Source of the DNA: Skermanella rosea
GTDB taxonomy: Bacteria > Pseudomonadota > Alphaproteobacteria > Azospirillales > Azospirillaceae
Direction: 5' to 3'
Assembly (NCBI RefSeq): GCF_016806835.2
Contig: NZ_CP086112.1
Coordinates: 514,001-578,000 of the forward strand
Length of the DNA: 64,000 bases
Part shown: piece after piece, positions 1 to 64,000 of the stretch
Numbering within the stretch: position 1 is the stretch's first letter
Layout: each line of letters starts with the position of its first letter
The notes under the pieces: model-generated
The model's input: only the letters and a program-made list of their open reading frames with translations
What the model was told of the DNA's origin: nothing
Database searches by the model: none
Made by a program: the position numbers and the translations under genes

Positions 1-435
1 CAGCTTGGTGGGTTGCTGGCCCAGCACCGAGATCAAGCCGGGATGCAGTGCGAAATCGAAGACGATATCCTCGATATGCCCGGCATCGCTTTCGGCAAGG
101 CAGGATGACAGGCGGGCGAAGACGCCCATTTCGACCATCTGTCTCTGAAGTCGGTCCCGCTCGACGGTTGCCGGCAGTTGCGCGGAGATTTCGGCCCAGG
201 CGGCGCTGACGATGGGAATCGAGGGAGCCGTTTCGGCGAGCATCCGATACAGTTCCGATGCCTTCGCATGCCCTTCTTCCCGTGCGAACCGCAATGCTCC
301 TTCCAGGTCGGCATCTTCGGGCAGGGGCAACCCGAACAGCCGGCAGACCGCGAAGTCCCGAGCGGCCCCGCCGGAAAGCTCCGCTTCGGCGACGGAGATG
401 GCCCGGCCCCCGCGCCGCCGAGCGCGACGGCATGC
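1..435 (-). pseudogene. 3'-open, 5'-damaged coding fragment of unknown function
   Basis: On the minus strand the frame is open from an in-frame TGA at 436-438 to the window edge. From about position 400 downward it reads like a real protein, with segments such as AEAELSGGAARDFAVCRLFG, EGALRFAREEGHAKASELYR and FDFALHPGLISVLGQQPTKL. The first residues after the stop are arginine- and glycine-rich and do not look coding, and no ATG or GTG start precedes the good stretch. The original 5' end therefore appears to have been lost or replaced near 395-435. The product runs off the left edge and I do not recognise its family. It lies beside other gene fragments and an IS481-type transposase, which fits a rearranged locus. 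Confidence 0.45.
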
Positions 436-551
436 TCAAGGCCGTCGCCGTGCCGCTCGCCCCGGAGCCGGACAGCACCATCGCCCAAGACCGCCCGGTG
501 CTGATCGCGGTCGCGTGGCCGGACCCGCGGCGGACCGACCAGCACCTGTAA
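432..551 (+). pseudogene. Possible C-terminal fragment of a LuxR-type regulator
   Basis: A short plus-strand frame of 39 codons (ATG at 432, TAA at 549-551) contains MLKAVAVPLAPEPD and RPVLIAVAWPDPRR. The pattern of a hydrophobic strand, a PL turn, a second hydrophobic strand and a DP turn resembles the region before the helix-turn-helix of some LuxR-family regulators. That family assignment is a guess from pattern. The frame continues open upstream but collides head-on with the minus-strand fragment. It is probably a remnant left by recombination rather than a working gene. Confidence 0.22.
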
Positions 552-571
552 CATTCATGCCTCTTTGACTG

Positions 572-660
572 CCCCCGGCGGTGTCCCGGTTCGCCTTGCA
601 CATCGCTGGGAAGGCCCTCGCCATCTCGGACAGGCTTTCCCCCGATAAGCCGCACGCCTG
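572..660 (-). pseudogene. Remnant of a haloacid dehalogenase 3' end
   Basis: Read on the minus strand this encodes SGESLSEMARAFPAM. That nearly matches SGESLSEVARAFAAM, the C-terminus of the intact HAD gene at 8269-8940. The similarity runs past the HAD stop codon into the 3' flank (an AACCGGGAC-CGCCGGG block), so it is a DNA duplication or a paralogue and not a protein coincidence. In this copy the stop codon TGA has become TGC. Nothing upstream of the conserved ATGCAGGCG matches, because the IS481-type element begins there. Confidence 0.6.
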
Positions 661-702
661 CATGAGACTGCATACGGCTTGCCTCTTCGCGACCCTGACG
701 GT

Positions 703-1701
703 CTAGTTGTCCGGATGCGATACGTCCTTGGCGCTGTAGACGGTCAGCTGGGCGGCGATTTTGGTTCTGGTGCGGTCGCATGGGCTGGGTATCTGGTAGG
801 CCGGATTGGCGAGCTCAGGTTTTTCCCCGAGACGGGTCTGGACGACCTGGTCGGGTGACTGGCCGTTGAGGACGCGTTGTCGTCGTGCGTTGTAGGCAAG
901 GTTGTAGCCGTGGAGCAGGCGTTCGAGGGCGTCGTGGGTGCCGATGCACATGACCAGCACCTCCTGCCCGATGCGGCCGTTGAAGCGCTCGACCATGCCG
1001 TTGGTCTGGGGCGTGTACGGTTTGGTTTTTCGGTGGTCGATGCCCAGTTTGCGGCAGGCCGCCTCGAAGCCGTCAGCGGTGAAGCAGCTGCCGCGATCGG
1101 TCAGCACATGGGTCACCTTGAAGGGGAAGGCGGCGGCCGCTTCTCTCAGAAAGGCCGTGGCGCAGGCTTCGGTCTCCTCGTCCTTGACGGCGAGGTGAAC
1201 CATGCGCGAGGCGCGGTCGATCGCGACGTAGAGGTAGCGCTTGCGCGGTCCGGAGCCGATCACGTGCAGCTTGGGCAGATGTTTGATGTCCATATGCACG
1301 AAGCCGAGGTCGTACTCCTTGAACTGCTTGGTGACTTTCCGGGGGATGGAGGGAACCGGCAGCCGGCCCAGACCTTCGGCTTTGAGGATGCGGTAGATGC
1401 TGTCGCGGTTGAGGTGGGGCAGGAAGTGCCGCAGCGTGAAGGTCAGGTCGTCGAGCGCGAAGCCGGTCATGCGGCGCAGATGGCAGACGATAGCGCGCTC
1501 TTCGTCGGTGGCCCGCCAGCGCAGGTGCGTGGGCCGCGAGGAACGGTCCCGGCAATCCTCAGCGCCGCGCTTGCGCCACTTGCGGATGGTCTCGGTGCTG
1601 ACGCCGTAGCGTTTGGCCAGCTCGCCGGAGGGCTCGGTCGAACGAGCGATTTCGGCACGCACGGCCGGTGTGGTTCTGGCATTGGGATGGATCTGAAACA
1701 T
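703..1701 (-). CDS. IS481-type DDE transposase
   Basis: A 332-aa transposase that cuts and rejoins DNA at the ends of its own element. The N-terminal third is a helix-turn-helix (ELAKRYGVSTETIRKWRKRG). The catalytic rve core follows, with acidic residues in FVHMDIKHL, VLTDRGSCF and MVERFNGRIG, the DDE arrangement of the IS3/IS481 families. Length and a single uninterrupted frame fit IS481. Candidate ends share ACCCTGA and GGATG blocks (near 692-698 and the reverse complement near 1747-1753), but I could not fix the termini or a target duplication. It adjoins a truncated HAD remnant on its 3' side. Confidence 0.85.
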   Translation of the reverse strand: MFQIHPNARTTPAVRAEIARSTEPSGELAKRYGVSTETIRKWRKRGAEDCRDRSSRPTHLRWRATDEERAIVCHLRRMTGFALDDLTFTLRHFLPHLNRDSIYRILKAEGLGRLPVPSIPRKVTKQFKEYDLGFVHMDIKHLPKLHVIGSGPRKRYLYVAIDRASRMVHLAVKDEETEACATAFLREAAAAFPFKVTHVLTDRGSCFTADGFEAACRKLGIDHRKTKPYTPQTNGMVERFNGRIGQEVLVMCIGTHDALERLLHGYNLAYNARRQRVLNGQSPDQVVQTRLGEKPELANPAYQIPSPCDRTRTKIAAQLTVYSAKDVSHPDN

Positions 1702-1754
1702 GGGCAGGCCTCCATGGATCGTTCGACATCCGCCGCTTACCGATGATCAGGGTG

Positions 1755-1846
1755 TTCCGAACGGCGGTGGGCCCTCAAGCCTGGCCCTGCGGGCCCCCGC
1801 CGCTAGCGCGGCGGCTGCGGGCTTGACCGCCCACCGCCGTTCGGAA
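1755..1846. repeat. 92-bp long imperfect palindrome
   Basis: The arms TTCCGAACGGCGGTGGG (1755-1771) and CCCACCGCCGTTCGGAA (1830-1846) are perfect 17-bp inverted repeats. Pairing continues inward through TCAAGC/GCTTGA (1775-1780 and 1821-1826), and the centre contains GCTAGC flanked by GC-rich complementary stretches. It lies in non-coding DNA between the IS481-type and IS701-type elements. It could be a terminator, a REP-like element or the end of a lost transposon. No coding sense was found through 1847-1980. Confidence 0.7.
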
Positions 1847-2039
1847 GATCTGGCTCTTCATCGGCTGCGACGGACCGGACTGGCTGGTGCTCCCGGGCGC
1901 CCAGCGGGCCGGCGAAGTGCCAGGCATAAGCCTCTATCGCCCAACAGACCGGATCCCAACAACGTTCCGCAACTACACATCTAGTACTACAGCCGGGATT
2001 TTTCTTTTGAATAGCTGTTGAGTTTGTCAGGCAGCAAGG

Positions 2040-3026
2040 ATGGCGGTCATGACAAGCGTAGAAGCGGCAAAGGACTGGACACGGGGCTTGGACGAACTGA
2101 TGGAGCGGATCGCGCCGCGCTTCCATCGGGTTGAGGCACGCCAGCGCGCCCGCAGCTACTTGAACGGTCTGCTGGCGCCACTGGAGCGCAAGAACGGTTG
2201 GCACCTTGCCGAGGCGGCGGGCGATGCCTCACCTGACAGCGTGCAGGACTTCGTGTCTCGCATGCGCTGGGATGCCGATGCGGTGCGCGACGATTTGCGC
2301 GCCTATGTCGTCGAGCACCTGGGCGATGCAGACGCGGTGATGGCGCTCGACGAGACCGGCTTCATCAAGAAAGGCGAGCACTCCGTTGGTGTCCAGCGCC
2401 AATATTCCGGCACCGCCGGGCGCATCGAGAACTGTCAGGTCGGCGTCTTTCTCGGCTATTCCAGCCATCAGGGCCACGCCCTGCTCGACCGTGCGCTGTA
2501 CCTGCCCAAGACATGGGCCGGCGACGCGGAGCGCCGCCGGATCGCCTGGGTACCAGAAGATGTGTCCTTCGCCACCAAGCCCAAGCTGGGCATTGCGATG
2601 CTGGAGCGCGCCCTTGATGCCGGCGTGCCGTGTGCCTGGGTGACCGGCGACTGTGTCTATGGGGGCGACAGCGCTCTGCGCCGCTTTCTGGAACGCCGCC
2701 GGGTCGGCTACGTGCTGGCGGTGACCAGCGCTCAGCACCTCGGCCTCGTGCCGGTGCTCGACTGGGTCGAGGATGTTCCGGCCAACGGCTGGCACCGGCT
2801 CAGCGCCGGCGCCGGAGCCAAGGGCCCGCGGCTATACGACTGGGCCTTCCTGCCCTTCCGCGGCGCTGTCCCAGAGAACTGGGGAAAGGCGCTGCTGATC
2901 CGGCGCAGCCTCGGCGAGAAACAGGAGCTGGCGTTCTATCTCACCTCCGCCCCACCGGGGACGACGCTGGCCGATCTCGTGCGGGTGGCGGGCACGCGCT
3001 GGACCATCGAGATCGACCAGACATGA
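2040..3026 (+). pseudogene. IS701-family transposase, 5' part (interrupted)
   Basis: This encodes the first 324 residues of an IS701-type DDE transposase, with catalytic-type motifs MALDETGFIKKG and WVTGDCVYGGD. The native frame stops matching the family after RWTIE (codon 3009-3011). The last four residues, IDQT, and the TGA at 3024-3026 come from the inserted recombinase element. The native continuation, [20 protein letters not shown], resumes at 5412. The conserved E-rich segment that carries the last catalytic acid lies at this junction, so the truncated protein should be inactive. Confidence 0.85.
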
Positions 3027-5411
3027 TGCCTCCGTAATTACATCGGGCCGTCCTCGACAGGGTCGGGCGAGCCCGGGTTCCACATGCGTGGCGTCGCGTG
3101 CAAGGTCCGTAGCCGGGCCAGTTCGGCGTCGTCGGCCTGGATCATCCAGACTGACTTGCCCTCCCCGGTGACCAGCCGGCCGGTGATCACGCCCTTGCGA
3201 AGCCATGCGTAGAGCGTCGGCTTCGGGATGTCCAGGTGACGGGCCAGGGCCTCCAGCGTCCAATCGTGCGGGGATGCCGTCATGGTGCGCCGGGCCCGCT
3301 CGTTGGGCCACCGCTTCAGCCCCTGCCGGTAGAGCAGGCCCCGGACCGTTGCCGCCGAGAAGGGACCGCGGCGTTTGGGCGGGACCCAGCCCTCCGCGTT
3401 GAGCGTGTCGGCGATCGCCGGCGCCGTCCGGCCGTCGGCATGCAGGGCGGCGACCCGCTCCAGCAACGCCGGGTAGGTGCTCAGCTGTTCCAGGCGGGCG
3501 ACCGGCCGGGCCAGCGTGGTGCGGGTGCTGTGGCCGCCGGCCCACCGGCACTCCAGCGTGACGGTCTCGCTGTGGCCCTCCACGCCGACCACCACCCGGT
3601 CGAGGATCTGGCGGACGACGGCCTGCCGGTCCGCCATGGTCGTCGTCGGGGCGTGCCAGAGCGCCGGCAGATCCGCGGCCAGGCGGCGGATCTCCGCCTG
3701 CTCTTCGCCGCTGAGGACGGCGGGCTGGTGCGCGAGGAAGCGCTCGTACTCGGCCCGCAGGTCGGCCTCGGCCGCCAGCGCCGCCTCCCAGTGCCGTTCC
3801 AGCGTGCGGGCGACCAGACGGTTCTCGGGCTCGACCGCGTCGTATTGCCGGAACGCCCGCTTCACCTCGTAGCGCGCCCGCTCGAGCCGCTGCGCCCAGT
3901 GCCGCTGCACCGCGGCGCGTTCGGCGGCGAGGTCCTCGGCGGCGCGCAGGCTGACCTCGAGGGCGGCCGGCTCCAGCGCCTGCAGCACCAGGGCCGTGAC
4001 CGCCTCGTCCACGGTCGCCGCGACCAGGGATTGGCACAGCGGCGCGGCGTAGCTGGATGCCGCCCGGTTGCAGACGTAGCGCGCGGCGTGGCCGTTGCTC
4101 CTGTACTGGGTGGTCATCCGCTGGCCGCAGCGGCCGCAGACCACCAGTCCCGACAGCAGCGCGGTCCCGCCGCGGCTCACCCCCGTGGCCTGCGCCATGT
4201 TGGCCTCGAGTTGGCGAAGGTTGGCCTCATAGTGCTCCCAAGTGATGTAGGCGGGGAAGCGGTCCTTGAGCAGCACCGCCCAGTCGCCCGGGGCGGCGAC
4301 CCGGCGGCCGGTCCCGGGCCGCCCGGCCTTCTGGCGGCGCGGATCGGTCGGCCGTCGGCCGTAGGAATAGGCCCCGGCGTAGATCGGGTTGTGGAAGAGG
4401 TTGCTCAGCGTGGCCCGGTTCGGGCGGTGCCAGGCGAGCGGCTCGCCGGGCCGTCCCCCGGTCCGGTACGGCAGCTCGATCCCGTGCTCGACCAAGTGGC
4501 GCAGGACGCCGCTCAGCGTCCGATGGCGGTCGAACAGGTCGAAGAGCAGGGCGACGACGGCGCGCGCCTGCTCGTCGGGATCCTGAATGACGGTCCCGTC
4601 GGGCTGCCGGACATAGCCGCGCGGCAGGCAGAGCTGGAGAGCGCCCCGGTCGGCCTTGGCCTGCTTGCCATGCAGCATGCGCGTCTTCAGGATGTGCAAC
4701 TCGGCCTCGCTCATGGTGCCCTTGAGGCCCAGCAGGAGGCGGTCGTTGAAATTCTTCGCGTCGTAGATGCCTTCGGCGTCGCCGAGCAACGTCCCGAAGA
4801 TCGCGCAGATCTCGAGCAACTGGTGCCAGTCGCGGCAGGACCGCGCCAACCGCGACATCTCGATGCCCAGCACGATGCCGACGTGGCCCAGGCCGACCTC
4901 GGCCACGAGGTGCTGGAACCCGGGCCGGCCCTCGGCCGAGCTTGCGGATCGGCCGAGGTCATCGTCGATAACGAGGATCTGGCGACGCTGCCATCCCAGG
5001 GTCACGGCGCGCTCGACCAGGGCGTATTGCAGGCGAGTGGATTCCTGGTGGCGCTCAACCTGCTGGAGGGTCGATTGGCGGACATAGACGACGGCCGACC
5101 GGGTCAAGTGGTCCGCCGTCAGCTTGCCGCCGTCGCGTCCGGCGACCACAGCCGTGATTGTGCTCATGAGGCGCCTCCGTCGACGGTTCGGGCACCGCCA
5201 GGGTGCGGCAGGCCATGCCGGCGAGGAGACGGATCAGGTGGGACTTCCGATCCGCCGGAACAGTCTGCCAGATCTCCGGGCTCGCCGGCCTCCGATCGCT
5301 CATGGCGACCTGCCAACCATCGTGCCAGCGACAGCAACGCGTCGCAGCCCACTCTGGGCGCCGGGTTCGGAGCAGTCAAACTTACAGAGGTGTTAGGAGT
5401 GGCGGGTTGAG
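3012..5411. mobile_element. 2,400-bp serine-recombinase element inside the IS701 transposase gene
   Basis: Removing exactly 2,400 bp rejoins the IS701 transposase frame ([11 protein letters not shown]). GAG occurs at both borders (3009-3011 and 5409-5411), so the crossover falls within that triplet. This fits the 2-bp cores (GA or AG) used by serine recombinases. Imperfect inverted 9-mers lie just inside the ends: CCTCCGTAA at 3029-3037 and TTACAGAGG at 5382-5390, one mismatch. The element carries one clear gene, the large recombinase. Two overlapping short frames at 5055-5379 on the same strand could be an accessory ORF but cannot be chosen between. Confidence 0.85.
3038..5167 (-). CDS. Large serine recombinase (resolvase/integrase)
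   Basis: A 709-aa serine recombinase, presumably responsible for insertion of the surrounding 2.4-kb element. Residues about 25-175 are the resolvase catalytic domain, with the nucleophile serine in YVRQSTLQQ and the MSRLARS arginine motif. Residues about 190-330 are the Recombinase domain (LFHNPIYAGAYSYGRR). About 340-400 is a zinc ribbon (CGRCGQRM and later cysteines). A charged helical, probably coiled-coil stretch follows. Near the C-terminus (about 630-680) is an extra MerR/excisionase-like helix-turn-helix, LEALARHLDIPKPTLYAWLR. That terminal DNA-binding add-on is less usual for the family. The gene appears intact. Confidence 0.92.
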   Translation of the reverse strand: MSTITAVVAGRDGGKLTADHLTRSAVVYVRQSTLQQVERHQESTRLQYALVERAVTLGWQRRQILVIDDDLGRSASSAEGRPGFQHLVAEVGLGHVGIVLGIEMSRLARSCRDWHQLLEICAIFGTLLGDAEGIYDAKNFNDRLLLGLKGTMSEAELHILKTRMLHGKQAKADRGALQLCLPRGYVRQPDGTVIQDPDEQARAVVALLFDLFDRHRTLSGVLRHLVEHGIELPYRTGGRPGEPLAWHRPNRATLSNLFHNPIYAGAYSYGRRPTDPRRQKAGRPGTGRRVAAPGDWAVLLKDRFPAYITWEHYEANLRQLEANMAQATGVSRGGTALLSGLVVCGRCGQRMTTQYRSNGHAARYVCNRAASSYAAPLCQSLVAATVDEAVTALVLQALEPAALEVSLRAAEDLAAERAAVQRHWAQRLERARYEVKRAFRQYDAVEPENRLVARTLERHWEAALAAEADLRAEYERFLAHQPAVLSGEEQAEIRRLAADLPALWHAPTTTMADRQAVVRQILDRVVVGVEGHSETVTLECRWAGGHSTRTTLARPVARLEQLSTYPALLERVAALHADGRTAPAIADTLNAEGWVPPKRRGPFSAATVRGLLYRQGLKRWPNERARRTMTASPHDWTLEALARHLDIPKPTLYAWLRKGVITGRLVTGEGKSVWMIQADDAELARLRTLHATPRMWNPGSPDPVEDGPM

Positions 5412-5754
5412 GAGTGCTTCGAGGCGGCTAAGGGTGAGGTCGGGCTGGATCAGTACGAGGTGCGCTCCTGGACCGGGTGGCATCGACACATCACCTTGGC
5501 GATGCTCGCCCTGGCCTATCTGACCGTCTTGCGCAAGGCGGCTATCGGGGGGAGAAGACCCGCCCAATCTGGCCGCCGATCTGCTGCCCTTGACCGTGCC
5601 GGAGATCCGCCACCTGCTGTACCACCTCGCCATCCAGAAACCCGTCGATCCCAGCGCCGTTATCGCCTGGTCGTGCTGGCGAAGGCGGCACCAGCAACGG
5701 GCCCGGCGCAGCCACTGGAAGCGGCGTGCTCAAACCAATAAATCCCGGCTGTAG
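5409..5754 (+). pseudogene. IS701-family transposase, 3' part (frameshifted)
   Basis: From 5412 the frame reads [20 protein letters not shown] and continues through [18 protein letters not shown], the C-terminal core of IS701 transposases. At the G6 run 5547-5552 the family sequence shifts frame by one base and continues as [20 protein letters not shown] to a TAG at 5752-5754 inside the right inverted repeat. A 5-G or 8-G run would restore one frame. So this copy carries an indel in addition to the insertion at its 5' side. Confidence 0.8.
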
Positions 5755-5760
5755 TACTAG

Positions 5761-7328
5761 TTTCCGGTGCAAAATCATTTTAGGGGCATTGTAGCGGCCT
5801 GGGCGGCGACGCGCCCGGCCAGGGTGCGGGCGATGCGCTCCAGGTTGGCGGCGAGGATGCCCCAGCCGACCCAGCGCCCGAGGCCGGCCTCGCCGTGGTC
5901 GGGGCAGCGGTCGAGGCCGTAGGCGCGCTGGAGCACGCTGATCCGCCCCTCGATCCCGGCGCGGAAGCGGAAGCCCTTGCGGAACCAGCGCAGGCGCTCC
6001 TCGGCGCGGCGCTCCGGCGGCACTTGGCCGGTCGCCGGAATCACCACGCGCCGGACGCCCGCCTGCTTGGCCTGGACCTCGTTGTCCCGCGAGAAGACCC
6101 CGCGGTCGGCGGCCACCAGCCGGGGCGGCCGGCCGAAGCGCCGCCGGTGCGCCTCCAGGCTCGGCATCAGGAACGGAGCGTCCTGGCCCGGCCCGTCGAG
6201 CACGCGCCAGCCGCTGACGATGCCGCCCTCGACCTCCTCGAGCCACACCTTGCGCCCGAATTCCACGGGCTTGCCGGCCTTGTGGCGGACGATGACCTGG
6301 GTATGGGGCTCGAACAGGCTGAGGATCTTGTCGCCCGCCGGCACCGCCTCGCCGTGCAGGACGCGGCGTTCGGTTTGGTCCAGCACCCGGTCCAGGCGCG
6401 GCACCATCGCCTCGAGGCGCTGGGCCAGCTTGCGGGCCGCGGGCTCGGTCCGGGTGCGCAGGGCGGCGGCGACCCGGGCGGCCTGGCGGCGGCTCTTCCG
6501 GGCCACCTCGATCAGCCGGGCATAGGCCGCCCGCATCGCCTGGGCCGCCGCGTCGCCCGTGCGCCGGCCCAGGCGGTGCAGCCGCTGGACGAGGCGGCGC
6601 GCGCTTCGGGCATGCGCCTGGAAGGCCCGCTTGCCGAGGTCGGCGGCCGAGCCCAGCACCGCCTTGGCGCGACGCACCAGCCGGCCCAGCACGCGCACGC
6701 CGTCGTCCAGCAGGGCGCTGTCGCTGGGGTGGTGGATCGTGGTCTCGACCACCGTGCTGTCGAGCCGCAGCCGGGAGCCGCGCGTCACCTTGAGGTCGCG
6801 GGCCAGCGCCACGACCCGGTCGTTGAGCGCGGCGAGCGTCGCCGGCGCGATCACCGCAGCCCAGCGCAGCAGCGTCGTGTCGGTCGGCACCGCCTCCCGG
6901 TAGACCCGGCAGAATTGGCGCAGCACCAGGCTGCCGTCGACAAACCGCACGACCTCCTCGTAGCTCCAGCCGTACAGCCGCTTGACCACGAGCAGGCGGA
7001 CGATGACCTCGACCGGCGTGCTCGGCCGCCCCGCGGTCAGGCTGCGGCGCGAGCGCCGCGCCAAGTCGGCCTTGACGCCCCGCAGGACGGTTTCGTCCTC
7101 GAGCAGGCGGTCCAGTTCGCGCAGCACCGGGTCGAACCCGAAGTCAAGGTCCGGCGCCAGGGCGAACAGGTCGATGGGCGGATAGCGGTCCACGATCATG
7201 GCTGCCAACCCTCCGAAGGGCGCCCCCTCCAACCATGTCGGACCGTGGGCAACGGCCGTCCATCCCGGCCCACGGCGCCGGGACACGGCATTCCGCAGCG
7301 TTTGGCTCAAATCTTTTTGCACCGGAAA
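5761..7328. mobile_element. ISNCY-type insertion sequence, CTAG target
   Basis: The terminal inverted repeats are TTTCCGGTGCAAAA (5761-5774) and its perfect complement (7315-7328). CTAG lies immediately outside both ends (5757-5760 and 7329-7332). The left CTAG is also the right target duplication of the IS701 element, so the two elements abut exactly. Length is 1,568 bp with one transposase gene filling it. Confidence 0.85.
5775..7199 (-). CDS. ISNCY-type DDE transposase
   Basis: A transposase of about 474 aa. An N-terminal region (PSTPVEVIVRLLVVKRLYGW) resembles the DUF772-type N-terminal domain of IS5-like enzymes. The DDE core contains LRLDSTVVETTIHHPSDSAL and PRLVAADRGVFSRDNE, and the C-terminus has FRAGIEGRISVLQRAYGLD with a likely catalytic glutamate. 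A long arginine- and alanine-rich helical insert sits between them. I chose the ATG at 7197-7199 (MIVDRYPPIDLF). The frame stays open to 7322, but that start would lie inside the terminal repeat. The family name is from pattern and could be a related IS5-like group. Confidence 0.82.
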   Translation of the reverse strand: MIVDRYPPIDLFALAPDLDFGFDPVLRELDRLLEDETVLRGVKADLARRSRRSLTAGRPSTPVEVIVRLLVVKRLYGWSYEEVVRFVDGSLVLRQFCRVYREAVPTDTTLLRWAAVIAPATLAALNDRVVALARDLKVTRGSRLRLDSTVVETTIHHPSDSALLDDGVRVLGRLVRRAKAVLGSAADLGKRAFQAHARSARRLVQRLHRLGRRTGDAAAQAMRAAYARLIEVARKSRRQAARVAAALRTRTEPAARKLAQRLEAMVPRLDRVLDQTERRVLHGEAVPAGDKILSLFEPHTQVIVRHKAGKPVEFGRKVWLEEVEGGIVSGWRVLDGPGQDAPFLMPSLEAHRRRFGRPPRLVAADRGVFSRDNEVQAKQAGVRRVVIPATGQVPPERRAEERLRWFRKGFRFRAGIEGRISVLQRAYGLDRCPDHGEAGLGRWVGWGILAANLERIARTLAGRVAAQAATMPLK

Positions 7329-7380
7329 CTAGTACTAGAGCGGCACCCATTCAGGTTGGGTCCAGCCGGGACAGTCGGGC

Positions 7381-7474
7381 CGCTGCGTTGGGCCACGGCC
7401 CAACCTACGATCGACGGCCAGCATCACCTCCGCCCTGCATCAAACCGTAGGTTGGGCCGCGGCCCAATGCAGCG
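7381..7474. repeat. Paired palindromic repeat with CCTACG ends
   Basis: Two 29-nt arms (7381-7409 and 7446-7474) are inverted copies matching at 27 of 29 positions. Each is itself a palindrome built on TTGGGCC and GGCCCAA and ends in CCTACG. A related unit, palindromic GTCGGCC/GGCCGAC followed by CTACG, occurs at 55107-55134, so this looks like a dispersed repeat family. The 225 bp between the ISNCY element and parE hold nothing else I can identify. Confidence 0.65.
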
Positions 7475-7557
7475 CGGCGACTGGAACGGCAGGCTGCATG
7501 GTCCGCGTCAGCCCGGTGGTAAACCGCTCTGGGGAAGAAACGGCGGCCATTATCCTG

Positions 7558-7851
7558 CTATGGTCGGAGATGCCGCTCCCAATCCTGCCGCCCGTGCAGG
7601 ACGCGGACAATCAGCAAAATATCGTCCCGGACAAGATAGACGACGACATGGGCTTGGTGGAAATATAGACGAACAGGCGGATCGAACTCCGACCGTTCCC
7701 GCGCGGCGAAAGGATGCTCGCACAGGAAGGAAAAGCATTCGATCAGTCCGGCATGGTACCTCTCAGCCTGCTCGGTTCCGAACCGGCGCATACCATACAC
7801 GTAAATGCCGATGATATCCTCATCAGCCTTTTCAGTCGTCTTGAAGTTCAT
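7558..7851 (-). CDS. parE: ParE-family toxin (RelE/ParE superfamily)
   Basis: A 97-aa protein with the ParE fold pattern: an N-terminal helix pair (TEKADEDIIGIYVYGMRRFG, AERYHAGLIECFSFL), then HPFAARERSEFDPPVRLYFH, VVVYLVRDDILLIVRVLHGRQDW and a basic tail. Chromosomal ParE toxins usually poison DNA gyrase; RelE relatives cut mRNA instead. The start is the ATG at 7849-7851 (MNFKTTEKAD), which overlaps the parD 3' end by 20 bp. That overlap is typical of translationally coupled antitoxin-toxin pairs. Confidence 0.85.
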   Translation of the reverse strand: MNFKTTEKADEDIIGIYVYGMRRFGTEQAERYHAGLIECFSFLCEHPFAARERSEFDPPVRLYFHQAHVVVYLVRDDILLIVRVLHGRQDWERHLRP

Positions 7852-8098
7852 TCTTGCCGGGGGCTTCCGCACGGCGGCGAGCCTCGTGCAGGATCTCGCC
7901 CATGCTCCTGCCGCTGGTGCCGCTGGCAATACCTTCGTCGATCAATCCCTGCAATTCGGCGAGCCTGCCGACACGTTCCTGGTCCTTCCGGATCAGGTCG
8001 CGGACATAGTCGCTGGCATTGCTGTACCGGCCGGATCTTGCCTGAGCCTCGACCCAGTCCTTCATCGGGTCAGGCAGGGATACGTTCATGGTCGCCAT
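7832..8098 (-). CDS. parD: ParD-family antitoxin
   Basis: An 88-aa protein starting MATMNVSLPDPMKDWVEAQ. This is the ribbon-helix-helix DNA-binding N-terminus of ParD, and YSNASDYVRDLIRKDQER is the characteristic ParD helix. The C-terminal half (ASGTSGRSMGEILHEARRR) should wrap around the toxin. It precedes parE and overlaps it by 20 bp. ParD proteins normally bind their own promoter, here the roughly 120-bp gap 8099-8268, which shows short direct repeats (CGGCAGTCTTTGCC-like) around 8128-8145. Confidence 0.88.
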   Translation of the reverse strand: MATMNVSLPDPMKDWVEAQARSGRYSNASDYVRDLIRKDQERVGRLAELQGLIDEGIASGTSGRSMGEILHEARRRAEAPGKNELQDD

Positions 8099-8268
8099 CG
8101 GCTCCTCCTCGCGTTCGAGTATGGCAGATTTTGGCAGTCTTTGCCAAACCCTCCGCCATGGTCGAAACCCGGGTATAGGGATCGCGAGGATACCCGCAAC
8201 GACTCCTCCCTCCTGACCTGAACACACCGCCCGGCGGCGTCCCGGTTCACCCTCCGCCTCGCCGCCGG

Positions 8269-8940
8269 TCACATCGCCGCGAAGGCCCGCGCCACCTCGG
8301 ACAGGCTTTCCCCCGACACGTCGGGCGCCTGCATGACGGCGGGGAAGGGGCGGCCCCGGGCGACATAGCCGGCGGACAGCCCGGCGGTCCTGGCGCCGTG
8401 GATGTCCCAGGGATGGCACGCGATCAGCGCCAGCGCGCCGGGCTCCACCCCGGCCTGTCGCGCCGCGTGCTCGTAAACCTCCCGCCTTGGCTTGGACAGG
8501 CCGACATCCTCCACCGACAGGACCAGTTCCACATGCCGGATCAGGCCGGCCGCTTCCAGCAACGACCGAGTGGACGCCGCCGCGCCGTTGCTCAGCGCCA
8601 CGATGCGGATACCGGCATCGCCCAGGGTCCGGAAAGCTTCCCCCGCGTCCGCATGGGGCGAAAGCCGCTTCATGCCGTCCAGCACGTCCGACCGCTGCGC
8701 CGCCGTGGCGCTCCGGCCGTGTTCCGCCAGCACCTGCTCCAGGGCCGCGTCCAGGACGCTCCGGAACGGCTGGAAGCTTCCCGTCGCGGCCAGGGCGAAG
8801 GCGTCGCGCAGGCCCTCGGCGAACCACAGTTCCAGCGCACCGGGCGGCAGTCCCAGGCCGGCAAGGGGACCTCGCAGCGGTTCGAGCGAGAAGACGGTGC
8901 CGATGATGTCGAAGGCGACGACGGCCGGACGGGAAGTCAT
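8269..8940 (-). CDS. Haloacid dehalogenase type II family hydrolase
   Basis: A 223-aa HAD-superfamily hydrolase. The nucleophile motif is AFDIIGTVFS (the Asp near residue 9). Motif II is IVALSNGAAAS, the lysine is in VGLSKPRREVYEHAA, and ALIACHPWDIHGARTAGLSAGYV is close to the HPWD-AGL signature of L-2-haloacid dehalogenases. The expected reaction is hydrolytic removal of halide from 2-haloalkanoic acids, though many family members act on other substrates. The ATG at 8938-8940 (MTSRPAVVAFD) is preferred over one 12 codons upstream. Its last 15 codons and 3' flank recur in damaged form at 572-660. Confidence 0.82.
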   Translation of the reverse strand: MTSRPAVVAFDIIGTVFSLEPLRGPLAGLGLPPGALELWFAEGLRDAFALAATGSFQPFRSVLDAALEQVLAEHGRSATAAQRSDVLDGMKRLSPHADAGEAFRTLGDAGIRIVALSNGAAASTRSLLEAAGLIRHVELVLSVEDVGLSKPRREVYEHAARQAGVEPGALALIACHPWDIHGARTAGLSAGYVARGRPFPAVMQAPDVSGESLSEVARAFAAM

Positions 8941-9392
8941 GACTGCACCGGAGTGGTTCGGGGAATGCCCTGTCAACCGCCGGGGTATCGCCCGGTTCCC
9001 GGTCGCGCCGGGCCGGGATTGCGCGCCCGTCCCGTGTAAAAGGATTGTGTTCCTACGACGTAAGCGCTACCATGCCCGGGCCACCACCCGGAAAAGGTCC
9101 CGTCATGCCGCTCCCCACCTTTCCGACCGCAATCATGACAAATGCTGACATAAGGGGGGAGGGGGATGTCATCATCCTGTCTCGGCGGGAGCCGGGGCAG
9201 AGCGGGGCACGGGCCGCAAAATCCGCCCCTCGGCCGTCGCCCGTCATCACGGATGTATACGGATGCTGACATGAGCCGGGGGGTGAACCGGGCGGCGATC
9301 CTCTACATCTACATCCTCCAGCGGAGGACCGGCGCCCGGTACCCCTCCGGCCCCGCAAACCCCATGAATCCCGCGAACAAGGAAACGGCACC
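8941..9392. other. 452-bp intergenic region, no gene seen
   Basis: Divergent promoter region between the HAD gene and the cysteine hydrolase gene. It contains two runs reading GGATG-N-TGACAT (around 9140-9170 and 9250-9270), with GCTGACATAAG at 9143 and GCTGACATGAG at 9265. No open frame here shows convincing codon use. A Shine-Dalgarno-like AAGGAAA lies 8 bp before the ATG at 9393. Confidence 0.4.
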
Positions 9393-9947
9393 ATGACCAC
9401 CAAGCGCGCGCTGCTCGTCATCGACATCCAGAACGACTATTTCCCCGGCGGCAAATGGGAGCTGACCGGGATGGACAAGGCCGCCGCCAACGCCGCCCGG
9501 CTGATCGAGGCGGCCCGCGTCGCCGGCGAGCCGGTCGTGCATGTCCGGCACGAGTTCCAGTCTGCCGACGCGCCGTTCTTCGCGCCCGGCTCGGACGGTG
9601 CCCGCATCAACCCCGCCGTGGCGCCGGCCGACGGCGAGACCGTCGTGCTGAAGCACTATCCCAACGCCTTCCGCGAGACCGGGCTGAAGGACATCCTCGA
9701 CCGCGACGGCATCACCGACCTGGTGATCTGCGGCGCCATGAGCCACATGTGCGTGGACGCCGCCACCCGGGCCGCCAAGGACCTGGGCTATGCCTGCACC
9801 GTGGTCCACGACGCCTGCGCGTCGCGCGACCTGGAATTCGACGGGGTCCGAGTCCCGGCCGCCCAGGCCCACGCCGCCTTCATGAGCGCGCTGGGATTCG
9901 CCTACGCGACCCTCGCCACGACCGACGAATTCATCGCCGGGGCGTGA
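9393..9947 (+). CDS. Isochorismatase-family cysteine hydrolase
   Basis: A 184-aa cysteine hydrolase with the family triad visible: Asp in LLVIDIQNDYF, Lys in VVLKHYPNAF, and Cys in MSHMCVDAATRAA. A cis-peptide-type ICGAMSHMC turn precedes the nucleophile. Members hydrolyse amides or vinyl ethers (nicotinamidase, N-carbamoylsarcosine amidase, isochorismatase), and sequence alone does not fix the substrate. It precedes a ribose-type ABC importer on the same strand by about 195 bp. The imported compound may therefore be its substrate, but that link is inference. Confidence 0.85.
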   Translation: MTTKRALLVIDIQNDYFPGGKWELTGMDKAAANAARLIEAARVAGEPVVHVRHEFQSADAPFFAPGSDGARINPAVAPADGETVVLKHYPNAFRETGLKDILDRDGITDLVICGAMSHMCVDAATRAAKDLGYACTVVHDACASRDLEFDGVRVPAAQAHAAFMSALGFAYATLATTDEFIAGA

Positions 9948-10141
9948 CCGGCGGGAGTCCTCCCGAAGAAATCGTTGCGGCCCGACGGGGCTATGTCACA
10001 CTCGTCATGCGTCGGACGGGCCATCAAGGTTCCGCCGCCGCACCGGGTTCGGCGCCCCGGCCTGCATGGGTTCGGGACAGGCGGCTCGGCAAGGATAACG
10101 TAACGGGTCCAACGATCCGAACCGGTTCGGGAGGAACAACG

Positions 10142-11194
10142 ATGTCCAGCACCAAGGGACCGCGGCAGCCGTCGCGGCGTGACTTCATCCGTGCCGCCGG
10201 CGCTTCCGCCGGGGCGGGCGCCGCCCTGGCCGGCGGCTTCGGCTTCGATCTCGGCTTCAGCCCCGCCTTCGCGGCCGAGATGGCCAAGGAGACCGCGCGG
10301 TCGGAAAAGCCGCTCCGGGCCGCCTTCTCCAACGCCGGGCTCCAGGCGACCTGGTGCGCCCAGGGCAAGCGCGCCGCCGAATGGTGGGGCAAGCTTCTCA
10401 ACGTCGAGATCACCTGGTTCGACGGCGAGCTGAGCGCCACCAAGCAGCGCGCCGCGATCGACAACATGGCGTCCCAGAAGTGGGACTTCGTCGCGATCCA
10501 GGCGTTCGGCATCGGCACCCTGACCGCGCCGGTCAACAAGATGATCGATGCCGGTATCCCGGTGCTGGACATGGACACGCTGATCGCCCCGCTGGAGCAG
10601 ATCAAGGTCCACAGCTTCCTCGCCCCCGACAACGAATTCATGGGCGCCTCGGTCACCCAGGCCCTGCTGGACGAGATCGGCGGCGCCGGGACGATCATCA
10701 TGACCCAGGGCGCGCTGGGCCATACCGGCGCCCAGGGACGGGCCAGGGGCTTCGAGTCGGTGGTCAAGAAGTTCCCGAAGGTCGAGGTGCTGGACACCAC
10801 GCCGGCCGACTGGGACGTGACCAAGGCGGTGCGGATCTGGGAAACCCACCTGACCAAGTATCCCAGGATCGACGCGGCGTTCTTCCATAACGACGACATG
10901 GCGCTCGCCGCCTGGAACGTCATGAAGGCCCGGGGCCGCACCGACATCAAGATCGGCGGGGTGGACGCCATGCCGCCGGCGATCCAGGCGGTCAGCGAGG
11001 GCCGCATGCACGCGACGGTGCGCAACCCGTCGTGCCGCATCCACGGCGGCGCGGTGCTGGCGGGCGTCGCGGCGGTTGTCAACGGCGAGAAGAGCGGGGA
11101 GGGCATTCCCAAGCACATCATCACCGACGGCCCCGTGGTGACCAAGGCGAACGCGCCCGGCATGCAGTGGATGCAGGACCATTACCTGATCTGA
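10142..11194 (+). CDS. Sugar-type ABC transporter substrate-binding protein
   Basis: A 350-aa periplasmic binding protein of the RbsB/LacI-like class. It starts with a twin-arginine signal (SRRDFIRAAGASAG...FAAE). Family features include KQRAAIDNMASQKWDFVAIQ, IDAGIPVLDMDT, TQGALGHTGAQGRARGFESV, AAFFHNDDMALAAWNVMKA and IGGVDAMPPAIQAV. Tat export is less common than Sec for this class. The ATPase and permease genes follow, so it should deliver ligand to that complex. The ligand is unknown; sugars, polyols or purine-like compounds are all possible. Confidence 0.88.
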   Translation: MSSTKGPRQPSRRDFIRAAGASAGAGAALAGGFGFDLGFSPAFAAEMAKETARSEKPLRAAFSNAGLQATWCAQGKRAAEWWGKLLNVEITWFDGELSATKQRAAIDNMASQKWDFVAIQAFGIGTLTAPVNKMIDAGIPVLDMDTLIAPLEQIKVHSFLAPDNEFMGASVTQALLDEIGGAGTIIMTQGALGHTGAQGRARGFESVVKKFPKVEVLDTTPADWDVTKAVRIWETHLTKYPRIDAAFFHNDDMALAAWNVMKARGRTDIKIGGVDAMPPAIQAVSEGRMHATVRNPSCRIHGGAVLAGVAAVVNGEKSGEGIPKHIITDGPVVTKANAPGMQWMQDHYLI

Positions 11195-11294
11195 GGGGCG
11201 GAGGGTGCGCGTCCCGCGCACCTCGGGCGGCGGGGACGCCGCCCCTCCTCCCGGGCCGCCGACGCGTCTTGGCAAACCTCCTTGGAGCACCAGC

Positions 11295-12809
11295 ATGGAA
11301 ACCGACCCGGCGGCGGCAGCGCCGCCGCTCCTGGAGCTGACCGGCATTTCCAAGTCGTTTGGCGGCGTCGCGGCGCTGCGCGAGGTCGACTTCACCCTGC
11401 GCGCGGGCGAGATCCACGGTCTCGTCGGCGAGAACGGGGCCGGCAAGAGCACCTTGATGAAGATCATCGCGGGCGTGCATGCGGACTATGGCGGCACCTT
11501 CCGGATCGACGGGCGGGAGCGCCGGTTCCGCTCCGCCCGCGACGCGCTGAAGGCCGGCATCGGCATGGTCCACCAGGAACTCAGCATCGTGCCCGACCTG
11601 TCGGTCGCGGAGAACGTGTTCCTGGGCAGCCAGCCGGTCCGCCGCTTCGGCGTGGTCGACTGGCGGCGGATGAACCTCCTGGCGGCGGAGCACCTGCGCA
11701 GCCTGGGCATCGACGTCGATCCCCGGACGCCCATCGGCGCGCTGCCGATCGGGCTCCAGCAGCTGATCGAGATCAGCCGCGTGCTGTTCTCGGGCGCCCG
11801 GATCATCATCCTGGACGAGCCGACCTCCGCCCTCTCCCCGCCGGAGATCGAGCGGCTGTTCGGCCTGCTGCGCGGGCTGCGGGCGTCCGGGAAGAGCATG
11901 ATCTTCATCTCCCACTTCCTGGACGACATCCTGGACGTGTCGGACACGGTGACGATCTTCCGCAACGGCCGGAAGATCGTCACCGCGCCGGCCGCCGGGG
12001 CCTCCAAGGGCTGGGTGATCGAGAACATGATCGGCGCCGGCCACGAGGACCTGGAGGAGAGCTACACCTCGGAGCTGATGCTCGACAGCAAGCCCGACGC
12101 CGAGGTGGTGCTGACGGCGTCGGGCCTGGGCCACGGCCGGGCGTTCCGCGACGTGACGCTCGACGTGCGGGCGGGGGAGGTGCTGGGCATCTACGGCTTC
12201 ATGGGCTCCGGCCAGCTGGAGCTGGCCCGGGCGCTGTTCGGCAAGCTGCGGCCGGACACGGGCACGCTGACCATCGGCGGGCGGCGGGTCGTGCTGAACG
12301 GCACGGCGGCGGCGAAGCGGGCAGGAGTCGCCTTCGTGCCGGAAAGCCGGCGGTCCATGCTGTTCGCCCATGAACCCGTGTACCGGAACATGTCGATCTC
12401 CATCCTGGAGCGGCTGCATCCGGTGTTTCTGCGGCCGGCGGCCGAGCGGGAGATCGCCGGGCGGCACGTCGCCAGCCTGGGCATCCGGCCGCCGCGCGTG
12501 GACCAGCCGCTCGGCACCCTGTCCGGCGGCAACCAGCAGAAGGTCGGGCTGGCCAAGTGGCTGACATACCTGCCCAAGGTGCTGGTGCTGAGCGAGCCGA
12601 CCCGCGGCATGGACGTGGGCGCCAAGGAGGACGTGGTCAGGATCGTGCGGTCGCTCCGCGAGCAGGGCGTCGGCATCGTCGTGGTGTCGAGCGAGCCGGA
12701 GACCGTGCTGTCCCTGGCCGACCGCATCCTGGTGATGAAGAAGGGCGAGGTCGCCCGCGAGTTCGCCGGCGAGACGGTGAGCAAGGACAGATTGCTGGAC
12801 GCCGCCTGA
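11295..12809 (+). CDS. Ribose-type ABC transporter, fused ATP-binding protein
   Basis: A 504-aa protein with two tandem nucleotide-binding domains. Domain 1 has Walker A GENGAGKST, a signature region (IGLQQLIEISR) and Walker B IIILDEPTSAL. Domain 2 has the degenerate Walker A GFMGSGQLELAR, LSGGNQQKV, and VLVLSEPTRGMDVGAK. This matches RbsA/XylG-type ATPases, including the degenerate second site. GGAG at 11284-11287 lies 7 bp before the chosen ATG. It sits between the binding protein and the permease gene, 25 bp before the latter. Confidence 0.93.
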   Translation: METDPAAAAPPLLELTGISKSFGGVAALREVDFTLRAGEIHGLVGENGAGKSTLMKIIAGVHADYGGTFRIDGRERRFRSARDALKAGIGMVHQELSIVPDLSVAENVFLGSQPVRRFGVVDWRRMNLLAAEHLRSLGIDVDPRTPIGALPIGLQQLIEISRVLFSGARIIILDEPTSALSPPEIERLFGLLRGLRASGKSMIFISHFLDDILDVSDTVTIFRNGRKIVTAPAAGASKGWVIENMIGAGHEDLEESYTSELMLDSKPDAEVVLTASGLGHGRAFRDVTLDVRAGEVLGIYGFMGSGQLELARALFGKLRPDTGTLTIGGRRVVLNGTAAAKRAGVAFVPESRRSMLFAHEPVYRNMSISILERLHPVFLRPAAEREIAGRHVASLGIRPPRVDQPLGTLSGGNQQKVGLAKWLTYLPKVLVLSEPTRGMDVGAKEDVVRIVRSLREQGVGIVVVSSEPETVLSLADRILVMKKGEVAREFAGETVSKDRLLDAA

Positions 12810-12834
12810 ACAGAGTCATTTTCAAGGAACCGAC

Positions 12835-13878
12835 ATGAGCGCACGCGTGACCGAAACCGACCGGGCCGGCAGCGGGAACCGATCCCCAGTGATGAGCTGG
12901 CTGCGCGGGCGGCTGAGCAACATAGCGCCCTTCATCACCCTGCTGTTCCTGGTCGCCTTCTTCTCCATCGCCAGCCCGTCCTTCGCGACGCTGGACAATG
13001 TCGGCAACATCCTCAACCAGATCTCCATCACGGCGATCATGGCGGTGGGCCTGACCTACGTCATCCTGTGCGCCGAGATCGACCTGAGCGTCGCCAGCGT
13101 CGCCAACGCCACCGGCATCGTGCTGGCCTATTTCACGCTCCAGGACAGTTACGCCAACATCGCCCACGTGCCGATGCCGGGCTGGGTCGCCATCCTGTTC
13201 GCGTTCGGCGCCTGTTTCGCGCTGGGGGCGGTCAACGCCTTCGGCGTGACCCGGATCGGCATCCCGTCCTTCATCATGACGCTCGCCATGCTCCAGATCG
13301 GGGCGGGAATCTGCGCCATGCTGGTGCGCGGCCAGATCGCCTACAACGTCCCGCCGCTGGTCCAGACCCTGGGGCAGCAGGCGCTGGGGCCGGTGCCCTA
13401 TGTGGTGATCGTCGCGGCGGCGTTCCTGCTGGTCGGGCACCTGGTGCTGACATACACGCGGTTCGGCCGGTACGTCTACATGGTCGGCGGCAACCGGGAA
13501 GCGGCGGAATATTCCGGCGTCAACGTCAAGCTGGTGATCGCCTCGGTCATGATCATCTCCGCCGTCTGCTCCGGCGTGGCGGGCATGGTCGGCGTGGCCT
13601 ATTTCGGCAGCGCCCAGCAGAACGAGTTCGACAGCTACCTGCTCGATTCGATCTCCGCCGTGGTGGTCGGCGGCACCAGCCTGTTCGGCGGGCGGGGCGG
13701 CATCGGCAACACGATCGTGGGATTGCTGGTGCTGGGCGTGCTCAACAACGGGCTGGACCACATCAACATCGACAGCTTCCTGAAGATCCTGATCCGCGGG
13801 CTGATCCTGCTGGCGGCCCTGGTCATCAACATCTACGCCCAGCGCCTGCGCACCGCCCAGGCGGCGACTACCCATTAG
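12835..13878 (+). CDS. Ribose-type ABC transporter permease
   Basis: A 347-aa inner-membrane permease of the RbsC/BPD_transp_2 family with about 8-10 hydrophobic segments. Recognisable features are LTYVILCAEIDLSVASV, GVTRIGIPSFIMTLAM, YMVGGNREAAEYSGVNV (the conserved EAA-like cytoplasmic loop), AVVVGGTSLFGGRGGIGNT and a C-terminal LLAALVINIYAQR. Homodimers form the channel powered by the preceding ATPase. AAGGAA lies 6 bp before the ATG. Confidence 0.92.
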   Translation: MSARVTETDRAGSGNRSPVMSWLRGRLSNIAPFITLLFLVAFFSIASPSFATLDNVGNILNQISITAIMAVGLTYVILCAEIDLSVASVANATGIVLAYFTLQDSYANIAHVPMPGWVAILFAFGACFALGAVNAFGVTRIGIPSFIMTLAMLQIGAGICAMLVRGQIAYNVPPLVQTLGQQALGPVPYVVIVAAAFLLVGHLVLTYTRFGRYVYMVGGNREAAEYSGVNVKLVIASVMIISAVCSGVAGMVGVAYFGSAQQNEFDSYLLDSISAVVVGGTSLFGGRGGIGNTIVGLLVLGVLNNGLDHINIDSFLKILIRGLILLAALVINIYAQRLRTAQAATTH

Positions 13879-13966
13879 GTATAACCCGGTATGGCCGGCT
13901 TCGGGTTCAGGGATCGTTAACCAACGGATGCGCAAACTTATTGCGCGACTGACCCTGCAAATACCA

Positions 13967-13983
13967 TAGTATCGGTGATACCA
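13967..13983. promoter_or_regulatory. Palindrome overlapping the start of the next gene
   Basis: TAGTATCGGTGATACCA ends 2 bp before the ATG at 13986. It contains the perfect inverted repeat GTATC-GGT-GATAC. On the complementary strand it fits TGG-N-AT-N5-AT-N-C(T)A, one mismatch from the 17-bp consensus found in the 29-32 kb antiporter cluster. A repressor bound here would block ribosome or polymerase access, so autoregulation is plausible. This is the weakest member of that site group. Confidence 0.4.
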
Positions 13984-13985
13984 GC

Positions 13986-14570
13986 ATGTTCGACGTTGAA
14001 TTCCTTTCCCCGGCCGATCGGGAGTTCGAGGCACTGCCGGAAAGCACCCGCAACGAGATCCTCGCGGCGGTGCGGAAGCTCGCGGCGGGCGGTGCGACGA
14101 CGACTACGGATGCTGGCTTCGCGGTTGCCCGGGCGGCAGGGCAGGTGGCGGTCTGCCAGACCGACACGTATCTTGAAGGTATACAGGTCTTGCTGTTGGT
14201 TGATGAGAAACTCTGGGACGAAGGGGCCAAGGCGGCTCCGGACGCGGAGCAGGCGGCGGTGAACCGCGTCGTCTGGCCGTCCGGCCCCGCCTCGTTCCGC
14301 GACGCCCGCCTGAACTGCGCCGAGATCTCGGGGCTGGAGGAGGCCATCGCCCGCGAACTGCTCGACATGGGCATGGCGGAGGTGGCGGCGCTCGCGATCG
14401 GCTTCGGCTCCTGGGTCGCGGTCTGCGACCTCGACGCCCAGGGAACCGCCTCGGTGCTGCGCCTGCTGCCGCTGGCCGACTACACCGCCCTGGTCGACGA
14501 CGAGGAGGCGGACCTGTTCATGGGCCTGCCGACCACCGTCCTGGACGGGATCTCCGCCACCCGGCACTGA
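13986..14570 (+). CDS. Hypothetical protein with RelE-like N-terminus
   Basis: A 194-aa protein. Its first 35 residues, including FLSPADREFEALPESTRNEI, resemble the first strand and helices of RelE/HigB-type toxins. The remainder (TTTDAGFAVARAAGQVAVCQ, VLLLVDEKLWDEGAK) does not complete that fold convincingly. The C-terminal half is acidic, with no recognised domain. It might be a divergent toxin-derived regulator or a protein of unknown function. It stands alone, about 120 bp after the ABC operon, with a strong palindrome immediately before its start. Confidence 0.5.
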   Translation: MFDVEFLSPADREFEALPESTRNEILAAVRKLAAGGATTTTDAGFAVARAAGQVAVCQTDTYLEGIQVLLLVDEKLWDEGAKAAPDAEQAAVNRVVWPSGPASFRDARLNCAEISGLEEAIARELLDMGMAEVAALAIGFGSWVAVCDLDAQGTASVLRLLPLADYTALVDDEEADLFMGLPTTVLDGISATRH

Positions 14571-14687
14571 CAAGTCCGCCGGAGGATCGCCCGGGGACTG
14601 ACCAGTCTGCGGAAATAGCATGGCGGTTTGACCCTCCCGGGATGTTACCCACGTCGGGAATTCTCCGTAACCGTGGGTCGCCTCCCG

Positions 14688-15959
14688 ATGAACAGAGTGG
14701 CCGCGCAGGGCCGGAAGCCGACGCTGGCCGATGATCTCCTGATCGACGCCGAGGATACTTCCGCCTCCGAAACGAAATTGCCCCGCCGCATCCTGCTGCT
14801 GGGGGCGGCGCTGGTGCTGGTGGCGCTGAACCTGCGCCCGGCGCTGTCCAGCCTCGGGCCGATCCTGCCGGAGGTGATCCGAGACACCGGTGTCTCGGCG
14901 TTCGGCGCCAGCATCCTGACGACCGCGCCGGTCCTCTGCCTGGGGCTGGCCGGCTTCCTGGCGCCGCGCACGGCGCGGCGGCTGGGCACGGAGCGCGCGA
15001 TCGCGCTGTTCCTGCTGGTCCTGGCGGCGGGAACCGCGCTGCGCGGCCTCGCCGGCTTCCCGGGATTGCTGGCCGGATCGATCGTCGCCGGCCTCGGCAT
15101 CGGGGTTATCGGCGTGCTGCTGCCGGGCTTGGTCAAGCGCGACTTCCCGGCCCATGCCAGCCTGATGACCGGCGTCTACACCATGGCGCTGTGCGCCGGC
15201 GCCGCCGGCGCCGCCGGGTTGACGGTCCCGCTCCAGGCGGCGTTCGACGGAAGCTGGGCCGCGGCCCTGGCCGCCTGGGGCCTGCCGGCGCTGGTCGCGG
15301 CGCTGGTCTGGTTCCCGCTGGCGGACCGGAGCGGGCGCGGCTCGGCCCGGCCGCCGACGCTGCCGGTGTTCGGGCTTTGGCGCGACCCGCTGGCTTGGCA
15401 GGTCACCTTCTACATGGGCCTGCAATCGGCGGTCGCCTACATGGTGTTCGGCTGGCTGGCGCCGATCCTGCGGGACCGCGGCCTGGACCCGGTCATGGCC
15501 GGGCTGGTGGTCTCCTGCTCGATCATGGTCCAGATCCCGGCGGCGCTGGCCGCCCCGCTGCTGGCGACCCGCCGCCCGTCGCAGAGCCTGGCGGCGGTCA
15601 TCCTGATGGGCTCCACCCTGGCGGGGATCCTGGGCTTCTTCCATGCGCCGCTCGGCTCGGTCTGGCTATGGGCCGTGCTGCTGGGGATCGGGCAGGGCGG
15701 CAACTTCGCGCTGGCCCTGACCATCATCGTGCTGCGCTCGAAGGACAGCCACGTGGCGGCATATCTTTCTGGCATGGCGCAGAGCGTAGGATACACCCTG
15801 GCCGCCTGCGGGCCGCTGGGGGTCGGGCTGCTGCACGACTGGACCGGCGGCTGGCACGCGGTCGGCCTGCTGTTCGTCGGCGTCTGCCTGGTCGCGGCCC
15901 TGTTCGGCATCGCCGCCGGGCGCGACCGACACGTCCTGCCGTCCCGGCAAACCCCTTGA
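14688..15959 (+). CDS. MFS transporter, CynX/NimT-like
   Basis: A 423-aa major-facilitator protein with 12 predicted membrane segments. ALNLRPALSSLGPILPEV at the first helix is the hallmark of the CynX/NimT cyanate and nitroimidazole transporter family. Also visible are the loop GFLAPRTARRLGTERAI and LLGIGQGGNFALALTIIVLR. The substrate is not certain. I chose the ATG at 14688 (MNRVAAQ); a TTG at 14628 in the same frame is an alternative. The next MFS gene starts 10 bp after its stop, so the two are probably co-transcribed. Confidence 0.85.
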   Translation: MNRVAAQGRKPTLADDLLIDAEDTSASETKLPRRILLLGAALVLVALNLRPALSSLGPILPEVIRDTGVSAFGASILTTAPVLCLGLAGFLAPRTARRLGTERAIALFLLVLAAGTALRGLAGFPGLLAGSIVAGLGIGVIGVLLPGLVKRDFPAHASLMTGVYTMALCAGAAGAAGLTVPLQAAFDGSWAAALAAWGLPALVAALVWFPLADRSGRGSARPPTLPVFGLWRDPLAWQVTFYMGLQSAVAYMVFGWLAPILRDRGLDPVMAGLVVSCSIMVQIPAALAAPLLATRRPSQSLAAVILMGSTLAGILGFFHAPLGSVWLWAVLLGIGQGGNFALALTIIVLRSKDSHVAAYLSGMAQSVGYTLAACGPLGVGLLHDWTGGWHAVGLLFVGVCLVAALFGIAAGRDRHVLPSRQTP

Positions 15960-15969
15960 AGCATCGATC

Positions 15970-17112
15970 ATGCCGTTCATCCTGATCCTGGGCCTGGCCG
16001 GCTTCGCCAGCGCCCTGTCCCTGCGGGCCACCGACCCGCTGCTGCCGGTGCTGGCGGACGACCTGGGCGTGACCCTGCGGGAGGCGGCGCTGCTCGCCTC
16101 CGCCTACACGCTGCCCTACGCGATCATGCAGCTCGTGCTCGGCCCGGTCGGCGACGCGATCGGCAAGATCCGGCTGATCCGCATCTCGCTGGCGGTCCTG
16201 ACGGTCGGGCTTGCGCTGTCGGCGCTGGCGCCCGGCTATGGCAGCGTGCTGGCGGCGCGGGCGCTGGCCGGCGGCTTCGCGGGCGGCGTGATCCCGGCCT
16301 CCATGGCGCTGATCGGCGACCGGGTCGCCTATGCGGAACGCCAGTTCTCGATCAGCCGCTTCCTGGTCGCGGTGATCTTCGGCCAGCTCTCCGGCTCCGC
16401 CATCTCGGGCGCCCTGGCCGAGGTGGCGGGCTGGCGCGCGGTGTTCGCCCTGTCGGCCGTCGTGGCCGGGCTGGCCCTGGCGGCCTCACTGCTGTTCCTC
16501 CACGGCGAGCGGACCCGGGGCGAGCTGTCGCTCGGCGGCTCGATCGCGCGCTATCGGACGGTGCTGGCGAACCCGGCCTCGCTGTTCGTCTTCGCCACGG
16601 TGGCGGGGGAGGGGATCCTGATCTTCGGCGTTTTCCCCTTCGTCGCCCCCATGCTGGTGCCCCATGGCGGCACCGGCTCGCTGGAGGCGGGGATCGCCAT
16701 CTCCGGCTTCGCGGTCGGCGGCATCCTCTACAGCCTGGTGGTGCGCCGGCTGGTCGCCGGCCTGGGCCAGTGGGGCATGATGCGGATCGGCGGCGCGGTG
16801 GCGGGCCTCGCCTACATGCTGGTCGCCACGCCGCTGCCCTGGACCGCAGTCGCCGGCCTGTTCGTGGTGGCGGGGTTCGGCTTCTACATGCTGCACAACA
16901 CCATGCAGACCCAGGCGACCGAACTGGCTCCCGGCGCCCGCGGCTCCGCGCTGGCGCTGTTCGCCTCGTCCTTCTTCCTGGGCCAGGGGCTCGGGCCGAT
17001 CCTCGGCGGCCCGATCTCCCACGCCTACGGCTTCGGCACCCTGTTCGTCCTGTCCGGACTGCTGATCGTCGGCCTCGGCACGGGAGCGGCTTGGCTGATC
17101 AAGTCGCGCTAA
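15970..17112 (+). CDS. MFS transporter (DHA1-like drug exporter)
   Basis: A 380-aa, 12-helix transporter. RATDPLLPVLADDLGVTLRE and the motif A region GPVGDAIGKIRLIRIS mark the major facilitator superfamily, and LAGGFAGGVIPASMALIGD is the conserved helix-5 region. It resembles proton-coupled drug or metabolite exporters. It follows the CynX-like gene by 10 bp. Its 3' end overlaps the convergent hemerythrin gene by 4 bp. Confidence 0.85.
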   Translation: MPFILILGLAGFASALSLRATDPLLPVLADDLGVTLREAALLASAYTLPYAIMQLVLGPVGDAIGKIRLIRISLAVLTVGLALSALAPGYGSVLAARALAGGFAGGVIPASMALIGDRVAYAERQFSISRFLVAVIFGQLSGSAISGALAEVAGWRAVFALSAVVAGLALAASLLFLHGERTRGELSLGGSIARYRTVLANPASLFVFATVAGEGILIFGVFPFVAPMLVPHGGTGSLEAGIAISGFAVGGILYSLVVRRLVAGLGQWGMMRIGGAVAGLAYMLVATPLPWTAVAGLFVVAGFGFYMLHNTMQTQATELAPGARGSALALFASSFFLGQGLGPILGGPISHAYGFGTLFVLSGLLIVGLGTGAAWLIKSR

Positions 17113-17684
17113 AGGAGCAGGGCCTTCTCGCGGTGAACCTCGCCGGACATCCTGGCCGTTTCCCGCTGGTCCATGACTTGGCGCAGCTTCGGGAAATCGA
17201 CCTCCTCCTCCTGGTCGACATGGTGTTCGATCAGCCGCCTCAGTTCCCCGGCACGGGTCCGCCAGCGCGGATCGTCCTTGGGGATCTGCTCCAGGGCGTA
17301 GAGGTGCATCTTCATCTCGGCATGCTCGCTGTAGAGCTGCCTCGTATGCTCGACGGCCTGGGCGCGGTCGTGGAGCAGCGGGTAGACCACGTCCTCCTCC
17401 GCCATGGCGTGGGCGGCCAGGCGGTGCTTCAGGCGGAGCAGCAGTTGCGTCCGGTCGAAGACGGCATCGTCGGGGCTATGCTCCATCCGGTCCAGCAGCG
17501 ACAGGATGACCCGGTGGTCGCGCGCCAGCGCATCGAAGGCGTCCCGGCCGGCGGAAGCCCGGGCCGTTCCCGCCGCCTGCGCCACGACCGGGGGCAGCAG
17601 CCGGCTGGCGATCAGGGCCGCCGCGGCGCCGCCGGCGAAGGCCAGGATGCCGCGCATCGAAATCCAGTCCGCATCTCTCCGCAT
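17109..17684 (-). CDS. Membrane-anchored hemerythrin-domain protein
   Basis: A 191-aa protein with an N-terminal membrane helix (ILAFAGGAAAALIASRLL) followed by an HHE hemerythrin domain. Candidate iron ligands lie in ALARDHRVI, HAMAEEDVVYPLLHD, YSEHAEMK and LIEHHVDQEEEVDFP. The helical bundle should bind a di-iron centre, and relatives sense or store O2 or respond to NO and oxidative stress. The start at 17682-17684 (MRRDADW) has a GGGGAG ribosome site. The AT-rich segment at 17755-17785 probably holds its promoter. Confidence 0.85.
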   Translation of the reverse strand: MRRDADWISMRGILAFAGGAAAALIASRLLPPVVAQAAGTARASAGRDAFDALARDHRVILSLLDRMEHSPDDAVFDRTQLLLRLKHRLAAHAMAEEDVVYPLLHDRAQAVEHTRQLYSEHAEMKMHLYALEQIPKDDPRWRTRAGELRRLIEHHVDQEEEVDFPKLRQVMDQRETARMSGEVHREKALLL

Positions 17685-17857
17685 CACGTGTTCTCCCCGT
17701 CTGTTCCGAAGTCTCGAGAACCGCAACAGGGATCGAGCGGGACCGTTCGGAACGATTTAGTTTCCATAAGATAGATTATGAGTTTAATACGGCGATGCCG
17801 CGGCACCGATCCGACCCGCGCAGTTCCCCCCTTCCCCGTCGGATTTCCCCGCCGGGG

Positions 17858-19696
17858 TTACGCCACGACGTCGCGAGAGCCAGCCGGAGCCGAACCGCCC
17901 CATCGGCCGATCGTGTGAAAGCGGGCGGGTTGAAGAAACTCTGGCGTCGTGGCGGGCCAAGGCGCCAATTTCGCCATGTCCGGGGCGACCGCGTGCAGGG
18001 CGGCCTGCACTTCGGGGTCCGCACTCGCGGTCGCGAGGGCATCCGGATCGGTCCAGCGGAGTTGGCCTGCCTCGAAGCGGGCATAGATGCGCCCCGTGCC
18101 GCGGTCGGCGAAGTTCACCCGGGAAAATTTCCGTATGCAGCGGGCTAGATATCCCGCGTTGTTCTCCGCGGCCATCGTCGCCTGGTCCGGATAGACCTCC
18201 TCCCGCCGGCGGGCATCGACGTTGATCTTCCGGTATCGCTCCAGGTTGAGTATGCAGCGGACGTCCAGGATGTTCATCTCGCCGCTCCAGCCGAACGCGG
18301 CCGTGAGAGGCACCTCTCCGCGCGGGACGCTGTTGTCAAGGAACTCGAAGTGGACGGACATGTTCAGGTCCAGCGCGCGGCCGAACAGGATGTTCTGCAT
18401 CCCCGTATAGGCCTCCACGTTGTGCGCGAGCAGATCGTCCACCGACTTGTACCGGCCGACTTCCAGGCCGCGCTGCCAAGCGCGCTCGACCGTCTCCTCG
18501 GGGGGAGTCACCATGAACAGATAGCACAGCAGGTTGCCGAAGCGGGACGGCAGGTGCTTGCTTTCGTCCGAATGGAGCGCAAAGCTGTCGAAGCGGAAGC
18601 GGTCGATCAGGAGGTGCGAGGTCTGCCGCTTGTCGCCCTTGCGTACGAGATGGGCATCGAGCTTCCGATCGATCAGCGTGACTTCCTGGCTGGTTAGCAT
18701 CCCCGCATACTTGTACAAGGCACCCAGTGAATCGAAATCGAGCAGGGCCTTCCGCCAGGTATCGGGGCTTATCAGCGCGAAGTCGTTCCACTGGATTCCC
18801 ATCTTCGCGGCCAGCTTCCTTTGCAGGGGCCGCATCGTGCTCTTCCCCGAGGCGGAAGCGCCTTTGGTCAGCATGGTGACCGGCCGATCCTGGGCGGGGA
18901 TCTGCCGGAATCCTTTCCGTTGCGCGACGTCGCGGATTTTCGGCTCGAGGAACTGACCAATGACCCTGCCGCCATAGTCGTTGCAGGCGAGGCCCAGGGC
19001 GAGGGACGGAAGAAACGTGTGCTCTCCCAGGATCCGGCCGTGCTTCAGGCGGGTAGCCGAAGCGACCCTCACGAGCGACCGGAAGGCAGCCTTGTCCAGC
19101 GCCGCCTCGCTCGCGTGCGCCCGCATGCTCCACGTGCGGACGACCCGCTCGTCGCGGTCCCATTCGCTTTCCACCGCGGGTGCCGCCGCGACGCCGGGCG
19201 ACCTGCGGAACCAGGTCCAGAGACCGCGCGGAGCCGCGTCCCGCTCCCTGCCGGGATCGGTCGAGGAACGGCGGAACGAACCCGACAGTTCGCTTCCGAT
19301 GAAGGTCTCAAGCTCGGATCTCGCCTGACGGTACAGGTCGTCGAGCTGGGATCGGTGCGGTTCGACGACCAGCGTCATGAGCGTCTGCGTCATGCGCCGC
19401 AGGTTCATGCCCAGGCTGCTGACGCTGGCGTCTTCGGGATCGGGGATCTCGTAGTCCGCCGTGACCCGTACCAGCACCTCGTGCAGGGCCAGCCGTTCCG
19501 GCCGGAAGATCGCCAGATCCTCCAGCGACAGTCCGGTGACGTCCCGGAGTTCCATGGCTTGCGCGATGTTGTTGAAGGAGTTCTCCGGCCGGAAAATGGT
19601 CGAGAGTGCCAGCAGTTCGCGCGTGAACCCCGACTGGATGCCTGGATTCCAGGGGCCTTCGGGGCGATCGTCACGACCCCTGTCATTTCTTTGCAT
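17858..19696 (-). CDS. Large P-loop protein, zeta-toxin/kinase-like core
   Basis: A 612-aa protein that I cannot name. Residues about 275-285 contain a clear Walker A, GASASGKST, followed by FALISPDTWRKALLDF, a pattern seen in zeta toxins and small-molecule kinases where an Asp or His follows a beta strand. VTLIDRKLDAHLVR and SHLLIDRFRFDSF continue the kinase-like core. The N-terminal 250 residues are helical and charged. The C-terminal region (PDQATMAAENNAGYLARCIR) is also unassigned. It is more than twice the size of a classic zeta toxin and no epsilon antitoxin is adjacent. It stands alone, downstream of a 375-bp gap. Confidence 0.55.
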   Translation of the reverse strand: MQRNDRGRDDRPEGPWNPGIQSGFTRELLALSTIFRPENSFNNIAQAMELRDVTGLSLEDLAIFRPERLALHEVLVRVTADYEIPDPEDASVSSLGMNLRRMTQTLMTLVVEPHRSQLDDLYRQARSELETFIGSELSGSFRRSSTDPGRERDAAPRGLWTWFRRSPGVAAAPAVESEWDRDERVVRTWSMRAHASEAALDKAAFRSLVRVASATRLKHGRILGEHTFLPSLALGLACNDYGGRVIGQFLEPKIRDVAQRKGFRQIPAQDRPVTMLTKGASASGKSTMRPLQRKLAAKMGIQWNDFALISPDTWRKALLDFDSLGALYKYAGMLTSQEVTLIDRKLDAHLVRKGDKRQTSHLLIDRFRFDSFALHSDESKHLPSRFGNLLCYLFMVTPPEETVERAWQRGLEVGRYKSVDDLLAHNVEAYTGMQNILFGRALDLNMSVHFEFLDNSVPRGEVPLTAAFGWSGEMNILDVRCILNLERYRKINVDARRREEVYPDQATMAAENNAGYLARCIRKFSRVNFADRGTGRIYARFEAGQLRWTDPDALATASADPEVQAALHAVAPDMAKLAPWPATTPEFLQPARFHTIGRWGGSAPAGSRDVVA

Positions 19697-20071
19697 GGTT
19701 GGGCATACCCATTCTGCAGGGGACTCCGCTCCCGACCTGCCGCCGTTCGGGAAGCCGGGGAGCGGGCAGCCGCTTCCGGTTCGGGCGGACGAGGCGATGC
19801 GGCATGATGCGGGACGCCAGCCAGGGCGACCGCCGCGCCTCGGAGACCCCCGATACCTCCGACGGTGGCAGCCGGCGCTCACCTGCCGGCGCCGCACTCT
19901 CGAAACGGGCCGTTGGCTTCGGAATGATACCGCCTTTGCTCCGGAGTGTATATTGTATATCGACAGCCCCGGTGTTCACCTGCGCAACCGGTGGTGCCGG
20001 GTTTTCGTCACGGCCACGATCGGGTCGGGGGAGAGCCGTCGGAAGAGCGGCCCCTGCCCGTCCCGCGACCC
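19697..20071. other. 375-bp intergenic region
   Basis: This lies between the P-loop protein start and the 3' end of the sensor kinase; both are minus-strand. An AT-rich core around 19945-19965 (GTGTATATTGTATATCG) stands out in the GC-rich background and is a likely promoter or operator for the P-loop gene. A weak CCGGTG/CACCGG inverted repeat follows at 19972-20000. No coding sequence is evident. Confidence 0.4.
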
Positions 20072-21022
20072 TCACGCGGGGAAGACGATTCGGGTCAGGC
20101 TGGCGCCCGGTTCCGGCAGGACCAGCTCCCCGTCGAGCTGGGAGACCAGGCCCTCGATGATCTGGAGGCCGAGGCTCGGGACGACCTCCCGCGGCATCCC
20201 CGGACCGTCGTCGGCCACGGTGAGCGAGGCGCGATGCGGGTCGAGGCGCTTCAGGTCCACCTCGATCACTCCGTGGTCGCGCCCCTTGAAGGCGTGCTTG
20301 ACCGAATTGGTCATCAGCTCGGTCAGGATCAGGGACAGCGCCGTGAGCCCGCGGAGGTCCATGCGGACATCGTCGGCCTGCACGCGGCAGGCGACGTTCG
20401 AGGCGCCGGTGGCTTTCAGAAGGTCGTCGCAGAGGCCGCCGAGATAGTCGCCGAGCGGCTGGTCCAGGGCGGCCGGTTCGTGCAGCCGGCGGTGCAGCCT
20501 GGACATCATCTCCAGCCGGTGCATGGCGTCGTCGAACGCGTTCTCGGCCGACGCCGGATCGGCGGCGACGGCCGCTTTCTGAAGCATGAGCAGCGAACTG
20601 ACGAAGGAGAGATTGTTGGCGACGCGGTGCTGCAACTCGGCGAATAGGGTGGTCTGCCGACGGGCGAGTTCCGCGGAGACCTCCTGCGCCGCCTTGAGAC
20701 GTTCGCCCGCGCGCCTCATGGCGTGGATGATGGCTATGTCGACGCCGACGATGAAGACGTAGAAAGCCAGGGCGAGCGCCGTGTCCGCCGTGAGCCCGAA
20801 GGAGTCGAACGGCGGTATGAACCAGTACCAGGCGGCCAGGCCGCTCAGGACGGCGCACAGCGTACCCGCGCGCGTGCCGGCGACGAAGCAGGTCAGGATG
20901 ACCGCGGGGAAGAAGGTGATGTAGGGGAATCCGGGCGGCAGCACGGAATGGAGCAGGAACCGCGCGAGGAGACCGACGAGGAACGCCGCCGCCGCGAAGC
21001 CGTAGCCCGGCAGGGGCGCCAT
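20072..21022 (-). CDS. Membrane sensor histidine kinase (DUF4118, HisKA_2)
   Basis: A 316-aa kinase. Its N-terminus has KdpD-like DUF4118 transmembrane helices, including PPGFPYITFFPAVILTCFVAG and the YWFIPPFDSFGL loop. The HisKA_2 dimerisation and phosphorylation motif FAELQHRVANNLSFVSSLL follows (His near residue 131). Next is an HATPase_c domain (LILTELMTNSVKHAF, DDGPGMP). It should autophosphorylate in response to a membrane or cell-wall signal. The start codon overlaps the stop of the upstream hybrid kinase by one base (TGATG at 21020-21024), so the pair is translationally coupled. Confidence 0.88.
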   Translation of the reverse strand: MAPLPGYGFAAAAFLVGLLARFLLHSVLPPGFPYITFFPAVILTCFVAGTRAGTLCAVLSGLAAWYWFIPPFDSFGLTADTALALAFYVFIVGVDIAIIHAMRRAGERLKAAQEVSAELARRQTTLFAELQHRVANNLSFVSSLLMLQKAAVAADPASAENAFDDAMHRLEMMSRLHRRLHEPAALDQPLGDYLGGLCDDLLKATGASNVACRVQADDVRMDLRGLTALSLILTELMTNSVKHAFKGRDHGVIEVDLKRLDPHRASLTVADDGPGMPREVVPSLGLQIIEGLVSQLDGELVLPEPGASLTRIVFPA

Positions 21023-23256
21023 CAGGACACCCGCCCGGACAGAAGGCGGTCGACCGCGGCGATCAGCTGGTTGCCGTTGACGGGCTTGGTCAGGACCGGC
21101 GCATTCCTGTGGTGCTCGGCGATCCCGCCGCCGTTCTGGTAGCCGGTGCAGAACACGAACGGCACGCCCCGATCAAGCAGGATGTCCGCCAGGGGGAGCA
21201 CCGTTTCCCCGAACAGGTTGACGTCGAGCACCGCCGCCTCCGGGTCTTCGGTTCGGGCAAGCGCGAGCGCGTCCCCGACCCGGCCGACCGGCCCCAGGAC
21301 GCGGAACCCCGCGTCGTTCAGGAGCTTCTTCAGGGCAAGGGCGGTCAGCGCCTCGTCCTCGACCACCAGGACCCGCCGTTCCCGGTGGTGCGGCAGGGTG
21401 GCGGCGTCGCTTTCGCGGGGTTCGGATCTTTCGGAAACGTTCCGAAGGTGCCAGACGTCGGACGGCAATACCAGCCGGCATCTCAGCCCCCGTACCTGCC
21501 AGTCCATCTCCAACCGTCCCATCAGCTGCCCCTCGATCGTCTGGCGCATCAGCGTGATGCCGAAGCCACCGGTCCCGGGCGGCATGGCTGCGGGTGGGCC
21601 GCCTTGTTCCTCCCAGTCCAGGCAGAGGCCGCCCTCCTCCGGATCGGGTCGCCATTCGACGCGCAGCCGGCCCCCCGGCCTGGACAGCGCGCCGTAGCGG
21701 GCGGCGTTGGCCGCCAGCTCGTGAAGGACCAGGGTCACCGCCTGTGCCGCCTCGGCCCGGATCGACGCTCCCGGCCCGGCCGCGTCAAGGATATTGTCCG
21801 GCCCGCGGAGGGCGTCCACCTCGCCTTCCACCAGGCTGCGGATGTCCACGCCCGACCATCCGGACGCCGCGAGGAGGACATGGGCCCGCGCCATCGCCGC
21901 AACCCGGCCCTGGACGGCTTCGGCGTAGACGGCCGGATCCTCGGCGCGGGAGAGCTGCACGATGGCCTGTACCACGGCAAGCGCGTTCTTGGCCCGGTGA
22001 TCCACCTCCCGCATCAGCAGCCGAAGCCGCGTCTCCGTGGCCCGCCGGTCGGTCAGGTCGGCCGCCATGGTGACGACCAGGCGCCGCCCCCGGGTGTCAT
22101 GGCCGATCGGCGCGGACCGGAACGCCCAGACCAGCGTGCGCCCGTCGGCGGCCCGGATCTCGTAGTCGCCCTCGTCCAGTGGACCGTCGAGTTCGTAGAG
22201 CCGGTCGATGTCCATGCGCACCGTGTCCATCCGCTGGCCATAGGCGCGCGAGGTCCAGTCCGCCACGGTCCCGATCTCGTGGGCGGCGTACCCGGTCAGG
22301 TCGAGCCAGGCATGGCTGACCAGGGAGATTTCGCCGTCTTCGGCGTGCACCATGACGGGAAACGGCGCCTCTTGGACCACGCGGCGCAGGCGCTTCTCGC
22401 TTGTCCGTGCCAGGGCTTCGGACCGGTCCAGCCGGGCGGCGTGCAGGATCACGGCCGCCGCGAGGACCAGGGCGGTGAGCGCTGCCACCAGCACCATCCG
22501 GAATTCCGACCCGTAGATGCCGGAGTTCACGCCCCGGTCGAGGAGCCAGGCCGCCCCGAACGGTCCGGCGACGGCGATGGGAAGGAGAGTCCGGGCCGTG
22601 GCGGCACCCGGCCCCGGTCCGGTCAGCCAAGCGATCGACCTGGAGTTCGGCGCCAGGGCGAAGGTGCCGGCCGTCAGCGCCAGCAGGGCCAGGGCGGTCG
22701 GCAGGGCCATGGCGGTGGCGAAGCCGGTCCCCCGGAGAACATCCGCGCCGATCATGTAGCCCGCCCCGGCCAAGGCGGGCGGAAGGGCGCCCAGCGCCGC
22801 GAGCCACGGCGCCGGAAAGCCCCTTCCCCACCCTCTTCCGGAAACCGCGATCCCGAGGGCGGTCGGCAACAGGCTGAGCGCGGTAGCCCAGGCCATGCGG
22901 CCCGGGGTCGGGTGGCCCGCGGTGACGGCGACATCGTCGAAGATCCGAATACTGTCCAGGGGGAGCGGAATACCCGCCGCATAGGCCAGCAGCGTCCATG
23001 CCGCGACGGCCGCGACCGCTCCGGCGGACAGCGTCGCGACGATGCCCGCGAGGCGTCCGGGCAAGCTCCGCGCGCCGAGGCCGAGCGCCGCGAGGCACAG
23101 GCACACGGCGGTCAGGGGAAGCATCTGCAGGCTTTCCGGTACCGGCCCGGCGGTGATCCACCCTGCGATCCGGCCGGCGATGGAGCCCCCGGCGATCAGG
23201 GCCGCCAGGGCGGCGCACAGGCGCGCGACGATCCTGGCCCTGGCCGTCACGTCCAT
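21022..23256 (-). CDS. Membrane hybrid PAS-HWE histidine kinase with receiver
   Basis: A 744-aa sensor kinase. Residues 1-280 hold about eight hydrophobic helices. A PAS domain (about 290-400) starts RRVVQEAPFPVMVHAEDGE. The HWE-type phosphorylation helix MREVDHRAKNALAVVQAI has its His near 420. The ATPase domain (LVLHELAANAARYGAL) follows, and a C-terminal receiver starts at about 627 with [18 protein letters not shown] and a phospho-Asp in AAVLDVNLF. It closely parallels the kinase at 46907-49417. An ISAs1-type insertion ends 66 bp upstream of its ATG and may have separated it from its promoter. Confidence 0.88.
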   Translation of the reverse strand: MDVTARARIVARLCAALAALIAGGSIAGRIAGWITAGPVPESLQMLPLTAVCLCLAALGLGARSLPGRLAGIVATLSAGAVAAVAAWTLLAYAAGIPLPLDSIRIFDDVAVTAGHPTPGRMAWATALSLLPTALGIAVSGRGWGRGFPAPWLAALGALPPALAGAGYMIGADVLRGTGFATAMALPTALALLALTAGTFALAPNSRSIAWLTGPGPGAATARTLLPIAVAGPFGAAWLLDRGVNSGIYGSEFRMVLVAALTALVLAAAVILHAARLDRSEALARTSEKRLRRVVQEAPFPVMVHAEDGEISLVSHAWLDLTGYAAHEIGTVADWTSRAYGQRMDTVRMDIDRLYELDGPLDEGDYEIRAADGRTLVWAFRSAPIGHDTRGRRLVVTMAADLTDRRATETRLRLLMREVDHRAKNALAVVQAIVQLSRAEDPAVYAEAVQGRVAAMARAHVLLAASGWSGVDIRSLVEGEVDALRGPDNILDAAGPGASIRAEAAQAVTLVLHELAANAARYGALSRPGGRLRVEWRPDPEEGGLCLDWEEQGGPPAAMPPGTGGFGITLMRQTIEGQLMGRLEMDWQVRGLRCRLVLPSDVWHLRNVSERSEPRESDAATLPHHRERRVLVVEDEALTALALKKLLNDAGFRVLGPVGRVGDALALARTEDPEAAVLDVNLFGETVLPLADILLDRGVPFVFCTGYQNGGGIAEHHRNAPVLTKPVNGNQLIAAVDRLLSGRVS

Positions 23257-23321
23257 GGCCAGGCTTTCGGCCCGCCGGTGCGCCGCGCGGCCGGAGCGCG
23301 GCGGGCACTCCCATCCGGACC

Positions 23322-24596
23322 CAGGGCTGTTCAGTTCTCGCTATGAGAGGCGATATGCGAGCGCATTGTCGAAGTTGAGCGCGTTGACGTAGAGTTCGCG
23401 GGCGATGTTCTGGACGCCGTTGGCCCGCAGGATGTTGATCGCGAAGCTGCGGAACCGGGCGACGTGGGTGGGCTTGACGCGGGTTCGGCTGGCGTCCTCG
23501 CCGAACGTGACGTCGCGGACCCAATGGCTCCGGTTTTCAATCGCCCAGTGCCCCCGGACCGCCCGTCCGAACGCCTCGGCGCCGAGCGCGACCTGGCAGG
23601 CGTAGAACGAGACGTCCTCGGTGGCGTGCCACAGGCCTGACCTGGTGTCCTTGTGCCAGGTCAGGCGGGCGACGCGGGCGGCGCAGACGATTAGGCCGTC
23701 CCATTCGGCGTCGAGTTTGCCCCGGACATCGAAGGTCTCGACCGTGCGGGTCTCGTGGCGGCCGTGGCCCTTGGGATCAACGCTCCTGTGGCTTTCGGCC
23801 GGGGGCTGGGTGGCGGCGATGGCCTCGAGCGTGGCCAGCAGGGTCGGCTGGTTGGCCTTGACCTGGGCGAGCAACGCGTTGCCGGTGTCGCGGGCCGCCT
23901 CAAAGGTTTTTTTGACAGTGCAGCGCGTCGGCGGTGAACAGCACGCCGCTCAGGCCGAGCTCCGCGATCAGGCGCTGGGCCGCCGGGATCTCGTTGCTCT
24001 TGTCGTCGATCTCGCTGTGCGCCAGCAGGATCGCCGCCTCCGAGGCGAACGCGCTGAGCGCCTGGGCCGCCTTGCGGTCGTTGAGGTGGTCGAAGCTGCC
24101 CTTGAGCGTCTTGCCGTCGAGCGCGATCGCCGGCATCCCGCCCTCGGGGCGCGCCAGCAGGCTGGCGGCGTGCCGGCGGAACGCCCGCTCCAGGGCGTCG
24201 GCGTCGAGGTCCTGGAGCACGGTGCGCAGGGTGTTGACCGATGGCGCCCGCCTCAGGGCGACGCCGAACAGCTCGTTGAGCAACTCCCGGCGCTGCTCCA
24301 GGAAGACGATGATGCGGCGGTACGAGGTCGCGCCGGACAGCAGCGCCAGCACGGTGAACAGCAGCAGCGGCGCCAGCGGGTAGCGCTTGCCCGCCGCGCG
24401 CCGCGGATCGGGAACCTCGCCCAGGGCCGCGAGAAGCCGGCCGAACGGTACCATGGCAACCCCCAAGTCCAGGAATTGCCGAGCAAGGATTCACACATTC
24501 GCGCGAGATGGTAGACTCTTTCTACGCTGCTTCACACCCCGCCAGGACTCGCTGCGCGCGAGTCAGGCGCGCAACGGGGAGAACTGAACAGCCCTG
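23322..24596. mobile_element. ISAs1-type insertion sequence with 10-bp target duplication
   Basis: Perfect 18-bp terminal inverted repeats lie at 23322-23339 and 24579-24596 (GAGAACTGAACAGCCCTG at the right). The 10-bp sequence CATCCGGACC is duplicated immediately outside (23312-23321 and 24597-24606), within the 8-10 bp range reported for ISAs1-family elements. Length is 1,275 bp. Intact duplications argue for recent, single-step insertion into the upstream region of the kinase operon. Confidence 0.92.
23341..24466 (-). pseudogene. ISAs1-type transposase, split by a frameshift in an A7 run
   Basis: Two minus-strand frames together make a full-length ISAs1 transposase of about 375 aa. The first (24466 down to 23900) has the DDE_Tnp_1-associated N-terminus GEVPDPRRAAGKRYPLAPLL and IALDGKTLKGSFDH. 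The second (to 23341) has LLAQVKANQPTLLATLEAIA, GHWAIENRSHWVRDVTFGED and NILRANGVQN. The break is at the poly-A tract read from 23913 to 23907: frame 0 gives HCQKN-L-stop, whereas the shifted frame gives KTFEAARDTGNALL. Losing one A restores the frame, so slippage could produce active enzyme. Otherwise it is a pseudogene. Confidence 0.8.
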
Positions 24597-24606
24597 CATC
24601 CGGACC

Positions 24607-24839
24607 GAAGGCGTGCATAAGGTTCGACGTCCCATGAAACATCAGCTGATTTTATGTAATAGCTGCTCTATCGGGAGCATGGTTTTAACGAATTTATTCA
24701 TTTTCTTCTTCTGCAACAGGATTTCTCAACAATGTCAGCGACCTGCATCTTGTTCACTCGCAAATCCGGAGTAGGTTTTGATTATGGATCTGAGCGGCGC
24801 AAGATCAAAATATTAGTTATCTCATGATTTGCCCTGCCG
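24607..24839. other. AT-rich intergenic segment
   Basis: The 24640-24830 stretch is markedly AT-rich for this genome (for example TTTTAACGAATTTATTCATTTTC near 24683, and ATTAGTTATCTCATGATTTG near 24812). It probably contains the original promoter of the kinase operon to its left, now separated by the ISAs1 insertion, and the 3' end of the AEC gene to its right. A 46-codon frame at 24634-24774 has poor codon use and I do not accept it as a gene. Confidence 0.4.
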
Positions 24840-25784
24840 TCAGACCGGATGAAGCAGCGCCAGGACCACGGTGATGCTGACCACGGACAGCAGGGTCGTC
24901 AGCATGACGGCATTGACGGCGCCGGCGACATAGCAGCCGAACTGGTGGGCTTGCAGGTACACGTTGGCTCCGGCAGGCAAGGCGGCGGTGACGGTCGCCA
25001 CGGCGACGGCCTCGGGCGACAGGCCCGCGACCTTGGCCGCCAGCAGCCAGACGACCAGGGGATGCAGCACCAGCTTGAGGACGGCCACGGTGAGGGCCTC
25101 CACCAGTTCGCCGCCGATGCGGAGCGCGCTCTGGGCCTGCGCGGCGCCCAGCGCGATCAGGGCGGTCGGCGACGCCGCGGCGGCGAGCATCGCGGTCATC
25201 CTGTCCAGCGGCTCCCAGATGCCCAGGCCGGTGAAGCTCCAGGCGAGGCCGCTCACCAGGCCGATGATGATCGGGTTGGACAGGGTCTCCTTCACCGCGG
25301 GCAGGACGATCGACATCAACCCCCCGGAATGTCCCCGCCCGACGGCGATCAGGACCGTGGTCACCGGAAGCAGGATGAGCGAGTGGAAGGCGATGATCTT
25401 GGTCTGGAGGACGACGCCCTCGGGACCGAAGGCGGTCTGGATCAACGGAAGGCCGAGCAGCACGGCGTTGGAATACATCGCCGCCATGCCGAACACGCCG
25501 AGCTGGTCGAGCCGCAGCCGGAACAGCGTCCGGCCGCAGGCGAGCGCCAGGGCCAGGATGACCAGGCAGCCGCCGAAATAGGCCAGCGCTATGGCGGGTT
25601 CCATGTTCCGGGCCGTCCCTTCCGCCGCCGTGGAGCGGAACAGCAGCACGGGGATCATCAGCCAGGTCGCCGCGTTGGCGACGCCGCGCACCGCCGCCGG
25701 CGGCAGGATCGACGTCCGCCCGGCGACGTAGCCGACCAGGATCAGGCCGAACACCGGCAGAATGATGTTGATGAAGATCATCAT
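24840..25784 (-). CDS. AEC-family (auxin efflux carrier) transporter
   Basis: A 314-aa membrane protein with ten predicted helices in two inverted bundles, the AEC/Mem_trans pattern. Recognisable segments include FINIILPVFGLILVGYVAGR, MYSNAVLLGLPLIQTAFG, SNPIIIGLVSGLAWSFTG and the C-terminal TAALPAGANVYLQAHQFG. Bacterial members move small organic acids such as malate. The start is at 25782-25784; the next codon is also ATG. It diverges from the S9 peptidase gene across about 125 bp. Confidence 0.88.
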   Translation of the reverse strand: MMIFINIILPVFGLILVGYVAGRTSILPPAAVRGVANAATWLMIPVLLFRSTAAEGTARNMEPAIALAYFGGCLVILALALACGRTLFRLRLDQLGVFGMAAMYSNAVLLGLPLIQTAFGPEGVVLQTKIIAFHSLILLPVTTVLIAVGRGHSGGLMSIVLPAVKETLSNPIIIGLVSGLAWSFTGLGIWEPLDRMTAMLAAAASPTALIALGAAQAQSALRIGGELVEALTVAVLKLVLHPLVVWLLAAKVAGLSPEAVAVATVTAALPAGANVYLQAHQFGCYVAGAVNAVMLTTLLSVVSITVVLALLHPV

Positions 25785-25908
25785 GGGGATGTCGGTTTCC
25801 TGGATTGGGCCGTCGGACCCGCGTCCCGGCACGGCGCGGGGGTATGGCGCGGGCCGGTCGAGGCGGGTTAGACAGGGACTCCGCACCCCACAAGCGAGGA
25901 ACACAGAG

Positions 25909-27858
25909 ATGCGCACTGCCCCTTACGGAGCCTGGAAGTCGCCCATCACGACGGACCTGATCGTCGGCGAGGCGGTGGGGCTAAGCGAGCTTTGCGTGGA
26001 TGGCGGCGATATCTACTGGATCGAGGGGCGGCCCTCGGAGAAGGGCCGGAGCGTCATTGTGAAGGGGAGCGCCGACGGTGTCATCCGCGATCTGCTGCCG
26101 CCGCCGTTCTCCTCCCGCAGCCGCGTCCACGAGTATGGCGGCGCCAGCTACGTGGCGGCCGGCGGCACGGTCTGGTTCGTGAACTTCGCCGACCAGCGGA
26201 TCTGGCGGCTGGACGAGGGGGCGGAACCGGTTCCCGTCACCGTCGGGGACGCCGGCTGGCGCTTCGCCGACCTGGTGCTCGACGCGCCGCGCGGCCGGCT
26301 GATCGCGGTCGGCGAACTGCACGGGGAGTCCGGGAACGGCGAACCGCTCAATGTCCTGGTGTCGGTCCCGGCCAGGCCGCCCGCGCTGGCGGCGCCGGAG
26401 AAGATCGCGGCCGGGGCCGACTTCTACGGGGCGCCCCGCCTCTCCCCGGATGGCGGCCGGCTGGCCTGGATCGAGTGGAACCACCCCAACATGCCCTGGG
26501 ACGGGACCAGGCTGATGGTGGCGGGGGTGCGGGACGACGGCACCCTGGCCGATCCCCTGGAGGTGGACGGCGGGGACGACGTCGCCGTCGTGCAGCCGTC
26601 CTGGTCGCCGTCCGGCGCGCTGCACTACGTCTCGGACCGGAGCGGCTGGTGGAACCTGGTCCGCTGGGGCGGTACGGGAACCGGCGCCGATGCCGGGGTC
26701 CCGCTTCTCCCCATGGCGGCGGAGTTCGCCCGCCCCTACTGGAACTTCGGCCAGGCGACCTACGGCTTCGCCGGCGACCTGATCGCCGCAGCCTTCACCC
26801 GCGACGGATTCTGGTCCCTGCTGACCGGCATCGGCGACGGGCTGACTCCCCGGGCCGCGGACATCCCCTACGACCAGATCGGCGCGGTCAGGCCGATGGT
26901 CGGCGGCGGCATCGCGCTGCTGGCGGGAAGCGGCAGGGAGCCGGGCTCGGTCGTCCTGCTGACCTCCGACGCCGTCCGGGTCCTGCGCCGCTCGGCGCCG
27001 GTCGACCTGCCGGAGGGGACGATTTCGGTCGCCCGATCGATCGAATTCCGGAGCGCCGGCGGGCGGACCGCCTATGCCTTCCATTATCCCCCGACCAGCG
27101 CCGACCACCGGGCGCCCGACGGCACCCGGCCCCCGCTGCTGGTCAAGAGCCACGGCGGGCCGACCTCGGCGGCGTCGCCGCAGCTGAGCCTGCCCATCCA
27201 GTACTGGACCAGCCGCGGCTTCGCGGTCGTCGACGTGAACTATGCGGGATCGAGCGGCTTCGGGACCCCGTACCGTCGGGCGCTCGACGGCGCCTGGGGC
27301 GTGGCCGACGTGGAGGACTGCGTTGCGGCCGCGACATACCTGGTCGGCCAGGGACTCGCCGACCCCGACCGGATCGCGATCACCGGGGGCAGCGCCGGCG
27401 GATACACCACCCTGTGCGCCCTGACCTTCACCGACCGGTTCCGGGCGGGGGGAAGCCATTACGGCATCTCGGACCTGGAGGCGCTCTATCACGACACCCA
27501 CAAGTTCGAGTCCCGCTACCTGGACCGGCTGATCGGGCCGCTGGAGACGTCGGGCGATATCGTCGAGGCGCGGTCGCCGATCCATCATCTCGACCGGATC
27601 GACTGCCCGGTCATCCTGTTCCAGGGTCTGGACGACAAGGTCGTTCCGCCCAACCAGGCCGCCATGATGGCCGACGCGCTCCGCGCCAAGGGCCTGCCGG
27701 TCGCCCTCCTGACCTTCGAGGGCGAGGGCCACGGGTTCCGGCAGGCGGCGACCATACGGCGGACCCTGGAGGCCGAACTGTGGTTCTACGGCCGGATCTT
27801 CGGCTTCGAGCCGGCCGACGCGATCGACCCCGTCGAGATCGACAACTGGCCCGGCTGA
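25909..27858 (+). CDS. S9-family prolyl oligopeptidase-like peptidase
   Basis: A 649-aa cytoplasmic-type serine peptidase with no signal peptide. The N-terminal two-thirds form a WD-like propeller (RSRVHEYGGASYVA, APRLSPDGGRLAWIEWNHPN, VQPSWSPSGALHYVSDRSGW). The catalytic alpha/beta-hydrolase domain has Ser in ITGGSAGGYTTL (near 495), Asp in QGLDDKVVPPNQ (near 575) and His in EGEGHGFRQ (near 608). It should cleave short peptides, in the acylaminoacyl-peptidase/DPP group. GCGAGGA lies just before the ATG. A terminator hairpin follows it within 25 bp. Confidence 0.9.
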   Translation: MRTAPYGAWKSPITTDLIVGEAVGLSELCVDGGDIYWIEGRPSEKGRSVIVKGSADGVIRDLLPPPFSSRSRVHEYGGASYVAAGGTVWFVNFADQRIWRLDEGAEPVPVTVGDAGWRFADLVLDAPRGRLIAVGELHGESGNGEPLNVLVSVPARPPALAAPEKIAAGADFYGAPRLSPDGGRLAWIEWNHPNMPWDGTRLMVAGVRDDGTLADPLEVDGGDDVAVVQPSWSPSGALHYVSDRSGWWNLVRWGGTGTGADAGVPLLPMAAEFARPYWNFGQATYGFAGDLIAAAFTRDGFWSLLTGIGDGLTPRAADIPYDQIGAVRPMVGGGIALLAGSGREPGSVVLLTSDAVRVLRRSAPVDLPEGTISVARSIEFRSAGGRTAYAFHYPPTSADHRAPDGTRPPLLVKSHGGPTSAASPQLSLPIQYWTSRGFAVVDVNYAGSSGFGTPYRRALDGAWGVADVEDCVAAATYLVGQGLADPDRIAITGGSAGGYTTLCALTFTDRFRAGGSHYGISDLEALYHDTHKFESRYLDRLIGPLETSGDIVEARSPIHHLDRIDCPVILFQGLDDKVVPPNQAAMMADALRAKGLPVALLTFEGEGHGFRQAATIRRTLEAELWFYGRIFGFEPADAIDPVEIDNWPG

Positions 27859-27879
27859 CCGGCGGAGAGCTCGAAAAAA

Positions 27880-27912
27880 GGGAGGACCGGCCCGCCGCGG
27901 GCCGGTCCTCCC
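27880..27912 (-). terminator. Intrinsic terminator of the first oxalate/formate antiporter gene
   Basis: A perfect 15-bp stem (GGGAGGACCGGCCCG and its complement) with a 3-nt loop. Read on the minus strand it is followed by six T residues (27879-27874), the classic rho-independent layout for the antiporter gene ending at 27966. The hairpin also lies just past the plus-strand peptidase stop, so it may serve both genes. Confidence 0.85.
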
Positions 27913-27940
27913 AGGTTGCCCACACGGGTGGGTATTCCTT

Positions 27941-27973
27941 GATCTACTCGGGATCTACTCGGGATCTACTCGG
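27941..27973. repeat. 11-bp tandem repeat x3 carrying repeated stop codons
   Basis: GATCTACTCGG is repeated exactly three times. On the minus strand each unit contains GAG-TAG. The innermost TAG is the antiporter stop codon, and two further copies lie downstream. This is probably a replication-slippage expansion of the gene end. Two units or four would leave the protein unchanged. Confidence 0.85.
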
Positions 27974-29282
27974 CGAGCGAGGCTGCCGGGCGGCTGGCCG
28001 GCGCGGTACCGCCGACGGAGTTCTCCTGCATGATCCGAGCCCTCATCGGCTTTAGGACGAACAGGGCCAGCACGGCGGCGAGCGCGTTGACGCCGGAGGC
28101 CAGCACGAAGACCATGTCCCAGCTTCCTGTCGCGGTGGCGATTACGCTGCTGATCGGGACCAGGAGGGCCGCGGTGCCCTTCGCGGTGTAGAGCAGGCCG
28201 GCGTTGGATGCCGCGTATCTGGAGCCGAAGGTGTCGCCGCAGGTCGCCGGGAACAGGCTGAAGATCTCGCCCCAGGCGAAGAACACCAAGCCGGTCAGGA
28301 ACACGAACGCCATCGGGTGATGGCCCCACTTGGCGAGCGCCAGGATACCGACCGCCTCCAGGGCGAAGGCGATGAACATGGTGTTCTCGCGGCCGATATG
28401 GTCCGAGACCCAGCCGAAGAAGGGACGCGTGACACCGTTCAGCACCCGGTCGATCGCCAGGGCGAAGGTCAGCGCCGGCAGGGTCAGGCCGACCAGCGTG
28501 ATCGGGGTTTCGGCCAGGCCGTAGTCCTTGGCGATCGGGCCGATCTGGGCGGTCGCCATCAGGCCGCCGGCCGCCACCACGGTGAACATCAGGTACATGA
28601 TCCAGAACACGGGGGTCTTCGCCATCTCGACCGGCGTATAGTCGCGTCGGCTCTGCCCCACCTTCCCCGGGCGGGCGCTCGGCAGTTCCGCGGCCCGGGG
28701 GGCGCGCAGCAGGAAGGCCAGGAGGAAGACGGAGCCGCCCTGGATCAGGCCGAACACCATGAAGGTGTGCTCGTACCCGGACGACGCGATCATGTTGGCG
28801 ATCGGGATGATGGTCAGGGCCGACCCCGCGCCGAAGCCCGCCGCCGTGACGCCGGCGGCGAAGCCGCGGCGGTCCGGGAACCACTTCAGGGCATTGCCGA
28901 CGCAGGTGCCGTAGACGGCGCCCGCGCCGATTCCGCCGACGGCCGCGGCGAAATAGAGCATCGCAAGCGAGTCCGCGACGGAATTCAGCATCCAGGCGAT
29001 GCCGCACAGCAGGCCGCCGGCGATCGTGACGATCCTGGGGCCGTAGCGGTCGACGAACCAGCCCTCGATCGGCACCAGCCAGGTTTCGGTCACGATGAAG
29101 ATGGAGAAGGCGACCTGGATTCCCGTCAGTCCCCAGCCATGCTTGGCATCCATGGGACTGACGAACAGTGTCCAGCCATATTGAAGATTGGCGACCATGG
29201 CCATGCAGATGACGCCGACGATCAGTTGCAGCCAGCGGCCGCCGGGCGGACCGCTGGTATTCGCTACCTGATTATTGAGCAT
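27966..29282 (-). CDS. OFA-family MFS antiporter (oxalate/formate type), copy 1
   Basis: A 438-aa, 12-helix MFS protein. GVICMAMVANLQYGWTLFVS, FVDRYGPRIVTIAGGL, CVGNALKWFPDRRGFAAGV and TRPFFGWVSDHIGRENTMFI are hallmark segments of the OFA (oxalate:formate antiporter) family. The known family function is exchange of oxalate for formate or related organic acids across the inner membrane; substrate here is inferred. The start at 29280-29282 has GAGGGAG 5 bp upstream. Two palindromic operator-like sites lie 102-139 bp upstream, and a terminator follows. A second copy lies at 32680-34011. Confidence 0.88.
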   Translation of the reverse strand: MLNNQVANTSGPPGGRWLQLIVGVICMAMVANLQYGWTLFVSPMDAKHGWGLTGIQVAFSIFIVTETWLVPIEGWFVDRYGPRIVTIAGGLLCGIAWMLNSVADSLAMLYFAAAVGGIGAGAVYGTCVGNALKWFPDRRGFAAGVTAAGFGAGSALTIIPIANMIASSGYEHTFMVFGLIQGGSVFLLAFLLRAPRAAELPSARPGKVGQSRRDYTPVEMAKTPVFWIMYLMFTVVAAGGLMATAQIGPIAKDYGLAETPITLVGLTLPALTFALAIDRVLNGVTRPFFGWVSDHIGRENTMFIAFALEAVGILALAKWGHHPMAFVFLTGLVFFAWGEIFSLFPATCGDTFGSRYAASNAGLLYTAKGTAALLVPISSVIATATGSWDMVFVLASGVNALAAVLALFVLKPMRARIMQENSVGGTAPASRPAASLAE

Positions 29283-29383
29283 TTTCACTCCCTCGTCCTG
29301 TACCGACGATTGTCTGTTCTCTTGCCTGATCTCTGGTCGTCCGCGCCGCGGCACGGACATTCAGGTCTTCATGGTGCGGTAGT

Positions 29384-29421
29384 TGGCATACGGTATTCTG
29401 AACTCGGAATACGAAATACCT
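29384..29421. promoter_or_regulatory. Tandem operator-like palindromes upstream of OFA antiporter 1
   Basis: Two sites fit TGG-N-AT-N5-AT-N-CCA. They are TGGCATACGGTATTCTG (29384-29400, right half degenerate) and CGGAATACGAAATACCT (29405-29421, GG/CC core perfect). Their centres are 21 bp apart, two helical turns, which would suit cooperative dimers on one DNA face. They lie about 100-120 bp upstream of the minus-strand antiporter start. Confidence 0.65.
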
Positions 29422-29586
29422 TTCGGCCCGGCCGCGCAAGGGCGCCGACCGCGAAAAACAGACTTTTCGTTCCGCTTTGCGAGAAACCTCTCCGCGATGC
29501 GGGAGAAAAGCTGGTGGCCTGCCCGGAAGCGATCTGGCCGCCCGCTTCCTGATGCCCCCTTACTGTCACCGCTCAACTCTGGTAGT

Positions 29587-29603
29587 TGGTATAACGTATG
29601 CCA
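29587..29603. promoter_or_regulatory. Operator-like palindrome upstream of the CBS-BON gene
   Basis: TGGTATAACGTATGCCA matches TGG-N-AT-N5-AT-N-CCA exactly and lies 88 bp upstream of the ATG at 29691. It is the same 17-bp architecture as the sites at 32233 and 32530. The surrounding 29283-29690 interval is non-coding and otherwise shows no gene. Confidence 0.7.
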
Positions 29604-29690
29604 GATTGCCGCCGTCATGGGCTTCAAGGCCCGGGCGATTTGCATCGAACCCAGGAAGCATCGAACTCAAGAAAACGAACGGAGGAAACG

Positions 29691-30404
29691 ATGAAGGCCG
29701 GCGACATCATGACCCGCAGCGTCATTACGATCGATGCGGACAGTACCGTCGCGGAAGCGGCGAAGCGGATGCTTGAGCACCGGATCAGCGGCATGCCCGT
29801 CGTCGACGGCCAGGGCCGCGTCATCGGCGTCATCAGCGAGGGCGACCTGTTGCGGCGGGCCGAAACCGGGACCGAGACCCAGGGCAAGGGCCGCGGCTCG
29901 TGGTGGCTCGGTCTCGTCGCGAGCGCCTCGTCGCAGGCGGACGCGTTCACCAAACAGCACGGCCGGGCCGTCCGCGACGTGATGAGCGCCAACGTGATCA
30001 GCGTCGACGAGGACGCCGCCCTCAACGAGGTGGTCGAACTGATGGAAAGCCGGCGGATCAAGCGGGTCCCGGTCACCCGCGACCGTCAGGTGGTCGGCAT
30101 CATCAGCCGGGCGAACCTGATGCGCATCCTGACGACCCTGGAACCCGGAACGGCCGCCCCGTCGGCGGACGACAAGACGATCCGCGAGCGGGTGCTGAAG
30201 GCCTACGCCGAGCAGCCCTGGGCGCCGGACTTCGGCGAGAACGTCGTGGTGAAGGACGGCGTCGTCCACCTCTGGGGCGCCGTGCGGACCGAATCCCAGC
30301 GGCAGGCGCTCGTGGTCGGCGCGCGGACTGTCCCGGGCGTCCGGGACGTCGTGGACCATATCGACGTGGTCGATCCGGTCGCGGAAGGCTTCGTGGGCTG
30401 GTAA
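29691..30404 (+). CDS. CBS-pair and BON-domain protein
   Basis: A 237-aa soluble protein. It has two CBS motifs: residues 1-60 (MKAGDIMTRSVITIDADSTV, MPVVDGQGRVIGVISEGDLL) and about 92-150 (DVMSANVISVDEDAALNEVV, IKRVPVTRDRQVVGIISRAN). A C-terminal BON domain at about 165-230 ends ARTVPGVRDVVDHIDVV. CBS pairs bind adenosyl nucleotides as energy sensors, and BON domains bind membranes or other proteins. It is likely a regulator of a transporter or enzyme, possibly the neighbouring antiporters. GGAGGAAA lies 5 bp upstream of the ATG. Confidence 0.9.
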   Translation: MKAGDIMTRSVITIDADSTVAEAAKRMLEHRISGMPVVDGQGRVIGVISEGDLLRRAETGTETQGKGRGSWWLGLVASASSQADAFTKQHGRAVRDVMSANVISVDEDAALNEVVELMESRRIKRVPVTRDRQVVGIISRANLMRILTTLEPGTAAPSADDKTIRERVLKAYAEQPWAPDFGENVVVKDGVVHLWGAVRTESQRQALVVGARTVPGVRDVVDHIDVVDPVAEGFVGW

Positions 30405-30489
30405 TCAGCACCGCCCGCCAGGGCGGCGGGTCCCGGATCGTGCGCAGGCGCGGCCCGGGAACCGCCGCGCGGGGCAGTCTCGAACGGCG

Positions 30490-30696
30490 TCAGCCGAGCT
30501 CGATCTCGCCGTCGATCTCGTGGCGCAGGTCGACGCCGTCGATGGTGAGCACGACCTTGGCCGACAGGGTCTCGCCGCCCTTGATCCGACCCGACCTGAT
30601 CGCCCGATCCACCGCGGCCTCGATCTCGCGCTGGGAGGTCACCCCGACGACCTTGAGAAACTTGCGGACTTCCATGTTGAAGGTGTCCGGATCCAT
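30490..30696 (-). CDS. Small DUF6494-like protein
   Basis: A 68-aa protein starting MDPDTFNMEVRKFLKVVGVT and continuing SQREIEAAVDRAIRSG, then a beta-rich end LSAKVVLTIDGVDLRHEIDG. This matches my recollection of the DUF6494 family, whose function is unknown. A GGGAGAAG ribosome site precedes it. It converges on the CBS-BON gene. An operator-like palindrome lies 108 bp upstream (30804-30820), which puts it in the same apparent regulon. Confidence 0.75.
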   Translation of the reverse strand: MDPDTFNMEVRKFLKVVGVTSQREIEAAVDRAIRSGRIKGGETLSAKVVLTIDGVDLRHEIDGEIELG

Positions 30697-30803
30697 CCTG
30701 TCTTCTCCCTGTCCGCCGTCGCACCGAACGGCGCTTGGTTGCTGCTTCGATAATCAACCTTGCACAAAGTCCGTGCACCGTACTACCCTCTCATTCTGGC
30801 ATG

Positions 30804-30820
30804 TGGTGTACGGTATGCAA
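30804..30820. promoter_or_regulatory. Operator-like palindrome (degenerate) between DUF6494 and NUDIX genes
   Basis: TGGTGTACGGTATGCAA keeps the 17-bp spacing of TGG-N-AT-N5-AT-N-CCA with one mismatch in each half. Its centre matches the ACGGTAT of the site at 29384. It is 108 bp upstream of the minus-strand DUF6494 gene, similar to the other sites, but overlaps the NUDIX start codon. Control of the DUF6494 gene is therefore the better reading. Confidence 0.5.
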
Positions 30821-31621
30821 AGAATACGCAAGGCACCCGACAAGGCCCCGGAGACGCGCTCCGCCCCGCGCCCGGCGGCGACCCTGATCCTGCTGCGCGA
30901 TGCGCCCGGCGGGCTAGAGACCCTGATGATCGAACGCCACGCCGGACTCGGTTTCGCCCCGGGCGCGCTGGTGTTTCCGGGGGGATGCCTCGCCGCGGAG
31001 GATCACGAGACTTCCGGAAGTTCCGGCGGCGGCGTGCATCCGGCCCGGCTGGCGGCGATCCGGGAAACCTTCGAGGAATGCGGCATCCTGCTGGCCCGGC
31101 AGCGGCATGACGGCCTCCTGCCCGATCCTGCCCGCTGTGCCGACCTGGTGGCGCGCTACCGCGCCCGGCTCCTGTCCGGCGACATCACCTTCGGCGCCCT
31201 GCTCGAGGCGGAGGGGCTGGTTCCCGCGGACGACCGCCTCGTCCCCTTCGGCCACTGGGTGACGCCGTCCGTGCGCCCCAGGCGCTTCGACACGGTCTTC
31301 TTCATCGCGGCTGTCGCCCCCGGCCAGCAGGCCGAACCCGACGGCTCGGAAATCGTGAGTTGCCGGTGGGATCGTCCGGCGAAAATCCTCGGTGAGGCGG
31401 ATGCCGGCGCGGCGCGCCTGATCTTCGCCACCCGGATGAACCTGATGCGCCTTGCCGCCAGCCGCACCGTCGCGGAGGCGGTTGAGGCGGCGATGCGGCA
31501 GCCGTTGGTCAGGATCGTGCCGGAATGGATCGAAACGCCCGACGGCGCGGAACTCCGCATACCGGAAGGGGCCGGATATGGCCCCTGCGTCGTGCCGGCC
31601 GTCCCGGCGGACCTAGCTTAG
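30815..31621 (+). CDS. NUDIX hydrolase
   Basis: A protein of about 268 aa. The NUDIX box is recognisable: GALVFPGGCLAAEDHE, then RLAAIRETFEECGILLARQ, giving the G...REx2EExG pattern that binds metal and a nucleoside-diphosphate-linked substrate. An insertion between the glycine and the REx2EE helix and the downstream FGHWVTPSVRPRRFDTVFFI resemble the NUDT19/acyl-CoA diphosphatase-like group. The ATG at 30815 has no clear ribosome site and lies in a palindrome. GTG codons at 30803 and 30806 in frame are alternatives. Confidence 0.83.
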   Translation: MQRIRKAPDKAPETRSAPRPAATLILLRDAPGGLETLMIERHAGLGFAPGALVFPGGCLAAEDHETSGSSGGGVHPARLAAIRETFEECGILLARQRHDGLLPDPARCADLVARYRARLLSGDITFGALLEAEGLVPADDRLVPFGHWVTPSVRPRRFDTVFFIAAVAPGQQAEPDGSEIVSCRWDRPAKILGEADAGAARLIFATRMNLMRLAASRTVAEAVEAAMRQPLVRIVPEWIETPDGAELRIPEGAGYGPCVVPAVPADLA

Positions 31622-31780
31622 GAAGGGGGCTTAGGAGGGGAAATGGCCGGCGCGGATGCCGCGCCTCAGAACCCCGTTCCGCCAATCGGGAAAGGGGCCG
31701 GGTAAGGAACGGAGCCGGTTGCGTTTGCCGACAGGTCCGTTGAAGATGAAACCGATAATAAGAGAGAAGTGGGAGGACGC

Positions 31781-31948
31781 GTGCAGATCAGGAAATTACG
31801 GGACGCCCCGGCGGACGGCACGCACCGGAAGGTGCTGGTCACCACCCTCTGGTTCGGTGTGCTGAGCGGGCTGTGCCACGGGGCCGTCCTGCTGCTGGCC
31901 GGATCACCCGGACCCGACCTGACGCGCATGGTCTGGACCAGCTTCTGA
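31781..31948 (+). CDS. Small single-pass membrane protein
   Basis: A 55-codon frame with a GTG start preceded by GGGAGG (31771-31776). The N-terminus is basic (QIRKLRDAPADGTHRK). It is followed by one hydrophobic helix, VLVTTLWFGVLSGLCHGAVL, and a short tail. It sits between the NUDIX gene and OFA antiporter 2, ending 4 bp from the convergent stop of another small membrane protein. Its function is unknown. Acting as a small subunit or regulator of an adjacent antiporter is a guess from position. Confidence 0.5.
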   Translation: MQIRKLRDAPADGTHRKVLVTTLWFGVLSGLCHGAVLLLAGSPGPDLTRMVWTSF

Positions 31949-31952
31949 CGGA

Positions 31953-32144
31953 TCACTCGATCCAGAACGGCCGTTCGTGGCCTTCGCCGTGCTGGGACAG
32001 CCGGTCGGATGTCCAGAAGATGCCGTCTCCCTCGTCCTCGCCGGCGGACGCGGAGAACGGCCAGGCGGAACCGGAGGTCAGGGCGTGCGTGACGAGGCCG
32101 GCGAAAGCCATGAGGGTGAGGAGGAAGTCGGAGTTCTTCAGCAT
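31953..32144 (-). CDS. Small membrane protein with acidic and aromatic tail
   Basis: A 63-aa protein. One hydrophobic helix (FLLTLMAFAGLVTHALTSGS) is followed by an acidic linker (SASAGEDEGDG) and a tail with IFWTSDRLSQHGEGHERPFW. AGGGAACC lies upstream of the ATG at 32142-32144. A perfect copy of the 17-bp palindrome lies 89 bp upstream (32233-32249), the same distance as for the CBS-BON gene. That placement supports it being real and co-regulated with the antiporters. No family was recognised. Confidence 0.6.
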   Translation of the reverse strand: MLKNSDFLLTLMAFAGLVTHALTSGSAWPFSASAGEDEGDGIFWTSDRLSQHGEGHERPFWIE

Positions 32145-32232
32145 GTTCCAGGTTCCCTTGGTCTGAGGCGGTGCGCCTGTGTCGTTTGCTGCATAGCAAC
32201 ATAAAGGCGGAGCCGAGGGACATCAAGCGGTC

Positions 32233-32249
32233 TGGAATACAGAATACCA
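32233..32249. promoter_or_regulatory. Operator-like palindrome upstream of the 63-aa membrane protein
   Basis: TGGAATACAGAATACCA is an exact TGG-N-AT-N5-AT-N-CCA match, 89 bp upstream of the minus-strand start at 32144. CTGG/CCAG extends the symmetry to 19 bp. Confidence 0.7.
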
Positions 32250-32529
32250 GAGGTCAGCCTTGCATCCACGGCAGGGCTGGCCTTGGCGCGTCCGCAAGTA
32301 AAACCCGGATGGCACCTCCCTCCGGCGTGGTATTCGGCCGCCCCATTCCAGTCCCGAACGCCCCTCCGGCCGCCCGGCCGGCGCCTGCCGGAGTCGCGGC
32401 CTAGTCGTTGGGCATACTCCTCGCCGCCGGGAATTGGTTTCTGTTTCAATCGATTGTCCGGCGCCGCTTTGGAATTCTCGTTCCGCATCGTGGAAAAATT
32501 ATAAAACCATTTGCATCGTTGTTGGTGTT

Positions 32530-32546
32530 TGGCATTCAATATACCA
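32530..32546. promoter_or_regulatory. Operator-like palindrome upstream of OFA antiporter 2
   Basis: TGGCATTCAATATACCA is an exact TGG-N-AT-N5-AT-N-CCA match, 134 bp upstream of the ATG at 32680. The AT-rich stretch just before it (32490-32528) is a likely promoter. The 535-bp interval 32145-32679 shows no convincing gene beyond these sites. Confidence 0.7.
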
Positions 32547-32679
32547 GACACCAGAGGGCGTCACGTTGTCGCAGCCGGGAACCGGGAGGTTCGGAGGCTG
32601 CCGATACGGGATCCAGACCCTCCGGAAGGACAAAAAACACCGGACCAATAGTCGTCCATCCACACGGAGGAAATGTCCG

Positions 32680-34011
32680 ATGCATACATCGGTTGATCAA
32701 CAGGGAAGGACTCGGGCTCCTGATTCCGCCCGCACGCGATGGATACAGCTCGCCGTCGGCGTGATCTGTATGGTGGCGACGGCTAACATCCAATACGCCT
32801 GGACGCTGTTCGTGCCGGAAATCCAGGCGACCTATGGATGGGCTCGCGCCTCGATCCAGGCCGCCTTCACGATCTTCGTCGTCGTCCAGACCTGGCTGAC
32901 CCCCATCGAGGGTTATTTCATCGACAAATACGGCCCGCGCGTGATGGTCGCCGTCGGCGGCGTGCTGGTCGGCCTCTCCTGGATCATCAACTCCTATGCC
33001 ACCACGCTGACCGGCTTCTATGTCGGCGCCGCGGTCGGCGGCATGGGCGTCGGCTGCGTCTATTCGACCTGCATCAACAACGCGCTGAAGTGGTTCCCGG
33101 ATCGCCGCGGCCTCGCGGTCGGCCTGACCGCCGGCGGCTACGGTGCCGGCTCGGCCCTGACCATCCTGCCGATCGCCGCCGTGATCGCGTCGAGCGGCTA
33201 CCAGAGCGCGTTCTTCTACTTCGGCGCCATCCAGGGCATCGTCATCTTCGCCGTGGCCTGGTTCCTGCGGTCGCCGCAGAAGGGCGAGGTCAAGTACTCC
33301 ACGAAGTTGTCCCAGTCCCGCCGCGACTACACGCTGGGCGAAGCCCTGCGCACCCCGGTGTTCTGGACGATGCTGGTCATGTTCACCCTGACGGTCACCG
33401 GCGGCCTGATGGCGGTCGCGCAGCTCGGCCTGATCGCCCACGACCTCGGCGTCAAGGAATTCCCGGTCAACCTCTACTTCTTCACCATGGCCGCCCTGCC
33501 CTTCGCGCTGATGCTCGACCGGGTCATGAACGGCCTGTCGCGTCCCCTCTTCGGCTGGATCTCGGACCATATCGGCCGTGAGAAGACCATGTTCATCGCC
33601 TTCACCATGGAAGGCATCGGCATCATCGCGCTGGGCTATTTCGGCCACAACCCCTACGCCTTCCTGATCCTCAGCGGCGTCGTGTTCCTGGCCTGGGGCG
33701 AAGTCTACAGCCTCTTCAGCGCCACCGCCGGCGACGCCTTCGGCACCAAGCATGTCGGCAAGATCTACGGCCTCCTGTACTGCGCCAAGGGCATCGCGGC
33801 CCTGATGGTCCCGCTCGGCAACATCCTGATGGAAGCCACCGGCACCTGGTCCACCGTGCTCTACACCGTAGCGATCATGGACCTCATGTCCGCCACCTGC
33901 GCCATCGTGATCCTGCGACCGATGCTGGCCCGCCACCACGCCCGGAACGAGCAGGAATACCGCCTCGCCAACGTCGGCCAGGCCCAGCCAGTCGGCTCGG
34001 CCACCACCTGA
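32680..34011 (+). CDS. OFA-family MFS antiporter (oxalate/formate type), copy 2
   Basis: A 443-aa, 12-helix MFS protein clearly paralogous to copy 1. It shares GVICMVATANIQYAWTLFVP, YFIDKYGPRVMVAVGGVL, INNALKWFPDRRGLAVGLTA and SRPLFGWISDHIGREKTMFI. OFA members exchange oxalate, formate or similar anions, and the actual substrate is inferred. GGAGGAAA lies 6 bp before the chosen ATG. The upstream palindrome and downstream terminator make it a single-gene unit. Divergence from copy 1 is large enough that the two may have different substrates. Confidence 0.88.
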   Translation: MHTSVDQQGRTRAPDSARTRWIQLAVGVICMVATANIQYAWTLFVPEIQATYGWARASIQAAFTIFVVVQTWLTPIEGYFIDKYGPRVMVAVGGVLVGLSWIINSYATTLTGFYVGAAVGGMGVGCVYSTCINNALKWFPDRRGLAVGLTAGGYGAGSALTILPIAAVIASSGYQSAFFYFGAIQGIVIFAVAWFLRSPQKGEVKYSTKLSQSRRDYTLGEALRTPVFWTMLVMFTLTVTGGLMAVAQLGLIAHDLGVKEFPVNLYFFTMAALPFALMLDRVMNGLSRPLFGWISDHIGREKTMFIAFTMEGIGIIALGYFGHNPYAFLILSGVVFLAWGEVYSLFSATAGDAFGTKHVGKIYGLLYCAKGIAALMVPLGNILMEATGTWSTVLYTVAIMDLMSATCAIVILRPMLARHHARNEQEYRLANVGQAQPVGSATT

Positions 34012-34053
34012 TCCCCCCTCGAACCCAGACCTAACCGTTCGGGATCGAAACTT

Positions 34054-34083
34054 GCGCCGCTGCCGAAAGGCAGCGGCGCTTTT
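34054..34083 (+). terminator. Intrinsic terminator of OFA antiporter 2
   Basis: GCGCCGCTGCC and its perfect complement flank a GAAA tetraloop, followed by a TTTT tract at 34080-34083. It lies 42 bp after the antiporter stop. Confidence 0.9.
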
Positions 34084-34129
34084 CTATGTCCGGGCGGCAG
34101 GCCGGCCGGCGGCCGGTCCGCCGGAATCC

Positions 34130-34651
34130 TCAGTCGGAGTCGCGGCGGGCCTGGCCGACCTTGACCGCCTGCGAAACGCGCCCGATCTCGCGCGGGTCGG
34201 TGCTGACCGTCGGATTGGGATTCTCGACCATGGTCATCGACCGGTTCGCGGTCCTGCCCGAGTTGGGATGATGGCGAACGCGGTTCCGGCGTTTCAGCTC
34301 CAGGGCGCGTTGCGCGTAGTCGGCCTGGGTGCCGCCCGATCCCGCCTTCCGGATCCGCCCGAGCTCGCGGTTGAGGCGTTTCACCGCGCCGGCGAAGATC
34401 GCCGCCTTCGCTTCCGTGCCGGTATTGTCGCGGGCGGCGGAGGCGCCTCGGGGCTCGGCCTTGCCGCGCATCTCCCGGCGCTGTTGGCGGGAGCGATCCC
34501 TCGACTTCTGGCGATATTCGCGCAGCAGCTTCAAATTGCCTGCCAATGTATCCTCGGAAAGGCCGCATATCGCGGGATAGTGTGTCTGGCTTACGACTTC
34601 GAATTCACTTGCGGTCAGCAACCGCTTCTCCGTCGAAATGGGCACACTCAT
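34130..34651 (-). CDS. Hypothetical basic protein
   Basis: A 173-aa protein, strongly basic and hydrophilic, with no signal peptide or membrane segment. It opens SVPISTEKRLLTASEFEVVS and then QTHYPAICGLSEDTLAGNLK. A charged helical middle follows (EYRQKSRDRSRQQRREMRGK). The C-terminus contains YAQRALELKRRNRVRHHPNS. AGGAAGGAG before the ATG at 34649-34651 supports the start. No family was recognised. The composition suggests nucleic-acid or protein binding, which is speculative. Confidence 0.65.
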   Translation of the reverse strand: MSVPISTEKRLLTASEFEVVSQTHYPAICGLSEDTLAGNLKLLREYRQKSRDRSRQQRREMRGKAEPRGASAARDNTGTEAKAAIFAGAVKRLNRELGRIRKAGSGGTQADYAQRALELKRRNRVRHHPNSGRTANRSMTMVENPNPTVSTDPREIGRVSQAVKVGQARRDSD

Positions 34652-34755
34652 CGAACTGCTCCTTCCTGTGTGAAACCCGATAACTCTCGTCATCGGACTC
34701 CCTAGTTGGAGTTGTTTCGGAGATTTCCAGCCTTGAAACGCCCGTGCGCCGGGCC

Positions 34756-37017
34756 TTACACCCCGATCGCCGCCTTGATGCGGTCGCGGGTCAGCGGCAG
34801 GTCGCGCAGGCGGACACCGGCGGCGTCGGCCACCGCGTTGGCGATGGCGGCCGCCGCCGGTCCCTGGGCGGCCTCGCCGGTGCCCAGGTAGGGCATCCCG
34901 GGGCGGTCGATCACGTGGACCTCGACGCTGTCGGGCACCTGGTCGAAGCGCAGCACCCGATAGCTGCTCCAGTCCCGGCTGGTGATCCGGGTCCGGTCGA
35001 AGGTCGCGCGCTCCAGCAGCGTCCAGCTGGCGGACTGGATGATGCCGCCCTCGGTCTGGTTGCGGATGCCGTCGGGGTTGACCGCCTGCCCGCTGTCGAT
35101 CGCGGAGACGGCGCGCACCATCCGGACGGCGCCGGTCTCCCGCTCGACCGTGACCTCCACGGCGACCGCGCAGTAGGCCGCCAGGTTCTTGTAGCGGGCG
35201 AAGCCGAAGCCCCGGCCCCGGCCGGCGGGGAGATCGCCGGCGGCGGGCCAGCCGAAGCGCTCGGCGGCCAGGGTCACCACGTCGCGCGCCCGCGGGTCCT
35301 CCAGGTGGCGCAGCCGGAACTCCACCGGGTCGGCCCCAGCCTCGCGCGCCAGCTCGTCCATGAAGCTTTCCAGCGCGAACACGTTCATGTAGCCGCCCAG
35401 CGCCCGCAGGGCGGAGACGCGCAAGGGCATCTCCGGGATGAAATGATGGGTCACCCGGGCATTCGGCAGCGCGTAGAGCGGGATCGCGTTGCGGTCGCCG
35501 CCGCCGGCCGGCTGGGGAATCGGCTTGGGCGGATCGGGCTGGAAGGGCCGGGCCAGGTGCCAGGCCGGCATCAGGGCCCCCGCCCCGCCCGGCCGGGTCG
35601 AGTGGGCGTTGCTCCAGACCTCGTAGCTCCAGTCGACGATCCGGCCCTCGGCATCGAGCGCACCCGCCGCGCGCGACAGCATGGCCGGGCCGAACGGTTC
35701 CCAGGAATGCTCGTCCTCGCGCATCCACTGGACGCGCACCGGCCGGCCGGGGAACGCCCGGGCGAGCAGGGCGGCGTCGGCGCCGGCGTCGTCGGCCCCG
35801 TTGTGGCCGTAGCAGCCGGCCCCCTCGGTATGGATGCAGCGGACCCGGTCCTCCGGCAGCCCCAGCATCTCGACCAGGGCGGCCCGCAGCGGGTACATGC
35901 CCTGGGCGTGGGACCAGACCGTCATCATGCCGTCCTGGAACAGCCCGACCGCGCAGGACGGGCCGATGGAGGCGTGGACATGGTATTCGCGCCGGTACTC
36001 GGCCTCCAGCCGCCGCACGGCGCCGGAGGCCGCCGCCAGGCCGTCCTGCCGGTCGTGGATCACCGTGTCCTCGGACGGAAGGGCCAGCAGGGTATCGAAG
36101 ATGTCTGCCTGGTCGGGCAGCGCCGTCGCGTCGTCCCAGACCGCCGCGCGGGCGAGCGCGCGGGAGGCGGTCACCGCCTGCCACTCCCGTTCCGCGACCA
36201 CGGCCAGGTAGCTGCCGTCCCGGTGTACGCCGACGACCCCGGGCATCCCTTCGACCGCCGCGGCATCGACCTCGCGCAGGCGGGCGCCGTAGCCCGGCGG
36301 GCGGACGACGCGGGCATGGACCATGCCGGGCAGGCGGAGATCGTGGACATAGGCCGGGCCGCCGGTCACCTTCGCCGGGATGTCGACCCGCGGGACGTCG
36401 CGGCCGATCACCGTGTAGTCCTCCGCGGGCTTCAAGGCGGCGCCCGCCTCCGCCCGGATCCCGTCGAGCCCGTCTCCGCCGACCAGGTCGCCATAGCCGG
36501 CGGTCCTGCCGTCGGGGGCCGTGACGGAGCCACCTTCCAGGCGCAACCCATCGGCCGGGACGTCCAGCCGCTCCGCCGCCAGGTCCAGCAGGATCGCCCG
36601 GACCTGGGCCGCCGCGTGCAGGATCGCGGTGCCGCTTTCCTGCATGGACTGGCTCCCGGCGGTGAAGCTCTCGTTAGGCGTCCGGCCGGTGTCCGCCGTG
36701 ACCAGGGCAATGGCGGCGGGATCGACGCCCAGCTCCTCCGCCGCGACCTGGGTCAGCGCCGTCCTGATCCCCTGCCCCAGCTCGGCCTTGCCGGTGAACA
36801 CGGTGATGGCACCGTCGGCGTCGATCCGGATCCAGGACTCCAGGGACGGGTCGGCCCCAAGCGCCTTGGGCAGCCCGACGCCGCCCCCGCCGTCCGCTTC
36901 CTGCGGCGCCTGGGCCGCCAAGCGGCCGGGCATCAGGGTGAATCCGACCAGCAGCGCGCCGCCGCCGAGGAAGGCGCGGCGCGACAGCGCCCGGGGGAAG
37001 CCGGCCAACTCTTTCAT
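34756..37017 (-). CDS. Molybdenum hydroxylase large subunit (IorB-like)
   Basis: A 753-aa molybdopterin-binding subunit of the xanthine oxidase family, closest in layout to isoquinoline 1-oxidoreductase beta. It has a Tat signal (SRRAFLGGGALLVGFTLMPG), so the enzyme is exported. Family segments include ITVFTGKAELGQGIRTALTQ, AEYRREYHVHASIGPSCAVG, HSTRPGGAGALMPAWHLA and a final IANAVADAAGVRLRDLPLT. It should oxidise an aldehyde or N-heterocycle in the periplasm and pass electrons to the [2Fe-2S] subunit, then the triheme cytochrome. Its start overlaps the IorA-like stop by 4 bp. Confidence 0.88.
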   Translation of the reverse strand: MKELAGFPRALSRRAFLGGGALLVGFTLMPGRLAAQAPQEADGGGGVGLPKALGADPSLESWIRIDADGAITVFTGKAELGQGIRTALTQVAAEELGVDPAAIALVTADTGRTPNESFTAGSQSMQESGTAILHAAAQVRAILLDLAAERLDVPADGLRLEGGSVTAPDGRTAGYGDLVGGDGLDGIRAEAGAALKPAEDYTVIGRDVPRVDIPAKVTGGPAYVHDLRLPGMVHARVVRPPGYGARLREVDAAAVEGMPGVVGVHRDGSYLAVVAEREWQAVTASRALARAAVWDDATALPDQADIFDTLLALPSEDTVIHDRQDGLAAASGAVRRLEAEYRREYHVHASIGPSCAVGLFQDGMMTVWSHAQGMYPLRAALVEMLGLPEDRVRCIHTEGAGCYGHNGADDAGADAALLARAFPGRPVRVQWMREDEHSWEPFGPAMLSRAAGALDAEGRIVDWSYEVWSNAHSTRPGGAGALMPAWHLARPFQPDPPKPIPQPAGGGDRNAIPLYALPNARVTHHFIPEMPLRVSALRALGGYMNVFALESFMDELAREAGADPVEFRLRHLEDPRARDVVTLAAERFGWPAAGDLPAGRGRGFGFARYKNLAAYCAVAVEVTVERETGAVRMVRAVSAIDSGQAVNPDGIRNQTEGGIIQSASWTLLERATFDRTRITSRDWSSYRVLRFDQVPDSVEVHVIDRPGMPYLGTGEAAQGPAAAAIANAVADAAGVRLRDLPLTRDRIKAAIGV

Positions 37018-37511
37018 CGCGCGTCCTCCTGCCCGGTTCCGGCGGCATCGGCCGTCTGCATCGCCTGGGCGGCCCGGCGCACCGCCTTGAAGATCCGCAT
37101 ATGGGTGCCGCAGCGGCACAGGTTGGGATGCAGCGCGTCGCGGATCTCGGCGTCGGACGGCGCGGCCGTCCGCTCCAGGAGCGCCTGGGCGCTGATCATG
37201 AATCCGGGAATGCAGTAGCCGCACTGGGCCGCCTGTTCCTCGATGAAGGCGCGCTGGACCGGCCCCGGGTCGTCGGCGGTGCCCAGGCCCTCGACCGTCC
37301 GGATACGCCGCCCTTCCAGCGCCGCCACCGGGGTCACGCAGGAGACCACCGGCGCGCCGTCCACCAGCACCATGCAGGAGCCGCACTGCCCCAGCCCGCA
37401 GCCGAATTTCGCCGCGTTGAGCCCGAGGTCGTCGCGCAGCACGTAGAGCAGCGGCGTCGCCGGGTCGGCATCGACGCTGTGGTCCCGGCCGTTCACGGAC
37501 AGGGTGATCAT
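37014..37511 (-). CDS. Molybdenum hydroxylase [2Fe-2S] subunit (IorA-like)
   Basis: A 165-aa iron-sulphur protein. The plant-type [2Fe-2S] cluster ligands are in KFGCGLGQCGSCMVL with a later Cys (PVVSCVTPV). The second cluster domain has AQCGYCIPGFM and LCRCGTHMRIFKA. This is the standard small subunit of xanthine-oxidase-family enzymes. It has no signal of its own and is presumably co-exported with the Tat-tagged large subunit, which overlaps it by ATGA at 37014-37017. Confidence 0.93.
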   Translation of the reverse strand: MITLSVNGRDHSVDADPATPLLYVLRDDLGLNAAKFGCGLGQCGSCMVLVDGAPVVSCVTPVAALEGRRIRTVEGLGTADDPGPVQRAFIEEQAAQCGYCIPGFMISAQALLERTAAPSDAEIRDALHPNLCRCGTHMRIFKAVRRAAQAMQTADAAGTGQEDAR

Positions 37512-37521
37512 GGGGTTCCTC

Positions 37522-38805
37522 CTATTCCGCGGATCGGCCCGAGCGGGCCTCGGCGACCTTGGCCTCCAGACCGTCCCAGGCCGGCCCGCCGGAGAACCGC
37601 GTCCGCAGCCAAGCCGTCAGCTCGGCCACCTGCGCGTCGGTCAGCGCGTTGGCGAAGCCTGGCATCAGGGGCTGGGCCGCGGCGTCCGGCGTCTCGACGC
37701 CGTGCAGGATCGCCCGGATGGCGTTGCTGGGATTTGGCTGCGCCAGCGATGTGGCCCGGTCCAGGGCGACCGGCGCCTGGAACTGGAGCGGCCCGCCGGG
37801 TTCGTGGCAGGTGGCGCAGGCCCCGGCATAGATCGTCGCCGCCCGGCTGTGTTCCTGCCCCCGTTCCTCCTGGCCGACGCTGGCGACCGGCTCCGGGGGA
37901 GGCCCGTCCGGGGCGCCCATCCGGTCGGCGACATAGGTGGCGATCGCCCGGACATCCGCATCCGGCACGTCGGAGAGGTTGCGCACCACGGGCGCCATGG
38001 GTCCCGAGGCCACGGCATGATCCTCGCTGATGCCCGTGCGCAGGTAATCGAACAGGGCATCCCGGGTCCAAGGGACCGGCGCGGTCGAGTCCCGGTTCAG
38101 CGCCGGGGCATGCCAGCCTTCGGAGAAGCCGCCGGCGAACTCCCGGTCGGTCTCGCGGGCGCCCAGCGCGTTGCGCGGCGTGTGGCAGGCGCCGCAATGG
38201 GACAGCCCCTCGGCCAGATAGGCGCCGCGGTTCCACTCGTCCGACCGCTCCGGGTCGGGGCGGTACTCCCCGGTCTCCAGGAACAGGAGCTTCCACCCCG
38301 CCAGCAGGGGCCGGAAGGTCAGCGGCCAGGGCAGCCGGTTCGGCGGCGCCTCGGCCCGGACGGGCTCGCGGGTCATCAGGTAGGCGTAGAGCGCCCGGTT
38401 GTCCCGCGCGGTGACCTTGGTGAAATGATCGTAGGGGAAGCCCGGATACAGGTGCTCGCCGGAGCGGCCGACGCCCTCGGCCATCGCCCGCTGGAAGGCC
38501 TGCTCGGACCAGGATCCGATGCCGGTCTCCGGATCGGGCGTGATGTTGGTGCCATGGATCGTGCCGAACGGCGTCTCCAGCGGGTAGCCGCCGGCGAAAG
38601 GCTTGCCGCCCGGCGCGGTGTGGCATTGCAGGCAATTGCCCAGGGCCGCCAGCTTCGCCCCCTGGGCGATGTCGGCCGGCTCGAAGGCGGCGCGCCCGGG
38701 CGGGTCCACCGGGTCGATCTCCGATCGCCAGGCGAGCACGGCGAAACCGATCCCGCCCGCCGCGACCGCCAGCAGAACCCCGCCCGCGACATGGGATACC
38801 CGCAT
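37522..38805 (-). CDS. Triheme c-type cytochrome
   Basis: A 427-aa protein with an N-terminal membrane anchor or signal (GGVLLAVAAGGIGFAVLAW) and three CxxCH haem sites: CLQCH (58-62), CGACH (about 205) and CATCH (about 330). Distal methionine candidates are in GPMAPVV and LMPGFANALTD. This layout matches the cytochrome subunit of periplasmic alcohol and aldehyde dehydrogenases. It lies 10 bp upstream of the IorA-like gene, so it should accept electrons from that molybdoenzyme for the respiratory chain. Confidence 0.9.
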   Translation of the reverse strand: MRVSHVAGGVLLAVAAGGIGFAVLAWRSEIDPVDPPGRAAFEPADIAQGAKLAALGNCLQCHTAPGGKPFAGGYPLETPFGTIHGTNITPDPETGIGSWSEQAFQRAMAEGVGRSGEHLYPGFPYDHFTKVTARDNRALYAYLMTREPVRAEAPPNRLPWPLTFRPLLAGWKLLFLETGEYRPDPERSDEWNRGAYLAEGLSHCGACHTPRNALGARETDREFAGGFSEGWHAPALNRDSTAPVPWTRDALFDYLRTGISEDHAVASGPMAPVVRNLSDVPDADVRAIATYVADRMGAPDGPPPEPVASVGQEERGQEHSRAATIYAGACATCHEPGGPLQFQAPVALDRATSLAQPNPSNAIRAILHGVETPDAAAQPLMPGFANALTDAQVAELTAWLRTRFSGGPAWDGLEAKVAEARSGRSAE

Positions 38806-38996
38806 CGGCCGGCCTCCTTCCGCTGATCCCCGATCCGGAACCCGGCGCGGGTCCCACTCTCGCAGGTTTCAACTCCCGGAAGGGCCGATCGGTTCCGCGG
38901 GAAAGGCCGCTGACCGGGCCGATCGCCGAAATGCTTAAGTCACGATTTATTAACCAATCAAATCCAAGGTCGACTCTTCCGGAACCAGTTCACGCC

Positions 38997-41900
38997 ATGC
39001 CCGTCACGTCCTCGCTTCGCCGCCTGCCCGCCATGCCCCTCCGCCGACACCTGCTGGCACTGGTACTCGTCACCCTTCTGCCCATGCTAATCCTCGGGGG
39101 AACGCTGACCGCTTGGCTGGCGACCGAGCGGAGGGCCAGCGTCGAACAGGGGCTGCGGGAGACCGCCCAGGCCCTGGCCATGACGGTCGATCGGGAGGTG
39201 ACCGCCAACATCGAGGCGCTGCGGGGGCTTGCCGTCTCGGAATCGCTGGTCGAGGACGACCTGAAGGAGTTCCACGAGCGCGCCCTGCTGGCGCGCCACC
39301 TGCACTCGAACTGGCAGAACGTCGTCCTGCTGGACCCGGACGGCATCCCGCTGGTCCATACCGGACTGCCGTTCGGCGCGCCGCTGCCGCGGAGTTCCAA
39401 CCCGGAGCTGCTGCGCTTCGCGACGCAGGCGCAGCGGCCGGTGGTGTCGGACCTGTTCACCGGCAGCCTGTCGGGCGAGGCCGGCGTCGGCCATGTCGTG
39501 CCGGTGATGCGCGACGGGGCCGTGCGGTACCTGCTGACCGCCTTCGTGCGCCCGCAGGCCTGGGCGTCCCTGCTCGCCGAATTCAGTCCGCAGGACGGCA
39601 TGGTCGTGGCCGCCTTCGACCGCCGGGGCCGGTTCGTCGCGCGGAACCGGGACTCCGCGGCCTTCGTCGGCCGGATGATGCCGGACTGGCTGTCGGACGC
39701 CCGCAGCCGCTCGCCCAACGGGATGGCGCACGGCACGTCGCTGGAAGGAACGGACCTGGTCAGCGCCTACCGGTCGTCCCCCCTGACCGGCTGGACCCTG
39801 TTCGTCGGCGCGCCGACGGCCGATATCGACCGGCCGCTGGTCGGGACCCTGTGGATCGCCGGCGGGCTGGCGGCACTCCTTCTCGTCACCTCGCTGGTCC
39901 TGGGCCGCGCGCTGTGCCAGCGGATCCTGGGTCCGATCGAGGCCCTCGCCGAAGCGGGCCGGGCGCTCGCGAACCTGCACCGGGCCGGCGGCTCCGGCGT
40001 TTCGCCGCGGCGGTCGGCGCCGATCGCGGAGGTCGAGCGCCTGTGGCGGGCCCTCGCCGACGCCAATTCCAACATCCTCAGCGCCGGGCGGGCGACGGAG
40101 CAGGCCGAGGCCCAGTACCGCTCGATCGTGGACAGCGCCGTCGACGCGATCGTGGTGATCGACGACCAGGGGACGGTACGGTCCTTCAACCGGGCGGCGG
40201 AGCGGATCTTCGGCCATGCCGCCGGGGATGTCATCGGCGGCAACATCAAGATGCTGATGCCGGAAGCCGAGGCGAGCCGCCACGACGGCTATCTCGCCCA
40301 GTTCCGGCGGACCGGCGAACGCCGGATCATCGGCAGCGACCGCGCGGTCGAGGGGCGGCGCAAGGACGGTTCGGTGTTTCCGCTGGAATTGTCGATCGCG
40401 GAGTGGCAGGCCGACGGCCGCCGCTTCTTCACCGGGATCATACGGGACATCACGGAGCGCCGGGAGGCCGAGCGGGAGCGCGAGGAGATGATCGGCCGGC
40501 TGGAGACCAAGCGGCTCCACCTGCGCGCGATCATCGACACGATGCCGGTAGGATTGCTGATGGCCGACGCGCCGTCCGGCAGGATCGTCCTGGGCAATCC
40601 CGAGGTCGAGCGCATCCTGGGCCACCCCGTGCTGCCGACGCCCGACGTCGCGGCCTATTCCGCCTGGGGCGCCTGCGATCCCGACGGCGCGCCGCTGGCC
40701 CCCGAGGCCCACCCGCTGGCCCGCGCCCTGGGCGGCGAGGAGGTCCAGGCGGAGGAGATCCGCTACCGCCGCGGCGACGGATCGACCACCTGGATCAGCA
40801 TCAGCGCCGCGCCGATCCGGGCGGCCGGCGGGCGGATCACCGGCGCACTGGTCGCCTTCAAGGACATCGGCGCCTCCAAGGCGTGGGAAGGCCGGCTGGC
40901 GCTGGCGAAGGAGCAGGTCGAGCGGGCCAACCTGGCGAAATCCAAGTTCCTGGCCGCCGCCAGCCACGACCTGCGCCAGCCGATGCAATCGCTGTTCTTC
41001 GTCTCCACCGCGCTGGAGCGCCATGTCGCGACCGATGCCGGGCACGCCCTGCTGGAACGGCTCGGCCAGGGACTGGGAGCCCTGAAGGACCTGCTGGACA
41101 GCCTGCTCGACGTGTCCAAGCTGGATGCCGGCGCGATCGTGCCGGAGGTGGCCGACGTGCCGATCGGCCCGCTGATCGACGAAACCGCCGCCTGCTTCGC
41201 CCCCGCAGCCGCGGCCAAGGGGCTACGCCTGTCGCGGGACGCGGCCTGCGACGTCGCGGTGCGCAGCGACCGCACCCTGCTCGGCCGGATCATCCGCAAC
41301 CTGATGGAGAACGCGATCCGCTACACCGAGGCGGGCGAGGTCAGGATCCGGTGCCGCCCGGCGGCGGACGGAGTCCGCGTCGAGATCGCGGACACCGGCA
41401 TCGGCATCCCGCCCGAACACCTGGACCGGATCTGGGAGGAGTTCCACCAGATCGGCAACCAGGAGCGCGACCGCAGCCAGGGGCTCGGTCTCGGCCTCGC
41501 CATCGTCCAGCGCCTGTCGCGGCTGCTCGGCCACCCGGTGGAGGTCCACTCCGTGCCCGGCACCGGGTCCGTCTTCTCGATCCTGCTGCCGGCCGCGTCC
41601 CGGCCCCTCGGCGCGGAGATCCGCCGGGCGGGACCGGCAGCCGACGAGGCCGGAGCCCCCTCCGGCCGGGGCCGCGTGGCGCTCGCCATCGACGACGACG
41701 CCATCGTTCTGATGGGCATCCGGTCGATGCTGGAGGACTGGGGCTACGAGGTGCTGGCGGCATCGTCCGGCGACGAGGCGATCGCGGCCCTGGAACGGAG
41801 CGGCCTGACGCCGGACATCGTCGTCACGGACTACCGGCTGCGCAACGGCCAGGTCGGGACCGACTGCCTGCTGCGGATCCAGGAGTTCCTGGGCCGCAAG

Positions 41901-42095
41901 GTGCCGGGCGTGGTCCTGACCGGGGAAACCGGCCAGGACATCGTCTCCGCGATCGTCGCCATGGGTTTCGGCGCCGCCCACAAGCCGATCACCGGCGCCG
42001 AGATGCAGGCCGCCATCGAGCGCCAGATGGCGCGGCACGCGGACGGGGCCGCGGGCGCCGTGCCCGAGGAAAGCCGGGTCGCGGAGATGGCCTGA
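38997..42095 (+). CDS. Membrane hybrid histidine kinase with FixL-like haem PAS domain
   Basis: A 1,032-aa kinase. TM1 is about 18-40; an extracytoplasmic Cache-like sensor follows, then TM2 near 280-305. The first PAS domain (about 375-490) contains MLMPEAEASRHDGYLAQFRR. The His (residue 429) and Arg (residue 449) are spaced exactly as the haem ligand His200 and O2-contact Arg220 of Bradyrhizobium FixL. A second PAS follows (about 505-640), then the phospho-His in AAASHDLRQPMQSL, HATPase_c (DTGIGIPPEHLDRIWEEF) and a receiver (ALAIDDDAIVLMG, Asp in VVTDYRL). An ATG 22 codons upstream is possible, but that stretch is AT-rich and promoter-like. Confidence 0.87.
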   Translation: MPVTSSLRRLPAMPLRRHLLALVLVTLLPMLILGGTLTAWLATERRASVEQGLRETAQALAMTVDREVTANIEALRGLAVSESLVEDDLKEFHERALLARHLHSNWQNVVLLDPDGIPLVHTGLPFGAPLPRSSNPELLRFATQAQRPVVSDLFTGSLSGEAGVGHVVPVMRDGAVRYLLTAFVRPQAWASLLAEFSPQDGMVVAAFDRRGRFVARNRDSAAFVGRMMPDWLSDARSRSPNGMAHGTSLEGTDLVSAYRSSPLTGWTLFVGAPTADIDRPLVGTLWIAGGLAALLLVTSLVLGRALCQRILGPIEALAEAGRALANLHRAGGSGVSPRRSAPIAEVERLWRALADANSNILSAGRATEQAEAQYRSIVDSAVDAIVVIDDQGTVRSFNRAAERIFGHAAGDVIGGNIKMLMPEAEASRHDGYLAQFRRTGERRIIGSDRAVEGRRKDGSVFPLELSIAEWQADGRRFFTGIIRDITERREAEREREEMIGRLETKRLHLRAIIDTMPVGLLMADAPSGRIVLGNPEVERILGHPVLPTPDVAAYSAWGACDPDGAPLAPEAHPLARALGGEEVQAEEIRYRRGDGSTTWISISAAPIRAAGGRITGALVAFKDIGASKAWEGRLALAKEQVERANLAKSKFLAAASHDLRQPMQSLFFVSTALERHVATDAGHALLERLGQGLGALKDLLDSLLDVSKLDAGAIVPEVADVPIGPLIDETAACFAPAAAAKGLRLSRDAACDVAVRSDRTLLGRIIRNLMENAIRYTEAGEVRIRCRPAADGVRVEIADTGIGIPPEHLDRIWEEFHQIGNQERDRSQGLGLGLAIVQRLSRLLGHPVEVHSVPGTGSVFSILLPAASRPLGAEIRRAGPAADEAGAPSGRGRVALAIDDDAIVLMGIRSMLEDWGYEVLAASSGDEAIAALERSGLTPDIVVTDYRLRNGQVGTDCLLRIQEFLGRKVPGVVLTGETGQDIVSAIVAMGFGAAHKPITGAEMQAAIERQMARHADGAAGAVPEESRVAEMA

Positions 42096-42147
42096 CGCCG
42101 GAGAAGGCCCGGCGCGGTCCGGCGGCATCCGGCCGCCGCCCCCCGGA

Positions 42148-43752
42148 TCAGTCGCCGCCCTCCAGCATGGCGCGCACCTTCGCGAGCAGCGACTTGACGG
42201 CGAAGGGCTTGCTGAGCAGCTGGGTGCGGGGTCCCAGCGGCTCGTCGCCCAGCGCCGCGTTGTGGGCGTAGCCGGTCAGGAACAGGACCGCGAGCCCGGG
42301 CCTGATGCGTCTCGCGATCTCGGCGAGCTGACGGCCGTTCAGGCCCGGCAGGCCGACGTCGGTCGCCAGCAGGTCGATCTTGGCGTCGGACTCCAGTACG
42401 CGGATCGCGGCCTGGGGCTCGGGCACCTCGATCACCCGGTAACCGCGGTCCTCCAGCGACTGGACCAGGAGCATCCGGACCAGCGCCTCGTCCTCGACCA
42501 CCAGGATCGTCTCGCCCTCCTCGGCGCCGTCGGGCTCCGGCAGGGCCGGCACCGACTCCTCTGGTGTGGGGCCGTGGTGGCGCGGCAGGTAGAGCTTGAC
42601 CGTCGTTCCCCTCCCCTCCTCCGAATAGATCGCGGCGTGGCCGCCGGACTGGCGCGCGAAGCCGTAGAGCTGGCTGAGGCCCAGGCCGGTCCCCTGCCCG
42701 ATCGGCTTGGTGGTGAAGAACGGCTCGAACGCCCGCGCCCGCACCTCGGCCGACATGCCGGTGCCCGTGTCGGTCACGCACAGCACGACATACTGCCCCG
42801 GCTGAAGCCCCAGCTCCGCGGCGACATAGGCGTCGTCCAGGTGGCTGTTGGCGGTCTCGATGGTCAGGCGCCCGCCCTCCGGCATGGCATCGCGGGCGTT
42901 GATCGCGAGGTTGAGCAGCGCGTTTTCGACCTGATTGGCGTCGGCCCAGGTCCGCCAGAGGCCGCCCGCCAGGACCGCCTCGACCTGGATCGTTTCGCCG
43001 ACCGACCGCTGGAGCAGTTCCTGCATGCCGCCGACCAGCGCGTTGAGGTTGAGGCTGCCCGGCTGGAGCGGCTGGCGGCGCGCGAAGGCGAGCAGCCGCC
43101 GGGTCAGGGTCGCCGCGCGCTCGCCGGCCTGGTTCGCGGCCCGGACGTACCGCAGCAGGCGTTCCTGTCCCGCGAGCCCGTCCTTGAGCATGTCCAGGTT
43201 GCCCAGGATCGCCTGGAGCAGATTGTTGAAATCGTGGGCCACGCCGCCGGTGAGCTGGCCGACCGCCTCCATCTTCTGGGCCTGGCGGAGCGCCTCCTCG
43301 ACCCGCTCGCGCTGGGCCGTCTCGGTCTCCAGGTCGCGGGACTGCTCCGCCACCCGGCGCTCGAGCTGCCCTGCGGCCTGCTCGATCTGCCGGAGATGGG
43401 AGCGGGTGCGGTACTGTCGGCGCCGGGCGCGCTCCGCCGCGCGGGCGGCGCTCTTCAGCGTGTCGGCATGGAGCGGACGGTCCAGGAGCGTGACGTTGCC
43501 GAGCTGGCTGAAGACGTCCCAGCGCGCCCGGCGGCCCTTGGAGTCCCCCCGGGAGGTCAGCAGGATCACCGGGATGTCCGACCAGGGCGGCTGCGCGTCG
43601 AGGCACTCCAGCAGGTCGCCGTAGCCCGGGAGGAGCGCCTCCTCCGTCACCAGCAGCGCCGTCGCGTCCCCGGCCAAGCCGCGGCACATCTCGGACAGGT
43701 CGGCGCAGACACGCGAGGGGATGCCGGCCTCTTCCATGACCAGCCGGATCAC
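42148..43752 (-). CDS. Hybrid histidine kinase with N-terminal receiver-like domain
   Basis: A protein of at least 534 aa. A receiver-like N-terminus ([20 protein letters not shown]) is followed by a coiled coil ([20 protein letters not shown]). Next come HisKA ([19 protein letters not shown]), HATPase_c ([28 protein letters not shown]) and a C-terminal receiver ([18 protein letters not shown], Asp in LATDVGLPG). The GTG at 43752 truncates the first receiver strand. The frame stays open with good sense ([17 protein letters not shown]) back to a CTG at 43815, which overlaps the kaiC-like stop. AAGGAG precedes that CTG, so a CTG start is plausible. It is probably co-expressed with the KaiC-like gene. 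Confidence 0.85.
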
Positions 43753-43811
43753 CTCGGCGTCCCTGCCCTTCGGGGCCAGGACCAGAATCGGAGCCGGTGG
43801 GAGGGAATCGT

Positions 43812-45305
43812 TCAGCCGCCCTCTCCTTCGCCGCCGGGCAGGGGCGTCAGGGCGCCCTCCAGGCTCGGGATGCCGGTCAGGACTCCGCGGAAGTTCAGAA
43901 GCTTCGGCCCCACCCGCATGCCGTTGGGGAAAAGCTGGAATTCACGGATGGCCAGCTCGTGGATGCCGGAGCGCTTCTTGACCACCGAGATCGCCTTGCG
44001 GACCTCGCCGCCCGCCTCGAAGAACCGCAGGAGCACGACGGTGTCGCTGATGAAGGACAGGTCCACCGGGTTCTCGACGTTGCCGACGATGCCCTGCTGG
44101 GCCAGGATCAGGATGGTCACGACTCCCTTGTTGTTCAGGTAGTTCAGCAGTTCGTGCAGCTGGAGGATCAGCGCGGTCTCCTCCGGCATGGTGTTGATAT
44201 AGGAATTGAGGCTGTCGATCACGACGACGCGCGCGTCGAAGTCCTCGACCTGCCGGCGGACCTGCCAGACGAACTCGCCGGGCGACAGGCGCGACGGGCT
44301 GGCCCGGTGCCAGCCGAGCCGCCCCGACCCGACCGGCCCGGCGATGTCGATGCCGAGCGCGGCGCTGCGGTCCGACAGGGTGCCGAACGTCTCGTCGAAG
44401 GAGAAGTAGGAGGCGTGCTCGCCGGCCCGGACGGCCGACATCGCGTATTGCAGCGCCAGCGACGATTTGCCGACGCCCGACGGGCCGACCAGCATGGTGG
44501 TGGTGCCGCGGGTCAGCCCTCCGCCGAGCAGGTCGTCCAGTTCCTTGAGGCCGCTGGACATGTCGGCGGTACCGAACTCGGCGCGGTGTTCCTCGGAGAT
44601 CAGGCTGGGGAACACCAGCACGTCGCCCGACGTGATCGCGAAATCGTGCCAGCCGCTCTGGTAGTCGGCGCCGCGCATCTTGGCGACCCGCAGCCGGCGG
44701 CGCGACGCGCCGTAGTTCCGCTCGATCATCTCCAGGGAGATGACGCCGTGCATCAGGCTGTGCAGTTCCTTGCTGCCGAGATGGCTGGTCAGGTCGTCCA
44801 GCACCAGCGTCGTGCAGCGGCGGCCCTGGAGCGCCTGCTTCAGCGCCAGGATCTGCCGGCGGTAGCGGAGCTGGTCCTGCGCGATCAGCCGAAGCTCGGA
44901 CAGGCTGTCGATCACCACGCGGTCGGGCTTGTCGACGGCGATGCGGTCGGTGATCAGCCGCATCGTCTCGCCCAGCTCGACCTCCGCCGGGTAGAGCACG
45001 GACTGCTGACGGTCCAGTTCCGCTTCGATCGGGATCAGGTCGAACAGGTCGATGCCGTCCAGCGACCAGCCGTGGCTGGCGGCGGAGGCGACCAGTTCCT
45101 CGGTGGATTCCGACAGGGTGATGTATAGCCCCCGCTCGCCCATCCGGCGCCCTTCCAGCAGGAACTGGAGGGCGATGGTGGTCTTGCCGGCACCGGGAGC
45201 CCCTTCGAGCAGGTGCAGCCTGTGGTACGGCAGGCCGCCCCGCAGGACCAGGTCCAGTTCAGGGATACCGGTCTGCAGCTTCTTCGTCGGTACCGGCTCG
45301 GGCAC
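43812..45305 (-). CDS. KaiC-like double RecA-domain ATPase
   Basis: A 497-aa protein with two KaiC domains. N-domain Walker A is GAPGAGKTT with Walker B VVIDSLSELRLI. C-domain Walker A is GPSGVGKSS with Walker B VVVIDSLNSYINTMPEE, and CI-type starts are seen in TGIPELDLVLRGGLPYHRLH and SGLKELDDLLGGGLTRGTTT. No kaiA or kaiB is present. In non-cyanobacteria, KaiC homologues next to histidine kinases are linked to stress and signalling rather than clocks. GTG at 45305 has AGGGAG 7 bp upstream. It overlaps the hybrid kinase gene downstream. Confidence 0.9.
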   Translation of the reverse strand: MPEPVPTKKLQTGIPELDLVLRGGLPYHRLHLLEGAPGAGKTTIALQFLLEGRRMGERGLYITLSESTEELVASAASHGWSLDGIDLFDLIPIEAELDRQQSVLYPAEVELGETMRLITDRIAVDKPDRVVIDSLSELRLIAQDQLRYRRQILALKQALQGRRCTTLVLDDLTSHLGSKELHSLMHGVISLEMIERNYGASRRRLRVAKMRGADYQSGWHDFAITSGDVLVFPSLISEEHRAEFGTADMSSGLKELDDLLGGGLTRGTTTMLVGPSGVGKSSLALQYAMSAVRAGEHASYFSFDETFGTLSDRSAALGIDIAGPVGSGRLGWHRASPSRLSPGEFVWQVRRQVEDFDARVVVIDSLNSYINTMPEETALILQLHELLNYLNNKGVVTILILAQQGIVGNVENPVDLSFISDTVVLLRFFEAGGEVRKAISVVKKRSGIHELAIREFQLFPNGMRVGPKLLNFRGVLTGIPSLEGALTPLPGGEGEGG

Positions 45306-45512
45306 GCATGACTCCCTGTTCGATTGAATGGCCGGGAGGCGCTTCCGCCGCGCAGAACTCCGCATGACCGGTGAAACGGATTGGAACGTCAATCGGTTCA
45401 CCGCGTCCGGCCGAATTCGGGAAGGCGCCTCCCGCGGCCCTGCGGCTGTCCGGCACGGTGATTGCTGGCTCAATCAGAGAGGGCTCTTCTGGTGGAGCGT
45501 TCCTTCGTTCAT

Positions 45513-45602
45513 CGTCATGACCGGGCTTGACCCGGTCATCGCTTGCAGACGCCATCAGCGCCGCCGTGCAGGGAGATGCCCGGATCAAGTCCGGGTATGA
45601 CG
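45513..45602. repeat. Dispersed palindromic repeat pair in a 505-bp gap
   Basis: The 28-nt arms at 45513-45540 and 45575-45602 are inverted copies (23 of 28 matching). Each is centred on a CCGGGCTTGACCCGG or CCCGGATCAAGTCCGGG palindrome with ATGAC/GTCAT ends. This type of repeat is common between genes in alphaproteobacterial genomes. The rest of 45306-45810 shows no convincing gene. Confidence 0.7.
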
Positions 45603-45810
45603 AAAAGGGGGCGCTTCCGCCCACAGCTCAGTCTTTTGCGCAGTGTTCAACAACCGTCCCGGACAGCCGTGATCCTGGGACCGCGAACCCACGGAATGAC
45701 TCATCTTGAAAAGCAGGTTTTACGATGAGTTGGCGAGCGCGCCCCGGCGCCAGGCCCCGGGGGGCCTTAGCCGGGGGCGAACCGTACCGGTCGGCGCGGG
45801 GAAAGGATGT

Positions 45811-46821
45811 TCAGCGGCGCGGCCCGGTCAGCGCGGCGTGGACCAGGAAGCCCAGCCCGCCGACCAGCGCCACGCCCGCGGCGAAGCTCGCGGCGCGCGC
45901 GGCGCCGCCGCTGGAGGTCAGGCGCAGATGGTGGCGCGGCAGGCCGAAGCGGCCGCGCATCCGGTGCAGGCCGGGCACCGTCTCGAACAGGTTGTCGGGG
46001 CGGCCCTGCCTTTCCGGCTCGGCCGTCAGCTGCCCCTCCACCGCGTTGTCCGCGAGGTAGCGGTCTGCAAAGCCGGGCAGCGCGTAGTTGCCCAGGATCG
46101 CCTGCATGGCGGAGGCGCCCAGCCAGACCTCCCGCCGGGGCCGCTCCGCCACCCGGACGACGGCGCGGCCGATGTCCTCCGGCTGGAAGATCTTGCCCAT
46201 GGGGCGGGCGCGCCGGGGCATGTGGCTGCGCGCCCAGTCGAACTGCGGCGTGTTCACGGCCGGAAGCTGGACCATCGAGATCCTGACACCGCTGCCGTCG
46301 TGGATCAGCTCCGATCGGAGCCCGTCGATGAAGCCGCGGATCGCCGCCTTGGCGCCGCAGTACGCCGCCTGGAGCGGGATCGAGCGGTAGGCCAGGGCCG
46401 AGCCGATCTGGATCACCGTCCCGCGGTCCCGCCCGGACATGTGGCGCAACGCCGCCTGGATGCCGAAGGCCGACCCGAGATAGGTCACCTCGGTCACCCG
46501 GCGCAGCTCCTCGGGCTCGAGGTCGCGGACCCGCCCGAACACGGTGACCATCGCGTTGTTGACCCACACGTCGATCGGCCCCAGCTCGCGCTCGATCCGG
46601 TCGGCGGCGTCGTGGACCGCCGCTTCGTCCGCGACGTCCAGGGGCAGGACCAGCGCTTCCCCGCCCAGCCGCTCGACCTCCCGGGCGACTTCGTCGAGCG
46701 CTTCCTTCGACCGGGCGATCAGGCCGATCGAGGCGCCCCATTCGGCGGCGAAGGCGAGGGCGATGGCACGGCCGATGCCGGCGGACGCGCCGGTCACGCA
46801 GACGACGGGAGCGGTTTCCAT
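45811..46821 (-). CDS. SDR-family oxidoreductase with C-terminal membrane helix
   Basis: A 336-aa short-chain dehydrogenase. The nucleotide site is VVCVTGASAGIGRAIALAF, with VWVNNAMVTVFG. The catalytic Ser is in IQIGSALAYRS and YxxxK is in AAYCGAKAAIRGFIDG. The C-terminal 100 residues leave the classic fold, ending in a basic region and a hydrophobic helix (AAGVALVGGLGFLVHAAL) that probably anchors it to the membrane. The substrate is unknown. The ATG at 46819-46821 is preceded by GAAAGAGG. Confidence 0.87.
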   Translation of the reverse strand: METAPVVCVTGASAGIGRAIALAFAAEWGASIGLIARSKEALDEVAREVERLGGEALVLPLDVADEAAVHDAADRIERELGPIDVWVNNAMVTVFGRVRDLEPEELRRVTEVTYLGSAFGIQAALRHMSGRDRGTVIQIGSALAYRSIPLQAAYCGAKAAIRGFIDGLRSELIHDGSGVRISMVQLPAVNTPQFDWARSHMPRRARPMGKIFQPEDIGRAVVRVAERPRREVWLGASAMQAILGNYALPGFADRYLADNAVEGQLTAEPERQGRPDNLFETVPGLHRMRGRFGLPRHHLRLTSSGGAARAASFAAGVALVGGLGFLVHAALTGPRR

Positions 46822-46906
46822 GATGGGCCTCTTTCGGCGGCAGGATGAACGATATCCAGCCAACCCCCTGCGGGATGCCGAGTTCCATGGGGCCGCCGGG
46901 ACCGCG

Positions 46907-49417
46907 TCAGCCCACCTCCGTGTCCACGCCGGCGGTCAGCAGCGATGCGACGGCATCCCTCAGGAGGGTGGGGCTGACCGGCTTGGTCAGGACCGCCGCC
47001 TTGTCGAAGCGGCCGTCCGGTTCGTTGAGCGAGCCGTATCCCGTGCAGAACAGGAACGGCACCCCCATGTCGTCCAGCACGGAGGCGACCGGGTACGAGG
47101 GCTGGCCGAACAGGTTGACGTCCAGGACGGCCGCGTCCGGCCGGGAGGTGCGCGCCAGCTCGATCGCCTCCTGCAGGCGCCCGACCGGGCCGAGCACGCG
47201 GTATCCCGCCGTCTCCAGTTCCCGCGCCATCGCCGTGGCGGTCAGCGCCTCGTCCTCCACGATCATCACCGCGGCGTTCCTGATGGGCTTCCGGGGCTGG
47301 TCCTCGGCCGGCCGGGGCGCCGCCGGGAGGGCCGGGGCTCGCACCCCGCTCGTCCGGAAGCAGTCCGGCGGAAGCGTCATCCGCAGGCACAGCCCGGTCC
47401 GGCGCCAGTCGCGGGACAGGTCGCCCCGGAGCTGCCCCTTGATCGTCCGGTCGATCACGAAGGTCCCGAAGCTGGATCGCGTCGGCGGGGACACCGGCGG
47501 CCCGCCCTCCTCCCGCCAGTCGACGACGAGCTTCCCGTCCCCGGGGTCGACCGACCAGGAGACGGCGACCCGCCCCGCGGGAACGGAGAGCGCGCCGTGC
47601 TTGGCGGCGTTGGTCGCCAGTTCGTGCAGCACGATCGAGATCGCCTGCGCGGCCTCCGCCACGACCGAGACCGGGGTTCCCGACAGGCCGACGCGGCCGT
47701 TGCCGGCAAGCGCCTCCAGTTCCGCCTGGAGCATGACTTCCAGGTCGGCACCCGACCAGCGGGTCGTGGCAAGGAGGGTGTGGACGCGGGCCATCGCCGC
47801 GACGCGGCCCTGGACGGCCTCGATGAAAGCGGCCGGGTCGTCGGACCGGCTCAACTGCATGATCGACTGCACGACGGCGAGGGCGTTCTTGGCGCGGTGG
47901 TCCACCTCCCGCATCAGCAGGTGCAGGCTCGCCTCGGCCTCCTTGCGCTCGGTCAGGTCGGCGGCCATGGTGACCACGAGCCGCCGGTCCCGGCTGTCGC
48001 GCCCGATCTTGGCGGAACGGAACGACCAGACGCGCGTCCGGCCGTCCGCCGTCCGGACCTGGAACTCCCCTTCGTCGATCGGACGGTCCAGCGCGACCAC
48101 CCGGGCGGTGCCGAGGGTCCCGTCCCGCCCTTCGGCGACGAAGGCGCGCCTCTCCCAGCCCTCCAGGGTGGCGATCTCGTCGCGCCGGTAGCCGGTCGCC
48201 TCGATCAGCGTCCGGCTGACATGCACGATCTCCCCGCCTTCGGCATGCACGATGATGGGGAAGGGAGCCCCTTCCACGACGCGCCGCAACCGGGCCTCGC
48301 TCTCCGTCAATGCTGCCTCGCGCTTCCCGATCAGATCAGCCGCGCCGCGCAGGGCGTCACCCATCGCCTCGATCTCCACGACGCCTCGGCCCGGAACGGC
48401 GACCGGCCGGCCGGCACCGAGCGCCTCGGCGGAACCGGCGAGATCGGCGATCTGGTGCGCCAGCCGGCGACCCACGAGCAGGGCGACGCTGAGCCCGATC
48501 AGGAAAAGGAGTGCGCCGCCGCCCGCGAAAAGCGCCAGGGTCCGCCGCCACGGCGCCGCCACCAGGGACTCGGGAACGCTGACCCCGACCAGCCAGCCGG
48601 CAACCTCGGAACGCTGGTAGGCTTGCAACGACGGGACGCCGTCCAGACTCTCCGCGGACTGGATGCTTTGCGGCAGGTCCCTCATCCTGGCCCACAGGTC
48701 GTCCCGGAGCCGGGTGCCGACGAACTCCCGGGGCCGGTGCGAGCGGCCGATCAGGATGCCGTCGCGATCGACCATGCCCGCCACCCAGCCCTCGGGGAGG
48801 CGCTCGGGGGAAATGATAGCCTGGAGCCGGTCCAGCCCGATGGTCAGGCTGAGGAGGTAGCGGGGCTCGCCGCCACGGGGGACCGGGACGACCACGATCA
48901 GCAGCGGCGTCCTGGCGACGGCCCCCGTCAGCAGGCCGGAGACCTGCGGCTCGCCGGTCTCGATCGCCCGCCGGTCCACTTCGAAGCTGTCGTTGCGCGG
49001 CAGGGGCGTGCCCCACGGCACGCGCGTGTTGACGAGTTGCTGGCTCGTCAGGTCGCGGACCAGGATGTTGGTGCCGAGCAGGTCGCGCACCTGGACGGCG
49101 CGCCGGTAGAAAGCCTCGAAGTTGCCGTCGATCAGCGTGCCGGCCGTCGCCAGGACCTCCGCCCCGGCGACGATCCGGGAGACCTCGCGGTCGATGTCCT
49201 CCGCGAGCAGCCTCGCCCTGTCCTGGACCTGCCGGGTGATCAGGCCGGCCTGATCCTTCGCGTCTTGATAAAGCAGCAGCATGCAGAACAGCGCGAGCGG
49301 CAGGACGCAGGCGGTCACCAGCAGCACCAGCCATGTCCGCACGCGGAAGGACGGCGAAGGGCGGGGGGAGCGCGATCCGGGCGACCGGGCGGTGTTCCCG
49401 TCCGGAGTATCAGACAT
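46907..49417 (-). CDS. Membrane hybrid PAS-HWE histidine kinase with receiver (second copy)
   Basis: An 836-aa kinase. TM1 is about 28-50, an extracytoplasmic Cache-like sensor (YRRAVQVRDLLGTNILVRDL) follows, and TM2 is near 312-335. A PAS domain starts RRVVEGAPFPIIVHAEGGE. The HWE helix is MREVDHRAKNALAVVQSIMQ (His near 501), followed by the ATPase domain (IVLHELATNAAKHGAL). A receiver starts at about 715 with VMIVEDEALTATAMARELE and an Asp in AAVLDVNLFGQP. From the PAS onward it is a near-paralogue of the kinase at 21022-23256, but the input domain differs. Confidence 0.9.
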   Translation of the reverse strand: MSDTPDGNTARSPGSRSPRPSPSFRVRTWLVLLVTACVLPLALFCMLLLYQDAKDQAGLITRQVQDRARLLAEDIDREVSRIVAGAEVLATAGTLIDGNFEAFYRRAVQVRDLLGTNILVRDLTSQQLVNTRVPWGTPLPRNDSFEVDRRAIETGEPQVSGLLTGAVARTPLLIVVVPVPRGGEPRYLLSLTIGLDRLQAIISPERLPEGWVAGMVDRDGILIGRSHRPREFVGTRLRDDLWARMRDLPQSIQSAESLDGVPSLQAYQRSEVAGWLVGVSVPESLVAAPWRRTLALFAGGGALLFLIGLSVALLVGRRLAHQIADLAGSAEALGAGRPVAVPGRGVVEIEAMGDALRGAADLIGKREAALTESEARLRRVVEGAPFPIIVHAEGGEIVHVSRTLIEATGYRRDEIATLEGWERRAFVAEGRDGTLGTARVVALDRPIDEGEFQVRTADGRTRVWSFRSAKIGRDSRDRRLVVTMAADLTERKEAEASLHLLMREVDHRAKNALAVVQSIMQLSRSDDPAAFIEAVQGRVAAMARVHTLLATTRWSGADLEVMLQAELEALAGNGRVGLSGTPVSVVAEAAQAISIVLHELATNAAKHGALSVPAGRVAVSWSVDPGDGKLVVDWREEGGPPVSPPTRSSFGTFVIDRTIKGQLRGDLSRDWRRTGLCLRMTLPPDCFRTSGVRAPALPAAPRPAEDQPRKPIRNAAVMIVEDEALTATAMARELETAGYRVLGPVGRLQEAIELARTSRPDAAVLDVNLFGQPSYPVASVLDDMGVPFLFCTGYGSLNEPDGRFDKAAVLTKPVSPTLLRDAVASLLTAGVDTEVG

Positions 49418-49559
49418 CAGCTCTCGAATTCCACATCAGGTCTCACCGCCGATCCACTTGACCAAGCCTTGTTCGAGGTCAGGCTCGGAAAGGGCACTAT
49501 ACTCGGGGTAGCAACTATAGCTTCCCGCGCAAAGGGGTAAATAGTTGGTGCGCGACAAT

Positions 49560-49593
49560 GGGCCCGCCGCCGGAATATTCCGGCGGCGGGCCC
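49560..49593. terminator. 34-bp perfect palindrome after the PhoX gene
   Basis: GGGCCCGCCGCCGGAAT and its exact complement meet with no loop, centred on AATATT. It starts 5 bp beyond the minus-strand PhoX stop. No T tract follows on either strand, so it may be a factor-assisted terminator or mRNA-protecting hairpin. Confidence 0.6.
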
Positions 49594-49598
49594 ACGAT

Positions 49599-51599
49599 TC
49601 AGCTTCCGACCGGGCCGCCGTCCTGCTTGGTGACGACCACCACCGACGGGCGCGGCGGCATGCCGGGCTGGAAGTCGGGCCAGCGGGTCAGCGGGTTCTC
49701 CAGGGTCGAGTCCTCGCCCTCGGCCGGGTGCTGCACGGCCAGGAACAGCGTCTTCCCGTCGGGGGTGAATTCCGGCCCGCACATCTCCGCCCCGGCCGGG
49801 CAGCCGAAGAAGAACTTCACCAGCGCCCGCCCCGGCCCTTCCAGGTCGCAGGCGTACATGCCGTCCGGGATGCCGTTCTTCGCCTGTGCCTCGCCCTGGT
49901 CGGTCGAGATCCACAGCCGTCCCTGCGGATCGAAGGCGCAGTTGTCCGGCGAGGACAGCCACACGTCCGTTGCCGGGTGGTAGGCCGCCTTGTCCTTTTC
50001 CGAGGCGGGATTGCCGGCCAGCAGCACGTGGTCCCACCGGAAGGTCCCGGCCGCGTGGTCGGCCTCCCGGCCGGTGCCGCCGGGCGGGATCAGCTCGACG
50101 ATCTGGCCGTGGCGGTTCTCGGGACGCGGGTTGACCGCGTCGACCTGGCCTGCCTTGCGCCGCGTGTTGTTGGTGCACATGACGTAGACGCGGCCGTTGA
50201 CCGGGTTCGGCTCCACGTCCTCCGGCCGGTCCATCGGCGTGGCGCCGACCAGGTCGGCGGCGCGCCGGGTCTCGATCAGCACCTCGGCCTGGCTCTCGAA
50301 GCCGTTGGCCGCGGTCAGCGGTCCCTGCCCGTGGACCAGCGGCAGCCACTCCAGGGTGCCGTCGTCGCCGAACTTGGCGACCGACAGGGTTCCCTCGTCC
50401 AGCAGGTCGCGGTTGGCGGCCCGGTCGTCGGGATCGTAGGTGCCCTTCGTGACGAAGCGGTAGAGATAGTCGAACCGCTCGTCGTCGCCCGAATACAGCA
50501 CGACGCGGCCGTCCTTGTTGAGGATGCTGGTCGCGCCTTCGTGCTTGAACCGGCCGAGCGCCGTCCGCTTCACCGGCACCGACGCGGCGTCGTAGGGGTC
50601 GTACTCGGTCATCCAGCCGAACCGGTTGGACTCGTTGGGCTCCTTGCCCAGGTCGAAGCGGTCGACGGTCTCGTGCCACCAGTATCGCGACTCCGCCGAG
50701 ATCCCGTAGCGCTTGTAGTGCTTGGCCTGCGGCGACGAGTCCGGATCGCCGCCGCCGAAGTAGCCGTTGAAGTTCTCCTCCGAGATCAGGATGGTGCCCC
50801 ACGGCGTCTTGCCGCCGGCGCAGTTGTTGAGCACGCCGTACACCGTGGTGCCGGCCGGGTCGGCGCCGGTCCGCATGCGCGCGTGCCCGGCGGCCGGGCC
50901 GGAGATGCGGCAGGCCGTGTTCATGGTGATCCGGCGGGCATAGGGGCTGCCGTCGACCACGGCCCAGCGCCCGTTCTCCTTCCTGACCTCAATCACGGTG
51001 TGGCCGTGCGCGGCCATCTCGACCTTGGTTTCCTCCGGGGTGGTGCCCCGCTCCTTGCGCTTCCCGTCCGCGCCGGCCTGGAGCCAATCGGCGAACATCA
51101 GCTCGGGTGCGGTGTATTCGTGGTTGATGCCGAGAAGCCCATGCTCGGAACTGCCGGAGCCATGGGGAAGCGGCAGGTAGCCGATATAGTCGCAGTTGTA
51201 GCCGAACTGCTTCTCCTGCGCGGCGCCGGTCAGGTTCTTCGGGTCGAACGCCGGCGCGTCGGGCATCACCTTGTCGCCCCAGCGGATCAGCAGGTCGACG
51301 TCGTAGCCGGGAGCCACCTGGTGGGTGTCCAGGATGACATGCCTGGGCTGCGTGAAGGTGAGCGTGGACGCCCCTTGCGCCGCCGCGTCGGACGGCCGAA
51401 GCACGGCGCCGGCGGCTCCCGTCGCGAAGGCGGCGCCCAGCGCGGTCGTGGTGCCGAGCAGGCCTTTCAGCAGGTCGCGCCTGCCGGCCCGTATCCCGGA
51501 GATTTCCAGGAACGGGGTATTGGTCGAATCATTGCTGCCGATGTCATCGGCGTCCTCGACGACGATGGGTCCGAAACGCTCGTCCAGGCTCTTCGCCAT
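49599..51599 (-). CDS. PhoX-family alkaline phosphatase
   Basis: A 666-aa DUF839/PhoX protein. It has a Tat signal (RAGRRDLLKGLLGTTTALGA), consistent with periplasmic export after folding with its Ca/Fe cofactor. Typical segments are GLLGINHEYTAPELMFADWL, GTILISEENFNGYFGGGD, EDVEPNPVNGRVYVMCTNNT and SPDNCAFDPQGRLWISTD. The role is release of phosphate from organic esters. A CTGTCAT half Pho box occurs near 51674, but a full PhoB site was not found. The start at 51597-51599 (MAKSLDERFG) is preferred over a frame open to 51701. Confidence 0.9.
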   Translation of the reverse strand: MAKSLDERFGPIVVEDADDIGSNDSTNTPFLEISGIRAGRRDLLKGLLGTTTALGAAFATGAAGAVLRPSDAAAQGASTLTFTQPRHVILDTHQVAPGYDVDLLIRWGDKVMPDAPAFDPKNLTGAAQEKQFGYNCDYIGYLPLPHGSGSSEHGLLGINHEYTAPELMFADWLQAGADGKRKERGTTPEETKVEMAAHGHTVIEVRKENGRWAVVDGSPYARRITMNTACRISGPAAGHARMRTGADPAGTTVYGVLNNCAGGKTPWGTILISEENFNGYFGGGDPDSSPQAKHYKRYGISAESRYWWHETVDRFDLGKEPNESNRFGWMTEYDPYDAASVPVKRTALGRFKHEGATSILNKDGRVVLYSGDDERFDYLYRFVTKGTYDPDDRAANRDLLDEGTLSVAKFGDDGTLEWLPLVHGQGPLTAANGFESQAEVLIETRRAADLVGATPMDRPEDVEPNPVNGRVYVMCTNNTRRKAGQVDAVNPRPENRHGQIVELIPPGGTGREADHAAGTFRWDHVLLAGNPASEKDKAAYHPATDVWLSSPDNCAFDPQGRLWISTDQGEAQAKNGIPDGMYACDLEGPGRALVKFFFGCPAGAEMCGPEFTPDGKTLFLAVQHPAEGEDSTLENPLTRWPDFQPGMPPRPSVVVVTKQDGGPVGS

Positions 51600-51797
51600 G
51601 GTCTCCCTTTCTCTTTTTCTGACCCGGCCATTCTTGCGGGCCGGCACGGACAGGCTAGCCCCAGCCGTGTCCCCTGTCATCCGTTCAGGCGGATCAAGCA
51701 CTTAAGGACAGCGGGTTCCGCCCGGGCGAACCGTCCCCATATGTACGGTACGGTACGCGCGGGGCGGCCCCCAAAGGCGTGCCGTCCGGGAGAGAGC

Positions 51798-52850
51798 ATG
51801 GGACTGATCTTCGATGCCGGTTCGGATCCGCAGCGTCGCGCCTTCGCGGAGCGAGCCGTCCTGCGTTACTGGCTCCGGCATCCCGAGATGGCGCAGCGGT
51901 ACGGCGACACGGGCCGCCGGCGCTGCGTCGAGGACATGCAGTACACGCTGCTTTACCTGGAGGCCGCCACCACCACCGGCAGCCTGGAACTGTTCCGCAA
52001 TTACACGGAATGGCTCCGGTCGATCTTCATCTGTCACCACCTCGACGTCGCCGACCTGGCCGGAACGCTGGAAACGCTCCTGGAAATCTTCACCGAGCGC
52101 GGCGACGCCCTGCCGGCCGAGTACCTGGCCGACAGCCTGCGGCTGATGGACAGCATGGAGGACGTCCCCGCGAGCCGGCTCGCGGAGAACAATCCGCACC
52201 GGACCCTGGCGCAGGCGTATCTGACGCTGCTGCTCGACCAGGACCGGCAGGGCGCCACGGACCTGATCATCAACGCCGCCGACACCGGCATCCCGCTGAC
52301 CGAACTTTACCTGCACGTCCTCCAGCCCTGCCTCCACGAGGTGGGCCGGCTCTGGATGACCGGCCGGCTCACCATCCCGCAGGAGCATTTCGTCACGACG
52401 ACCACCCAGTCGATCCTGGCCCAGCTTCAGCCCTATGCCGCCTGCCGCTCGGGCAACGGGCGGCGCCTCCTCGCCGTCTGCATCGACGGGGAACTGCACG
52501 AGATCGGCCTGCACATGGTCGGCGACGTCTTCACCCTGAACGGCTGGGAAACCACCTACCTGGGCGCCAGCGTTCCCGTGGGCGACATCGTCAAGGCCGT
52601 GGAGACGCAGAAGCCGGAGCTCCTGGCCCTGTCCGTCACCATCGCTCCGAACCTGCCGAAGGCCGCCGCCCTGATCGAGGCCCTGAGGGCCGATCCGGAG
52701 TGCGACGGCACCCGGATCATCGTCGGGGGCTATCCTTTCAACCGCTGCCCCGACCTGTGGAGGCGGATCGGCGCCGACGCCCATGGCCGCGACGCCGCCG
52801 CGGCGGTCGCCTGGGCCGACAGGCAATTCGCGCTTCCCGGTCCGGCATAG
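51798..52850 (+). CDS. Cobalamin-binding protein with photoreceptor motif
   Basis: A 350-aa protein. Residues about 1-130 are helical and unassigned (AVLRYWLRHPEMAQRYGDTG, YTEWLRSIFICHHLDVADLA). Residues about 165-220 form a four-helix B12-binding cap containing LWMTGRLTIPQEHF, the Wx9EH motif that contacts adenosylcobalamin in CarH-type light sensors. The Rossmann B12 domain follows with GELHEIGLHMVGDVF (ExHxxG variant) and VGGYPFNRC. No DNA-binding domain is present, so output must be by protein contact. The promoter region has GTACG repeated three times in phase (51743-51757). Confidence 0.8.
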   Translation: MGLIFDAGSDPQRRAFAERAVLRYWLRHPEMAQRYGDTGRRRCVEDMQYTLLYLEAATTTGSLELFRNYTEWLRSIFICHHLDVADLAGTLETLLEIFTERGDALPAEYLADSLRLMDSMEDVPASRLAENNPHRTLAQAYLTLLLDQDRQGATDLIINAADTGIPLTELYLHVLQPCLHEVGRLWMTGRLTIPQEHFVTTTTQSILAQLQPYAACRSGNGRRLLAVCIDGELHEIGLHMVGDVFTLNGWETTYLGASVPVGDIVKAVETQKPELLALSVTIAPNLPKAAALIEALRADPECDGTRIIVGGYPFNRCPDLWRRIGADAHGRDAAAAVAWADRQFALPGPA

Positions 52851-52863
52851 GCCGTCCCGCGCA

Positions 52864-53529
52864 TCAGTGGCGCGCCGCGTCCTCCAGCATCAGGGTGCGG
52901 ATGTCGGCCAGGACCAGCCGCGGATCCAGGAAATCCAGGCTGTAGATGTTGCGGATCCGGCGTTCGCCGTCGATCAGGTAGACCCGCAGCTGGTGGGCCA
53001 GCGGCCCGCCGGGATCGTCCGGGTCGGCCTTGCGCAGCACCCGCTGGTCGTAGGCGGCCAGGACCTCCTCCAGCTCCGGCCGGCCGCGGGCGGTCAGGAA
53101 CTGCCAGTCGGCGCCCCCGGGGGCACGCAGCGCCCGGGCCTGCGCCGCCATGACCTCCGGCGTGTCGTAGCCGGGATCGAAGCTCATGGTGACCAGCCGC
53201 ACCCCGGCGGCCAGGCCGGCGTCCGCGGCCGTCGCCTCGTGCAGGTCGCGCATCATCAGGGTGCCGAGCGGGCAGACGTCGCCGCACCGGGTATAGATGA
53301 AGCCGAGGACGGTCACCCTGCCCGCCATCAGGTCGTGCAGGCCGCGCACCGCCCCGGTCTCGTCCAGGGCCGTCCCGTCCGCGGCCGGGGCGAGCGGCGG
53401 CAGGCGGTAGGTGCCCGGCTCCGGCGGATCGTAGTCGAACCCGCCGGGATGGTGCCCGGGATCGGCGAAGGCCGGCGCCATATGGAGGCAGGCCGCCGCG
53501 GCGAGCGTTGCTAGGACAAGGGCGCGCAC
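52864..53529 (-). CDS. SCO1/SenC-family copper chaperone
   Basis: A 221-aa exported thioredoxin-fold protein with signal peptide LATLAAAACLHMAPAFA. The copper site is the CxxxC in FIYTRCGDVCPLGTLMM plus the His in LAHQLRVYLIDGERR. SCO proteins deliver copper to cuproenzymes. It starts 15 bp after the stop of the selenium-binding-protein homologue. The same pairing is described for methanethiol oxidase loci, which implies it loads copper into that enzyme. Confidence 0.87.
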   Translation of the reverse strand: MRALVLATLAAAACLHMAPAFADPGHHPGGFDYDPPEPGTYRLPPLAPAADGTALDETGAVRGLHDLMAGRVTVLGFIYTRCGDVCPLGTLMMRDLHEATAADAGLAAGVRLVTMSFDPGYDTPEVMAAQARALRAPGGADWQFLTARGRPELEEVLAAYDQRVLRKADPDDPGGPLAHQLRVYLIDGERRIRNIYSLDFLDPRLVLADIRTLMLEDAARH

Positions 53530-53544
53530 GGCGCTCCCTCCCGC

Positions 53545-54861
53545 TCAGTTCGCGTAGAGGCTGGCGGCGCCCAGCCGCATGATGTGCGGCCGGCCCAGCT
53601 TCTCGGCGTTGAAGTCGATGGTGAAGCGGTGGTGGAGCCGCTTGCCGTCCCAGTCGTAGCCCTTGATGAACTGGTCGTTGTCGGCGCCCTTCTTGTCCCA
53701 GTTGGCGAGCAGCGAGGTGGTGAAATAGACCCGCCGGCCGTCCCAGGACTGGGAGACCATGTTGACCTGTTTGCCGATCGTTTCTTCGTAGATCTGCTTC
53801 GGCGCGTGGGGATCGCCGACGTCGAAAACCCGGACCTTGCCGTCCATGAAGGTGTCCACGAACAGGGTTCTGTCGTCGGCGCTGAGGCTGATGTCCACCG
53901 GCAGCGGGATGTCGGACGGATTGCCGACGTCGGCCACCGCCTTGGCCTTCCACTCGCCGTCGGTGTCCAGGTGGATCAGCCAGATCTTGGAGGTCAGCGC
54001 CGTGGTGGTGAAGGCGTAGTCGTGGGTCGGCCCCCAGGCCCAGCGGATCTCCAGCGGCGCGCCGGGCACGTGGAAAACCTTGCGCGGCTTGCGCTCGTGG
54101 AAGTCCCACAGCACCACGGTCTGGCCGAACTGCTTCATGGCCTCCGGGTCCTTCAGCATCTCGCCGAAGTCCCTCATGTAGTTGGATTTGCCGGTGAAGG
54201 ACGAGGTCAGCAACGCGTTCTTGCGCGGCAGGACGCGCTGGTCGTAGCCGTAGCCGTCCGCGACGCTCTCGATCTCGGCTCCGCGGGGGTCCTCGGCGGT
54301 CGGCATCCAATGGGCGGCCAAGAACCGGCCGTCGTTGGTGTATTCGACCAGGGCGGTGCGCCCTCCCCCGTCCTTGGCGTTGGACAGCCCCGACATCAGC
54401 ATGCGCCCGGGCAGGGCATAAGCGCCGTGCGGCCCGACCACGCCGCCGCTGGCTTCGACGAAATCCTCGATCGTCCGCTCCAGCTTCGGGCGGGCCGGAT
54501 CGGTGTGGATGTCGAAGACGAAGATCCGGCTGGTATCCAGCCCGCTGGTCCAGAAATAGCGCCGGTCGTCGGTGAAGCCGCCATGGTGCGCCTCGTTGCG
54601 GCTGCCGACCGAGGCGCTGGCGATCACCTTGCCATAGGTCGCCGAGCCCGGCCGGACATCGACGGTCACCAGCTTGTCCGACCCGTCGCCCATCCCCTCG
54701 ACGCCCAGGGTCCAGACATAGACGTAATCCTCCTGCCCTGTGATCTTGGGCATGAAGGGCGACATGCAGGTCTCGTCCGCCACGGCCGGCGCCGCGGCCG
54801 TAGCGAGCAGCAACCCTGCCGCCCCGATGAACCGACGCAGCAATCCCCCGACCGTTTCCAT
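53545..54861 (-). CDS. mtoX: Probable methanethiol oxidase (SBP56 family)
   Basis: A 438-aa selenium-binding-protein-family enzyme with signal peptide FIGAAGLLLATAAAPAVA, hence periplasmic. Conserved segments include TCMSPFMPKITGQEDYVYVW, EAHHGGFTDDRRYFWTSGLD, PHGAYALPGRMLMSGLSNA, GHEW-equivalent RWAWGPTHDYAFTTTALTSK, DISLSADDRTLFVDTFMDG and a final RPHIMRLGAASL. Characterised bacterial MtoX converts methanethiol to formaldehyde, H2S and H2O2 using copper. Signal peptide plus an adjacent SCO gene match known mtoX loci. The gene symbol is by homology only. Confidence 0.8.
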   Translation of the reverse strand: METVGGLLRRFIGAAGLLLATAAAPAVADETCMSPFMPKITGQEDYVYVWTLGVEGMGDGSDKLVTVDVRPGSATYGKVIASASVGSRNEAHHGGFTDDRRYFWTSGLDTSRIFVFDIHTDPARPKLERTIEDFVEASGGVVGPHGAYALPGRMLMSGLSNAKDGGGRTALVEYTNDGRFLAAHWMPTAEDPRGAEIESVADGYGYDQRVLPRKNALLTSSFTGKSNYMRDFGEMLKDPEAMKQFGQTVVLWDFHERKPRKVFHVPGAPLEIRWAWGPTHDYAFTTTALTSKIWLIHLDTDGEWKAKAVADVGNPSDIPLPVDISLSADDRTLFVDTFMDGKVRVFDVGDPHAPKQIYEETIGKQVNMVSQSWDGRRVYFTTSLLANWDKKGADNDQFIKGYDWDGKRLHHRFTIDFNAEKLGRPHIMRLGAASLYAN

Positions 54862-55433
54862 CGCTCACCTCGCGCGTCCGGTATCCGACGCCACTTTATT
54901 TACCATAATTCCGCAATCCGGAGAGAGGCGCATTGGGGCATCCTGGAATCATCCATGGATGCACGCAAATAAAAGCCGATGAAGTCGAGCGGCCGGCGAA
55001 GATGCAATCCGCAGCCCCGCAGGTCGGGATTTTAACAACGACGACACGCCCCTCCTTTACGGCGAACGCCGACACTCCGCATCAACGTGTGGGCCGCGCT
55101 GTCGGCGTCGGCCTTCGGCCGAGGCCGACCTACGATGGTACATCATGATCGGCCGCCGCCCCTTACCGCAGCCAGACCTCCTGCCTTTCGGGCAGGGGGT
55201 CTGGCCGTGGGCGCTGATAGTGTACAGGCACAGGCTGCATCGGCGCACCGGCGGTCCGACAGCCCTTCCATGAATTATCAATGCCCGATCGCGGCAGGGA
55301 CGCCCGTTGCCGGGCGCTCTCCGCACGGAACCGGACCTGCCCGTACTCCCGCCACGCCTCTACCGTCCGCCTTGCAAGGGACGGCGGCCGATCAATATGC
55401 GGACGCTGCTGTTTCGCTGCGGAAGACGATACC
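54862..55433. other. 572-bp intergenic region with palindromic elements
   Basis: Divergent control region for mtoX and the barrel protein gene. A dispersed-repeat palindrome (55107-55129, GTCGGCC...GGCCGAC, then CTACG) resembles the unit at 7381-7474. A strong hairpin lies at 55172-55204, CCAGACC-t-CCTGCC paired with GGGCAGG-g-GGTCTGG around a TTTC loop. An AT-rich stretch at 54893-54912 upstream of mtoX is its likely promoter. No gene is supported. Confidence 0.55.
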
Positions 55434-56024
55434 ATGAACATCGCCACGGTGCTGGCTCGCGCCGCTCTGGCTTCGATGCTGTCGCTGGCACCTGCCCAGG
55501 CGGCGGTCCCGGATGATCCGCGCCCGCCCGACGCCCTCACGCTGTTCGGAGCCCGGCTGACCGACAACTCCTTCGAGGAACTGCTGACCGCGGAGGACCT
55601 GACCTGGCGCGACTCCTACCTGGTGGGAGTCGCTGCGTCGCGCCGGGTGTGGGAGTTCGGCCGCCATGCCGAGATCGACCTGGAAGGCCAGGTGGTCCGC
55701 CATTTCGGCAACGAGCGCCACTGGGAATTCAACGCCCTGCCGGTCGCCCGCTGGCTTCGGTTCCCCTGGAGCGAGTCGGTCCACACGGGAGTCGCCTACG
55801 GCTTGGGCCTGTCCTACGCGACGCGGAAACCGGCCGAGGAGGTGGCGATGAACGGCTCCACCGAGCACTGGCTGGTCTACTGGGTGATCGAGGCCGAGGT
55901 CGGGCCGCCCGCCCGGCCGTGGAGCGCGGTGGCCCGCCTGCACCACCGCTCCCCGGCGTTCGGCCTGATGGGCGACGCGGGCGGAGCCAACTCCCTCACG
56001 GCGGGGGTCCGCTGGAGGTATTGA
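55434..56024 (+). CDS. Outer-membrane barrel, PagL-like lipid A deacylase
   Basis: A 196-aa protein with signal peptide ATVLARAALASMLSLAPAQA. Alternating hydrophobic strands follow and the protein ends in VRWRY, with an aromatic C-terminus as in outer-membrane beta barrels. LHHRSPAFGLMG near the end resembles the HxS catalytic region of PagL-type lipid A 3-O-deacylases, and WEFNALPVARWLRFPW also fits the acyloxyacyl-hydrolase group. If right, it removes an acyl chain from lipid A. The catalytic assignment is moderate. Confidence 0.65.
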   Translation: MNIATVLARAALASMLSLAPAQAAVPDDPRPPDALTLFGARLTDNSFEELLTAEDLTWRDSYLVGVAASRRVWEFGRHAEIDLEGQVVRHFGNERHWEFNALPVARWLRFPWSESVHTGVAYGLGLSYATRKPAEEVAMNGSTEHWLVYWVIEAEVGPPARPWSAVARLHHRSPAFGLMGDAGGANSLTAGVRWRY

Positions 56025-56037
56025 GGAAGGCGGCGCC

Positions 56038-56619
56038 TCAGACCCGCTTGTAGAAGAAGGTCGTCGGGCAGGGCCGCCCGTCGGGATAGAGCGCATAATC
56101 CGGCACGCTGCCGGCGGCGGTCCAGCCCAGGCGGGCATAGAGCCGCGCCGCCGCGCTGTCGCTGACGGTGTCGAGCACCAGCAGGGTGCGGCCGGCCCGG
56201 CGGGCGGCGTTCTCCGCCTCGGCCATCAGGGCGGCGGCGACCCCCCTGCCCCGCGCGCCGCTATGGACCAGCAGCTTGGCGATGTCGGCCCTGTGCGGCT
56301 GGTTGTCCTGGGGCGCCGGGACCATCTGGACGGTGCCGACGATCCGCCGCGATCCCGCCCCGGCGCCCGTCCTGTCGTCGGTTTCGGCGACCACGAGCGC
56401 GCGGTCGCCGCGGGCCACTCCGGCGGCGACGCCGTTCCAGAAGGCTTCGGCCTTTTCCCGCGGCAGCGGCGCCATGAAGCTGACCGAGGCGCCGCCATGG
56501 ACGCAGTCCAGCAGGACGTCGCACAGGTCCGGGACGGCGGCCCGGGCCGCGTCGGCGTCCAGGGTCCGGACCACTGTCCCGGAGAGGTCACAGGAGCTTG
56601 ATGACCCGTCGCTTGGCAT
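56038..56619 (-). CDS. GNAT-family N-acetyltransferase
   Basis: A protein of about 193 aa. The acetyl-CoA site is KLLVHSGARGRGVAAALM, followed by GRTLLVLDTVSDSAAARLYA and LGWTAAGSVPDYAL, the GNAT motifs A and B. The substrate is unknown; relatives acetylate small amines or peptides. The start is uncertain: ATG codons at 56620-56622 and 56617-56619 lie inside the 3' end of the integrase gene, giving a 32-bp overlap, and a GTG at 56574 is the other option. Confidence 0.82.
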   Translation of the reverse strand: MPSDGSSSSCDLSGTVVRTLDADAARAAVPDLCDVLLDCVHGGASVSFMAPLPREKAEAFWNGVAAGVARGDRALVVAETDDRTGAGAGSRRIVGTVQMVPAPQDNQPHRADIAKLLVHSGARGRGVAAALMAEAENAARRAGRTLLVLDTVSDSAAARLYARLGWTAAGSVPDYALYPDGRPCPTTFFYKRV

Positions 56620-57220
56620 CATCGCTGCCGTCCACATAGCTCTGGGTGGAGGCCAGGCTGGTGTGGCCGGCCAGTTGCTGGACATCGCGCAGGGAACCTC
56701 CGGCCCGGGTGATCAGGCGGGCGGCCGACGTGATGAAGGTGCGGCGGCCGGAATGGCTGGAGAAGCCGGTCAGCCCAAGCTCACCATACATCTGGCGGAA
56801 CATCAGCACGATCGAATTCGGTGCCATGCAGACCGGGCGGGTGTCGTCCGGGTCCTCCGGGTTGCTGCGCATCGCCCGCTCCGACAGGATCAGCGGATCG
56901 GGCGGGCCGCCGGGAACCATGCCGAACAGCGTGGCCACATGGGCGCGCAGGTCGCGGTGCATCGGGATGACCCGGCCGGCACCCTTCCGGCAGATCCCGT
57001 CCTCCAGCACGATCTCGTCGCCGATATCGCCGGCGGCGGTCATGACGTGGGCGCGGCGGAGCCTGGCGATCTCCATCGCGCGCAGGCCGGCGCGGACGCT
57101 CAGCAGCACCGCGACGCGGTCGCGATGGGGATAGCGCCTGCGCTCGCCGCACCAGCGCAGGCAGTCCCGGACCTGGGCGTCGGTCAGCAACTCCGCACGT
57201 CTGCCGGGGATTTCGGACAT
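56588..57220 (-). CDS. Solitary tyrosine recombinase (phage-integrase family)
   Basis: A 210-aa protein consisting of little more than the catalytic domain. The active-site set is visible: Arg in AGLRAMEIARLRRA, HxxR in SSHSGRRTFITSA, His in LAGHTSLAST and the nucleophile Tyr in TQSYVDGSD. The N-terminal arm-binding domain of full phage integrases is absent. No attachment site, tRNA or phage gene is nearby, so it may be a domesticated recombinase rather than part of an element. It overlaps the GNAT gene. Confidence 0.87.
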   Translation of the reverse strand: MSEIPGRRAELLTDAQVRDCLRWCGERRRYPHRDRVAVLLSVRAGLRAMEIARLRRAHVMTAAGDIGDEIVLEDGICRKGAGRVIPMHRDLRAHVATLFGMVPGGPPDPLILSERAMRSNPEDPDDTRPVCMAPNSIVLMFRQMYGELGLTGFSSHSGRRTFITSAARLITRAGGSLRDVQQLAGHTSLASTQSYVDGSDDAKRRVIKLL

Positions 57221-57434
57221 CAGGAAAATGTGCCTATTCGGACCATGGGCTGGATACTTTTGGTGCTGTGTTTCGGGGTGTGTGACGTTATTGCTGTTCT
57301 TGTTGCTTAGCATATTTCTCGACAACTCATCGTGAAAACAAAAAAATACGTTGAGTGGTCGGGAAACGATACATGCATTGTTAAGAAATGTTGTCATAAT
57401 TTCAGCGAATCTCAACCCCGGGGAGTGACGCGGA

Positions 57435-59879
57435 TTGCCCCTGCAAGCTAATGTGACAGGCCGGGAAGTCGATTTTCCGGACGGACAGCTCCTGGTGTCC
57501 CGCACCGATCTTGCCGGCACGATCACCTTCGTGAATCGTGCCTTTTCGGAGATAAGCGGCTTCTCCGAGGAGGAGTTGCTGGGAGCACCCCACAACATCA
57601 TCCGGCATCCCGACATGCCCGCCGACGCCTTCGCCGATCTTTGGCGGACCATCAAGGCCGGGCGGTCCTGGGAAGGGATGGTCAAGAACCGGACCCGATC
57701 CGGCGACCATTACTGGGTGCGGGCCAACGTCACGCCCGTGGTCGAGGGAGGCGCGGTCACGGGTTACGTGTCGATCCGGTCGAAGCCGACCCGGGAAGAG
57801 GTCGGGCAAGCCGAGGCGGGTTACGCGGCCCTGCGCGAGGGCCGCGCCGGCGCCATGGCGCTGGAAGAGGGCGAGATCGTCGGGACCGGCATGGCGGCCC
57901 GCGCCGCCGCCGCTTGGCATGGCCTGCGCGTACGCCTGGTAGCGTCCTTCGCGCTGATCATCGCCATGATGATCGCGGTCGGCTGGCTGGGCCTGGGCGG
58001 CATGGAAGGATCGAACGGCAGGCTCCAGACCGTCTATGCCGACCGGGTCGTGCCGCTCCGCGACCTCAAGCGGATCTCCGACGCCTACGCGGTCTCGGTG
58101 GTCGATGCCTCCCACAAGGTGAACAACGGGAACTTCGGATGGGACGAGGGGGCCGCCTCCGTCGCGGCCGCCCGGAGCGAGATCCGGAGCCTTTGGAAGA
58201 CCTACCTCGACACGCTGCTGACCGCCGAGGAAGCGGCCCTCGTCGAGCAGGCGCGGCGGCTGATGACGGCCGCCGACACGGCGGTCGAGGAATTGGCCCG
58301 CCTGCTGGCCGCGCGCGACTCGGCCGGGCTGGACGGGTTCGTCAGGTCGCGCCTGTACCAGACCATCGATCCCGTGACCGAGAAGCTGGCCGAACTGATC
58401 AACCTCCAGCTCCGCGTGTCCGAGGCGGAAACCCGGAGCGCGCAGGAGAGCTTCCGGATCCGGTTCCAGGCGGTGATCGGGCTGGTCGCCCTGTGCATCG
58501 CGATCACCGCCCTCTTCGCCTACGGCCTGGTGCGCGCGATCCAACGCCCGGTCGGCCGGCTGGAGGTCCATTTCCAGGCGATCGCGGCGGGCGACGCCCA
58601 CCACCGCATCGACCTGCCCCGCACGCGCGAGTTCCGGCGGGTCACCGCCCAGCTCCGGACCATGTGGGCTCACCTGCTCTACGGCGTCCAGGCGCGGGCG
58701 GAGCTGGACCGCAAGGCGGAGGCCGATCGGGTCGCCGCCCTCCTGGCCATGGCCGACACGGTCGAGCGGGAGGCCGGCCACGCGGTCGAGCAGGTCGCGA
58801 TGCGCACCGGCTCCATGGCGGCCGATGCGGACGGCATGGCCGCCTCGGCCGAGCGGGTCAGCCTCAACGCGGGGAGCGTGTCGTCCGCCGCCGACGCGGC
58901 CCTGGCGAACGCCCAGACCGTGGCCGCCGCCACCGAACAGCTCTCGGCCTCGATCCAGGAGATCACGACCCAGGTCGCGGCCGCCGGCACCGTGACCCGC
59001 CGCGCCGTCGAGGATGGGCGCCACACCCGGGAGACGATCCGCTCCCTGTCCGACGCGGTGGCCTCGATCAGCGACGTGGTCAACCTGATCCAGGACATCG
59101 CAGGGCAGACCAACCTGCTGGCCCTCAACGCCACCATCGAGGCCGCCCGCGCCGGGGAGGCGGGCAAGGGATTCGCCGTGGTGGCGAGCGAGGTCAAGAA
59201 TCTGGCCAACCAGACCGCCCGCTCCACCGAGGAGATCACCCGCCAGATCGCCGAGATCCAGTCGGTGACCGGGACGGCCGTCGACGCGGTGGAACGGATC
59301 GGCGCCACCATCGCGGAGATCGACCAGATCTCCGGGGGGATCGCCGCTGCGATGGAGGAGCAGTCCGCCGCCACGCGGGAGATCAGCCGGAGCGTCGCCG
59401 AAACCTCGGTCGCGGCCCAGGAGGTCTCGGCCCGCATCGCCGACGTCTCGCACGAGGCGTCCGAGACCGGGCGGCAGGCGGTGCAGGTCAAGGCCGGCAT
59501 GGGCGAGGTCGCCCATGCCACCGCCGACCTGCGGGCGGCGCTGGTCCGCGTGGTCCGCACCTCGACCGTCGTGACCGACCGCCGGCGCCTGCCGCGCTTC
59601 CGGGTGGACGAGCCCTGCACGGTGACCCTTGAAGGCTCGGAGCGGCAGGCCCGCATCCTCGACCTGTCCGCCGCCGGCGCCCTGCTTTCGACCGCCGGCG
59701 CTGCCGCGGTCGGGACCATCGGCCGCCTGGACCTGCGCGACGGCACCGGCATCGGCATCACGGTCCGGGATACCGACGCCGACGGGATCCATGTCGAATT
59801 CGTCGAGGGCTCCGGGAACGGCGACTTCGCGAACTCGGTGGAGCGGATCACCCGCGGGCGACCGATGGTGGCGGCATAG
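57435..59879 (+). CDS. Aer-type PAS chemoreceptor with C-terminal PilZ domain
   Basis: An 814-aa methyl-accepting protein. An Aer-like PAS (residues about 15-125: [30 protein letters not shown]) suggests FAD-based redox sensing. TM helices lie near 170-195 and 340-362 with a four-helix-bundle region between, then HAMP and the signalling hairpin ([40 protein letters not shown]). Residues about 711-800 are a PilZ domain with [10 protein letters not shown] and DLSAAGALL (the RxxxR and DxSxxG c-di-GMP contacts). A similar Aer-PilZ receptor is known in Azospirillum brasilense. TTG start with GGGAG upstream. Confidence 0.9.
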
Positions 59880-61584
59880 CGCGTCCGGCCGGGGCGGAGG
59901 CGCCGCCGGTTCGTTCCGGCGGAGCGTCGGCGATCCGCTCGACCGCCCGGGCCGCGGCATCCTCGAAGGGGCTGATGACCAGGTCGGTGCCCGCGAGCAG
60001 GAGATGCTCCCTGTCGGCGCCGTCGGCACCGGTCAGCGCCACCCGCCCCGCGAAACCCGCCCTCCGCAGCGACTGCAGCAGGGAGAGCCGGAAGTCGTGA
60101 TGGCTGATCGTCTGCGGATGCGCGGGGATCGCCACCACCACCCATGCGCTGCGCCTCAGCGGCAGATGCTCCAGGAATTCCGGGTCGCCCACATCGCCGT
60201 AGATTCCCGGCAGGCCGCGCCTGCGCCATCGGGCCATGGCATCGGGGTCGAAGTCGACGCCGAGCACGGACATGCCCCTCCCGGTCAGTCCCTTCGCGAT
60301 CTCCCGTCCGTAACGGCCCAGGCCGAACAGGACGACGTCGTAGGCGCCGCCCGGGTCGGCGGCGTCGGCCGCCTCCTCCCGATGCGGCACCGCGCGCTCG
60401 AACGGGCCGAGCAGCTTCTCGACCAGCCCGTAGAGCGGCTGCGAATAGACGATCATGTAAGTGGACAGCGTGATCGTCACGAGGCCGACCAGGGTGACCA
60501 GCCCCATCGCCTCGGGCCTGACATGCCCCAGCGACACCCCCATCGCCATGAAGATCAGCGAAAACTCGCTGATCTGCGCCACCGTCAGCCCGGCCATGAA
60601 CCCGGTCCGCTTGCGATAGCCCATGTAGCCCATGATGGCGAGCACGATCAGCGGATTGCCGATCAGCACGAAGAGCGCCAGGATGAGCGATGCGCCGAGC
60701 TGGTCGCCGAGTACGCCCAGCTCCAGCCGGGCACCAAGGCCGATGAAGAAGAACAGCAGCAGGAAATCGCGCAGGCTGGCCAGGCGCGAGGCGACCGCCT
60801 CCCGGAAGCTGGTGGAAGCGATGGAGACACCGCCGAGCAGGCCCCCCAGCTCCTTGCCGAAGCCCAGCCAGTCGCTGACCGCGGCCAGCAGCACGGCCCA
60901 TGCGATGGAGAAGGTCACCAGCAGTTCCGGCAGGGTGACTATCCGTGCCAGCAGCCGCTCGGCCCCGAAGCGGATGAACAGGCCGACCGCTCCCAGCAGC
61001 AGCGCGCCGCTGCCGACCGCCCCCACGATGCCGAGGCCCGACCGGCTGCCCCCCCCCGCCCCGACGCCGTAGGCGGACAGGACCACCATCGCCAGCACCA
61101 CCGCGATGTCCTGGACGATCAGGAAACCCAGCGCGATGCGCCCGTGCAGGGAATCGATCTCGCGCTTGTCCGACAGCAGCTTGACGATGATGATCGTGCT
61201 GGAGAATGTCAGGGCCACGGCGACATAGGCGCTGGTGACCGCGTCGAACCCCAGCACCAGGCAGATCAGGAAGCCGAAGACGGAGGTGAAGGCGACTTGG
61301 CCCAGGCCGGTCGCCAGCGCCACGGCGCCCAGCGTGCGCACGAGCTGCACGTCGAGCTTGAGGCCGACGAGGAACAGCAGGACCGCGATGCCGATCTCGG
61401 CCAGCAGCTCGATATGCTCGATCGATTGGACCAGCCCCGACGCGTCGGGTCCGGCGATGATGCCGACCGCGATGAAGCTGACGATCAAGGGCTGGCGCAG
61501 CAGCAGCCCAGCCAGCCCGACCACCGAGGCGAGCGCCAGGAGCGCCGCCATCTCGTAGAAGATCGATTGGTGCAGGAACTCCAC
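59848..61584 (-). CDS. CPA2-family cation/proton antiporter with TrkA-N domain
   Basis: A 578-aa protein. About 12 membrane helices ([76 protein letters not shown]) form the KefB/RosB-like exchanger. The cytoplasmic RCK/TrkA-N domain follows ([31 protein letters not shown]) and binds nucleotide. It exports K+ or Na+ in exchange for H+. GTG at 61582-61584 has AAAGGGGGA upstream. The 3' end overlaps the convergent chemoreceptor gene by 32 bp. Confidence 0.9.
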
Positions 61585-61638
61585 ACGTCCCCCTTTCGCG
61601 AGGCTTTTCGCAAGGCACGCCGCGGCCGCCGGCAAAGC

Positions 61639-61833
61639 CTACGGGCCGTCGCCTTCCGGCCGATTGGCACGGGCGTTGAGGAAGCTCTCCAGGTCCCGCG
61701 CGACGATGCGCCATTCCCGCCCGAACTTGATGGCGCGCAGGGACCTGTCGTGGATCCACTCGCGCACGGTGTCATCGGAAATCTTCAGAAGGTCGGCAAC
61801 CTCCTGCACGGTCATAAGGGGTCTCGTCAGCAT
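61639..61833 (-). CDS. Excisionase-type helix-turn-helix protein
   Basis: A 64-aa protein with one MerR/excisionase-like DNA-binding domain: MTVQEVADLLKISDDTVREW, then IHDRSLRAIKFGREWRIVAR and a short helix, DLESFLNA. A second in-frame ATG at 61815 (MTVQEV) may be the true start. It lies 54 bp upstream of the CPA2 gene on the same strand and might regulate it. An FNR-type box sits 64 bp upstream, facing the stress-protein operon as well. Confidence 0.8.
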   Translation of the reverse strand: MLTRPLMTVQEVADLLKISDDTVREWIHDRSLRAIKFGREWRIVARDLESFLNARANRPEGDGP

Positions 61834-61896
61834 GGCTTCGGGCGGGTTCAGGGTGGTTCATGCCGGCTGATGGTGACAGAGCCGGTTTGTGATGCC

Positions 61897-61910
61897 TTGA
61901 TCCATGTCAA
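61897..61910. promoter_or_regulatory. FNR/FixK-type box
   Basis: TTGATCCATGTCAA matches the TTGA-N6-TCAA core of FNR/FixK/Anr binding sites perfectly and the longer TTGAT-N4-ATCAA consensus at 9 of 10 positions. It lies 75 bp upstream of the universal-stress-protein gene (61985) and 64 bp upstream of the divergent HTH gene. This suggests low-oxygen control of the USP-USP-FNT operon. Confidence 0.7.
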
Positions 61911-61984
61911 GGCCGCCAAATCTGGAAGCTGATGTCTTGAGGGCATGATGCCCCGCTCGATACCGTCAGCCGGAGCCGCCTTTC

Positions 61985-62875
61985 ATGAGGGTCTTTCTCG
62001 TCGCCTCCGACCTTTCGCCCCGAAGCGATCGCGCCGTCGCACAGGCCGCATATCTGGCGGCCCGTATGGATGCCCGCTTGGTCTTGCTGAACGTGGTCGA
62101 CGATGAGCTTCCCGCCCCGATCTTCCAAGAGGAACGGAGCTTGGCGCTCCGCGCGCTGGAGGGCACCGCGGCGCGGCTGGACGTCCTTCCCCGCGACCGC
62201 ATCGTCGTGCGTGTCTCCGGGGGCCTGGACTTCCGGGAGATCCTGGCCGTTGCGCGCGAGGAGCAGGCCGACCTGATCGTGCTGGGCGCGCACCGCCGCG
62301 CCATCCTGCAAGACGTCCTCGTAGGCACGACGGTGGAGCGCGTGGTCCGCAACGCGACCACGCCGATACTCGTGGTCAAGCGTTCCCTGCCGGGAGACTA
62401 CCCGTGCACCCTCGCGGCGCTGGATCTGACCGCGGAGGCGGCGAGCATCCTGGAGCAGGCGCACGGGCTGGCCGGCGGCCAGACCCTGTACGCGATGCAT
62501 GTCGCCGACGACTCCGTCGGGCTTCGGCAGTTGGGAGACGCCGCGGCAGCCGAGCGGCATCGTGCCGAATTGGCGCGGAAGTGCGAAGCCCTCCTGCGCG
62601 GGATCGCCCGACGGGCGGGGCTCGCCCCGAACGGCTTCCTTCCGGTCGTCGAGCGGGGATCGCCTGCCCAGGCGATCCTCGACGCGGCCGGGGCCTTCGG
62701 GGCCGAACTCGGCGTGGTCGGCACGCGCACGCGGACGAGAGGGCCGATGGAGCGTCTGCTGCTCGGCAGCGTGGCCGAACGCCTCCTGCTCGACATGCCC
62801 TGCGACGTGCTCACGGTTCCCCTGGAGGGACCGACGCCGCTGGAGGGTGCCGGTGCGGTCCCCATGCCGGGCTGA
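61985..62875 (+). CDS. Universal stress protein (tandem UspA domains)
   Basis: A 296-aa protein. Domain 1 starts MRVFLVASDLSPRSDRAVAQ and ends with ADLIVLGAHRRAILQDVLVG and TTVERVVRNATTPILVVK, the ATP-binding UspA loop. Domain 2 is more diverged but keeps LGVVGTRTRTRGPMERLLLG, SVAERLLLDMPCDVLTV. Double UspA proteins are typically induced by hypoxia and energy stress. An FNR-type box is 75 bp upstream, and another USP gene follows 49 bp downstream. Confidence 0.9.
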   Translation: MRVFLVASDLSPRSDRAVAQAAYLAARMDARLVLLNVVDDELPAPIFQEERSLALRALEGTAARLDVLPRDRIVVRVSGGLDFREILAVAREEQADLIVLGAHRRAILQDVLVGTTVERVVRNATTPILVVKRSLPGDYPCTLAALDLTAEAASILEQAHGLAGGQTLYAMHVADDSVGLRQLGDAAAAERHRAELARKCEALLRGIARRAGLAPNGFLPVVERGSPAQAILDAAGAFGAELGVVGTRTRTRGPMERLLLGSVAERLLLDMPCDVLTVPLEGPTPLEGAGAVPMPG

Positions 62876-62924
62876 GCCGCGCGCGGCCGGAAAGAATCGA
62901 AACGAACCAGGGAAGGAAGACAAG

Positions 62925-63749
62925 ATGTTCCGGAACATTCTCGTGCATGTGAAGCCGCTGGAGACGTCGTCCCCGCACGAGGCGACCGCCGTGGCCCTGG
63001 CCAAGGCCCATGGCGCCCGCCTGACCGGCATCTCGACGCTGCGGGACGTATCGATGCTTAAGCTCCTGTTCCCCGGCGAGGGCGGCGCTTCCGCCGCCCG
63101 GATCGAGCGGTCCTACGCGCTCGCCGCCGAGGCGGAGCGGCGGTTCCGCGCCCTGGCGGAGGCCGCCGAAGTGCCCTGCGACTGGCAGGTGGCGGAAGGC
63201 GACGCGGCGGAGGTGCTGAGCGTGGCGGCCCGGTACCACGACCTCACCATCGTCGAGCAGACGGACTTGGTCTCCGACGAGGTGGGGTTCGACGTGCCCG
63301 AGACCTGCGTCCTGTCGAGCGGCCGTCCCGTCCTGATCGTCCCCAATGCCGGCCGGTTCGACCAGATCGGCCGGTCGATCGTCGTCGCCTGGAACGGAAG
63401 CCGGCAGGCCGCCGCGGCCCTGCACGGCGCCCTGCCCTTCATCGACCGCGCGGAGCGGGTGCTCGTTCTCCAGGGCCGGGGACGCGCGTCCTGCCCCTCC
63501 GTCACGCGGTGGCCCGCGCTGGACCTGAAGCGGGCGATCTCGTCGCACGGGGCTCCCGTCTCCATCGAGCCGATCGGGGCCGAGGATACCGATGCGGGAA
63601 GCGCCATCCTGGCCGCGGCGGCCCGCGAGGGGGCCGACCTGATCGTCATGGGTGCCTATGGGCGGTCCTGGTTGAGCGAATGGATCCTGGGCGGCGCCAC
63701 GCGGCACATCCTGGGCCACATGGCCGTGCCCGTGCTGATGGCCCATTGA
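62925..63749 (+). CDS. Universal stress protein (tandem UspA domains), second gene
   Basis: A 274-aa protein. The N-terminal half (MFRNILVHVKPLETSSPHEA, TIVEQTDLVSDEVGFDVPET) is a degenerate Usp domain. The C-terminal half (SIVVAWNGSRQAAAALHGAL, ADLIVMGAYGRSWLSEWILG, GATRHILGHMAVPVLMAH) retains the G-2x-G-9x-G(S/T) nucleotide loop. GGAAGGAAG precedes the ATG. It is probably co-transcribed with the USP gene upstream and the formate/nitrite transporter gene downstream. Confidence 0.9.
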   Translation: MFRNILVHVKPLETSSPHEATAVALAKAHGARLTGISTLRDVSMLKLLFPGEGGASAARIERSYALAAEAERRFRALAEAAEVPCDWQVAEGDAAEVLSVAARYHDLTIVEQTDLVSDEVGFDVPETCVLSSGRPVLIVPNAGRFDQIGRSIVVAWNGSRQAAAALHGALPFIDRAERVLVLQGRGRASCPSVTRWPALDLKRAISSHGAPVSIEPIGAEDTDAGSAILAAAAREGADLIVMGAYGRSWLSEWILGGATRHILGHMAVPVLMAH

Positions 63750-63813
63750 CCCGGCGCTCCGCCGGCCGAAGCGCCGCCGCGGCCCAGAGAAGCGATGATC
63801 CGGAGAGTCTTCC

Positions 63814-64000
63814 ATGGAGTTCGGGCAACGGGACGGGCGCGTCGCGCCACGTCAGATCGACGCCCTCTTGCCGAAGGAGATGGCGAAACGGGCCGAGCGG
63901 GTCGGCGCCGAGAAAGCGGGGCAGGACTCGCTCAGCCTCCTCGTGCTGGGTATCCTGGCCGGCGCCTTCGTCGCCTTCGGGGCCACGTTCGCCGCCGCGG
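63814..64000 (+). CDS. Formate/nitrite transporter family protein (5' part)
   Basis: The first 62 residues are present and the rest lies beyond the window. IDALLPKEMAKRAERVGAEK followed by a hydrophobic helix, LSLLVLGILAGAFVAFGATF, matches the N-terminal helix and first membrane segment of FocA/NirC-type FNT channels. These conduct formate, nitrite or hydrosulfide. It begins 64 bp after the second USP gene in the FNR-box operon. The assignment rests on the N-terminus only. Confidence 0.78.
   Translation, partial: MEFGQRDGRVAPRQIDALLPKEMAKRAERVGAEKAGQDSLSLLVLGILAGAFVAFGATFAAA

Follow-up and report, generated by a model that had tools for sequence, protein, structure and literature searches.

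A 17-bp palindrome beside oxalate/formate antiporter genes of Skermanella rosea as a putative operator of FCD-type GntR regulators

In Skermanella rosea, six palindromes accompany two oxalate/formate antiporter genes and their neighbors. They very probably act as operators for GntR regulators of the FCD subfamily whose genes lie beyond the window; one of these regulator genes heads an oxc-frc operon. Here, “the window” means the whole stretch of DNA that was analyzed, namely 64,000 nucleotides of contig NZ_CP086112.1 (positions 514,001 to 578,000). The initial annotation of this DNA had proposed an oxalate/formate regulon with operators of the FCD-GntR type, and this proposal gains support from the same palindrome at gntR-oxc-frc, gntR/panE, tctCBA, and gcl, as well as at loci of the regulator clade in other genera. 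The sites are non-randomly placed, and over many genera they are linked to this clade and to oxalate/glyoxylate genes. The features of the window are collected in Table 1.

Table 1. Putative operators and genes in the window
Feature	Position	Strand	Basis or remark
OFA1, oxalate/formate antiporter	27966..29282	-	NCBIfam TIGR04259, 644 bits vs cut-off 335
Putative operator TGGCATACGGTATTCTG, upstream of OFA1	29384..29400		Rank 4 of six with outside-trained matrix
Second, weaker putative operator CGGAATACGAAATACCT, upstream of OFA1	29405..29421		Rank 6 of six
Putative operator, exact, upstream of CBS-BON	29587..29603		Pattern match, matrix
CBS-BON protein	29691..30404	+	Pfam CBS and BON
DUF6494 protein	30490..30696	-	PF20104
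Putative operator, overlaps NUDIX start codon, 107 bp upstream of DUF6494	30804..30820		Matrix, top six
NUDIX hydrolase gene, alternative target of the 30804 site	30815..31621	+	PF00293
63-aa small protein	31953..32144	-	No Pfam match; start-proximal hydrophobic stretch by eye
Putative operator, exact, upstream of 63-aa gene	32233..32249		Top match of outside-trained matrix
Second conserved palindrome TTCCGC-ATC-GTGGAA	32481..32495		Its start is 49 bp upstream of that of the OFA2 operator
Putative operator, exact, upstream of OFA2	32530..32546		Pattern match, matrix
OFA2, oxalate/formate antiporter	32680..34011	+	TIGR04259, 622 bits vs cut-off 335

A check of the window letters confirms all six sites, three of them exact and three with 2 mismatches, in agreement with the three exact and three near copies annotated initially. 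The exact pattern (TGGNATNNNNNATNCCA) is both rare and clustered, with 4 copies in the 7.76-Mb genome and 3 of these within 3 kb in the window; the concern that the motif might occur at background frequency is thus not borne out by the whole-genome scan. The near copies need other evidence, since the pattern with up to 2 mismatches taken alone gives 14 matches in the window against 12.1 expected, that is, no excess over chance. With a matrix trained on five sites of the same genome beyond the window, the six sites take ranks 1 to 6 in the 64 kb (16.5–24.7 bits; the next match, at 13967, reaches 15.3 bits), although those five sites were themselves picked with window-derived patterns and the ranking test is not wholly independent. 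Conversely, when a matrix is built solely from the window sites, the known site is the best match in all four regulator contexts and also in the gcl region. The near-palindrome at 13967 recurs at L137:13575 beside a permease-like gene, and is probably the site of another regulator.

Between site and start codon lie 101 and 122 bases for OFA1, 87 for CBS-BON, 88 for the 63-aa gene, 133 for OFA2, and 107 for DUF6494; these values fit the 88–134 bp reported before. The argument from “strand-consistent placement” that went with them carries no weight, since the site is palindromic. We describe the putative operator as a 17-bp palindrome with the consensus TGGTATACNGTATACCA, often flanked by more GGTAT half-sites in 7-bp steps. 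The exact site before CBS-BON has an extra half-site, tggtagt, abutting its left edge, and the one before OFA2 is the core of an imperfect 31-bp palindrome (32523–32553, symmetric at 22 of 31 positions) with further half-sites 7 bp out.

Both antiporters pass the OxlT-type equivalog cut-off and are predicted to exchange oxalate and formate; they are 55% identical, lie 3.4 kb apart, and have one operator type. Four window operators (29587, 30804, 32233, and 32530, the last over its whole 31-bp palindrome) recur unchanged in Skermanella mucosa, where the neighboring intergenic stretches are 46–91% identical. At 29587, the flanking 87 bp on each side are 46% and 66% identical, the left side being affected by the absence of OFA1 from S. 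mucosa. The 29384 site and OFA1 are missing together in that species, and an orthologous site is present in two further Skermanella genomes (G003 and G004). The second OFA1 site, at 29405, was dropped as a conserved element, as it scores just 9.4 bits in G003 and G004 has no separate strong site. Beyond S. mucosa, G003, and G004, sites are conserved at several Azospirillum-group antiporter genes. The expectation that they be kept upstream of orthologous antiporter genes therefore holds in Skermanella; further afield, the best site at A. brasilense oxlT has just 14.9 bits, and the adjoining oxlT and gntR of M. radiotolerans have no site of at least 13 bits.

The other candidate targets in the window are less uniform. 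The 63-aa protein has related ORFs in S. mucosa, G003, and G032, and the CBS-BON protein has two paralogs with the same domains (L001:771-1460 and L053:7799-8494), which come after two of the GntR genes described below. The 30804 site contains the NUDIX ATG (30815), and the annotated NUDIX start of S. mucosa also lies inside it, so that DUF6494 is just one of two possible targets. Its membership of the regulon is doubtful: DUF6494 orthologs in three Azospirillum-group genomes (L153–L155) have no site scoring at least 9 in the stretches scanned, and three other Skermanella genomes (G001, G003, and G004) have no DUF6494 match. The tie that had been drawn between this protein and the antiporters was not borne out, and we leave it out of the regulon. 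A NUDIX gene is also found near a clade gntR at L066, and the NUDIX genes of G003 and G004 have no site directly upstream; beyond S. mucosa, NUDIX is no better supported than DUF6494 as the target.

The fourth exact site, outside the window between gntR-CBS-BON and GNAT-TSUP, led to the regulator clade. It had been suggested that a GntR-type gene be sought among those carrying the motif, and among the matches listed there are four FCD-type GntR paralogs in this genome, each at a locus with a palindrome copy (three of these copies with 2 mismatches). None of the four is in the window; the remark that no regulator gene lies there stands for them, and the regulator is present elsewhere in the genome. 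The oxc-frc operon, for oxalate degradation, has one paralog (C2:399272, L052:7252-7938) as its first gene; a second faces the gene of a panE-type reductase, and the other two come after tctCBA. Palindromes lie before gntR-oxc-frc (oxc and frc confirmed by NCBIfam), between gntR and panE, before a tctCBA-terC-gntR-CBS-BON run, before the GNAT-TSUP pair that comes after a second tctCBA-gntR-CBS-BON run, and before gcl.

In the CBS-BON-linked paralog L001:12-725, both the GntR winged-helix domain (PF00392, 40.4 bits vs cut-off 27) and the C-terminal FCD domain (PF07729, 45.7 bits vs cut-off 24.3) are found, and known FCD structures share the fold that AlphaFold2 predicts for the oxc-linked paralog (mean pLDDT 87.5). 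By alignment to TM0439, we take Asp140, His146, His190, and His212 to be the metal-binding positions of the FCD pocket. Of 16 aligned clade proteins, 11 keep all four. Among the six that stand beside CBS-BON, five have lost His190 and the sixth (L064) retains it; the five, short of one presumed metal-site histidine, may answer another signal, or none.

In other genera, clade FCD-GntR genes and the palindrome travel together beside oxalate genes. Across 59 genomes (our own included), the clade occurs in 8 and OFA relatives (at least 40% identity) in 9, with 8 shared (Fisher p 4e-9). An oxc, frc, OFA, panE, or tct gene, scored at 50% identity or more, is nearby at 46 of 47 named proteobacterial clade loci, which are partly redundant (several Bradyrhizobium), versus 0 of 33 more distant FCD-type loci. 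A Skermanella-trained matrix scores at least 17 bits somewhere in the 350 bp preceding gntR at 30 of the 47 clade loci versus 5 of the 33 controls, which are an imperfect match (mean GC 0.50 vs 0.63, more distant taxa); the remaining 17 clade loci have no such site in that interval, and with 200 permuted matrices a mean of 0.2 (largest 7) of the 47 reach 17 bits. Half-site pairs at clade loci number 38 at a gap of 5 bp (25 loci, 28 non-redundant pairs) and 0 at every other gap from 0 to 15.

Within S. rosea, the relaxed pattern GGNATACNNNATNC has 40 matches versus 4 in a reversed control, whose dinucleotides differ and whose count may be low. Twenty further regions with weak matches were read for gene context and eight of these scored: gcl (L082) 21.4, L071 and L079 18.9, L085 16.8, L084 16.4, L083 16.1, and L073 15.5, with no site of at least 14 at L081. 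Only gcl among these was accepted as having a putative operator. The sites at L071 and L079, and one at C1:4486966 (L017) that scores 22.6, are further candidates.

Could the palindromes serve no regulator at all, being instead a dispersed repeat, a terminator, or an RNA element? Their inverted-repeat form and their clustering within 3 kb would suit such an element, but the scarcity of exact copies in the genome, a core kept over many proteobacterial genera amid variable flanks and with a fixed 5-bp gap, and the placement of the sites upstream of start codons make it extremely improbable. Alternatively, the sites might be bound by another FCD-GntR protein whose operator is similar, one for TCA-cycle or organic-acid genes for example, which would make the oxalate link partly indirect. 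When 289 class genomes were scanned without bias for exact TGGNATANNNTATNCCA, 28 had a match; among 27 new loci, a clade gntR is present at L243 (59%) and a remoter relative at L241 (39%). At four of the 27, in four class genomes, the match lies 50–150 bp before sucC with no clade or related gntR within 1.5 kb; the idea that the motif is exclusive to oxalate genes was accordingly rejected. That the closest solved fold, PmiR, is not an oxalate regulator, and that the matches to the regulator listed for this genome include 15 with an E-value of at most 0.001, also speaks for a different regulator. Nevertheless, we consider it improbable: clade genes, motif, and oxalate genes co-occur over many genera, the motif precedes the clade gntR in most loci, and 460 kb around the 33 other FCD-type loci hold no gap-5 pair. 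In Paracoccus alcaliphilus, moreover, a GntR-family gene and then oxc adjoin sucCD with sites in between, which may make some of the sucC sites targets of the oxalate clade as well.

Under the reading we prefer, a dimer of the clade regulator would bind the palindrome and keep the promoter blocked as long as no metabolite of the oxalate pathway (the candidates are oxalate, oxalyl-CoA, formyl-CoA, and glyoxylate) occupies the FCD pocket. Binding of such a ligand would then co-induce OFA1 and OFA2, for oxalate/formate exchange, with the CBS-BON and 63-aa proteins in the window. Elsewhere in the genome the induced set would be oxc-frc, panE, gcl, and tctCBA. The layout of the promoters gives a hint of repression: among 60 sites, TTGAC begins 8–9 bp before the core in 8 cases and 16–17 bp before it in 5, against about 0.08 expected per offset, and mostly puts the operator in the spacer or over the −10. 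This applies to a minority of the 60, and TTGAC is absent from the printed 14-base flanks of all six window sites. That most sites do without TTGAC at repressor-like offsets favors an activator or dual regulator acting on the same operators and targets. So does the second palindrome, which lies 49–51 bp from several operators, since promoters may use two factors. Its pattern (TTCCRCNNNGYGGAA) has 7 exact copies in the genome versus 1 in the reversed control and is present in four Skermanella; the first candidate for its binder is the IclR-type gene at C2:412567. Against activation stand the positions of TTGAC where it is found and the many loci in which the site precedes the regulator's own gene, as would suit autorepression, and we regard an activating role as rather doubtful.

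More tentatively still than the operators themselves, we can imagine an old and so far unnamed proteobacterial oxalate regulon, in which several FCD-GntR paralogs with an intact or broken presumed metal pocket would compete for operators whose half-sites repeat every 7 bp, a second regulator would act on TTCCRC-N3-GYGGAA 49–51 bp away, tctCBA would provide oxalate-linked uptake, and the 63-aa protein would be an antiporter accessory. This extended picture may be right, and we lean against it as a whole. Pairing a regulator clade with a particular operator opens the control of oxalate use to direct tests, and scanning for that operator can point to new oxalate genes, with tctCBA, CBS-BON, and the small protein as candidates. 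Bacterial oxalate use has been studied in the context of kidney stones. According to excerpts of PMC12927642, it also feeds the soil oxalate-carbonate pathway.

Our searches of open-access literature gave no regulator of the proteobacterial oxc-frc pathway, and the excerpts of PMC11323563, PMC2864759, PMC5987411, and PMC12927642 do not describe a GntR regulator of oxc-frc; one may have been published elsewhere, in subscription journals or regulon databases. In the excerpted description of PMC11323563, GlcR of Paracoccus denitrificans is a GntR-family repressor in neighboring C2 metabolism (glycolate oxidase), and as such resembles the clade regulators; unlike them, it acts in glycolate rather than oxalate metabolism, and its strain shows no growth with oxalate as sole carbon source. 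Atu1419 (VanR) of Agrobacterium belongs to the same fold class at 24–26% identity, and the titles of its PDB entries (6z74/6za3) name a transcriptional repressor, one of them with palindromic DNA. The OxlT-type antiporters of TIGR04259 are matched by both OFA1 and OFA2, the window differing in its two nearby copies. The FCD-GntR protein PmiR is the best sequence and fold match to the clade regulator among solved structures. Its target is the 2-methylcitrate pathway. PmiR of Pseudomonas aeruginosa (PDB 7xp0, 7xp1) is 26–27% identical to the clade regulator, whose gene context, by contrast, is oxalate.

All six 17-bp palindromes that the initial annotation had reported beside the two oxalate/formate antiporter genes of the window, OFA1 and OFA2, were found at the places claimed. 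Its interpretation of these sites as a regulon is largely borne out, and a regulator can now be proposed, namely a clade of FCD-type GntR proteins; the link to the DUF6494 gene has been withdrawn. Taken together, the sequence evidence argues that the finding is real.

We searched the own genome with the GntR protein of C2:19289 and obtained a distinct clade, the other members of which are 48–55% identical to the query. None of the four is encoded in the window, as had been claimed of any regulator gene. Pfam supports TctC, TctB, TctA, TerC, and CBS-BON (the tct genes being tested in locus L016 only), and NCBIfam recognizes, above cut-offs, oxalyl-CoA decarboxylase, formyl-CoA transferase, glyoxylate carboligase, and both window antiporters. 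The glyoxylate carboligase gene, on contig C2, has a site ∼56 bp upstream. In Skermanella mucosa, the counterpart of the gntR-oxc-frc operon is annotated as GntR, oxc, frc, acetate-CoA ligase family, sucC, and sucD.

Coordinates and contexts of the features discussed (C, contigs of the own S. rosea genome G000 unless another genome is named; L, fetched loci)
Feature	Location	Remarks
Operators, exact	window 29587, 32233, 32530	
Operators, near copies	window 29384, 29405, 30804	2 mismatches each
OFA1	window 27966..29282, −	
OFA2	window 32680..34011, +	
Fourth exact site	C2:20778	between FCD-GntR gene with CBS-BON paralog and GNAT-TSUP pair
Clade gntR, query	C2:19289	
Clade gntR, others	C2:371411, C2:399272, C4:290103	
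Clade context 1 of 4		tctCBA-gntR-CBS-BON-site-GNAT-TSUP
Clade context 2 of 4		gntR facing panE-type reductase, site between
Clade context 3 of 4		site-gntR-oxc-frc-acyl-CoA ligase-sucC
Clade context 4 of 4		site-tctCBA-terC-gntR-CBS-BON
22.6-bit site	L017:5967 (G000:C1:4486966)	between Nramp-family gene and CitMHS-family transporter gene
Second palindrome	window 32481–32495	TTCCGC-ATC-GTGGAA, 49 bp upstream of OFA2 operator
Near-palindrome	window 13967–13983	reverse complement at L137:13575, near permease-like gene
IclR-type gene	G000:C2:412567–413319; G002:C3:4902; G003:C184:28801; G004:C14:168036	
Small protein family	window 31953–32144; L136:8205–8396; L138:6174–6536; L140:5832–6053	

A survey of named genomes gave 587 loci, of which the best 80 were divided into 47 clade loci (44–64% identity) and 33 controls (27–41%). 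Among these best 80, the clade loci include Cupriavidus, Paraburkholderia, Caballeronia, Pandoraea, Ancylobacter, Bradyrhizobium, Methylorubrum, Azospirillum, and gammaproteobacterial MAGs; oxc or frc is present in 42/47, and, with neighbors called at ≥50% identity over 60 residues, 46/47 clade loci versus 0/33 controls have one or more of oxc, frc, OFA, panE, and tct. Within 350 bp before gntR, the Skermanella-trained matrix gives a site of at least 17 bits in 30/47 clade loci (mean 0.2 for 200 permuted matrices) versus 5/33 controls, and the window-only matrix at 18 bits gives 28/47 versus 4/33, the match being weakened in that the controls are more distant, less GC-rich genomes (mean GC 0.50 vs. 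0.63). In the 692 kb of clade loci, the half-site pair TGGNAT-Ng-ATNCCA occurs 38 times at g = 5, in 25 loci (28 pairs without near duplicates), and at no other g from 0 to 15; the control loci have none at g = 5. Since the pairs are confined to this spacing, the gap is part of the signal.

Tripartite tricarboxylate transporter genes are repeatedly found beside clade gntR and oxc-frc (12/47 named loci at 50% identity); L016, L053, L168, L169, L173, L176, and others are examples of the tct-gntR neighborhood. This suggests that the transporter substrate may be oxalate-linked.

Across 59 genomes, own included, the clade regulator (≥45% identity) was present in 8, the OFA clade (≥40%) in 9, and both in 8 (Fisher 4e-9). 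The ninth OFA genome, G010, has one OFA relative without a clade regulator, and each of the two genera holding both has one genome without either (G001, G014). Plasmid pSM-2 of S. mucosa is 91.5% identical to the window over 73% of the query; all four operators present there are identical, with the neighboring intergenic stretches at 46%–91%. OFA1 and both of its operators are absent in S. mucosa, and the gene and a site are present in two other Skermanella genomes (G003, G004). Around the OFA2 operator, ∼31 bp are nearly invariant across four Skermanella species. Counted by accession, with redundant strains, relatives of OFA2 (E up to 1e-80) are on 33 plasmid records and those of the regulator (E up to 1e-45) also on 33, with 26 records carrying both. 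In Azospirillum brasilense, the genes that come after gntR-oxc are formate dehydrogenase and an IclR gene; its gntR-oxc site scores 20.2 bits (18.7 bits in S. mucosa) and its oxlT site only 14.9 bits. In Methylobacterium radiotolerans oxlT and gntR adjoin, and a matrix scan of the region gave no site at 13 bits or more.

The near copies could be due to chance, because at up to two mismatches the pattern is no commoner in the window (14 matches) than expected from shuffles (12.1). What argues against chance is the rarity of the exact pattern, with 4 copies in the whole 7.76-Mb genome and 3 of them within this 3-kb stretch, together with an outside-trained matrix, built from five own-genome sites beyond the window that neighbor oxalate-type genes or clade regulators, which places the six sites at ranks 1–6 among all 64-kb positions; this ranking is not fully independent, as the training sites came from window-derived patterns. 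A near-palindrome elsewhere in the window, TAGTATCGGTGATACCA, is probably the site of a different regulator.

Exact TGGNATANNNTATNCCA was found in 28/289 genomes of the class scanned. Among the 27 new loci retrieved, L243 has a clade gntR (59%) beside tctA, and L241 has a more distant relative (39%), the neighbors of which are tctA and an oxc-like gene of 26%. A sucC match lies 50–150 bp after the exact palindrome (near 1501; local GC 0.59–0.67) in L242, L244, L246, and L258, which have neither a clade gntR within 1.5 kb nor a distant relative; no link with the query genes was seen in the remaining 21 loci, many of which are AT-rich. The motif by itself therefore does not prove an oxalate function, and the palindrome may also serve a related regulator, possibly at the sucC sites.

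Sixty non-redundant strong sites, matrix-picked and own sites included, give the consensus TGGTATACNGTATACCA. The adjacent 7-bp unit, invisible to the matrix, fits GGTAT with at most one mismatch in 17/60 sites; at other offsets 0–3 sites do so, apart from 7 sites at offset 7 and 5 sites at offset 14, and half-sites thus tend to recur every 7 bp. At OFA2, the repeated half-sites form an imperfect 31-bp palindrome (22/31 positions). TTGAC starts 8–9 bp before the core in 8 of the 60 cases and 16–17 bp before it in 5, so that the core would fill the −35/−10 spacer or cover the −10; from this minority of sites we infer repression. The 14-base flanks of the window sites have no TTGAC at such offsets.

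The second palindrome is found in four Skermanella and has 7 exact copies in the genome. TTCC-type palindromes (0–1 mismatch) lie within 160 bp of 16/130 operators, a redundant set, versus ∼2 expected, and in several cases the distance is about 50 bp; that beside the 22.6-bit site (1 mismatch) is 51 bp away. A candidate binder is the product of the IclR-type gene. In four Skermanella genomes, this gene is separated by ∼13 kb from the gntR-oxc-frc operon (in G002 across the plasmid origin), and it is 27–29% identical to an Azospirillum-group IclR protein that is encoded next to gntR-oxc in L070. In Skermanella and G032, the small protein family is encoded next to OFA genes; its members have TSDR[LF] in common and, in 3/4, RPFW[IL]E at the end, and the window copy has no Pfam match.

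Modeled with AlphaFold2 (mean pLDDT 87.5), the oxc-linked paralog best matches PmiR and VanR/Atu1419, with TM0439 among the top matches. By alignment with TM0439, we take Asp140, His146, His190, and His212 to be the putative metal-site residues; all four are kept in 11/16 aligned clade proteins. His190 is lost in 5/6 aligned paralogs beside CBS-BON, two of which also lack His146, and the sixth (L064) keeps all four. These five might have a different signal, or no signal at all.

No report of the proposed regulator or operator was found in our searches of open-access literature, where absence is weak evidence. The kind of system, a GntR/FCD regulon, is already known, and its identity, breadth, and operator seem to be new.
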